DNA from: Clostridiales bacterium DTU074
Lineage (GTDB): Bacteria > Bacillota > Clostridia > Caldicoprobacterales > Caldicoprobacteraceae
Length of the DNA stretch: 38,388 nt
Reading direction: 5' to 3'
NCBI GenBank assembly: GCA_001513075.1
Contig: LFSE01000108.1
Location: 1 to 38,388, forward strand
The notes beneath the pieces are model-generated. The model was not told the origin of the DNA, ran no database searches, and worked only from the letters and a program-made list of their open reading frames with translations. A program made the position numbers and the translations under genes. Shown here piece by piece: positions 1-38,388 of the stretch. Each line of letters begins with the position of its first letter. Position 1 is the stretch's first letter.

Positions 1-8
1 CCGAGGCA

Positions 9-38
9 TGAGCTTTGGCTCAACTTATTTTTCTTTTT
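9..38 (+). terminator. Possible intrinsic terminator at the left edge
   Basis: A short stem TGAGC/GCTCA (9-13 with 18-22, loop TTTG) is followed by a T-rich tract (ACTTATTTTTCTTTTT). This would end transcription entering from a plus-strand gene left of the window. The stem has only 5 bp, so confidence is modest. Confidence 0.35.
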
Positions 39-160
39 ACACCATTATATAGACTTAATCCCATTAAAGCATCAATTAATTTTGTATTATAATAGTACTA
101 ACCAAACCATAATTTCTTCCACTATATAAATGAAAGTTTTCAAAATGGAAACCAGGAGGC

Positions 161-1740
161 ATGATTTTGGAACAGAAGGAACTTCATAAGATAATTGAAC
201 AGTCGGCAAAAACCATTTTTTCTTACTGCCTTTCCCGCACAAATTCAAAAACAGAAGCAGAAGATTTATCTCAGGATATACTCGTAGAGCTTATGAATTC
301 ATCATGCAATTTGCGTGATTAAAAGGCATTTTATGGATTTATGTGGTCGGTAGCAAGAAACGTATACAAAAACTGGTGCAAAAAGAAGGGCAAATACTTT
401 TATGAACTGGATGAACAGCTCCCGGAAAATGATGATTCCATTGAGGTATTACTCGAAAAAAACACTGAATTATCGCTGCTGCGGCGAGAATTATCTCTTT
501 TATCAGAAAAGTACCGTAAAGCAACTGTTTTCTATTACTTTGAAGGACTGTCTGTTCCAAAGATCTCTGCCAAAATGAATGTTTCCGAAAGTATGGTTAA
601 ATACCTGGTATTTAAATCAAGAAAATTATTGAAAGAAGGGATGGAGATGGACAGAAATTATGGTGAGCAAAGTTATAATCCAAAGAGTTTGATGCTACTC
701 TATTGGGGAAACGGTCCAAACAATTATTATGATCTATGTAAAAGAAAAATACCTCAGAATATCCTGATGGCATGCTACAATGATGCCCTTACAGTTGAGG
801 AAATCAGTTTACAGACTGGTGTACCGGTGGCTTACTTAGAAGATGATATCGTCATATTGGTTGAGAATGATGTATTAATGCGGAAAGGCAATAGGTATTT
901 AACCAATGTAGTAATTTTACAAAAGAATTTACACAAGAAGTAAACCAAAAAGCATCAAATTTGCAAAAAGAAATTGCCAACTGTGTAATGAATGCAATAA
1001 ATGATAAAGAAAAAGAAGTAAGATCTCTGAATTTCCATGGAAGTGATATGGACAATAATACTTTTCACTGGCAAATGACTTGCTTTATCCTATATCAAGC
1101 TATTGTAGAGAAATTACAAGGTAATATACAGATTGTTTTTCCAAAAACCAAAACCGGAACAAATGCTTTTGTCTGGGGCTGTGAAATTTTTGAAAATGAT
1201 AATTGGAGCGATGGTTTCGGCTTTGGGATTTCAAATATTAACAGCCGTAAAGGCGACTATATTGAATTTATGGATTTTCCAATTAATGCTCAACCTATGG
1301 TACATCTCTATTTTAGCAGTAACATCGCTGCTGCGAATGTATACTTTGACATAGCAAACGGAAAACAGGATGGATTTTCGGAGAATGATCTTGAGCTGAT
1401 TGCTCAAATGCTTCAAAAGGGATATTTGAAGAAAAACAATAACAAACTTGTTATAAACTGTCCTATTTTTTGTAAAGAACAGTTTGAATATTTAGTGAAA
1501 ATTTTCGATAATGTTACTACCTCGATTTGTGAAAAAACAAAATCAATGATTGGGATCATAACAGAAATATTATTAAATCACACTCCCAACTATTTGCACG
1601 AAACAGCAAAGCAACTTGCTTATCTACGTTTGTTTGAGGATGCAATATCTGCCCCCATCAGACTGCTGTACAATAATGGATTTATTGTTAAGCAACCAGA
1701 AAGCGAAATGCTGCCAACAACCTACATTAGAAAAGCATAA
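161..1740 (+). pseudogene. Sigma-70-family-like gene with C-terminal extension, broken by a stop and a frameshift
   Basis: Reading from ATG 161 (alternative TTG 167, better spaced from AGGAGG at about 154-159) gives an ECF-like sigma region 2: EAEDLSQDILVELM, then AFYGFMWSVARNVYKNW. An in-frame TAA at 320-322 interrupts it at codon 54, just where LRD-x-KAF should continue; GAA to TAA would explain it. Region 4 follows (LSEKYRKATVFYYFEGLSV, with a helix-turn-helix near KISAKMNVSESMVKYL). The frame ends at 943, but coding sense resumes one frame over: restoring one T in the T4 tract at 915-918 gives VVIFTKEFTQEVNQKASNLQ, which runs unbroken to 1740. Repaired length is about 526 residues. The roughly 270-residue C-terminal part is unrecognised; it may be a sensor or regulatory extension. 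A restart at ATG 341 would lack most of region 2. Two independent lesions favour a pseudogene, although sequencing error or recoding cannot be excluded. Confidence 0.8.
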
Positions 1741-1785
1741 CAAAATAAGCAAAGGGCAGTTGGTTTATCAACTGCCCTTATTTTG
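1741..1785. terminator. Bidirectional intrinsic terminator between the sigma-like gene and ssrA
   Basis: A perfect 9-bp stem GGGCAGTTG/CAACTGCCC (1754-1762 with 1769-1777) has a 6-nt loop and is flanked by CAAAATAAG on the left and TTATTTTG on the right. Each strand therefore reads a strong stem followed by a U-rich run. It starts right after the stop of the sigma-like gene and ends 3 nt from the tmRNA CCA end, so it probably serves both convergent transcripts. Confidence 0.85.
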
Positions 1786-1804
1786 TCTGGTGGAGGCGAG
1801 GGGA

Positions 1805-2091
1805 CACATTCTTCCACTGTTTCCAGTGGTGCTGACTATGTCTTGAACTCCATACTGAGTTCCCCGGCGTATTATGAAAGCCATATTATAGTTTCCAGCT
1901 TCCATCCTAGTACTTCATGTCCGATACATATAATCTAATATCACACATCGGATTTAGAAGCCTATGAGTCGATACAGGGCTGTTGGATTTCTCCACATAC
2001 CCCTCGGCGTTACCGTCGGCTTTACGTTACGGCTTCACCGATTAAGCCGGGTTTTCACTTGCAGATCGCTCTGCAAGGCGACTCTTTTTGA
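1805..2091 (-). ncRNA. Group I (IA-like) self-splicing intron in the T-loop of ssrA, no ORF
   Basis: Helices trace in order along the minus strand. P1 is exon CGAUUC with intron GAGUCG; U2092 pairs with G2082 and marks the 5' splice site. P2 is CUUGCAG/CUGCAAG. The P-Q core (AAUCGGUGAAGCC and GGUAACGCCGAGG) forms P4 UCGGUG/CGCCGA and P5 GCCG/CGGU, with AA joints on both sides. P6a is UGGA-GAAA-UCCA. P7 is GACU/AGUC with a bulge, its 3' strand inside AAGACAUAGUC. P3 is CCCGGC/GCCGGG. P8 is GAACUC/GAGUUC. P9 is CCACUG-GAAA-CAGUGG. The intron ends with G at 1805. Extra stems (UCCGAU/AUCGGA nested in GCUUC/GAAGU) lie between the 5' strand of P7 and the 3' strand of P3, which is where group IA introns carry P7.1/P7.2. 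No homing endonuclease frame is present. Established knowledge: group I introns occur in some bacterial tmRNA and tRNA genes. Confidence 0.93.
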
Positions 2092-2302
2092 ATCGAACCC
2101 CTGTCCGAAGATATCTCAACGAAAGCTTCTCCGAGCGCAGTCAGTGTTTTAACATTCCCTCCACCGGACTCCCACTGACAGGATTCCGGTTTTGGTAGCT
2201 TCATAAATATCCGGCCTGCCGCAAAGCTTAGGCAGGTTCGTTCCCCACTGAGTCGGCGCCCAGCACCTGCAGCGTGGGCACTACAGGGTGGACGTTAGCT
2301 GC

Positions 2303-2338
2303 TTATTAAGCAGCTAAGGCTAATTGTGCGTCGTCTGC
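2303..2338 (-). other. tmRNA tag-peptide reading frame (ADDAQLALAA, double stop)
   Basis: The minus strand from the resume codon GCA (2336-2338) encodes ADDAQLALAA and then TAA TAA. The LALAA end fits the hydrophobic Ala-Ala degron recognised by ClpXP-type proteases. The resume codon is inferred from the frame and from typical tag lengths; the preceding, non-encoded alanine comes from charged tmRNA. Confidence 0.85.
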
Positions 2339-2451
2339 ACTTATTTTTAATTCCAGGTTGTTTACGCGGCCCCGGAGTCCGCGGCTCGCTTCTCTCGTCT
2401 CGACTATCCCCGTCGAAACCTGTACGCCCCCATGATGTATATCGTGTTATT

Positions 2452-2457
2452 ATTATA
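2452..2457 (-). promoter_or_regulatory. Candidate -10 element of ssrA
   Basis: TATAAT lies 20 nt upstream of the mature tmRNA 5' end on the minus strand. That is slightly far for direct initiation, so a short 5' leader may be trimmed, as expected for tmRNA matured by RNase P. No convincing -35 hexamer is present. Confidence 0.35.
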
Positions 2458-2621
2458 TGCCATCATCTGGCTATATTTGCGTATAAGTGCGTACTTCATT
2501 ATTTAATTTAATGCGATTTACTACTCTCACTTAACATTGTTTACGGCTTACTGCTTCCCACCTCTAATGATATCCTGCACCGCAGACCAAGCCATATTTT
2601 TATGCTGTCTGCCCATCATGC

Positions 2622-3089
2622 CTATATCCTCTGGCGCTCGCGAAAGGCCCTTTCCATTGCCCTCTCCGCATCTCGTCGAGCAATGCTTTCACGCTTATCG
2701 TAAATCTTTTTGCCCCTTGCGACCGCCAGCTCGATCTTTACCAAACCCCTTTTCAAATAAACTTTAGTGGGAACAAGGGTATATCCCCTTTGCTGTACAT
2801 AACCGGTAAGCTTGTTTATCTCCCTGCGATTGAGCAGCAGCTTCCGTGTCCTTAACGGATCTCTGTTGAATATATTGCCCTTCTCATAGGGGCTTATATG
2901 CATATTGTAGAGATAAACCTCACCATCCTTAATGCTAGCATAGCTATCTCGGATGTTGACCTTGCCTAAGCGTATTGATTTAACTTCGGTCCCGACCAAA
3001 ACAATACCGGCTTCATAAGTTTCTTCAATGAAATAGTCATGCCTGGCCTTCTTATTCTGGGCAATTACTTTGATACCTTCCTCAGCCAT
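2622..3089 (-). CDS. smpB: SsrA-binding protein SmpB
   Basis: SmpB binds the tRNA-like domain of tmRNA and brings it to stalled ribosomes. The 155-residue product is of normal family length. It shows the oligonucleotide-binding fold motifs [27 protein letters not shown] (in part), the central [28 protein letters not shown] and the basic C-terminal tail [20 protein letters not shown] that enters the decoding channel. The ATG at 3089 gives the canonical [11 protein letters not shown] start, with a TAGGTG site about 10 nt upstream; the frame runs open further upstream without SmpB-like sequence. The gene precedes ssrA on the same strand with 190 bp between, so the protein and RNA partners are linked. 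A promoter lies about 175 bp upstream. Confidence 0.96.
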
Positions 3090-3263
3090 TAACTTAACAC
3101 CTACTATGTGACAAAATAACCCTACCTGCACTGGCAATTCAGAACAAATAGGGTTTGATTCTCTATCGTCCTTTGGCAAACTATCTTCATCATCAAGCGC
3201 ACCCGATACCCACCTACACAGGTCAATAACCTGCGCTGCTTAATTCGATTAAATTGCATATAA

Positions 3264-3292
3264 AGGATACCATATGTATAAAGCCGTGTCAA
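3264..3292 (-). promoter_or_regulatory. Probable smpB promoter, with duplicated TTGACA
   Basis: TTGACA (3287-3292), a 17-bp spacer and TATCCT (3264-3269) lie on the minus strand. The -35 sits in a tandem repeat TGTCAAGACA (plus strand, 3287-3306), so a second TTGACA lies 10 bp upstream. The implied leader to the SmpB start is about 170 nt and can fold a GCGCA/TGCGC stem with an inner AGGT/ACCT hairpin (about 3201-3240). I recognise no known leader class. Confidence 0.6.
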
Positions 3293-3367
3293 GACATGTC
3301 AAGACAAATATTTGAGCCGGAAAACACCTGGTCTGATGAAAAGGATGTGCGGGAATAGCAAAACCGT

Positions 3368-3396
3368 TTGACAAACTTTTTGGCTTATAATAAACT
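3368..3396 (+). promoter_or_regulatory. Candidate promoter upstream of the DMT exporter gene
   Basis: A perfect TTGACA (3368-3373), a 17-bp spacer and TAAACT (3391-3396) lie on the plus strand, about 205 bp before the exporter start. A TATAAT-like string overlaps the spacer but is only 12 bp from the -35. Confidence 0.5.
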
Positions 3397-3402
3397 ATAT
3401 AT

Positions 3403-3470
3403 GCTGTTTTTTCAATAGCTCACCCCTGTGGATTAGACAGCAGTTCTGAGTTCGTCTCAGGCTTTTATTT
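3403..3470 (+). promoter_or_regulatory. Structured 5' leader or short RNA ending in a terminator-like hairpin
   Basis: Just after the candidate start point, GCTGT (3403-3407) pairs with ACAGC (3437-3441). A second hairpin CTGAG-TTCGT-CTCAG (3446-3460) follows and is trailed by GCTTTTATTT. This fits a roughly 70-nt transcript or an attenuator ahead of the exporter. Another hairpin, ATTCAG/CTGAAT, lies further down the leader near 3495-3517. I could not match it to a named riboswitch. Confidence 0.35.
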
Positions 3471-3605
3471 ATATAAAAAGGCGAACATAATAGCATTCAG
3501 AAGGTTCACCGCTGAATATCCATGGAACAAGCATGGAGGAAACTGATATAAAGCACACCAAATTAGATATAGTTATTGCAAACAATACAGTAGAGGATGA
3601 TGATA

Positions 3606-4532
3606 ATGAACAAAAAGGCACTCAAGGCCAATGTACTGCTTCTTCTTACATCTATGATATGGGGATTCGCTTTCATAGCCCAAAGGGTAGGGATCAAATA
3701 TGTCGGTTCTCTTACCTTTAATGGAATCAGATTTGCACTGGGCTCCATATCGCTCATACCGTTGGTTCTGTTTTCCGAATATAAAGCAAAAAATGGAGGA
3801 TCAATAAATTTTAAATCCGAAGACAGCAAGCCTTTTGAAGTAATCAAAGCGGGCACCATAATTGGACTTATGCTCTTCGCCGGGGTAACGCTACAGCAGC
3901 TTGGCCTGAAGGAGACCACAGCAGGCAAAGCTGCATTCATTACCGGCTTTTATCTCATCCTTGTTCCCCTTTTCGGCATTTTCTTTAAACAAAAAATAAA
4001 TGCAAGCACGTGGATAGCGGGAGTTGTTTCACTTGCCGGCCTATATCTTATAAGCATTAATGAAGATTTTTCCATTGCAAGGGGAGACCTGTTGGTGTTT
4101 TTGGGCTCCTTTTTCTGGGCCGGACATATATTGTTTATCGATAGATTCAACCGGAAGTATGAGCCTCTTAAACTGTCTCTAGTTCAATATATATTCTGTT
4201 CATTGCTGAGCTTGATCCTTGCTCTTGTATTTGAAGATATAACCATCGACGGCATTGTTCAAGCAGCTGTACCTATATTGTACGGTGGAATAGCATCGGT
4301 GGGCATTGCATACACCTTACAGATATATGGGCAAAAGTATGCCCGTCCTTCCCATGCAGCAATCCTACTTAGCCTGGAGTCAGTATTTGCTGCTATCGGG
4401 GAATTTTTGATCCTTGGCGAAACAATGAGCCTCAGGGCTTATACAGGCTGCCTTCTGATGTTTGCCGGCGTCATTTCATCCCAGTTGGGAAGTATCAATG
4501 GATACCACACAAAAGCGACAAAACCTCTTTAA
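3606..4532 (+). CDS. EamA/DMT-family membrane exporter
   Basis: This 308-residue membrane protein resembles the drug/metabolite transporter (RhaT/EamA) family: about ten hydrophobic helices in two EamA repeats. The first repeat opens with LLLLTSMIWGFAFIAQRVG and contains TFNGIRFALGSISLIPLVLF. The second begins near GDLLVFLGSFFWAGHILFIDRF and ends with AILLSLESVFAAIGEFLILGE, the usual second-repeat signature. The substrate is unknown; relatives export amino acids, metabolites or toxic compounds. ATG 3606 is preferred over ATG 3597 and 3600 because GAGG at 3593-3596 is then 9 nt away. It is the only plus-strand gene in the rnr-smpB interval, convergent with rnr (37 bp between stops) and with its own structured leader, so it looks like a later addition. 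Confidence 0.88.
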   Translation: MNKKALKANVLLLLTSMIWGFAFIAQRVGIKYVGSLTFNGIRFALGSISLIPLVLFSEYKAKNGGSINFKSEDSKPFEVIKAGTIIGLMLFAGVTLQQLGLKETTAGKAAFITGFYLILVPLFGIFFKQKINASTWIAGVVSLAGLYLISINEDFSIARGDLLVFLGSFFWAGHILFIDRFNRKYEPLKLSLVQYIFCSLLSLILALVFEDITIDGIVQAAVPILYGGIASVGIAYTLQIYGQKYARPSHAAILLSLESVFAAIGEFLILGETMSLRAYTGCLLMFAGVISSQLGSINGYHTKATKPL

Positions 4533-4569
4533 TCTCAAGCCCACCCTTCTCTTCGCATTATCTGGATTG

Positions 4570-6696
4570 CTAGTCTACCAGTACAAAATCAATATTTCTT
4601 GAAGCCATATCAACACCCACAATTCTGATGCTGACCAGGTCACCCAAGCGATATACCTTGCCGGTTCTCTGTCCTATGAGACAATAATGTTTCTCGTAAT
4701 ATACGTAATAATCATCATCCATGGTACTTATGTGTACCAAGCCTTCCACCGTGTTTTCCAGTTCAACGTAGAGTCCATAATTGGTAACCCCGGATATTAT
4801 GCCATCGAATTCCATACCTATTTTATCCAGAACAAATTCGGCTTTCTTTAAATCTTCAACCTCACGTTCCACTTCATCTGCAAGAATCTCACGCTCGGAG
4901 CAATGCTGTGCCATCTCGGGTAAAAGCCTTTCCAGATTAGCAATACGCTTTTCATTCAGGCGTTCGTTAAGCATGTCCTTAATTATCCTGTGATTTACCA
5001 GATCAGGATACCTTCTAATGGGGGAAGTAAAGTGACAGTAGTGCTGTGCAGCCAAGCCAAAGTGTCCTGTATTCTCCGGACTGTACCTGGCTTTTTGCAG
5101 GGATCTAAGCATAACCGCATTTATAATAGCCTCTTCCCGTGTACCGCGGATTTCTTCCAGAAGATGCTGAAGCGCTTTGGGATGTATGCGCCCTCCAATG
5201 CCCTTTAGGTGATACCCAAAATTGTGTATGAATTCATTAAATTCCAGCATCTTCTCAACATCGGGTTCCTCGTGTATGCGGTACATAAAAGGTAAGTTCC
5301 TCCAGAACACATGCTGGGCTATGGTTTCATTGCATATAAGCATAAACTCCTCAATCATGCGCTCTCCTATTCCACGATTGTACAGCCTGACATCCGTCAC
5401 CTTGCCCCGAGCATCCAGAGTTATTTTTGATTCGTTCAGATCAAAATCGAGGCTGCCCCTCTTCATTCTGCGCTTGTGCAGTATGCGACACAGACGCTCC
5501 ATGTTCTTCAAATCTGCTATAAAATCGGCATACTCGGCCATCAGGTCCTCATCCTCATCTTCAAGGATCCTGTTGACCTCTTCATATATCATACGCTTTT
5601 TGCTTCGAATAACGCTTTCATATATCTGGTAATCAAGCACCCTGCCTTCCTCATCGATCTCCATTATCACCGATAAAGTAAGGCGATCCACGTCAGGATT
5701 AAGGCTGCATATACCATTGGACAACTCAGGTGGCAGCATGGTAATAACCCTGTCAACAAGATATACGCTTGTCCCCCGGGCCAACGCTTCTTCATCCAAA
5801 GGTGTCCCCTCTTTCACATAATGGCTTACATCTGCAATGTGAACACCTAACAGAAAATGGCCGTCCTCGGCAATTTCAAGGGACACGGCATCATCAAAGT
5901 CCTTAGCATCGGCTCCGTCAATTGTAAAGGTCTGCATATGCCGTAAATCTTTACGCCCCGATTTATCCTGTTCCGACACTGTTTGCTCAATCTGGGCAGC
6001 TGCCGCCTCAACTTTCGGCAGAAATTTTTCAGGCAGCTTATACTGTCGTATAATTGACAGGACATCGGTCCCGGCCTCATCCTTATGCCCCAAAACCTCA
6101 ATAATCCGCCCCTGGGGATTTCTCCTGTATTCCGGCCATTTGTTAATCTCAACGACCACCTTATAACCCGTCTTTACCTGGCTTCTATCAAAAACAGGAA
6201 TAAATACATCCTTTCCAATTCTGGGGTCATCCGGAACAACAAAACCATGACGACCGTTGCCATTGCTTTCAAATGTTCCAACAAGGGTTTTATTTGCCCG
6301 TTCCAGTATCTTATACACTTCCCCTTCATTGGAGGGATAACCGTATGTCCCTCGGTGCAACAGGCGGGCTATAACCCTATCATTGTGCATAGCACCATTC
6401 ATATTCTCAGCTGATATATAAATATCCTCCTGCTTGGGATCATCGGGTATGAGAAAACCAAACCCCCTCGCATTGCCTTGTATCCTTCCAATAATGTATC
6501 CTAAACTCTCAGGAAGAGCATATTTTTTCTTCTTGGTCTGGATAACTTGCCCATCCTTCACCATTTCATCCAAAATAGACTGAAATATCACCTTTTCACC
6601 AGGGGAAATGTCCATGAGATCCATCAACTGTTCAATGTACATGGGAGGCTGATTGCTATTTCCCAAAACATCGAGTATCCTTTCCTTTATATTCAA
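4570..6696 (-). CDS. rnr: Ribonuclease R (3'-5' exoribonuclease)
   Basis: RNase R degrades structured RNA processively from the 3' end and takes part in tmRNA-linked decay and RNA quality control. The 708-residue protein has a winged-helix N-terminus, two cold-shock-like domains (GYIIGRIQGNARGFGFLIPDD near 67-86, GTFESNGNGRHGFVVPDD near 140-157), the RNB catalytic domain (about 250-580) with the acidic cluster DGADAKDFDDA (260-270, Mg-binding aspartates), FTSPIRRYPDLVNHR, and a C-terminal S1 domain (from about 628, GMEFDGIISGVTNYGLYVEL). The start is TTG, supported by GAGGAGG 8 nt upstream. It follows the HD-domain gene by 34 bp and is probably co-transcribed with it. Linkage to smpB and ssrA fits a shared role. 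Confidence 0.97.
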   Translation of the reverse strand: MNIKERILDVLGNSNQPPMYIEQLMDLMDISPGEKVIFQSILDEMVKDGQVIQTKKKKYALPESLGYIIGRIQGNARGFGFLIPDDPKQEDIYISAENMNGAMHNDRVIARLLHRGTYGYPSNEGEVYKILERANKTLVGTFESNGNGRHGFVVPDDPRIGKDVFIPVFDRSQVKTGYKVVVEINKWPEYRRNPQGRIIEVLGHKDEAGTDVLSIIRQYKLPEKFLPKVEAAAAQIEQTVSEQDKSGRKDLRHMQTFTIDGADAKDFDDAVSLEIAEDGHFLLGVHIADVSHYVKEGTPLDEEALARGTSVYLVDRVITMLPPELSNGICSLNPDVDRLTLSVIMEIDEEGRVLDYQIYESVIRSKKRMIYEEVNRILEDEDEDLMAEYADFIADLKNMERLCRILHKRRMKRGSLDFDLNESKITLDARGKVTDVRLYNRGIGERMIEEFMLICNETIAQHVFWRNLPFMYRIHEEPDVEKMLEFNEFIHNFGYHLKGIGGRIHPKALQHLLEEIRGTREEAIINAVMLRSLQKARYSPENTGHFGLAAQHYCHFTSPIRRYPDLVNHRIIKDMLNERLNEKRIANLERLLPEMAQHCSEREILADEVEREVEDLKKAEFVLDKIGMEFDGIISGVTNYGLYVELENTVEGLVHISTMDDDYYVYYEKHYCLIGQRTGKVYRLGDLVSIRIVGVDMASRNIDFVLVD

Positions 6697-6730
6697 ACTT
6701 GTATCCTCCTCAATAAAATATCCTATGTAT

Positions 6731-7282
6731 CTATAGCCCTAATTCACCGGCTATGCTTTGCATGGCATCGATTGATAAGCCAATAAACTCCTCGAGAGTA
6801 AGTCCCAGCTCCTCACAGCTGTTTATCTGTTCCCTGGAAGCACCCCGGGCAAAGGATTTCTCCTTATATTTTTTCAGCACAAACTCAGTATCCACATCGG
6901 CCAGCTTTTTACTGGGTTTGACCAGAGCTGCCGCCACAATCAATCCCGTCACGGGGTCGGCTGCATACAGCGCCTTATCCAGCCTGGTAACCCTTTCATA
7001 GCCTAAGGCTTCATTATGTGCCCTGACGGCATTTACTATTTCCTCATCCAACCCTGTCTCAGCAAGCATCTGCGCCCCCAACAGTCCGTGCTGGGAAGGG
7101 TTATCGGCAGTCTTTTCATAATCAATATCATGTATAAGCCCAACCAAGCCCCATTTGTCCTCAGGTTCTCCAAACCTCCTTGCCAATTCCCGCATAACCG
7201 CCTCGACGGCCAATGCATGTTTCACCAAATTTTTATTCTTTATATTCTCTCTCACCATTTTCAGAGCGTCTTCCCTTGTCAT
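6731..7282 (-). CDS. HDIG/HD-domain metal-dependent phosphohydrolase, uncharacterised
   Basis: The 183-residue soluble protein carries an HD-superfamily motif set: an early histidine (VKHALAVEAVMRELA, H22), the HD pair in GLIHDIDYEK (51-52), a downstream HG in PSQHGLLGAQ, and a late aspartate in ALYAADPVTG. Such proteins bind divalent metal and hydrolyse phosphoesters or nucleotides; the substrate cannot be read from sequence. The ATG at 7282 follows GGGAGG at a suitable distance. It lies 34 bp upstream of rnr on the same strand, suggesting an operon and perhaps a role in nucleotide or RNA metabolism. The length is typical of the standalone HDIG proteins often found in Firmicutes. Confidence 0.85.
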   Translation of the reverse strand: MTREDALKMVRENIKNKNLVKHALAVEAVMRELARRFGEPEDKWGLVGLIHDIDYEKTADNPSQHGLLGAQMLAETGLDEEIVNAVRAHNEALGYERVTRLDKALYAADPVTGLIVAAALVKPSKKLADVDTEFVLKKYKEKSFARGASREQINSCEELGLTLEEFIGLSIDAMQSIAGELGL

Positions 7283-7536
7283 CTCTACATCCTCCCAACA
7301 TATCTATTTTTTTCTAATAATTGTTTTATTAGACCTTTTATTATAATTAGCCAAATATACTTGGAAATATACAGCATTATAGAATCATTTTATCCCGTCG
7401 GTAACATCACACAGCCACTTTATCCATTAAGGAACATCAAAAACCTTTTAAACATTCGGCAATTCGGCACCATGAGATGAAACGCCCATATCTCCTGTAT
7501 ATTAAAGCATAATTCCAATGAATCCCTATAATAGAA
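7283..7536. other. Intergenic region upstream of the HD-domain gene
   Basis: This AT-rich stretch holds no coding sequence I can support. An 8-bp inverted repeat TCTAATAA/TTATTAGA near 7312-7333 lies just upstream of the HD-domain ribosome site, and a TATAAT on the minus strand near 7340 could be a -10, although no well-spaced -35 is seen. Confidence 0.4.
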
Positions 7537-7558
7537 AAAACGACCGTTGGGTCGTTTT
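7537..7558 (-). terminator. Intrinsic terminator of secG
   Basis: The minus strand reads AAAACGACC-CAAC-GGTCGTTTT followed by TTCT, a 9-bp perfect stem with a 4-nt loop starting about 25 nt after the secG stop. The flanking A and T runs make it potentially bidirectional. Confidence 0.85.
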
Positions 7559-7582
7559 CGTTCATTATGTTTATCGTCTGCA

Positions 7583-7822
7583 TTAATCCAATATAGCCAA
7601 AAGTACAGCTATTACAATAAATACTACGGCAGATAGCTTTGTGAGCAACTGGAGCTTGCCTTCAAAACTTCTTGCCTTGTGCTTCCCGAAAAAGGTCTCA
7701 GCTCCACCCGCGATAGCACCTGACAGACCAGCTTTTTTACCGGATTGAAGCAACACGACCACGATTAGAAACAATTCGGCAATAACAAGCAGCACGGTAA
7801 GTATGATCTTGAGAACAGCCAC
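7583..7822 (-). CDS. secG: Preprotein translocase subunit SecG
   Basis: SecG is the small third subunit of the SecYEG channel and helps SecA-driven export. The 79-residue product has the family layout: a first transmembrane helix (about 4-25, ILTVLLVIAELFLIVVVLLQ), the conserved loop QSGKKAGLSGAIAGGAETFFGK, and a second helix (about 57-77). The start is GTG at 7822 with GGAGGGAGG upstream. A clear promoter lies immediately upstream and a terminator downstream, so it can be transcribed alone. It keeps its usual Firmicutes position near rnr-smpB-ssrA, but is separated from eno by the sugar island. Confidence 0.95.
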   Translation of the reverse strand: MAVLKIILTVLLVIAELFLIVVVLLQSGKKAGLSGAIAGGAETFFGKHKARSFEGKLQLLTKLSAVVFIVIAVLLAILD

Positions 7823-7854
7823 AGAAATTCCTCCCTCCTATGGATGACGGGACT

Positions 7855-7883
7855 ATTTTATCATACCTGCAGAGGAAAATCAA
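7855..7883 (-). promoter_or_regulatory. secG promoter
   Basis: TTGATT (7878-7883), a 17-bp spacer and TAAAAT (7855-7860) lie about 35 bp upstream of the secG GTG. The spacing and hexamers fit the housekeeping sigma factor. Confidence 0.7.
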
Positions 7884-7897
7884 GGCGAAAAATTACA

Positions 7898-7922
7898 GGG
7901 TTCACGGCGAAAGCGTGAACCC
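7898..7922 (-). terminator. Terminator after the DUF5107 gene, end of the sugar island
   Basis: A perfect 9-bp stem GGGTTCACG/CGTGAACCC with a 7-nt loop lies 58 bp after the DUF5107 stop. On the minus strand it is followed by TGTAATTTTTC, a weak U-run. It sits just upstream of the secG promoter and would insulate secG from the island. Confidence 0.65.
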
Positions 7923-7979
7923 CCTTCTTTGAAAATAGTATTTAGCCTTATTGAACCATAACCAAATATTTTGAAAAAA

Positions 7980-10028
7980 TTAGCGCATACGAAAATCCAG
8001 ATGTACCGGTGGTTTGCATTCTTTCTTTACCTGTTCAAGCAGGGCATCGTCAAGTTCTACTCCCATCTGTCGTGCCTGCTTCATGGCCGTCATGCGGAAC
8101 CAAAGATCAGTCAGTTTAGTCTCGCCCTCACGTACATCAGCTACTTCAATATTATCATTTAGCATTTTCTCTGCCCGCTCAATATCTCCTGCACCCAGCA
8201 GCCCTTCGATCAGCAGCAATTTGATCCTGCCAAAAGCACGTACATCTTCGGGAAGATTATCGTACAAACGAACGACTTCCCGTGATTTACCAATTTTATT
8301 CAGTATCTGGAAGGCTTCCTTAACAATACTACGCTCAGGTAGCATATTTACAGCCTGGATGTATAAATCTGCAGCACCTTCCATATCTCCTGCAACCTCC
8401 CGAAGCACCGCCTTGCAGCGCAGTGCCCAAGGATTAACCGCACACTGGATGGATTTGTCAAACGCGGCTTCCGCGTCCTTTAATCTTTCGGCATAGGCCA
8501 GCATTACACCATATTGATAATAGCCGTACCAGTGACTGCTATGCCCGTTTTCAATGGACCTGGCCAATACTTGTTCCCACTCCTCGCCTACCTGATAACT
8601 GCCAGGTTCCTCCAATATCTCCGGACAGGGCAGAGCTCCCTCCCGTATTAGATGAATCCACGGCAATTCCCTCTGACCCAGGCTGGATTCCGGAAAACAG
8701 AGGCCTCCATCCCGAAATCTATCCCCCAGTAGTTCCTTTTGTACAAAAGCCCAACCGGAGCCAATCTTTCTTATTTCGCCCCGTCGTCCATCCAGTTCCT
8801 GCTGAACTCTTTGATGCATCTCTTCTACCTTTATCCGCGGACATGCTTGCTCCAATTCTCTTTCCAGTGCTCCTACGGCCTGGTGCCAATCATCTCCGTG
8901 GACTATCGCAGCTTCTGCAGCAATAGGCCCATATGCCTCCATCCAGCTCAGGACTGCACCGCCTTTCATGGGAAGATGCTCCAGCTGCGTCCGTGCAAGG
9001 CCAGCCTGAATTTCCAGATATGCACAGCCGGGTTTTGCCAGAAATGCCTGCCAATTTCGTCCACCCGTTCCCATCCCCCACACAAATAGCTTGCGACCTA
9101 TCAAATGGTCAGTAGAAGTCTGGACCAATCCATATCCATCCCCGTCTACTGCAGCAATCCACCGCCTCTGTCCCGGCGGCAGATCAAAGAAGAAGTCCAT
9201 CGAATGGGGCAATTGGGTAGGACGGCTGATATCCCAGTGCAGTGTCTCTGATTGTTTAACCCCTCCATTCATCCGGTCTTCCCGAATCGTCATATACGGG
9301 ATCGGCACTTTTCTCATCATTTTACTATATCCCCACCAATAAGCCCTGTCTGCCGGAACAAGAACTCTGACGTCCTCCCGTTCATCAACTGCTATATTGC
9401 TCCACCAATAAACCGCAGTGTCCCTATCCGAAGCGTTATCAATTCGCACCCGGACAAACAGATACCTGGAATCCTTCGGCAGCATGGCTTCCACACGAAA
9501 GATCAAGCGGCGCACCCGCTCATACTCATACATCCGGAGAACCGGCGTCCCATCCTCCAACTCCAACTCCTCAACAAACACCCGATCTACCGTAAAGGGC
9601 GTATGACCGATAATGCCGATATTCCATTCCACGCCACCTGAAACCCATGCATTTCGCAGTGCCAGATTGCACGGTTGAAAGACCGGATTGCGGTGCAGCA
9701 GCTCCCGCCCCGTCGTCTTATCAATCAACGACCAAAGCCGCCCTCCCAGCTCCGGCAAGAAGGTGGCACGGATAAAATCGTTCTCCAGGACGGCAGCATC
9801 CCAGGATCGCTGTTTCTTTTTTCGATCATATCCGTCCTGCAGTAAATACGGCAATATGCTTTTTACCTGTCCCCAGCCCATATACCGTGCTTCTTCCGGT
9901 GTAATCGTTTTCTCGTCTATTGCAATGGAAGCGTGCTGATCCCCAACGCTACGAAGATCGGGCAAGGGATTGAGTTTGCCCAACGCTGCCGAAGGCATTT
10001 CGTATTTTGCAAAAGTAAGCTTGGACAT
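7980..10028 (-). CDS. DUF5107 and tetratricopeptide-repeat protein
   Basis: The 682-residue protein has no signal peptide, so it is probably cytoplasmic. The N-terminal half (about 75-345) resembles the DUF5107 domain, which has a galactose-mutarotase-like beta-sandwich look: VLENDFIRATFLPELGGRLWSLIDK, GVEWNIGIIGHTPFT, YWWSNIAVDE, WGMGTGGRNWQAFL. The C-terminal part (about 505-650) has TPR-like helical pairs (WYGYYQYGVMLAYAERLKDAEAAFDKSI, AGDMEGAADLYIQAVNML, GDIERAEKMLND). Such proteins sit in carbohydrate clusters and may process or bind sugars; no catalytic residues are established, so no reaction is assigned. The ATG at 10028 has AAGGAAG upstream. It is the last gene of the island, with its own candidate promoter. 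By eye the gene is more GC-rich than the transporter and regulator genes of the same island. Confidence 0.82.
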   Translation of the reverse strand: MSKLTFAKYEMPSAALGKLNPLPDLRSVGDQHASIAIDEKTITPEEARYMGWGQVKSILPYLLQDGYDRKKKQRSWDAAVLENDFIRATFLPELGGRLWSLIDKTTGRELLHRNPVFQPCNLALRNAWVSGGVEWNIGIIGHTPFTVDRVFVEELELEDGTPVLRMYEYERVRRLIFRVEAMLPKDSRYLFVRVRIDNASDRDTAVYWWSNIAVDEREDVRVLVPADRAYWWGYSKMMRKVPIPYMTIREDRMNGGVKQSETLHWDISRPTQLPHSMDFFFDLPPGQRRWIAAVDGDGYGLVQTSTDHLIGRKLFVWGMGTGGRNWQAFLAKPGCAYLEIQAGLARTQLEHLPMKGGAVLSWMEAYGPIAAEAAIVHGDDWHQAVGALERELEQACPRIKVEEMHQRVQQELDGRRGEIRKIGSGWAFVQKELLGDRFRDGGLCFPESSLGQRELPWIHLIREGALPCPEILEEPGSYQVGEEWEQVLARSIENGHSSHWYGYYQYGVMLAYAERLKDAEAAFDKSIQCAVNPWALRCKAVLREVAGDMEGAADLYIQAVNMLPERSIVKEAFQILNKIGKSREVVRLYDNLPEDVRAFGRIKLLLIEGLLGAGDIERAEKMLNDNIEVADVREGETKLTDLWFRMTAMKQARQMGVELDDALLEQVKKECKPPVHLDFRMR

Positions 10029-10231
10029 TATGTGTCACTTCCTTTTTTTATATTGGAAAAAGAAGGCTCAGGTATAACCAAACCTGGACGAGCAAACTTT
10101 TTGTTCATACATATATTCTTTTAGCCCCTGCTGTGTCTTCAGCTTACTGATATTCCTGCTTGGTATACTGCTCGCTTTTCTTCATCAACTTAATTTTTTA
10201 CCTCTTTCCCCTTTATGTTCACCCAAATATT

Positions 10232-10260
10232 ATTCTACCTAATTAAGATAATTTGTCCAA
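10232..10260 (-). promoter_or_regulatory. Candidate internal promoter for the DUF5107 gene
   Basis: TTGGAC (10255-10260), a 17-bp spacer and TAGAAT (10232-10237) lie about 200 bp upstream of the DUF5107 start, in the 310-bp gap (10029-10338) after the DUF4832 gene. The rest of the gap is AT-rich and shows only a short tandem repeat (CGCCTATCAAT twice, near 10297-10319); no terminator or gene is visible. Confidence 0.45.
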
Positions 10261-10338
10261 TAATTAAGCAGATAAAGAAATGAGTTGTTTGCTGTCCGCC
10301 TATCAATCGCCTATCAATCCTTTTCCTAGGATATACAG

Positions 10339-11670
10339 TTATCGTACTATAATGTTGCCAAGATAATACCAACCATCATTCTGTCGTCCTTCGATTGCAA
10401 GCTGAACCTTTGCTTCAAAGGATATCGGATCAACAATTGCCAGTTCCAGCTTATAGATCCCCTGTGGCATATCCCAAGGTATAAAAATCCTATCGTTAAA
10501 AAGAATATCCCCCGGCAGCCAGCTTCGTATATCAGCATCGGTCAGCGCCATATAAGTCTTGTTCTCATTTTTCAGTCGAATAGCTAACGGAAAACGCTTA
10601 TAGCAAGGGGCAACTCCAAGATTCTCCCACCAGGATTGAAACTCCAGCTTTCCTCCGGGCATTACCATTTCAGGATATTCAAACCTCCGCAGAGCAAACC
10701 GATAGCCCATTTTCTTCAGCCATCGCTCTATATTGGGTTCCCATTCTTTCGGTATTGGAGAAGATTTGGCATTAAAAGAAGAAATATGCCATTTCAGAGA
10801 TTGTTCGATAATATAGTCTATGTCCCATCCCATATCCAGCCAATGTTTTACAACCCAGCATACCTCAAAGGATACAGGGGCTTTCTTCCAGGCATCCTGC
10901 ATACCGCCCTCAATCATTCTTTGGGGGTAGATATCCGTCATATGATGCCAGACACCCATATCACCCAGACAATCAGCTCTCCAGCCAACATTAGCCCTTG
11001 AATTAGCATAGGCATGAGTTTTTGGATCACTGATGAGTATCAAAAGTGGCGTCCGCCTAAAAGATTCTACATAAGCATCAATTAATGCTTCCCTGGTGTG
11101 TTGGCTTAAAAGATGTGATCCGGCTCCTTCTCCCCATGGACCTACGATTGACATATCCACAGACTCCAAGTCCGGATGCCCGTCATACCGTTCACCCAGC
11201 TTTCGTATCAATCCTCCGAAATACTCAACATATCGAGGATCTTCTGGATCCACTCTCCATCTTGCATCTGCATATCTCTTTTCCTCACCCACCATTTCCC
11301 GATACCAATCGGGTACATCCGTATCCTTAGTTTCTGTCCCATACGGCGCCAAGCGGAACATGAGGGTCTGTTGCCTTTCATGAGCCGTTTTTAAAGCCTT
11401 GTCAATCATGGCCCAATTGTACTTGCCCTTTTCCGGCTCAAGATATCTCCAGTAAACCCGGAAATATGCAATGGAAGTCATGGGGTAACCCTCAACTTTA
11501 AGATTTCCATTAAACTCCTGATATTCAATCGGAAAACCTTCCGTCCATTCTTTGCCCGGATTCAGCTTATCTCCGTTAAATCTCTGGAATGTCATAAAAC
11601 CAATACCTGGATTAACAAGAACATCATCGATGACATTCGGCCTTACTACCACCGTTTTTTCAGTATTCAT
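10339..11670 (-). CDS. DUF4832-type putative glycosidase
   Basis: The 443-residue protein looks like a TIM-barrel glycosidase followed by a DUF4832-like beta domain. The N-terminal part has NPGIGFMTFQRF (20-31), SIAYFRVYWRYLEPEKGKYNW (about 66-86; the W-x-x-L-E-P-x-x-G-x-Y-x-W pattern of clan-A glycosidases) and VDMSIVGPWGEG (171-182), where E181 is a candidate acid/base. The C-terminal part (about 335-443) contains ALRRFEYPEMVMPGGKLEF and WWENLGVAPCYKRFPLAIRL, typical of this domain. No signal peptide is visible, so it probably acts on imported oligosaccharides. ATG 11670 is chosen because GGAGG lies 14 nt upstream; the GTG and TTG before it overlap that site. It follows the GH42-like gene by about 110 bp on the same strand. 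The substrate is unknown. Confidence 0.78.
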   Translation of the reverse strand: MNTEKTVVVRPNVIDDVLVNPGIGFMTFQRFNGDKLNPGKEWTEGFPIEYQEFNGNLKVEGYPMTSIAYFRVYWRYLEPEKGKYNWAMIDKALKTAHERQQTLMFRLAPYGTETKDTDVPDWYREMVGEEKRYADARWRVDPEDPRYVEYFGGLIRKLGERYDGHPDLESVDMSIVGPWGEGAGSHLLSQHTREALIDAYVESFRRTPLLILISDPKTHAYANSRANVGWRADCLGDMGVWHHMTDIYPQRMIEGGMQDAWKKAPVSFEVCWVVKHWLDMGWDIDYIIEQSLKWHISSFNAKSSPIPKEWEPNIERWLKKMGYRFALRRFEYPEMVMPGGKLEFQSWWENLGVAPCYKRFPLAIRLKNENKTYMALTDADIRSWLPGDILFNDRIFIPWDMPQGIYKLELAIVDPISFEAKVQLAIEGRQNDGWYYLGNIIVR

Positions 11671-11778
11671 GGTTATATTCAACACCTCCAGGCGGAGAGG
11701 ATAATATGTGAAATAAAGCTCTCCCCATAATTAATTTAAAATAAAAAACAAATTGTAATACATGTTCATGGTTTGGCA

Positions 11779-14100
11779 TCAGAACGGCCGTTCCAGCTTA
11801 CGCACGCAGAACATAAGTGTTTCACCCATCCTCATGTCCACATCAATGCGTGATACATTGTTTCCATAATACCGTTTCTCGTAGACTTCATACGGGCTGC
11901 AGGGCTGTTTAAAGTAAATGGTTCGACGGCCGGTATCCTTAGCATGTATAGCGACAAAATTTTCATTAGCATAAAGACAGTCATCACTATGGGTATACAA
12001 GTGACAGCCGGAATACTCCGCCAATGATGCCAAAAGTTCAGAACGAAGAATTTGTGCTGCACAATATACGCTGGTAAAACCTTTATACCTCTTCATTCCA
12101 AATGCAACTTTGCCATTTATACAGTAATGTCCAAGCACCTCTGCTTCCGGATCGTCAATATAGAAGCATGGATTGACAAAAGGTGGAGTGATTACCGTTC
12201 CAAGCCAGACATTGGAATGCACATCACGATCAATATAACCGTATCGCCGGTGAATATCACCATATCGCAGCGCTGGATGTCCGGCTACTATTTTGAATCG
12301 GGGAGAACATGTGTTATCTATTCGCCCAATACGGAATCCAGTTAATTCTTCTATATAAGAATTATCCATTTTTATATCCCTGTCGGGATTTATAAAGCCA
12401 GGCGCATATAACCAAACAACAGTTGCACCGTTACGTGCCGCTTTCCTATGTATTACCTCCCGTTCATGATCTGATAAAGCGAAAGTATTAATCATAAGGT
12501 AAAGTTTATAGTCAGGCATATCATCGCGAGCCATATCATTATGAAAATAATAATCAACAGGCGCACCAATCCTCGCCAAATCAGAGGTTCGATAATAATC
12601 AAGCATTAAGGAATTGGTTGCAATTGATACGTAATGGATACTCTCCTGGTCGTATATCAATGCAATTTCATTCTTCTTTGTACGATCAAACTGATACGCC
12701 ACATGGGCAATTTCCTGTTGCCGTTTGAACAAGTCATAGATTTGGTCATCCATGTACCGTCCGCTTTCCAAAAACTGATCAAACCACCATGCAAAAGTGT
12801 CCTCACAAATATTGCGCGCAAAATCCCGCTTTAGAGTATCAATAGTATCAGTAATGGTATACAAACCCATTGAATCCCTGTAAAAATCATTATCCAGATG
12901 TGTACGGCTATCTTCCTCTGCTACAAAAATTTGATTGCGCAATCGGAAAGAATCCTGCATCTCACGCTGAGCAACGTACCCACCCGGTTCCCGGTTGTTA
13001 TAAACACCGGGAGCTGCAAGAAAATCCACGTATCCGGAATCAAGAATAGCAAGTGTTGCACCTGCAGTAGATGCACTGTAGAAATCCGTGCATCCATAAG
13101 AGCCATAAAAAGCACCGACTAATTTTCCTGGATAACGTTCCTTTATAACTTTGGCAAAATGGATAATGGTGTTGGCCGTTCCCCGATGCCATGCTTGATA
13201 GAAATCGGCCACAGCAGGATATCGATTTGCATTAAGGAAAACACCTAGATTTCCTTCATAGTTTGGATTCATTTCTATTTTTTTGCCGATGGTCCGATCG
13301 GCACTTTCATAATAAAGCAAAGCATCGAGTATCTTATCGTCAATACGAATATATTTTCGCTCTTCCAGTGTTGGAATATAAGGTTTATCGAAAGAAGCTG
13401 CAGGATCATTCCACGCTTTTCGCAAAGCTTCCTCTGTACCATATTTTTCTTTCAAGATGCGGGTGTATTCTTTTCTAAATGCAGGACTGAAGTCAGCATA
13501 TAATCCCTTGTCCCAAATCTCCAGCGGGTTAACAGGATACCATTCCGATGTACCACCAGCTGCAAGAAAATAACCTATAATACGGTCAGCAAAAGGTAAG
13601 GTGTCAACTTCATCGCAAAATTCCTGCAATGCCTTGGTTCCATCTTGCCGCCATGCTTCCGAGCAAAGGGAGTACATTCCGGGAAGCACATCACGGTGTA
13701 CTTCGGAAACCAGAATTGCGGGTTGGTGGGAACCATCATTGTATTGCATAACATCCTCACCTATATGGCTCTCTACCCAGTCAACCGGCGGATGCATACC
13801 GATACGTACAATGATGTATGCATCGGGAACTGCTTTCAATAAATTTTCTGCATCTTGTTTGAATTTATCAAAACCTGAAAGCTCTTTTTGGTGAACCCCA
13901 TTCTCATCCACCCACTCTCTGCCCGGACGCAACCAGCGAGTGTTGGCCATAATAAAGTATATTTTAATACCCGCTTCTCCCAAGGCTTTCAAATAGTCGT
14001 GTTTTAAAATTCGCGTCGTCATACCCATAGGTGGATAAGGTTTACCGTCGATCATTATTGTAGGTTGCCCGTTGTATTTTTTGATTTGTGCGTAACTCAC
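11779..14100 (-). CDS. GH42-like putative beta-galactosidase or related glycoside hydrolase
   Basis: The 773-residue protein opens with a sugar-hydrolase-like segment (MIDGKPYPPMGMTTR, then DYLKALGEAGIKIYF), continues as a TIM-barrel-like region, and from about 478 has a segment (EIALIYDQES) like the beta-galactosidase trimerisation domain of GH42. Candidate catalytic glutamates are E186 in AAGGTSEWYP and E395 or E396 in FVAEEDSRTH, positioned like an acid/base and nucleophile pair; the canonical GH42 N-E motif is absent, so the family is uncertain. No signal peptide is seen, so action is probably intracellular. Start ATG 14100 lies 21 bp after the LplC-type permease stop, with AGGAGAGGAT upstream, so it is almost certainly co-transcribed with the importer. 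It might cleave galactosides or another plant-type glycan fragment. Confidence 0.75.
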   Translation of the reverse strand: MSYAQIKKYNGQPTIMIDGKPYPPMGMTTRILKHDYLKALGEAGIKIYFIMANTRWLRPGREWVDENGVHQKELSGFDKFKQDAENLLKAVPDAYIIVRIGMHPPVDWVESHIGEDVMQYNDGSHQPAILVSEVHRDVLPGMYSLCSEAWRQDGTKALQEFCDEVDTLPFADRIIGYFLAAGGTSEWYPVNPLEIWDKGLYADFSPAFRKEYTRILKEKYGTEEALRKAWNDPAASFDKPYIPTLEERKYIRIDDKILDALLYYESADRTIGKKIEMNPNYEGNLGVFLNANRYPAVADFYQAWHRGTANTIIHFAKVIKERYPGKLVGAFYGSYGCTDFYSASTAGATLAILDSGYVDFLAAPGVYNNREPGGYVAQREMQDSFRLRNQIFVAEEDSRTHLDNDFYRDSMGLYTITDTIDTLKRDFARNICEDTFAWWFDQFLESGRYMDDQIYDLFKRQQEIAHVAYQFDRTKKNEIALIYDQESIHYVSIATNSLMLDYYRTSDLARIGAPVDYYFHNDMARDDMPDYKLYLMINTFALSDHEREVIHRKAARNGATVVWLYAPGFINPDRDIKMDNSYIEELTGFRIGRIDNTCSPRFKIVAGHPALRYGDIHRRYGYIDRDVHSNVWLGTVITPPFVNPCFYIDDPEAEVLGHYCINGKVAFGMKRYKGFTSVYCAAQILRSELLASLAEYSGCHLYTHSDDCLYANENFVAIHAKDTGRRTIYFKQPCSPYEVYEKRYYGNNVSRIDVDMRMGETLMFCVRKLERPF

Positions 14101-14121
14101 TTTTAATCATCCTCTCCTTAA

Positions 14122-15030
14122 TTATTGCTTTACGGAGCCAATAACAATACCTTTAATAAAAAATTTCTGGAGAAATGGATAAACAATGAGTATAGGGACG
14201 ATAGAAAGAAAAAGCTGGGCAGATCTCATCGTTTTTTCGTGAAGCGCCACCAATTTTTCCAATTGTTCGGGGGTCATGTTGGTTATGTTTCTGTTATTAT
14301 TCAATATTTGAGTAGCAAGGTAGGTTGCCATTGGATAATTGGAAGGTGAATTCATATAAAACATTCCATCAAACCAGGCATTCCAATGCCCTATTATGCA
14401 AAAGAGCAAAAGTGAAGCCAAACTTGGCAAGGACATTGGTAAATATATTTGAAAGAGAATACGCCAATGAGAAGCACCATCTATGGCTGCTGCTTCTTCT
14501 ACTGCCGAAGGTAATCCCCGGAAAAAATTCATCATGATAATTATATGCCATACATTAACAGCAGCGGGAAAAATGAGAGCCCAAAAAGTGTCAAGCAGCT
14601 TTAGCTGTCTTATAACCATATAGGTAGGGATTAATCCTCCTCCAATAAACATGGTAACAGCGAAGAAAACCATGTATACATTTCTCCATGCAAATTTTTC
14701 CGATGATCTGGACAAGGGATAAGCGGTCAGAACTATCAAAGTCATATTGACTAAAGAACCTATCACTACTCTCCAGAAAGAAATATTGACCGAGCGGAAA
14801 AAATCGGCCTTTCTCATTAGATAAGCATAAGCATCCCAGGAAAAGTCAACTGGGAAAAAGCTGACTTTCCCTGCCGCAGCAGCCGTAGAGCTGGACAGGG
14901 ATAGAGAAAATACGTGAAGAATCGGAAAAATATAAGTAATCGACAATAAAGCCAGCAGAGTATAATTGAATATATTAAAGATAAGCCGTGATTTGCTCTC
15001 TCTTATTTTCGTTCTTTCCTTATTTTTCAT
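14122..15030 (-). CDS. Carbohydrate ABC transporter permease, LplC/YtcP type
   Basis: The 302-residue inner-membrane permease of the CUT1 sugar-importer class has six hydrophobic helices. The coupling-loop (EAA) motif is EEAAAIDGASHWRILFQIYLP (about 188-208), which contacts the ATPase. The TAYPLSRSSEKFAWRN and MFIGGGLIPTYMVIRQLKLLDT segments are typical of LplC-like permeases. The start at 15030 has GGGGG upstream (AGGGGGTGAACC), and it lies 19 bp after the partner permease stop. It should pair with the 15050-15973 permease; no ATPase gene is nearby, so a shared MsmX-like ATPase encoded elsewhere is inferred. Substrates of this type are oligosaccharides, but the sugar is not fixed by sequence. 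Confidence 0.92.
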   Translation of the reverse strand: MKNKERTKIRESKSRLIFNIFNYTLLALLSITYIFPILHVFSLSLSSSTAAAAGKVSFFPVDFSWDAYAYLMRKADFFRSVNISFWRVVIGSLVNMTLIVLTAYPLSRSSEKFAWRNVYMVFFAVTMFIGGGLIPTYMVIRQLKLLDTFWALIFPAAVNVWHIIIMMNFFRGLPSAVEEAAAIDGASHWRILFQIYLPMSLPSLASLLLFCIIGHWNAWFDGMFYMNSPSNYPMATYLATQILNNNRNITNMTPEQLEKLVALHEKTMRSAQLFLSIVPILIVYPFLQKFFIKGIVIGSVKQ

Positions 15031-15049
15031 ATCTTATGCGGTTCACCCC

Positions 15050-15973
15050 CTAAAATACACGATATTCTGTGGTTTTGTAAGCTAACCAATAGGAGGCACC
15101 TACAAAAACCATGGAGACAACTGACTTGAATAAACCCGCTGCAGCCGCTGCAGAATATTGGGTTGAAACAATACCGAGGCGGTAAACAAATGTATCAATT
15201 ATATCCACCGTCTTTTCAACTATAGGATTGTACATTATGAATATCTGCTCAAACCCGGCATTTAAAATTCCTCCAAGTCCCAAAATCGTAAGCAATACGA
15301 TCATAGAAGCTATACTGGGCAACGTAATCTTGGTCAACTGTTTAAAACGTCCTGCCCCGTCTACTACAGCAGCTTCATATAATGTTGGATCAATATTTGT
15401 TATAGCTGCTAAAAAAAGCACCGTATTATACCCAATATTTTTCCAGACATCAGAAGCAATGATAATTGGCCGAAACCAGGCATTGCTAATCAAAAAGGCA
15501 ATAGGTTCTCCACCTAAAGCGGCAATTAAATTGTTAATAGCGCCGTCATAAGAGAAAATTTCAATAACCATGCCGCCTAAAATTGCCCATGAGAAGAAAT
15601 AGGGAATAAATATTATTGTTTGAACAAATCGCTTGAATTTATTACCGATTAGTTCATTAAGCAGTAATGATAGTGTCAGGGGTACTATAATATTCAGTAT
15701 AATTTTAAAAAAAGCAATAATAAAGGTATTTCTGCATGCAATCCAAAAACTTGGAATGGTAAATATATATCGAAATTGCTCAAAACCTACCCATTCTGAC
15801 TTTGTAAAACCCAGCAATGGCTTGAAATTCTGAAAAGCCATTACTATGCCAAACAATGGAAGATAGTAAAAAATAAACGTAAAGACAACAGCTGGAATCA
15901 GCATAATATGCAGAGCATCAGTTCGATTAAGCTTTGCACGTTTCTTTCGAATTTCTTTCGAGCTATAAACCAT
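15050..15973 (-). CDS. Carbohydrate ABC transporter permease, LplB/YtcO type
   Basis: The 307-residue permease is the first of the pair. It has a short cytoplasmic N-terminus, LHIMLIPAVVFTFIFYYLPLFGIVMAFQNFKP, typical of LplB-like proteins, and about six membrane segments. The EAA loop reads YEAAVVDGAGRFKQLTKITLP (about 209-229). ATG 15973 follows AAGGAGG. The gene begins about 75 bp after the solute-binding protein stop, across a strong hairpin (15998-16039). Together these proteins form the membrane channel of a binding-protein-dependent sugar importer. AT content is visibly higher than in the neighbouring glycolytic genes. Confidence 0.92.
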   Translation of the reverse strand: MVYSSKEIRKKRAKLNRTDALHIMLIPAVVFTFIFYYLPLFGIVMAFQNFKPLLGFTKSEWVGFEQFRYIFTIPSFWIACRNTFIIAFFKIILNIIVPLTLSLLLNELIGNKFKRFVQTIIFIPYFFSWAILGGMVIEIFSYDGAINNLIAALGGEPIAFLISNAWFRPIIIASDVWKNIGYNTVLFLAAITNIDPTLYEAAVVDGAGRFKQLTKITLPSIASMIVLLTILGLGGILNAGFEQIFIMYNPIVEKTVDIIDTFVYRLGIVSTQYSAAAAAGLFKSVVSMVFVGASYWLAYKTTEYRVF

Positions 15974-15997
15974 ATCTGTCGGCCTCCTTATAAAAAT

Positions 15998-16039
15998 ACC
16001 CGAAAAAGGGGGCAGATTGTTTCTGCTCCCTTTTTGGGT
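15998..16039 (-). terminator. Intercistronic hairpin between binding protein and permease genes
   Basis: The minus strand folds ACCC, then AAAAAGGG-GCAGA-type arms against TCTGC-CCCCTTTTT and GGGT, with one mismatch or bulge, around an AACAA loop. The 3' arm ends in a T-run. Partial terminators at this position commonly raise the amount of binding protein over permease and protect its mRNA; that role is inferred. Confidence 0.65.
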
Positions 16040-16048
16040 CGTTTGAAC

Positions 16049-17833
16049 CTACTTATTATTCTTATACCATTCATTAACTTCGCGCGCTATATCGTCCCCG
16101 CCTAATTTTTTCCACTCAGAAACATATTTATCAAAATCGCTGATGGGTGTTTCGCCCATAATCATACTCAGGAAGGTAGTATCACGGTATTTATCCATTT
16201 CGCCTTGTTTGGTAATCATTGATGGCGTAGTAATATAGACCTCATCATATTTCTTCTCAGCATTGGTATAAAGCTCAAACATCTTGGCAACGCCACCATT
16301 GGGATCGAGTCGGCTTAAGTAACGGCCCCAGGAAATTGCATCTTCTGTGCCGTCCATATGCTTTAAATATGCACTCCAGGATCCCCAGAACTCGTTGTTG
16401 TTAGGTGCTTCCTCCGGGTCGATAGTGGTGATACCTGCTTCCCTCTTGGCAGCGACAAATTCATAATTCTCTATCAATGAACTGGGACAATAAGTACGAT
16501 AAGGCAGCCAAAGATATACATGGGAGTCCTTTTCGAGAATTTGTTCTTCAGTTGCATTTTCCAGCCATTCAGGGTTAGATGTCATTTTTTCATATTCCAG
16601 GGACCAGTTCATCATTTTGAAAACAGCTTCCGGATACTTGAAATCCTTGCTTACTGCAACAAAATTGTTAACCGGATAGCGGGGTACCAAAATTGTTGGC
16701 AGGTTCCCATCCTTTGACAAGGTTGGCCCAACAACCCAGTCAGCATCCGGATCATTTTTCTTGTGTTCGTTTAAAGGCCAGTTGGGAATCCACCACGATC
16801 CCAGAACGATAGCATATTTGCCTGCAACAATATCAGCAACAACTGACGAATCGGCTGTCCACACATCCAGGGCTGCAAAATCTTTTGCAAAGTAACCCTT
16901 CTTGTACCATTCATTAAGCTTGGTAAGCGATTCTTTTAATTCGGGCTGAATACCTGCATATACCAGATTGCCACTTCCATCATCAAACCAGCCCCATGCC
17001 CAGCTCTCATACGCATGGAATACGGGGCTGAAATCAGCCAATCCGGAACCATAATAGTGTTTGTTAGCCGGAAAAACCGGATCGCCTGTCTTGCCATTGC
17101 CATCCAAATCCATCGTAAGAAGTTTATCACAAAGTGCCTCAAATTCTTCAACGGTTTTTGGCAGTTGATCATAATCGGTAATACCTGCTTCTTTAAGCTT
17201 ATTCATATCATAATAAATCTGACTTGTTACTTGTCCGGGATAAGTTGCCATTGGAAGGCCATATAGTTTACCGTCACGAACTCCTGCGTTGATTAACTGG
17301 CCATCAAAATCAACTACTTTCTTAATACTTTCGTTTGCATATTTATTATAGGCGTCTGTAAGATCTCCCAAAGCACCTTGAGAACAAAGGTCTTCAAATT
17401 GATTCGGCGAAAGCATCATAACATCTGGCAAGTTACCTGCAGCAAGTTCTGCAGCAAACTTAGCTTCGTACTGATCGGTGTTTACGATCCAGAGATACTC
17501 CAATTCGATGTTAAACAATTCCTTAAATTTCTTTACAGCCGTTGCCGTCTCTGGTGTGACGCTATCAGGTGTGTCAGGATTCTCGGAATCTCTGTACCCA
17601 AGAACAATTCTGATTTTAACAGGTTCAGGATACTTTTCATGGAGCAATTCATCAGGTGTTTTTTCTGCTTCCGAAGCGGTATCCGAACTATCATCCTTTT
17701 CGCTACCGGATGTATCAGATGATGAAGAATCAGTAGAATCACCAACATCTGTGCTGCCGGGTTTAGAAGAGCAGCCAAATAACAGAGCTATACAAAGGAT
17801 TACTACCAAAAAAAGAGCAACAGGTCTTCTCAT
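16049..17833 (-). CDS. Extracellular sugar-binding lipoprotein (ABC transporter)
   Basis: The 594-residue exported lipoprotein has a positively charged start and hydrophobic core (MRRPVALFLVVILCIALLFGC), with lipobox LLFGC and Cys21 as the lipidated residue. A low-complexity Ser/Asp/Glu linker follows. The fold matches the large LplA/YtcQ-type family 1 solute-binding proteins: EKYPEPVKIRIVLGYRD, FNIELEYLWIVNTDQYEAKFAAELAAGNLPDVM, GKLYGLPMATYP, DKLLTMDLDGNGKTGDPVF. ATG 17833 is chosen because GGGGGAA lies 7 nt upstream; an in-frame TTG further up would include that site. It captures the island's substrate outside the cell for the two permeases. A promoter and stem-loop lie upstream, following the response-regulator gene that would control it. 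Confidence 0.92.
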   Translation of the reverse strand: MRRPVALFLVVILCIALLFGCSSKPGSTDVGDSTDSSSSDTSGSEKDDSSDTASEAEKTPDELLHEKYPEPVKIRIVLGYRDSENPDTPDSVTPETATAVKKFKELFNIELEYLWIVNTDQYEAKFAAELAAGNLPDVMMLSPNQFEDLCSQGALGDLTDAYNKYANESIKKVVDFDGQLINAGVRDGKLYGLPMATYPGQVTSQIYYDMNKLKEAGITDYDQLPKTVEEFEALCDKLLTMDLDGNGKTGDPVFPANKHYYGSGLADFSPVFHAYESWAWGWFDDGSGNLVYAGIQPELKESLTKLNEWYKKGYFAKDFAALDVWTADSSVVADIVAGKYAIVLGSWWIPNWPLNEHKKNDPDADWVVGPTLSKDGNLPTILVPRYPVNNFVAVSKDFKYPEAVFKMMNWSLEYEKMTSNPEWLENATEEQILEKDSHVYLWLPYRTYCPSSLIENYEFVAAKREAGITTIDPEEAPNNNEFWGSWSAYLKHMDGTEDAISWGRYLSRLDPNGGVAKMFELYTNAEKKYDEVYITTPSMITKQGEMDKYRDTTFLSMIMGETPISDFDKYVSEWKKLGGDDIAREVNEWYKNNK

Positions 17834-17857
17834 AATATTCCCCCTTTTCAATTTTCT

Positions 17858-17902
17858 GGAACTCCGGTGGAGCCTATATTGTATCGGCTCATTAATAGTT
17901 CC
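17858..17902 (-). promoter_or_regulatory. Stem-loop in the leader of the binding-protein mRNA
   Basis: The minus-strand leader has GGAACT/AGTTCC (17897-17902 with 17858-17863) enclosing GAGCC/GGCTC (17886-17890 with 17870-17874). This forms a nested stem between the promoter and the ribosome site. It may stabilise the abundant mRNA or act as a binding site; there is no terminator U-run. Confidence 0.5.
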
Positions 17903-17929
17903 TTGTGTTTGTGATTATAGATGTTTTGT

Positions 17930-17958
17930 ATTAAACATAACAGGTCCATATGTATCAA
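17930..17958 (-). promoter_or_regulatory. Candidate promoter of the importer and glycosidase operon
   Basis: TTGATA (17953-17958), a 17-bp spacer and TTTAAT (17930-17935) lie about 95 bp upstream of the binding-protein start. This is where the adjacent AraC-type regulator would be expected to act. No clear cre-type palindrome was found. Confidence 0.55.
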
Positions 17959-17985
17959 AAAACGGTACAATAGTACACAATATAT

Positions 17986-19305
17986 TCACTGACGGGAGAT
18001 CTGTTTGCACTTGTGCAATCTGAATTGGATAGGTGAATAGCTGGTACATTCCCTAAAAACCCTACGAAAATATCTCTCATTTGGATAGCCAACTTGTTCA
18101 GCTACCCACGCAATGGGTTGATCCGTTTCCATCAGTAGTTTTTTGGCATATTCTATTCGTAATTGTTTAATGTAATCAACAAACGACTTACCCGTTATTA
18201 TCCTGAAATAATAGCAAAAACGGCTTTTACTCATAGCTGTTATATTAAGGAGATGCGTTAATGATATATCTTCCAAATAGTGTTCATTAATGTATGAGAT
18301 TGCTTTTTGTATTGCATATTTGGGGCTGTCTTCCGGGTAGATATAAGGTATGGTACGGGACCGAAGATCGTCCAACCAGCTACGCCATTGATACCACCAG
18401 GCTAATTTTTGAGTTCCGTTGAAGTAATCAGTAGGTTTTAAATTAAGATATGGCATGCAGGTCAAAAATGCCTGATAAAATAATACAATAATTTCTTCCT
18501 TGGTCATCTGCATATCGGGTATCTCATCCATCAGCTTTTTATAGAGAGAAGAATCCAATAACCAATCAGCTTCCATAAAAAATGATGCAATTTCGTCCCT
18601 CCTGCTGATTGTATACGGGCTTATTATACATGGGTTTAACTTCGATATATTAAAATCATAGATAAATTTTTCCGGCATAAAATCGTAAAAAAGATGCCGA
18701 TTTACATATTCTTGAACACAGGCTGTTAATTGTCGAAAAGTCATTCCCAACGCACCTGAAATACGAAGCAATATCACATTTTGCTGCGGGAAATCATACA
18801 TATCCGAAGGCACCAGCCAAATACCTTCTGATAGCTTGCGAAACTCTGATGTGACAGACAAAGTTTCAGGAACTAGTTCCAGCACAACAGATATCCTGTC
18901 AGTAACGCAACACTCTTCGCCAGGGACATTAGAAAGCCGTTTTATAATGTTCTGAATGATAACACCCAGGTTCTCTTTTTCTATTTGGGTTTTAGTGATA
19001 TAATCCACTGCACCAATACGCATAGCCTGTTGAATAAACTCGAAATTCTTATGCATGGTTATAACAACTATGTGAACCTTTGGAAACTGTTTACGCACGG
19101 TTTTAAGAAACTCAATTCCAGATAGTCCTGGCATTGAAAGATCCGATATTATTATATCTACCTCATGCTGTGACAAAAATTGAATGGCAGCACGGCCATT
19201 TTCGGCCTCTCCCACAATTTCTATCTGATATTCAGACCAATCAATCAATTTCTTAAGTTCTATCCTAAATAATTTTTCATCATCTACTATCAGCGCTTTT
19301 AGCAT
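17986..19305 (-). CDS. YesN-type response regulator with AraC DNA-binding domain
   Basis: The 439-residue regulator has an N-terminal receiver domain (ALIVDDEKLFRIELKKLI; acidic pair D8-D9; phosphorylation site D55 in IISDLSMPG; T86 region VVITMH; K108 in YITKTQ), an uncharacterised middle region (about 130-330), and a C-terminal double helix-turn-helix of the AraC family (about 340-437: DISLTHLLNITAMSKSRFCYYFR, then PIAWVAEQVGYPNERYFRRVFRE). ATG 19305 follows AAGGGTGG by 5 nt. It overlaps the kinase gene by 26 bp, so the two are translationally linked. As in other Firmicute sugar clusters, it probably activates the binding-protein and permease genes immediately downstream in response to the substrate. 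Confidence 0.92.
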   Translation of the reverse strand: MLKALIVDDEKLFRIELKKLIDWSEYQIEIVGEAENGRAAIQFLSQHEVDIIISDLSMPGLSGIEFLKTVRKQFPKVHIVVITMHKNFEFIQQAMRIGAVDYITKTQIEKENLGVIIQNIIKRLSNVPGEECCVTDRISVVLELVPETLSVTSEFRKLSEGIWLVPSDMYDFPQQNVILLRISGALGMTFRQLTACVQEYVNRHLFYDFMPEKFIYDFNISKLNPCIISPYTISRRDEIASFFMEADWLLDSSLYKKLMDEIPDMQMTKEEIIVLFYQAFLTCMPYLNLKPTDYFNGTQKLAWWYQWRSWLDDLRSRTIPYIYPEDSPKYAIQKAISYINEHYLEDISLTHLLNITAMSKSRFCYYFRIITGKSFVDYIKQLRIEYAKKLLMETDQPIAWVAEQVGYPNERYFRRVFRECTSYSPIQFRLHKCKQISRQ

Positions 19306-21025
19306 AGTAACCACCCTTACAAAATGGAATTACAAGCTCTATACAATTCATATCATTTATTACACGGGCATTAAACTCATAAGTATTACGAAACTTCTCC
19401 TGCAGCATACGAATAACGTACTGAATTCCTATGCCATTGCTGGAAAGATCCTTAGCCGACCGTAGAATACGGTTTATTTTTTCTATATCCAACCGATGTC
19501 CATCATTCAGAATCTGTATGGATATTTTCCCATTGGGTACTATATTAACACGGATACATATTTTGCCTTTACCTTCCAAACCGTGGAATATAGCATTTTC
19601 TACTAAAGGCTGCAGAATAAAACGTGGCATCTCAGACTGGAGCATGGGCTCGGGAATGTTTAACTCTTTTTTATAATCCAGGTCATATTTTAACTTCTGA
19701 AGCGCTATGTAATCATCTATGGCATCAAGTTCACTCTTAATAGTAGCTATTTCATCTTTTTCCATATTGTACATCAGCAATCGGTTTAGCGAAGATACAA
19801 AGAGCTCAACATCCACATATCCCTTCCCCTTTGAATACCATTTTAGCGTGTCCAATGTATTATGAATAAAATGTGGATTAATTTTTGATAAAAATTGTTT
19901 GAGCTGCAGTTTAAATTTTTCCTGTTCCTGTTGCTGTACAGTCTGAATTAAATATATAATCCGTTTTCTCATATTTTCAAAATACTCAATGCTTTTATCG
20001 AATTCTTCAACATGAATCTTACGGATATTAGCTTCTATATCGTTGGTCATAATATTCTTCAGATTTTTCTCAAACAATAGAAAAGGTCTATTGATAGAAT
20101 TCCAAATAAGACCTGAAATAATTATGCTGAAGTTAGTCGCCAAAACTGCAATTATAAAAAAACCTAGACTTAATTCACTCAGATAATGTTTATACGAATC
20201 TTTAAGAACAAAAATTTGCAGACTCCACTTCTGCGGAGATGTTATTTTATAGGGTAAGTATTGTTTACCATCAATCAATACTATATCATTACCAGTTGGC
20301 ACCTCACTGCTGAAAGGTATCTTTTTTTCATCGCTGGAGTATACAACCTTTCCATAATCGGATATCACCGTATAAACTGCACCCAATCGATCCAATAATT
20401 CCGTAGAAAGATTACCAAGTTTCTTATAACCTGATTCCAGATAAAGGTATACATCCAATGTATCTGTAACCGACAACTTTCGTACCATGGAAATTACAAG
20501 ATAATGCCCGACCCTTGACAGAGTTTCATGAGGACCATAAAATGTGATCTGATTCTGGCTTGACAAAAGGCAAGAAGGAGAAGGAAGCTGGGAACCGATT
20601 AATGAAGTTTGGTTAACTTTCTCAAGGCCGCCGTAATTGATATAAAGATACGTTATATTATTTATATTGGGGTTTGACGCCTCATAAATTGCTATTTGAT
20701 CTCTAAGAAATTTAAGATTATTAACCTTTTGAACATCATCATTGGAAGAAAAAAATTCTCTTAGCTGACGAACTGTATTGTTATCATTTACCAACTGTTG
20801 AGACATAAATTTCATGCTATCCATTAAAGTGCACATATTGTCCATTATTTGCGTTAATTCGCTTTGAATAGCCATATTAGTCTTATTGCAATAGAGGTCA
20901 TATACCTTACAAATTGTAAATATCCAGATAATTACCAATGGTAATATTGAACTAACAATCAGCAATACACGAAGCCTTATTTTAAGTGACATGCTCCGTT
21001 TCTTTTTAAACACCTTCTTTATCAT
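19280..21025 (-). CDS. YesM-type sensor histidine kinase
   Basis: The 581-residue membrane kinase is the partner of the overlapping regulator gene. It has a basic N-terminus, a first membrane helix (about 17-42), a large extracellular sensor region (about 43-285), a second helix (about 286-310), a HAMP-like linker (about 311-360), the His_kinase domain with phosphoacceptor H385 in FLSKINPHFIHNTLDTLKW, and an HATPase domain (N-box around N477 in LQPLVENAIFHGLEGKG; G-box SSNGIGIQYVIRML). HxxNTLD is the LytS/YesM class variant (more often QINPHFLYNTLD). ATG 21025 follows AGAGGGG. The sensor domain likely detects an extracellular sugar or the loaded binding protein. By eye the gene is AT-rich compared with the glycolytic block. 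Confidence 0.93.
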   Translation of the reverse strand: MIKKVFKKKRSMSLKIRLRVLLIVSSILPLVIIWIFTICKVYDLYCNKTNMAIQSELTQIMDNMCTLMDSMKFMSQQLVNDNNTVRQLREFFSSNDDVQKVNNLKFLRDQIAIYEASNPNINNITYLYINYGGLEKVNQTSLIGSQLPSPSCLLSSQNQITFYGPHETLSRVGHYLVISMVRKLSVTDTLDVYLYLESGYKKLGNLSTELLDRLGAVYTVISDYGKVVYSSDEKKIPFSSEVPTGNDIVLIDGKQYLPYKITSPQKWSLQIFVLKDSYKHYLSELSLGFFIIAVLATNFSIIISGLIWNSINRPFLLFEKNLKNIMTNDIEANIRKIHVEEFDKSIEYFENMRKRIIYLIQTVQQQEQEKFKLQLKQFLSKINPHFIHNTLDTLKWYSKGKGYVDVELFVSSLNRLLMYNMEKDEIATIKSELDAIDDYIALQKLKYDLDYKKELNIPEPMLQSEMPRFILQPLVENAIFHGLEGKGKICIRVNIVPNGKISIQILNDGHRLDIEKINRILRSAKDLSSNGIGIQYVIRMLQEKFRNTYEFNARVINDMNCIELVIPFCKGGYYAKSADSR

Positions 21026-21213
21026 AATTATGGTCCCCTCTCATGTTGGTCCCGAACCTGCGACATCTTGAGAAATAAACTGGGTTTAAAGTTAGTTTTC
21101 TAACTCAATAATATCATAAAACAAACATTTATGTATATCACCATTGACTCTGTGCTTTATGCTATTCAAAAACACGTTCTGACTTGGAACAAAGCCATAT
21201 GTGCGTTTGCACC
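21026..21213. other. Intergenic region between the URO-D-like gene and the kinase gene
   Basis: This 188-bp stretch holds a perfect short hairpin GTTAG-AAAA-CTAAC (about 21083-21096) followed on the minus strand by TTTAAA, a possible weak terminator for the URO-D-like gene. No promoter with two well-spaced hexamers is evident for the kinase gene. Confidence 0.35.
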
Positions 21214-22317
21214 TTAATACTGTCCATATTCCAAGGCTGTATCAATCATTATCATATAATTCTCTTCTGTCACAGGAGATAATTGTGTGTTAATAGGTGC
21301 GGCGGTTGGAAGCAATACATAATTTCCTCCTTCTTTAGCCGCCCTCATACAATCAATTACTATAGCTCTCATTTCTTCAGGGTGACAATACTCAAGATCC
21401 CGAAGCTGGATATTGCCCATTAAACAAATGTCTTTTCCGTATTTCTCCTTTACTTCTGACAATGTAATATCACCCGAGGGCGGCGCTTCCAGCGGATCTA
21501 TTGCATCTGCCTCCATCTCTATAATATGGGGCATTATATTTCTGACACGCCCATGGCAATGAATACGAGCATATTGCCCATAATCATGTATTAGCTGAAT
21601 AATTTGCCTGTCATATTGACAAACATATTTATGGAAATACTCAGTGCTCAAATACGGTGCCGTCGCATATTCCGGCCCTACAATCCTGAAAAGAGGCCCT
21701 GCGCCTTTTTGCAACATGCTCTTTAAATAATATATCTGTAACTCAAACACTTTGTCCAATAACTTTGTAAACAAATCCTGATGAACAAAAGCTTTGATGG
21801 TAAAATCTCCAAACTCAAATAGTTCTGCTACAATACATAGGGGGTCAGCAAAATCCACCATCATAACTCCCCGATCACCTAAATATCTTTCCCGTTCTTT
21901 AATATGCGATATATCCACTTCCTTTGGATCATTTGGAATGGAAAGAAAACGTTCGATATCACTCTCATCCTTTACCAAGTGCTCTATATGCCAAACAGTA
22001 TTAATATCTGCTGGCTTTCTGTCCAATTTCGTCAAATCACCCTTTGGCGTTTTGATAGTAGTCCTGATAAAAGTATCTCCGTTCTCTTCCCATTTCTCAA
22101 CTTCCATATGTTCTTCCATATAAGCATCTTTCAAATAAGCTCCTATCAGATACATACAATCCGTTTTTTCCCGTATATATTCCATAAGCCTTCTGTAGGC
22201 TGGCTGTAAATTCCACCAACCATTTTCATCCCATGCTACTATCTCATATGTAGATATAGGAACTCTATCCGGTAATTGATGGTTAAGCACAGCCAATAAT
22301 CTTTCTTTTGAAGTCAT
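21214..22317 (-). CDS. Uroporphyrinogen-decarboxylase-family protein, non-haem type
   Basis: The 367-residue protein belongs to the URO-D/cobamide methyltransferase fold: MTSKERLLAVLNHQLPDRVP at the start, HCHGRVRNIMPHIIEMEADAIDPLEAPP (about 251-278) and KDICLMGNIQLRDLE (about 293-307). It lacks the RQAGRY motif of true haem-pathway HemE, so it does not make haem. In MtaA/CmuA-like methyltransferases a zinc site uses H-x-C plus a late Cys; here the equivalent motif is H-C-H and the late position reads VLLPTAAPI without Cys. A methyltransferase role on methylated compounds or sugars is only a possibility, and no corrinoid protein is encoded nearby. ATG 22317 follows GGGGGTG at about 10 nt. It heads the sugar island. 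Confidence 0.82.
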   Translation of the reverse strand: MTSKERLLAVLNHQLPDRVPISTYEIVAWDENGWWNLQPAYRRLMEYIREKTDCMYLIGAYLKDAYMEEHMEVEKWEENGDTFIRTTIKTPKGDLTKLDRKPADINTVWHIEHLVKDESDIERFLSIPNDPKEVDISHIKERERYLGDRGVMMVDFADPLCIVAELFEFGDFTIKAFVHQDLFTKLLDKVFELQIYYLKSMLQKGAGPLFRIVGPEYATAPYLSTEYFHKYVCQYDRQIIQLIHDYGQYARIHCHGRVRNIMPHIIEMEADAIDPLEAPPSGDITLSEVKEKYGKDICLMGNIQLRDLEYCHPEEMRAIVIDCMRAAKEGGNYVLLPTAAPINTQLSPVTEENYMIMIDTALEYGQY

Positions 22318-22406
22318 TGGTATTTTCACCCCCTATATATTAAAAGGCACAAATTCGCTCTTTTTCACTTGCCTTACCCTTGCATCCATATTTCCAGTAT
22401 GCATAT

Positions 22407-22436
22407 AGTATACTATATTCTCTGTTCCCCAGGCAA
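22407..22436 (-). promoter_or_regulatory. Candidate promoter of the URO-D-like gene
   Basis: TTGCCT (22431-22436), an 18-bp spacer and TATACT (22407-22412) lie about 90 bp upstream of the URO-D-like start. A consensus ribosome site (AAAGGAGGGG, near 22491-22500) with a 7-codon frame beginning TTG lies further upstream and could be a leader peptide, but this is weak. Confidence 0.4.
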
Positions 22437-22803
22437 CATACTTTGATCAACATAATGTATCAGTATATTGATGCCTTTTCCAAAATGGGTCCCCTCCTTT
22501 TGTTGATTTAATATTTAAGATTTGACAGTATCTTGTAGAACTGCACTGACAATAATCGTCATAAGATCTTGTGTTTTGATTATCGATTATACATTAGTTA
22601 CAATATTTTTTCTTTGCACAAGAAGTCATTTTTTTATAAAAATTGGACAGTTTTGTGAATTAGAATATTGGAGATTTGTATACGCCAAAGATTTTGTTTT
22701 CCAAGGGGACAGAACCTATCGACTTGAATAACAAAAATCTAAAAAACGATGCAACGCCATCATAAACAGACCTTGAATTGAATTAAACAACAATAAAAAA
22801 ACA
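22437..22803. other. Non-coding spacer between sugar island and glycolytic operon
   Basis: This AT-rich spacer of about 370 bp marks the right boundary of the island. A plus-strand frame of about 69 codons (22522-22731) ends in FQGDRTYRLE, but has no ribosome site, poor composition and no recognised family; I do not call it a gene. No inverted terminal repeats, transposase remnant or attachment site is visible. Confidence 0.5.
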
Positions 22804-22837
22804 TATCCCCCATCCTTTTTATGTGTGATGGGGGATA
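22804..22837 (-). terminator. Intrinsic terminator of the glycolytic operon (after eno)
   Basis: A perfect 11-bp stem TATCCCCCATC/GATGGGGGATA (22827-22837 with 22804-22814) is followed on the minus strand by TGTTTTTTTATT. It begins 7 bp after the eno stop. This is a strong, classic terminator closing the operon before the sugar island. Confidence 0.93.
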
Positions 22838-22843
22838 CAAATA

Positions 22844-24151
<1,308 letters not shown>

Positions 24152-25696
24152 TCATTTCTGAATTAAACTCTCTCCTGTCATCTCTTCGGGCTTATCCAAT
24201 CCCATTAATTCAAGCACGGTAGGAATTATATCGGCCAAACGGCCGCCTTCCCGCAATACCGCATTCTTTCTTGTGTCGTCTACCAGGATAAAAGGTACGG
24301 GATTGGATGTATGAGCGGTATGAGGTTGGCCTGTTTCGTAATCCAGCATTTGTTCGGCGTTGCCGTGATCGGCAGTGATGATCACCTTTCCTCCCCTTGA
24401 ACGAACGGCCTCCACCACTCGTCCCACACACTTGTCAACGGTTTCAATGGCTTCTACGGCCGCTTCCATCACTCCGGTATGTCCCACCATATCGCAATTT
24501 GCATAATTTAATATAATAACATCGTACTCTCCGGAAGCAATTCTTCTTTCCACCTCATCGGTTACCTCAAAGGCGCTCATGGAAGGCTTCAGATCGTATG
24601 TGGCAACCTTTGGTGAGGGAATAAGCACCCTGTCTTCGTTTTCGTTGGGCTTCTCCACCCCTCCATTGAAAAAGAAGGTTACGTGAGCATATTTTTCAGT
24701 TTCGGCAATCCGAAGTTGCTTTTTTCCCAGCTTACTTATATATTCTCCAAAGGTATTTTTAAGATTCTGCGGTTCAAAAGCCACATGGATATTTTTATAA
24801 GTTATATCGTATTGGGTCATGGATACAAAGCAAACGTGAAAATACCCCATACCTCTGGGAAATTCGGAAAAATCCCTCTCAATGAAGGATCTTGTTATCT
24901 GCCTTGCCCGATCCGGGCGGAAGTTAAAAAATATAATGGAATCATTACTCCCAATCGTAGCCACTGGCTTTCCACCTTCAAGCACTACCGTTGGGATCAC
25001 GAATTCGTCGGTCACACCGTCGTTATACGACTGTTCCATAGCTTGTACCGCAGATGATGCAAATTTTCCATTGCCCAGAACCATGGCATCGTATGCCTTC
25101 TGGGTACGATCCCATCGCCTGTCACGATCCATCGCATAGTAACGGCCAGCTACTGTGGCAATTTTCCCAAACTCATATTCCCGGAGCTTTTTCTCAAGCA
25201 TCTCAATATAGGATTTTCCGCTTGAAGGAGGAACATCCCTCCCGTCCATGAAACAGTGAATATAGACCTGTTCAAGACCGTGGGATTTGGCCAACTCCAC
25301 CAGGGCATACAGGTGTTCAATATGGCTGTGAACACCTCCGTCAGACACCAGACCCATTAAATGAAGCTTTGAACCGTTCTTTTTGACATTTTCAACAGCA
25401 GTCAGCAGTGCCTTGTTACTAAAAAAAACGCCATCCTCAATGGCTTTGCTGATACGGGTAAATTCCTGATATACAATCCTTCCAGCACCTATATTGAGAT
25501 GTCCTACCTCTGAATTTCCCATCTGTCCATCGGGCAGACCTACATCCAGCCCGCTGGCACCTATCATCACATGGGGATACTCATTCCAATATCTGTCTAT
25601 ATTGGGAGTACTCGCTTGATATACTGCGTTCCATTCCTTTCTATTATTTATTCCAAACCCATCCATTATAATAAGGGCGGTTAAATCCTTCTGCAT
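24152..25696 (-). CDS. gpmI: 2,3-bisphosphoglycerate-independent phosphoglycerate mutase
   Basis: This manganese-dependent enzyme interconverts 3- and 2-phosphoglycerate. The 514-residue protein shows LIIMDGFGINNR (D12 metal ligand), GQMGNSEVGHLNIGAGR with the phosphoryl-accepting serine at S62, and the C-terminal phosphatase-like metal sites VIILNYANCDMVGHTG and VIITADHGNAEQM. ATG 25696 follows GGAGG at 6 nt. It lies 9 bp after tpiA and 15 bp before eno in transcription order. Confidence 0.98.
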   Translation of the reverse strand: MQKDLTALIIMDGFGINNRKEWNAVYQASTPNIDRYWNEYPHVMIGASGLDVGLPDGQMGNSEVGHLNIGAGRIVYQEFTRISKAIEDGVFFSNKALLTAVENVKKNGSKLHLMGLVSDGGVHSHIEHLYALVELAKSHGLEQVYIHCFMDGRDVPPSSGKSYIEMLEKKLREYEFGKIATVAGRYYAMDRDRRWDRTQKAYDAMVLGNGKFASSAVQAMEQSYNDGVTDEFVIPTVVLEGGKPVATIGSNDSIIFFNFRPDRARQITRSFIERDFSEFPRGMGYFHVCFVSMTQYDITYKNIHVAFEPQNLKNTFGEYISKLGKKQLRIAETEKYAHVTFFFNGGVEKPNENEDRVLIPSPKVATYDLKPSMSAFEVTDEVERRIASGEYDVIILNYANCDMVGHTGVMEAAVEAIETVDKCVGRVVEAVRSRGGKVIITADHGNAEQMLDYETGQPHTAHTSNPVPFILVDDTRKNAVLREGGRLADIIPTVLELMGLDKPEEMTGESLIQK

Positions 25697-25705
25697 ATTA
25701 TCCTC

Positions 25706-26452
25706 CTAGTAATTAACGATTTTTGAAAAATCCTGTGCCTTTAAGCTGGCTCCGCCCACCAATCCGCCGTCAATCTCAGGCATATGCATCAGTTCAGCAG
25801 CATTATCCGGCTTCACGCTGCCTCCGTATAGAATTCTTACCCGTGATGCCGCCTGGCTGCCCAGTATGCTTTCCACCACCTTGCGGATATATCCGATAAC
25901 CTCGTTTGCATCATCGCTGGAAGCAGTCCTGCCCGTTCCTATGGCCCATACGGGTTCATAGGCAATGACTATTCTGTCAGCCACATCGGAGGTCAACCCT
26001 TTTAGGGCAGCCCTTGTCTGGGTGTCAACAACTTTCTCGGTAACTCCCTCTTCCCTTTGTTCCAGCGTTTCGCCTACACAGATTATAGGAATCAGCTGGT
26101 GAGAAACAGCCGACAGCACCTTCTTGTTTACCATATCATCGGTTTCACTGAAATACTGCCTTCTCTCGGAATGGCCTATAATTACATATTCCACTCCTAC
26201 CTCCTTGAGCATCCCGGGAGCAACCTCTCCGGTAAACGCTCCCTGCTCCTCCCAGTGCATATTCTGAGCACCCAGCTTTATATTGGAGCCTTTCAGAGCC
26301 TCTTTAGCAGCAGGCAGGCAAATAAAAGGAGGACACACTACCACTTCGGCCTGTGCATCCTTCACCAACGGTTTTAGTTCTTCTATTAGCGCTACCGCCT
26401 CAGACGGTGTTTTATACATTTTCCAGTTTCCTGCAATAATTGGTCTTCTCAT
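25706..26452 (-). CDS. tpiA: Triosephosphate isomerase
   Basis: This enzyme interconverts dihydroxyacetone phosphate and glyceraldehyde 3-phosphate. The 248-residue barrel has the substrate-binding AGNWKMYK (N9, K11), the electrophile histidine H94 in IIGHSERR, the catalytic base E166 in [11 protein letters not shown], and the phosphate-binding [11 protein letters not shown] and GGLVGGASL loops. The ATG at 26452 follows GAGGAG. A GC-rich hairpin sits between pgk and this gene, with about 90 bp of spacer. Confidence 0.98.
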
Positions 26453-26480
26453 ATGTAAACTCTCCTCACATCCCAGCCTA

Positions 26481-26503
26481 CCTGCCCGGGATTTCCGGGC
26501 AGG
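26481..26503 (-). other. GC-rich hairpin between pgk and tpiA
   Basis: A perfect 9-bp stem CCTGCCCGG/CCGGGCAGG (26495-26503 with 26481-26489) has a 5-nt loop and no U-run after it. It lies in the 91-bp gap between pgk and tpiA and may be an mRNA-processing or stabilising element within the operon. Confidence 0.6.
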
Positions 26504-26543
26504 TTTTGGTTGGGTAATCTATATAAAAATTTAGGGGGCAATG

Positions 26544-27728
26544 TTAGCAATCATTTAGTGCGGCTACACCGGGAAGCACCTTTCCTTCCAGGAACTCCAG
26601 CGACGCTCCTCCGCCCGTGGAAATGTGGGTCATCTTATCAGCAAAGCCAAGCTGTTCAACAGCTGCCGCTGAGTCCCCGCCCCCAATGATGGTAGTACCG
26701 CCGCATTCACTGACGTATTTTGCGATAGCCTTGGTGCCCTCGGCAAAGGCGGGCATTTCAAAAACTCCCATCGGCCCATTCCATACAACGGTCTTGGCTT
26801 TCTTTATCTCTTGGCCAAACATCTCTCGTGTTTTCGGCCCAATATCCAAGCCCTGCCAGCCCGGTTCGATATTTTGACTGTCCACTATTTTATGGGCGGC
26901 GTCAGCCTTAAATTCCTGGGCCACAACATTGTCAACAGGAAGCAACAGCTTTACGCCTTTGGCCTTTGCCTTATCCATCAAATCCTTTGCCAAATCTATC
27001 TTATCCTCTTCCAGCAGAGAATTGCCTATCTCGTACCCCATGGCTTTCAGGAAGGTATAGGCCATGCCTCCACCAATCAGAAGGACATCCACCTTATCTA
27101 TCAGGTTCTCAATTACTCCAATCTTATCCGAAACCTTGGCACCACCCAGGATAGCCACAAAGGGACGCTCTGGATTTTCAAGGGCTTTCCCCATGATCTC
27201 CAGCTCTTTTTGAATTAAGTATCCTGCCACAGCGGGCAAATGACGGGCTACCCCTTCGGTTGATGCATGGGCCCGGTGTGCGGTACCAAAAGCATCGTTT
27301 ACATATATATCTCCTAGTTGGGCCAGGACCTTGGCAAATTCAGGATCATTTTTCTCCTCTTCCTTATGGAAGCGCACATTTTCCAGAAGAACCACCTGGC
27401 CATCCTTCATATTGGCTACCGCCTGTTTTGCACTTTCACCTATAACATCCTGAGCCATTATAACATCCTGACCAAGAAGCTCGCTCAAACGCTTGGCAAC
27501 CGGTGCCAGGCTGTATTTCGGATTCATCTGTCCCTTAGGCCTTCCCAAGTGAGACATAAGGATAACCTTGGCTTTATTCTTAACAAGGTACTGAATTGTA
27601 GGAAGCGCTGCCCTTATGCGAGTATCATCGGTTATATTCTTGTTCTCATCCAGGGGAACATTGAAATCCACCCGCACCAGCACGCGTTTACCTGCTACCT
27701 GAATATCCTCAATGGTTTTTTTATTCAC
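26544..27728 (-). CDS. pgk: Phosphoglycerate kinase
   Basis: This enzyme transfers phosphate from 1,3-bisphosphoglycerate to ADP, making ATP. The 394-residue protein shows the signature [20 protein letters not shown] (in part), [27 protein letters not shown], the hinge and nucleotide region [26 protein letters not shown] and [13 protein letters not shown] with [19 protein letters not shown] 27728 is chosen because it gives the usual VNKKTIEDI start, 8 nt after AAAGGAG; TTG 27731 is an alternative. It starts 18 bp after the gap stop and is co-transcribed with it. Confidence 0.98.
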
Positions 27729-27746
27729 CAAGATCACTCCTTTGCA

Positions 27747-28787
<1,041 letters not shown>

Positions 28788-28846
28788 TTATTTTTGCTGT
28801 CAAAACAGCATCTTTTTCGTTTTTCTGATAAGCAACATACTGCGGG

Positions 28847-29932
28847 CTATGCTTTTCGCACATCGTTATATGGCACCACGTCCATTTCCTTCCGTTGGAG
28901 CTCCTGGTCCTTAACCAATTGGAGAATTTCGCGGGCAGCACCTTCATCGGTTACAAAAACACCATTTCTCCAGTGGGTAAGTACGGCAACTATTGCCTGC
29001 GCTTTTTGTCTGCCTCCGGCTACCCCTATTAATTTGGGAATGCGTTTTAGATTATCCATATTTAACCAAATTGAATTGCAGGCATAAACTATCTCGCCCT
29101 TTGCATTGAAAAAATAACCGAAAGCTTCAGCTGCAGCACCCATCTTTTCCAATGCCTGTTGCAAGCTTGGTGGAAAGTTTCTCCTTTGCATCATGTCCTG
29201 TGCCCGCCCGATCCCATAGATAAGAATATCGGCATTTTTTAGATTCTCTATTACGCTTTTTATATCGGGCTCGTTCATAAGGGTTTCCATGGACTCCGCC
29301 CTCAGCTGATCCGGTATGTGCAGAAGCTTATACTGTCCACCCAGCTTTTTCGCAAATATGGAGGCTATAACATTTGATTGATACTCTACATTTTTGCCCA
29401 TACCGCCTCTTGCAGGCACCACCACTATGTTGGTTCGGCCATGGGTTGCAGACAGGGCGTCAGCAACAGCACCAACGGTAGAGCCACCTGTTACTGCTAT
29501 AATGTTGCCTCCGGTGATTATGCTTTTCAAATATTTAGCCGCAGCTTTGCCTATATCCTTTAAAACCAGCGGGTCCTCATCCACATCACCGGGTACGACA
29601 ACAGCATGCTGCAAACCAAATATTTCTACCAGCTTTGTTTCTAACTCATGAAGCCCTCTCAGCTTATGGGTAAAATCCTTAAGATTTTCAAGCAGCGATT
29701 CACCCTCTACCGTAACCCTCATACCTGAAGGCCCAATGTCTAAAAAACCAGCATTTCTCAAAAAATCGGTCTCGTTGCGGACTACCCTTTCCCCAAGCCC
29801 AAGACATGATGCCAGCGCTCTTCGTCCAATAGGTTGAAAAGTATATATATTCCGCAATATAGTATATCGCTTTTCGTACAGTTCTATTAGCTCAGGTACT
29901 ATTTTTTTTAGCAATATATGGGGCTGCGCCAT
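28847..29932 (-). CDS. cggR: Central glycolytic genes regulator CggR (SorC family)
   Basis: CggR represses the gap operon, and in Bacillus it responds to fructose-1,6-bisphosphate. The 361-residue protein has an N-terminal helix-turn-helix (IGRRALASCLGLGERVVRNETDFLRNAG, about 35-62) and a SorC-type sugar-phosphate-binding domain (IIAVTGGSTVGAVADAL, VVPARGGMGKNVEYQSN, ILIYGIGRAQDMM, LIGVAGGRQKAQAI). ATG 29932 follows GGAG at 6 nt. Directly upstream are its operator repeats and a good promoter, consistent with autoregulation. It heads cggR-gap-pgk-tpiA-gpmI-eno. Confidence 0.95.
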   Translation of the reverse strand: MAQPHILLKKIVPELIELYEKRYTILRNIYTFQPIGRRALASCLGLGERVVRNETDFLRNAGFLDIGPSGMRVTVEGESLLENLKDFTHKLRGLHELETKLVEIFGLQHAVVVPGDVDEDPLVLKDIGKAAAKYLKSIITGGNIIAVTGGSTVGAVADALSATHGRTNIVVVPARGGMGKNVEYQSNVIASIFAKKLGGQYKLLHIPDQLRAESMETLMNEPDIKSVIENLKNADILIYGIGRAQDMMQRRNFPPSLQQALEKMGAAAEAFGYFFNAKGEIVYACNSIWLNMDNLKRIPKLIGVAGGRQKAQAIVAVLTHWRNGVFVTDEGAAREILQLVKDQELQRKEMDVVPYNDVRKA

Positions 29933-29948
29933 AAATCACTCCACCCCG

Positions 29949-29983
29949 GACCTGTTTTGTCCCGCCGTGCAAAAAACGTCCCG
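29949..29983 (-). promoter_or_regulatory. CggR operator (two CGGGAC half-sites)
   Basis: The minus strand carries CGGGAC at 29978-29983 and again at 29959-29964, a 19-bp offset. Each is followed after 6 nt by a degenerate second box (TGCA and GGTC). The established Bacillus CggR operator is CGGGAC-N6-TGTC-N4-CGGGAC-N6-TGTC. The site lies at about +33 to +67 from the predicted start and just before the cggR ribosome site. Confidence 0.85.
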
Positions 29984-30022
29984 CCCACCTCACACAACAA
30001 GGACAACGGTAATACGTTTTTT

Positions 30023-30051
30023 ATTGTATATTAAAATCCTGGAAATTTCAA
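30023..30051 (-). promoter_or_regulatory. Promoter of the cggR-glycolytic operon
   Basis: TTGAAA (30046-30051), a 17-bp spacer and TACAAT (30023-30028) lie about 90 bp upstream of cggR, within the region after the rpoN stop. Its position just upstream of the CGGGAC repeats supports the assignment. Confidence 0.8.
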
Positions 30052-30079
30052 TACGATTGTCTGTAAAAAAACAAAAAAA

Positions 30080-31465
30080 TCAACAATATCTTTTCCTCAG
30101 CACCGAATTGGATATCCCCAACTGTTTCCTGTACTTTGCAACAGTTCGGCGCGATATGGCTATTCCCTTCTCCCGCAGAACTTCGGATATTTTCTGATCG
30201 CTAAGGGGTTTTCTTATGTCTTCGTCAGCTATAATGCTGCGTATAATTTCCTTAACTCCTTCGGCCGTCATCTCAAGCCCGTCTTCAGTTTCTACCGGGC
30301 CGGTAAAAAAGTATTTCATATCATAAATTCCACGGGGAGTCTGAATATATTTATTGTCTATTGCCCGGCTTACGGTAGACGCATGCAAACCGCAATCATG
30401 TGCAACCATCTGGAGGGAAAGGGGTTTCAATTCTCTTGGCCCATTGTCCAGGAATTCTCTCTGATGCTTCACTATGGACATGGACACTTTAATAATGGTA
30501 TTTCTGCGTTGTTCAACGGCTTTTATAATACACAGGGCCCTGTTCAACTTCATCCTAATATATTCTGCAACGCCAGGATCAAGATTGGACTGCTGCAGAA
30601 TCTTCCTGTATACCCGATTTATACGCAACCGTGGCGCTGTATGCTCTTCAATCGATATATGATAATCGTTTCCTATTTTTCTTACTGTCACATCAGGAGT
30701 AATATACCGGATCCCGCGCGCGCTTGCAAATTTCCTCCCGGGCTTCGGTTCAAGGGAGCGAATAAGATCGCTAATCCGCTGAACCTCCTGTATAGATACG
30801 GCCAACCTCCTGCTGATCAGGGCCAGTCGATTATGAGCAATATCATTCAAATGCTCCAAAACTATTATCTTTACGGTAGGGTTTAATTTCCCCATCCGGG
30901 CCAGCTGAATGAGCATGCATTCCCGCAGGCTTCTGGCCCCTACCCCGGGAGGATCCATGGTTTGTACCAAGTGGAGCATCCTGAAAACACTTTTCCTGTC
31001 GGTATTTAGAATACATGCAATCTCGTGTTTGGATATGAGCAGATAGCCATTGTCATCAAGGTTCTCAATAATAAAGGCAGCAATCCTTTTATCAGTCTGG
31101 CTGATGTTCAACACCTTCAGCTGTTCCAAAAGATACTCATGCAGAGTTACATCCCTGCATACTATGTTTTCATACGAAAACTCCCGTTCATCCTCGTAAT
31201 ATCCCGTGTTATCAGGGTCATCATGATAGCCGGCGCTGCCAAAGTATTCCTTCCAATCTACTGGAAAATCCGCATCATCGTTCTCCTGGCCAATTCTTCT
31301 GACTTCTTCACATAACTCGAATAATGGATTCTGTTCCATCTCGCTCTGTATAAAATTGTATAGCTCATCCGATGAATACTGTAAAACCTTTAAAGCCTGC
31401 TTAAGTTCAGGGACTATGACTATCCTTTGGCTCTGGTCCAGACCCGCTTCAAATTTCAATTTCAC
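30080..31465 (-). CDS. rpoN: RNA polymerase sigma-54 factor
   Basis: Sigma-54 directs transcription from -24/-12 promoters with enhancer-binding ATPases. The 461-residue protein has the Gln-rich region I (QSQRIVIVPELKQALKVLQYSS), an acidic region II, a core-binding domain, the DNA-binding HTH (HDCGLHASTVSRAIDNKYIQTPRG) and a RpoN box (SRRTVAKYRKQLGI, close to the canonical ARRTVAKYREMLGI). The start is GTG 31465, with GGAGG 7 nt upstream; an in-frame ATG further up is not preceded by a site. No sigma-54 activator or -24/-12 promoter was recognised in this window, so its targets lie elsewhere. It directly precedes cggR on the same strand. Confidence 0.97.
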   Translation of the reverse strand: MKLKFEAGLDQSQRIVIVPELKQALKVLQYSSDELYNFIQSEMEQNPLFELCEEVRRIGQENDDADFPVDWKEYFGSAGYHDDPDNTGYYEDEREFSYENIVCRDVTLHEYLLEQLKVLNISQTDKRIAAFIIENLDDNGYLLISKHEIACILNTDRKSVFRMLHLVQTMDPPGVGARSLRECMLIQLARMGKLNPTVKIIVLEHLNDIAHNRLALISRRLAVSIQEVQRISDLIRSLEPKPGRKFASARGIRYITPDVTVRKIGNDYHISIEEHTAPRLRINRVYRKILQQSNLDPGVAEYIRMKLNRALCIIKAVEQRRNTIIKVSMSIVKHQREFLDNGPRELKPLSLQMVAHDCGLHASTVSRAIDNKYIQTPRGIYDMKYFFTGPVETEDGLEMTAEGVKEIIRSIIADEDIRKPLSDQKISEVLREKGIAISRRTVAKYRKQLGISNSVLRKRYC

Positions 31466-31564
31466 ACTGGTCCCTCCCCGACCTAACATCAAGCTTGCTC
31501 AAGGCAATTTCCCCAATACCCTTTTAAATCCGGGTTAATACCAATATATTATCTTCCTAAATTC

Positions 31565-31594
31565 ATTATATCCCAAACGACGAAATATGACCAA
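31565..31594 (-). promoter_or_regulatory. Candidate promoter of rpoN
   Basis: TTGGTC (31589-31594), an 18-bp spacer and TATAAT (31565-31570) lie about 100 bp upstream of the rpoN GTG, directly after the trmL stop. Confidence 0.55.
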
Positions 31595-31610
31595 TCCATG
31601 GTTGGCCCTT

Positions 31611-32099
31611 TTATTCCGTCCTAAGCCTGCCGGCAAGTTCTAAACCGGGAAAGTCCAGCTGTCTCAATGCCTCATATACAATAATGGCTACCGAATTGGA
31701 TAGATTAAGCGAACGAGCTTCCGGCTTCATAGGAATGCGGATACAGCGTTCATAATTCTTCCGCAGCAAATCCTCCGGAAGTCCCGCCGTCTCCTTCCCG
31801 AAAAATATTATACTGTCATGATTATATCTTACCCGGGTGTAATCCCTTGGGGCCTTGGTTGTCGCAAAATAAAAGTCACCTCCGGGATGCTGCCGAAATA
31901 TCTCATCTACAGAATCATGGTAACGTATATCAACCAGATGCCAGTAATCCAGGCCGGCCCGTTTCAAATATTTATCATCCACCGAAAAACCAAGGGGTTT
32001 AATAAGATGAAGTATGCAACCCGTAGCGGCGCATGTTCGCACAATATTTCCGGTATTCTGGGGTATTTCAGGTTCTACCAGAACTATATGTAATGGCAT
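31611..32099 (-). CDS. trmL: tRNA (cytidine/uridine-34-2'-O-)-methyltransferase TrmL
   Basis: TrmL methylates the ribose of the wobble nucleotide in certain leucine tRNAs. The 162-residue SPOUT (knotted) enzyme shows motif 1 VEPEIPQNTGNIVRTCAATG, motif 2 IIFFGKETAGLPEDLL and motif 3 RSLNLSNSVAIIVYEALRQ, close to the E. coli TrmL and Bacillus CspR families. ATG 32099 gives the usual short MPLHIVLVEPEIPQN start with GGTGGGAG upstream; longer in-frame starts overlap ldh. It begins 14 bp after the ldh stop, so it may be co-transcribed with it. Confidence 0.95.
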   Translation of the reverse strand: MPLHIVLVEPEIPQNTGNIVRTCAATGCILHLIKPLGFSVDDKYLKRAGLDYWHLVDIRYHDSVDEIFRQHPGGDFYFATTKAPRDYTRVRYNHDSIIFFGKETAGLPEDLLRKNYERCIRIPMKPEARSLNLSNSVAIIVYEALRQLDFPGLELAGRLRTE

Positions 32100-32113
32100 A
32101 TGCAACTCCCACC

Positions 32114-33067
32114 TTAAAGCCCTACTTCCTTCATCCAACCCTTAAGGATATCAGCCGATCTCCTAAATCCCTTCTTTTCTTCCTCGTTTAGCGGAAGCTC
32201 CAATACCTTTACCACACCCTTGGCATTGAGAAGTGTGGGCAGGCTTAAACAAACATCTTCCACACCGTAATACCCCTGCATCAGCGATGATATCGACAGA
32301 ACAACATTTTCATCCCGTACTATAGCTTCTACAATACGCCTGACCGAAAGCCCTACCGCATAATAGGTAGCACCCTTCCCCTCAATAATTTTGTATGCCG
32401 AATTCTTCACATCCTCAAAGATCTTCATTTTTTCCTCCGGCAAACAGGCCCGTCCGCAACGAAAACAATACTGTTCTATGGGCATACCCGCTATATTTGT
32501 TATACTCCATGCAGGCACCTCGCTGTCGCCATGCTCTCCTATGATATACGCGTGGATGTTCTGGGTGGCAACATGACAGTGCTGGCCCAGTAAAAATCTG
32601 AACCTGGCGCTGTCCAGCACGGTCCCCGAACCAATGACCTGGCTGGGTGGCAGTCCCGATATCTTGAGGGTAGCGTATGTTAGTATGTCTACCGGATTCG
32701 TGACCACCAGTATAATGCAGTCCTTGTTATGCTCCACAATCTTAGGTGTAATTGAATAAAATACCTCTATATTCCTCTTCAGCAGGTCAATACGCGTTTC
32801 ACCGGGTTTTTGACCAACTCCCGCGGTTATAATGACCACGTTGGAGTCAGCACAGTCCTCATATGTACCCGCCCTTATCCTGACGGGAGGAACAAAGGCA
32901 ATTCCGTGGTTCAAATCCATTACCTCGCCCTCCAGCCGCTTCTGATTAACATCAACCAGCACGATTTCCGATACCGTTCCCCCCATCATCAGTGCATATG
33001 CAGTGGTAGCACCTACAAATCCGGCGCCTATAATAGTGACCTTATTGCCATAATATTTTGTTTCCAT
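32114..33067 (-). CDS. ldh: L-lactate dehydrogenase
   Basis: This enzyme reduces pyruvate to L-lactate with NADH, regenerating NAD for glycolysis. The 317-residue protein has the Rossmann motif IIGAGFVGATTAYAL, LVDVNQKRLEGEVMDLNHG (the Asp fits NAD specificity), the substrate loop GVGQKPGETRIDLL (LDH-type rather than malate-type) and the catalytic IIGEHGDSEVPAWS histidine region. ATG 33067 follows GGAG by 10 nt; TTG 33073 is nearer and also possible. It heads a small operon with trmL. Its promoter region contains a perfect palindrome just downstream of the -10, so regulation by a DNA-binding repressor is plausible. It lies near the glycolytic operon, which would supply its substrate. Confidence 0.95.
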   Translation of the reverse strand: METKYYGNKVTIIGAGFVGATTAYALMMGGTVSEIVLVDVNQKRLEGEVMDLNHGIAFVPPVRIRAGTYEDCADSNVVIITAGVGQKPGETRIDLLKRNIEVFYSITPKIVEHNKDCIILVVTNPVDILTYATLKISGLPPSQVIGSGTVLDSARFRFLLGQHCHVATQNIHAYIIGEHGDSEVPAWSITNIAGMPIEQYCFRCGRACLPEEKMKIFEDVKNSAYKIIEGKGATYYAVGLSVRRIVEAIVRDENVVLSISSLMQGYYGVEDVCLSLPTLLNAKGVVKVLELPLNEEEKKGFRRSADILKGWMKEVGL

Positions 33068-33176
33068 TGCCAAATCTCTCCTTTGCTATCAACATAACTT
33101 TTCGCAAAATGTTATTCCGCTCAAGCCTCGCATTTTATATTATTCTGCACGGTATATGTTTTTCCTTCATTAAATA

Positions 33177-33214
33177 CATCAACACCGCTGTTGATGCCTC
33201 TATCATGTATTATA
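33177..33214 (-). promoter_or_regulatory. ldh promoter -10 with downstream palindromic operator candidate
   Basis: On the minus strand an extended -10 (TGGTATAAT, hexamer at 33209-33214) is followed at about +6 to +26 by a perfect palindrome CATCAACA-CCGC-TGTTGATG (33177-33196). No good -35 is seen. The palindrome is not the Rex site (TTGTGAA-N4-TTCACAA) and I do not recognise its protein. Confidence 0.55.
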
Positions 33215-33292
33215 CCACAGGACCCGCATACCACTCCTTAATTTCTAAGTCTTTTTTCGGATTTTCAGTTCGGCGGCTTAAAAATGTCCGTC

Positions 33293-33321
33293 TTGCAAAC
33301 GATAATATAAAATGGTAAAAT
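33293..33321 (+). promoter_or_regulatory. Promoter of the lytic transglycosylase gene
   Basis: TTGCAA (33293-33298), a 17-bp spacer and TAAAAT (33316-33321) lie about 30 bp upstream of the ATG at 33351. This makes a compact promoter divergent from ldh. Confidence 0.65.
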
Positions 33322-33350
33322 AGGCACACACAATGAAGGTGGGATATTCT

Positions 33351-34037
33351 ATGGCAAACCTGGTTAGACAGATATTCCAACAGAAGCTTCATGAGATCGA
33401 AAGTCGTCTTCCTCACAATGTAACTTTTTTGGCTTCCAAAAGACATGCCGTATCCTTTAAAAGAGTTCTTAAGCAACAAACAGACAATACCATGAAGGAT
33501 AGCGGATCTGAAAAAAAAGACGAAAGCAGAGTGGCAGGCAATTATTTCAGGCAGATTTCCAATAACCCGCTATTATCCCGGCTTTTGTTCTCTCAGCTGC
33601 TATACCCGGGTCCGGATGCCTACTCAGAAGTTAATGCCAATTACGATCAAATTATTGCGCAAACGGCCGGAAAATACGGTGTGGATCCCCAACTAATAAA
33701 AGCTGTAATTAAAACCGAATCGAATTTCAATCCGCTGGCGATATCACAGGCTGGAGCCATGGGCCTTATGCAGCTTATGCCGAACACGGCCCAATCCCTT
33801 GGCATCTCAGATCCTTTCGATCCGATTCAAAATATCGATGGAGGCGTACGGTATTTGAAAAGCCTGCTTACCCGTTTTAACGGAAATATAGATTTAGCCC
33901 TGGCTGCCTACAACTGGGGGCCGGGCAGAATCGAATCAAATGGAATTACCGATTTAACAGATCCGGTCCAGTTCGAAAAACTTCCTGCCGAAACCCGAAA
34001 TTATATACAAAGAATCCGGCAATATCTGGGTTTATAA
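33351..34037 (+). CDS. SLT-domain lytic transglycosylase
   Basis: The 228-residue protein has an SLT (goose-lysozyme-like) domain from about residue 95. It includes GVDPQLIKAVIKTESNFNP with catalytic E123, the GAMGLMQLMPNTAQSLGI signature (about 136-153), DGGVRYLKSLLTRFNGNI, and ALAAYNWGPGRI. These enzymes cleave peptidoglycan glycan strands with anhydro-muramic formation. No signal peptide or lipobox is clear; the N-terminal 90 residues are basic and of unknown function. ATG 33351 follows AAGGTGGG; an in-frame ATG at 33333 has no ribosome site. It is a plus-strand gene between ldh and hsp20, with its own promoter. Its role (sporulation, growth or secretion assembly) is not shown by the context. 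Confidence 0.9.
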   Translation: MANLVRQIFQQKLHEIESRLPHNVTFLASKRHAVSFKRVLKQQTDNTMKDSGSEKKDESRVAGNYFRQISNNPLLSRLLFSQLLYPGPDAYSEVNANYDQIIAQTAGKYGVDPQLIKAVIKTESNFNPLAISQAGAMGLMQLMPNTAQSLGISDPFDPIQNIDGGVRYLKSLLTRFNGNIDLALAAYNWGPGRIESNGITDLTDPVQFEKLPAETRNYIQRIRQYLGL

Positions 34038-34069
34038 AAGCGAAGTTATATTTGTACTTTTGATCAATA

Positions 34070-34109
34070 CCAAAAGGGGTACAGCTCATACCAGCCGTAC
34101 CCCTTTTGG
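34070..34109. terminator. Bidirectional terminator between the transglycosylase and hsp20 genes
   Basis: A perfect 13-bp stem CCAAAAGGGGTAC/GTACCCCTTTTGG with a 14-nt loop lies between convergent genes. The arms' own A and T runs give a U-rich 3' arm on either strand, though no extra T-run follows. Confidence 0.75.
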
Positions 34110-34143
34110 ATATTGGATCAGCTATCCCTCGATACCTTAAACC

Positions 34144-34602
34144 TTAGTTTATGTCAATTTTTCTGCCTCGTCTTATATATTCTTCAGCCTTAGGAAGCAC
34201 AATTCGAAGTATACCGTTCTTGTACTCGGCTTTTACATCCTCCTGTTTCACACCATCTACCAGGAAGGTTCTGGATACCTGATCGTATCTTCTTTCCCTG
34301 CGGATGAAATTGCTTCTTTCTTCGTTCACGCTTTGGTCACGCTTGGCAGAAATGGTCAATCTGTCATCCAGCAGTTCAACCTCTATTTCATCTTTGTTGA
34401 ATCCCGGCATTTCAGCCTCAATAATGTATTCCTTATCTGTCTCTCTAATATCAGCCCTTATTCCGGTTATTCCGGAACCAAATCCCGTTAGAAAACCTAC
34501 ATCAAAGAATTCATCCAGAAGATCTCTCCCAAAAAAGTCCCTGATCAATTCACTGGGTGTTAAAGCGTTGCGCCTTCTTCTGAAGAGGGTTATATCACGC
34601 AT
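34144..34602 (-). CDS. Small heat-shock protein, Hsp20/alpha-crystallin family
   Basis: The 152-residue chaperone has a central alpha-crystallin domain (about 45-140). GIRADIRETDKEYIIEAEMPGF, DEIEVELLDDRLTISAKR and RRERRYDQVSRTFLVDGV lead to the C-terminal ILRIVLPKAEE, including the conserved A-x-x-x-n-G-v-L-type motif in AEYKNGILRI. Its role is to hold unfolding proteins in a soluble state under heat or other stress. ATG 34602 follows AAGGAG by 8 nt. The gene stands alone, with a promoter upstream and a shared terminator downstream. No CIRCE element is visible; repeated TTTGACT boxes lie at the promoter. Confidence 0.94.
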   Translation of the reverse strand: MRDITLFRRRRNALTPSELIRDFFGRDLLDEFFDVGFLTGFGSGITGIRADIRETDKEYIIEAEMPGFNKDEIEVELLDDRLTISAKRDQSVNEERSNFIRRERRYDQVSRTFLVDGVKQEDVKAEYKNGILRIVLPKAEEYIRRGRKIDIN

Positions 34603-34650
34603 TATGCTCACTCCTTTTTATCATTTATTATTTCCTCAATTTGCACTTTT

Positions 34651-34686
34651 ATTATAAACGCAATAGTCAAAGTTAGTCAAAGTCAA
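34651..34686 (-). promoter_or_regulatory. hsp20 promoter with repeated TTTGACT
   Basis: TATAAT (34651-34656) is preceded by three TTGACT copies on the minus strand (34665-34670, 34675-34680, 34681-34686). The middle copy is 18 bp from the -10 and is the likely -35. The repeats may be simple duplication or a regulator site; the gap to galK (34603-34834) otherwise shows only AT-rich sequence. Confidence 0.55.
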
Positions 34687-34834
34687 ATTATTGGCAAAAA
34701 AAGAAATATGGGCTCATTTTCACCTTTTCTTTTGACATTATATCTCTATTACCAAATAAAGCTAATTTTTTCTTTTAATTGCTTATTAAATCGTCATACG
34801 GTAATCCAGGGAGACAAGCCACAGACAAAATACT

Positions 34835-36142
34835 TTATATCAGCGTATTTATACACAGGGTTCCGTAGGAACGTATAGTTAAAACGGTTACACAATCGCT
34901 TCCGTGCACCTTTTCAATAAGCTCCACATACTCCTTCAGCAATTCATTTGGCATAAAAACAAGAATGGTACCGGCAAAGCCTCCCCCATGAACCCTGCAT
35001 GCCCCTTTGCCAGCCCCCTTCAGGAAGTCTTCGGTAAGGCTCAATGTAAGCGTAACACCCTGCTCATGGGGATTCTTGGTGGTAAAACAGTTTTGTAGAC
35101 GCTTCCATGAGCTATTTCCGGATTCATTGACCAATTTGAGAAATTTATTGAAATCTCCTTTCTCCAAAGCCTCTACCTGCTGCACTACCCGCTGATCTTC
35201 CCCCAAAAAGTGCATCGCCCGTAAAATTGCCCGATCCCCTACCTCCTGTCGGAGCCTGGGAATGTTCCGCAACAGATCCGCCATTGAAATCTCTCTGCAA
35301 ACCGTCTTACCCAGGGCTTTAGCCACCGACTTCATTTCTGCAGGTACAGCCGCATAATCATCGGTAAGATCGGCATGGCTGCCGCCGGTATTAACTACCA
35401 GCAGGGAATAATTCTGGGATGCAAAGTCAAAATCTATCTTCTTAACAATCGGATTATCGAAATCTTTAAAATCAATGGCAACAAGTCCTCCCATGGCACA
35501 GGCAATCTGATCCATCAAGCCACAGGGTTTATTAAAGTACACATTCTCGGCATACTGTCCGATCTTGGCCAAAAGTATTTCATCTATTTTTCCTTCATTG
35601 TACAGGTGGTTCATGATGGTTCCAAGCAAAATCTCAATGCAGGCCGAAGAACTCAAGCCCGAACCCCCTAAAACATCACTGGTTATGTAGGCGTTAAACC
35701 CGCCAATTTCATATCCGGATTCCTTTATCCGCCCGGCAATCCCCCTGATGAGTGCGGCCGTAGTTCCTTCCTCTTCCGGGACGGGATGCAAATTTTCCAG
35801 CCCGACTATGAAGGGCTCGGGATAGCCTTCCGAATACACAGTGATGACGCTGTCCTGAGATCGGGTGACCACAGCAATAGCATCCAGGCTAATGCCGGCC
35901 GCCAATACCCTGCCGGCGTTGTGATCGGTATGATTGCCCCCGATCTCCGTACGGCCGGGAGTGCTGAAAATAAAGAATTCCTCATTGATATGCTGTGGAA
36001 ACAGTTCACAAAAGCGTACCGTTGCCTGTATGTATCTCGTAATTTGCTTTTCCGCCATCTGTGAATCCGAGCCGTAAAGCTTTGATAACAAATCTCCTGC
36101 CTTTGGCCCCCTTAGCCTTTGCCTCAATAAATTCAAAGTCAT
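34835..36142 (-). CDS. galK: Galactokinase
   Basis: This GHMP kinase phosphorylates galactose to galactose 1-phosphate, the first Leloir step. The 435-residue protein shows the galactokinase motif (FSTPGRTEIGGNHTDHNAGR, a variant of PGRVNLIGEHTDY), the ATP-binding DVLGGSGLSSSACIEIL, and the third motif ACRVHGGGFAGTILVFM. It also has FNKPCGLMDQIACAMGG, which carries the catalytic aspartate. The favoured start is ATG 36142, because the upstream TTG lies too close to GGAGG (about 12 nt from it to the ATG). It follows galT by 148 bp on the same strand; together they convert galactose for glycolysis, the likely fate of galactose released by the island's hydrolases. Confidence 0.95.
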   Translation of the reverse strand: MTLNLLRQRLRGPKAGDLLSKLYGSDSQMAEKQITRYIQATVRFCELFPQHINEEFFIFSTPGRTEIGGNHTDHNAGRVLAAGISLDAIAVVTRSQDSVITVYSEGYPEPFIVGLENLHPVPEEEGTTAALIRGIAGRIKESGYEIGGFNAYITSDVLGGSGLSSSACIEILLGTIMNHLYNEGKIDEILLAKIGQYAENVYFNKPCGLMDQIACAMGGLVAIDFKDFDNPIVKKIDFDFASQNYSLLVVNTGGSHADLTDDYAAVPAEMKSVAKALGKTVCREISMADLLRNIPRLRQEVGDRAILRAMHFLGEDQRVVQQVEALEKGDFNKFLKLVNESGNSSWKRLQNCFTTKNPHEQGVTLTLSLTEDFLKGAGKGACRVHGGGFAGTILVFMPNELLKEYVELIEKVHGSDCVTVLTIRSYGTLCINTLI

Positions 36143-36290
36143 AATCTTCAAACACCTCCAGAATCAGCGGCCGTACTTTATTTAGCCTTGTTTACCCTGG
36201 CTGCAGCCGGCCAAATTATAACCTTAATTTGATTGTAAGATTACTGACATTTAATGCGGTTTGATTGGTTTTCTGATTTAAACCCGGTTG

Positions 36291-37859
36291 TCATGCTAAT
36301 TTTATCCCCGCCGTTTGAAGAAAACGGTTAAATGCCCGACGGCCATCTTCAGTAGCCTTGAACACACCTGAATGGTGCAGAACCTGAACACACTTTTGCC
36401 CCACCGCATCCCTGATCGCCCTTTGTGCCGCTTCATCGTCGAGATTATTGCCATACATTTTCAGTAAACATTTGATCCAACCCAGATGTTTATTTAGCGG
36501 ATGGGCTTCCGAATAAATATCATCATTTATCAGCTTCTTCCCGGTTAATATGTCCTTAATGGCATCGAGCTCGGTACTTAAGCGGCCGGGGAGTATAAAC
36601 AGGCCCATTACTTCAATCAATCCGATATTCTCCTTTTTTATATGATGTAATTCCTGATGGGGATGGAATATCCCCATCGGATGTTCCTCGCTGGTGCGAT
36701 TATTTCTGAATACCATATCAAGCTGATACCGGCCGTCATCAGTCATCCTTGCTATGGGTGTAACGGTATTGTGGGGAACTTTTTCCCCATTTTTTTCTGT
36801 AGAATGGCTCAGAATTTCCGCTACCGGATCGGAATAGCTCTTCCACAAATTCAACAGTTTATCAGCCAAATCCACAATAAACTCCGGCTTATGGTGGGTA
36901 ATCCTGACAACCGACATGGGCCAGTGTACAATCCCAATATCCATATCGGGATAATCTTCACACTTAAGATTATATTCTATTGGTGCCTTTTCCATAGGAA
37001 ATATATGATAACCGCCCTGAAAATGGTCATGGTTCAATATGGAGCCTCCGACTATGGGCAAATCAGCGTTGGAACCTATGAAGTAATGGGGGAAAAGTTT
37101 AAGAAAATCGAAAAGCCGGGCAAAGGTTTTCCGGGTGATTTTCATGGGAATATGCTCGTGGCTCAGCACAATACAGTGCTCGTTGTAATACACATAGGGA
37201 GAATACTGAAAATACCACCGCTCACCCTGAAGTTCAACAGGCAACACACGCAGGGTCTGCCGTGCCGGGTGATTGATCCGTCCGGCATAACCGACATTCT
37301 CCAGACAAAGAACGCATTTAGGATATCCAACCTGCGGAGCCTGTTTCAAGGCTGCAATTTCCCTAGGATCCTTCTCCGGCTTTGTAAGGTTTATGGTTAT
37401 TTCAAGCTGACCAAATTCGCTATCATGCTGCCATTTTATGTTCCGGGCAATACGGTTTACACGGATGTAGTCGGATTTTCTGCAAAGGTCATAAAAGTAT
37501 CGGGTGGCTTCCTTAATGCCTTTTTCTTTTTTTAACATTTCAAACCTGGAGATAATTTCGGATGGTCTGGGCATCAACAAACCCATTATTCTGGTATCAA
37601 ACAAATCCCTATGGGTCAGCGTATCCTCGGGGATGATTCCGCACCGGACAGCATAATCCAAAAGCTCTTCCAGAACAGGGGTGGCAGTCTCGGGTACGTC
37701 AAAGGTCTCCAAATCCACCGGCTGGGGATAAGGCTCCTCCAACGCCAGGAGATCCAACAGCTGATTTCGTGTCCATATTACATCATGCTCTGAAATCATA
37801 CCGTTAGCCAGACCAAATGCCAGCAGTTTTTCAATTAAATATGCTGCACGCTCTTTCAT
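36291..37859 (-). CDS. galT: UDP-glucose-hexose-1-phosphate uridylyltransferase, class II
   Basis: GalT transfers UMP from UDP-glucose to galactose 1-phosphate. The 522-residue length and the sequence (YPKCVLCLENVGYAGRINHPARQTLRV, GERWYFQYSPYVYYNEHCIVLS, IVGGSILNHDHFQGGYHIFP) fit the Firmicute class II family, distinct from the E. coli type; the HDHFQGG region takes the place of the HPH active-site motif. ATG 37859 is chosen for homology (KERAAYLIEKLLAFGLANGMI). GAGAGGAG lies 16 nt upstream, a long spacing, so the start is uncertain. It is probably co-transcribed with galK downstream. Confidence 0.94.
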   Translation of the reverse strand: MKERAAYLIEKLLAFGLANGMISEHDVIWTRNQLLDLLALEEPYPQPVDLETFDVPETATPVLEELLDYAVRCGIIPEDTLTHRDLFDTRIMGLLMPRPSEIISRFEMLKKEKGIKEATRYFYDLCRKSDYIRVNRIARNIKWQHDSEFGQLEITINLTKPEKDPREIAALKQAPQVGYPKCVLCLENVGYAGRINHPARQTLRVLPVELQGERWYFQYSPYVYYNEHCIVLSHEHIPMKITRKTFARLFDFLKLFPHYFIGSNADLPIVGGSILNHDHFQGGYHIFPMEKAPIEYNLKCEDYPDMDIGIVHWPMSVVRITHHKPEFIVDLADKLLNLWKSYSDPVAEILSHSTEKNGEKVPHNTVTPIARMTDDGRYQLDMVFRNNRTSEEHPMGIFHPHQELHHIKKENIGLIEVMGLFILPGRLSTELDAIKDILTGKKLINDDIYSEAHPLNKHLGWIKCLLKMYGNNLDDEAAQRAIRDAVGQKCVQVLHHSGVFKATEDGRRAFNRFLQTAGIKLA

Positions 37860-38017
37860 GCTTTTTATTTTTGCACTCCTCTCAGGAAAATACGTTCTAT
37901 GCCGACTGCACTGTCTGCTCCACCCGCACTTTATAGACATTAAACCCGGCAGCCGGCAAAAATCCGTCATCAAAAAAATATAAAACCTCGTAAAACTCAA
38001 TTGGTTTTTCAATCTAT

Positions 38018-38046
38018 ATATTACAATATTACAAAAATTTTGTAAA
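38018..38046 (-). promoter_or_regulatory. Candidate galT-galK promoter
   Basis: TTTACA (38041-38046), a 17-bp spacer and TAATAT (38018-38023) lie about 160 bp upstream of the galT start. The spacer is AT-rich and contains short inverted repeats (TTACAAAA/TTTTGTAA). The stretch 37860-38171 shows no other gene. Confidence 0.5.
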
Positions 38047-38171
38047 ATCCAGAGGGATTAAAATTCAAACCAAGCATCATTATAAACAATCTCCTATATT
38101 TAAGCAATACGCCGATTATTGAACCTTTTGCTGCTGGACTTTTGACCACTTTTCCAACCTTTGCAGAGGCA

Positions 38172-38204
38172 TAAAAAAGGAGATGTAAATGTTTACACCT
38201 CCTA
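38172..38204 (-). terminator. Terminator of the GerMN-domain gene
   Basis: The minus strand reads AGGAGGTGTAAA and TTTACATCTCCT (one mismatch-type G-U pair) around a 2-nt loop, followed by TTTTTTATG. It begins a few bases after the stop at 38210. Confidence 0.88.
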
Positions 38205-38209
38205 AAATT

Positions 38210-38388
38210 CTATTCTTTTATCAAAGCAGGATTTCGCACAAAGGGTTCACCAAGGGCCATATTGCCAAATTCCTGAACAACCTTGCCATCCACCAGGAAT
38301 TGCACCTGCTTTATATTCTCGGTATTAGCGGGATCCGTCAAGGAATTCACAATTGAGTACAATGCCATGGTTTCTCCCGCGCTTCCCA
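38210..38388 (-). CDS. GerMN-domain protein, C-terminal end only
   Basis: The last 58 codons of a gene that continues beyond the right edge read ETMALYSIVNSLTDP, then NIKQVQFLVDGKVV and EFGNMALGEPFVRNPALIKE. This is the end of a GerMN (GerM/sporulation-germination) domain, found in GerM and related lipoproteins of spore-formers. The pattern G-E-T-x-A-x-Y-S-I-V-N-S-L and the Q-F-L-V-D-G are family hallmarks. A terminator follows the stop. The gene's start, its lipobox and neighbours lie outside the window. This is the window's best direct hint of a spore-former. Confidence 0.85.
   Translation of the reverse strand, partial: GSAGETMALYSIVNSLTDPANTENIKQVQFLVDGKVVQEFGNMALGEPFVRNPALIKE

Follow-up and report, generated by a model that had tools for sequence, protein, structure and literature searches.

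A group I intron in the T-loop of a clostridial tmRNA gene, and a LAGLIDADG gene beside ssrA in relatives that may move such introns in trans

Widespread as they are, the group I introns of tmRNA genes hardly ever encode a homing endonuclease, which raises the question of how they reach new hosts; an enzyme gene located outside the intron would solve this puzzle. The question is posed here by a split tmRNA gene (ssrA) in the window, the whole 38,388-nucleotide stretch analysed (Clostridiales bacterium DTU074, contig LFSE01000108.1). The first report of group I introns in the tmRNA T-loop, at loop position 7, is said to be that of Williams in 2002. An earlier note on this DNA, which proposed such an intron, described tmRNA introns as known in some bacteria and details of this one as perhaps worth comparing; the latter wording understates what is known, a published set comprising 883 tmRNA genes with T-loop introns, most at the same position, with a mean intron length of 293 bp (PMC11915505). 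An endonuclease gene is present inside 36 of these 883 introns (4%), leaving 96% without one (PMC11915505). The features of the locus are as follows.

1789..2431, minus strand: ssrA (pre-tmRNA), 643 nt, or 356 nt once the intron is out
1805..2091, minus strand: group I intron, 287 nt, between T-loop bases 59 and 60
2303..2338, minus strand: tag reading frame ADDAQLALAA, then two stops (ARAGORN on the spliced sequence)
2622..3179, minus strand: smpB, upstream of ssrA on the same strand (Pfam SmpB, E 5e-65)

The tRNA-like ends, the resume codon with its tag and the pseudoknots of a tmRNA are all recognized, by RF00023 and by ARAGORN in the spliced form. The gene nevertheless illustrates how split ssrA escapes annotation tools: the RF00023 match (161.5 bits) halts at 2089, within the T-loop, and ARAGORN calls no tmRNA on the raw window, while after in silico removal of the intron it reports a 356-nt tmRNA with the tag ADDAQLALAA. 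The acceptor stem (GGGGGCG/CGCCTCC) and the T-stem (AGGGG/CCCCT) are whole only with the 287 nt from 2091 to 1805 excised, and the T-loop then reads TTCGATT, as the earlier note had predicted. The insertion point lies past loop base 6, between TTCGAT and T (tRNA positions 59 and 60). The exact coordinates follow from the boundary rules of a U before the 5' splice site and a G at the 3' end; they coincide with the bounds proposed earlier, to which the minus strand can now be added. Downstream of ssrA, window positions 1-1740 hold two plus-strand ORFs, one encoding a sigma-70 region 4 protein (341-943) and the other a 259-aa protein without a Pfam match (961-1740). Different ORFs occupy this side in the same-genus genome G001, so the 3' flank of ssrA is variable even inside the genus.

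Identification of the insert as a group I intron does not depend on the generic covariance model. The Rfam searches suggested in the earlier note gave the tmRNA score above and, for Intron_gpI (RF00028), a match of 38.0 bits (E 5.1e-8) that covers the full model length and is the only one in the genome, yet does not reach the gathering score of 50. This 12-bit shortfall is measured against a score threshold set for a generic model, which is not in itself a biological property. Because of the low score the structure was examined by independent pair counts, in which 38 homologous introns were aligned and 72 group I pairs of the window's intron were scored, spanning P1, P2, P3, P4, P5, P6, P6a, P7, P7.1, P7.2, P8, P9.0 and P9. 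The elements are located as follows.

2079..2095, minus strand: P1, exon CGAU plus intron UC pairing with GAGUCG, U-1·G at the 5' splice site
2058..2077, minus strand: P2, 8 bp, loop GCGA, double-sided changes in 7 of 8 pairs
2046..2051, minus strand: P3 5' strand CCCGGC, partner 1863-1868, 3 pairs with double-sided changes
2004..2041, minus strand: P4 (UCGGUG/CGCCGA) and P5, joints AA and AA (pair counts)
1976..2003, minus strand: P6 and P6a (UGGA GAAA UCCA) (pair counts)
1964..1970, minus strand: P7 5' strand GACU(C)AU, partner 1834-1839 (pair counts)
1913..1960, minus strand: P7.1, double-sided changes in 3 of 4 basal pairs
1874..1905, minus strand: P7.2, double-sided changes in 6 of 8 pairs
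1863..1868, minus strand: P3 3' strand GCCGGG (pair counts in the 38 homologues)
1845..1862, minus strand: P8, GAACUC/GAGUUC, double-sided changes in 6 of 6 pairs
1834..1844, minus strand: J8/7 and P7 3' strand AAGACAUAGUC (RF00028 match and pair counts)
1806..1832, minus strand: P9.0 (GCA/UGU) flanking P9 (CCACUG GAAA CAGUGG) (pair counts)
1805..1805, minus strand: terminal (omega) G, a G in 42 of 42 homologues

Across this alignment 95.7% of cells are paired, compared with 81.3% in shuffles and 34-41% in slid versions, and 441 cells are changed on both sides, as against 132 and 41-64, respectively. Double-sided changes occur in 43 pairs, a value that none of 500 shuffles equalled, and the fold of the single strand is more stable than that of shuffled sequences (z -5.6). 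Individual helices behave differently: pairing is seen in 98.7% of P1 cells, 100% of P6 and 97% of P6a, the last two with double-sided changes; P7 is nearly invariant (5 of 6 pairs), as are four pairs of P4; the distal part of P5 is variable and its pairs are the weakest; and P9.0 alternates CA/UG with UG/CA. P7.1 and P7.2, the subgroup IA feature between P7 and P3, both have covariation support. Thus the U-G splice pair, P1 to P9, the AA joints of P4/P5, the 3' strand of P7 and the terminal G that the earlier note had listed were each located, its GNRA loops on P6a and P9 are both GAAA, and its description of a tmRNA T-loop intron with P7.1/P7.2 and no endonuclease inside is borne out.

The splice-site pair covaries as well. 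In all 42 distinct interrupted ssrA genes the intron ends in G; immediately before the 5' splice site 40 of them have U and two have C, and both C cases (G012 and G023) carry A opposite, such that C·A replaces U·G. This rare form has been described among tmRNA introns (PMC11915505). A candidate for a different insertion site, G083, was dropped, as base 60 is just G in that gene. These data make it highly probable that the insert from 2091 to 1805 is a group I ribozyme interrupting the genome's only tmRNA gene, most likely working like other group I introns. In itself the intron is nothing out of the ordinary and represents a further case of the published type.

If so, the precursor would fold such that a guanosine attacks after U59, which the U·G pair in P1 keeps in place; the freed U59 would in turn attack behind the terminal G and link ...TTCGAT to T-CCCCT-CGCCTCC-ACCA, and the joined exons would complete the T-arm and acceptor stem, rendering the tmRNA chargeable. 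We infer that the intron is spliced inside the cell. The coupling of intron activity to ribosome rescue through splicing, as put forward in the earlier note, is a fair inference because the genome holds a single ssrA, beside smpB, and DTU074 would join the bacteria that rely on a ribozyme for ribosome rescue. The converse view holds that the group I intron has lost its splicing activity through decay, leaving the tmRNA either dead or charged without splicing. The 12-bit deficit would fit, and decayed relatives exist: G603 ssrA (L166, about 1410-1620, minus strand) gives a weak tmRNA match and has a shrunken intron missing P7.1 to P8, probably a decayed copy. Such decay is hardly credible in the window, where the core helices, splice-site pair and omega G are all intact, the intron of G001 is only 2% different, and the sole ssrA has kept its tag.

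The distribution of the intron is patchy. It occurs in 7 of 30 genomes of the window's order, being 98% identical in G001 and 94% identical in G004, a sister-genus genome whose congeners G003, G005 and G006 are intronless. A tree built from 112 ssrA exon sequences requires 23 or more switches between presence and absence of the intron, some of them between close sisters such as G004, with the intron, and G003, without. Position 59 is C in 51 of 70 intronless genes and T in 40 of 42 interrupted ones. In the tree of the introns themselves several host families hold together, and a branch with support 94/98 separates the window's order from the rest. This grouping is what old inheritance with repeated loss, and no homing, would produce, and that explanation keeps some weight while being doubtful as a full account, as it sits poorly with state changes between close sisters and with the linked homing endonuclease gene described below, in which dN is far below dS. 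Given the intron tree, vertical descent accompanied by loss may operate alongside local spread. A search for copies on phages and plasmids found no tmRNA intron, two phage matches ending at the splice site; a viral contig (L225) sharing a conserved 16-mer of the intron was a chance match within coding sequence. The G642 intron (L158) reaches 463 nt through a P7.1 insert of ~200 nt with inverted repeats and no endonuclease match.

With regard to the endonuclease, the earlier note spoke of the loss of any endonuclease ORF. No such gene is present inside the intron or elsewhere in the genome of the window, where profile scans recovered no LAGLIDADG neighbour gene or trace of one, and no remnant between ssrA and the contig end. 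In many relatives, however, a LAGLIDADG gene lies outside the intron. It is a free-standing ORF of ~136 aa, convergent with ssrA and usually 34-140 bp past its end (34-67 bp in the initial set of several interrupted genes). The protein is a single-motif LAGLIDADG (Pfam) with a profile match to a chain of the homing endonuclease I-MsoI (E 2e-14), and its dN is far below a dS that is saturated. The loci are as follows.

L152, L023, L139, L141, L065, L071, L072, L197, L306-L353: free-standing convergent LAGLIDADG gene by interrupted ssrA (for L340 and L343 see below)
L065, L071, L072: named isolates with the gene, Neobacillus drentensis JC05 (complete chromosome; gene at L065 4836-5237, minus strand), Siminovitchia fortis and Bacillus sp. 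MM2020_1, respectively
L143 1759-2904, plus strand (G304), and L131 164-1258, minus strand (G208): two-motif LAGLIDADG genes with an N-terminal cysteine motif

The gene tracks the intron. In a set of 109 ssrA loci whose downstream sequence extends for 150 bp or more, a few of them recruited through the endonuclease search itself, an intact copy adjoins 8 of the 40 interrupted genes and none of the 69 uninterrupted ones (Fisher p 2e-4, uncorrected for kinship). In unselected Bacillaceae-type loci recruited by SmpB, it lies beside all three interrupted ssrA genes that have downstream room and beside none of 17 uninterrupted ones. Profile scans of ~780 genomes returned full-length open copies in eight. 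Five of these adjoin an interrupted ssrA; in G677 the copy is next to the displaced end of such a gene, in G767 it lies 15 kb downstream of one, and in G550 it is located at a contig end. Fragments of the gene occur beside interrupted (G004, G007, G021, G583) and uninterrupted ssrA (G081, G683, G691, G267, G217, G340); G004 belongs to the family of the window.

The association was replicated in two families, picked for carrying the intron or the gene, in which 48 full-length hits (two with a stop codon) were read as loci. Thirty-five are within 1.5 kb of an interrupted ssrA, convergent wherever orientation was read, and seven sit 2.6-25 kb downstream of one (G800, G987, G964, G930, G1030, G1040, G904), as if displaced by an insertion. 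Three accompany uninterrupted ssrA (G1015, G986, G997) and three were not placed (G815, G891, G973). Of the resolved copies, 42/45 are therefore linked to an intron-bearing ssrA and 3/45 are not, so that strict confinement of the enzyme gene to intron-bearing ssrA is nearly, yet not strictly, true. In G997 the gene is 4.7 kb from an intronless ssrA with an ordinary T-arm. In the congeners G1015 and G986 (L340, L343) an intact copy is 1.1 kb from an intronless ssrA with the T-stem ACGGG/CCCGT, a possible escape through target change. The interrupted ssrA of their congener G1002 has AGGGG/CCCCT, unlike these two.

Two other functions can be proposed for this gene. It might be mere cargo of an integration hotspot, unrelated to the intron, as islands seem to integrate at ssrA, where ssrA relics and displaced gene copies are seen. 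We consider this unlikely in view of the fixed convergent orientation and usual 34-140 bp spacing across unrelated families; moreover, nearly all full-length copies accompany an intron-bearing ssrA, and most of the distant ones appear displaced downstream of one. Each relic duplicates the intron together with the 3' end of ssrA, lies some kb downstream of the intact gene and looks like the end of a genomic island.

L167 1313-1627, minus strand: relic copy, G677
L161: relic copy, G497
L136: relic copy, G304
L144: relic copy, G280

In G677 an AAA ATPase gene and an RloB-like gene lie between the intact ssrA and the relic. An integrase cutting inside the intron would agree with the relics of G677 and G497, but those of G304 and G280 begin elsewhere, and no site is claimed. 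Alternatively, since some LAGLIDADG proteins are maturases, the neighbouring protein could aid splicing, for which its membership of the family and the linkage to the intron speak. This role is quite improbable: most of the sampled intron-bearing genomes, the window's included, lack the gene, and the Clostridium botulinum tmRNA intron, used in a construct between exons of 338 nt and 24 nt, is cited as self-splicing in vitro (PMC2729099).

The reading that we favour, with moderate confidence, is that the relatives of the window's intron spread by collaborative homing through the free-standing LAGLIDADG enzyme. Encoded just downstream of ssrA, the enzyme would cut intronless T-arms, and repair of the break would copy the intron and the linked enzyme gene together; the intron would split the target site, protecting the host ssrA; the enzyme gene would then decay and the intron be lost, leaving fragments such as those seen. 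Single-motif LAGLIDADG enzymes act as homodimers on near-palindromes, and the T-arm AGGGGTTCGATTCCCCT, itself a near-palindrome, is the putative target. Stated more broadly, we think it reasonably probable that Bacillota tmRNA introns have been moved in trans by a dedicated convergent LAGLIDADG enzyme recognizing AGGGGTTCGATTCCCCT, retained for the most part as long as ssrA is protected by the intron, and decaying afterwards. It should be noted that the scarcity of such neighbours among sampled intron-bearing genes, the three genomes in which the enzyme gene is full length but ssrA has no intron, and an intron tree that tracks host families at several points, as inheritance with loss also would, all count against homing. 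A free-standing endonuclease gene near an intron-bearing gene, which collaborative homing requires, is found in relatives and is absent from the window. The lineage of the window is probably at a late stage of the homing cycle, its enzyme gene gone and its intron inherited passively, because its genome has no trace of the gene while the sister genus retains a fragment.

At the equivalent place in G304 and G208, the two-motif genes (382 and 365 aa), co-directional and just downstream of interrupted ssrA, are predicted to encode a second, different enzyme type. A search of phages and plasmids for a close homologue of the endonuclease gene found none, phage relatives being merely 31-46% identical. 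If correct, homing in trans would explain why only ~4% of tmRNA introns carry an endonuclease despite their spread over many phyla, and the cycle of invasion, enzyme decay and intron loss would be testable in Neobacillus drentensis JC05 and Siminovitchia fortis. The new element is the ssrA-linked endonuclease gene, found in relatives and absent from the window, which merits follow-up; a literature search, with key older papers outside it, yielded no paper on ssrA-adjacent endonuclease genes, and a prior mention is possible.

Compared with known systems, the intron of the window shares with the position-7 tmRNA introns of Nawrocki, Petrov and Williams (2025, PMC11915505) the gene, the site between T-loop bases 6 and 7, the size (287 versus a mean of 293), the -1U·G, the omega G, the lack of an endonuclease gene inside and a Bacillota-like host; the rare -1C·A form of that set also occurs among its relatives, and there is no difference in kind. 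The endonuclease count in that work refers to genes inside introns, and ssrA-adjacent LAGLIDADG genes are unmentioned. The C. botulinum tmRNA intron is of equal length (287 nt) and also lies in a tmRNA gene, in a different host (PMC2729099). The homodimeric endonucleases I-MsoI and I-CreI have a single motif, as does the ~136-aa neighbour protein; they are encoded inside introns, whereas the ssrA neighbours lie outside, downstream of the host gene. Collaborative homing has been reviewed for phages, for example in psbA of cyanophages (PMC3984707); the present system would be a case on the chromosomes of bacteria, with a tmRNA gene as host and enzymes of the LAGLIDADG family.
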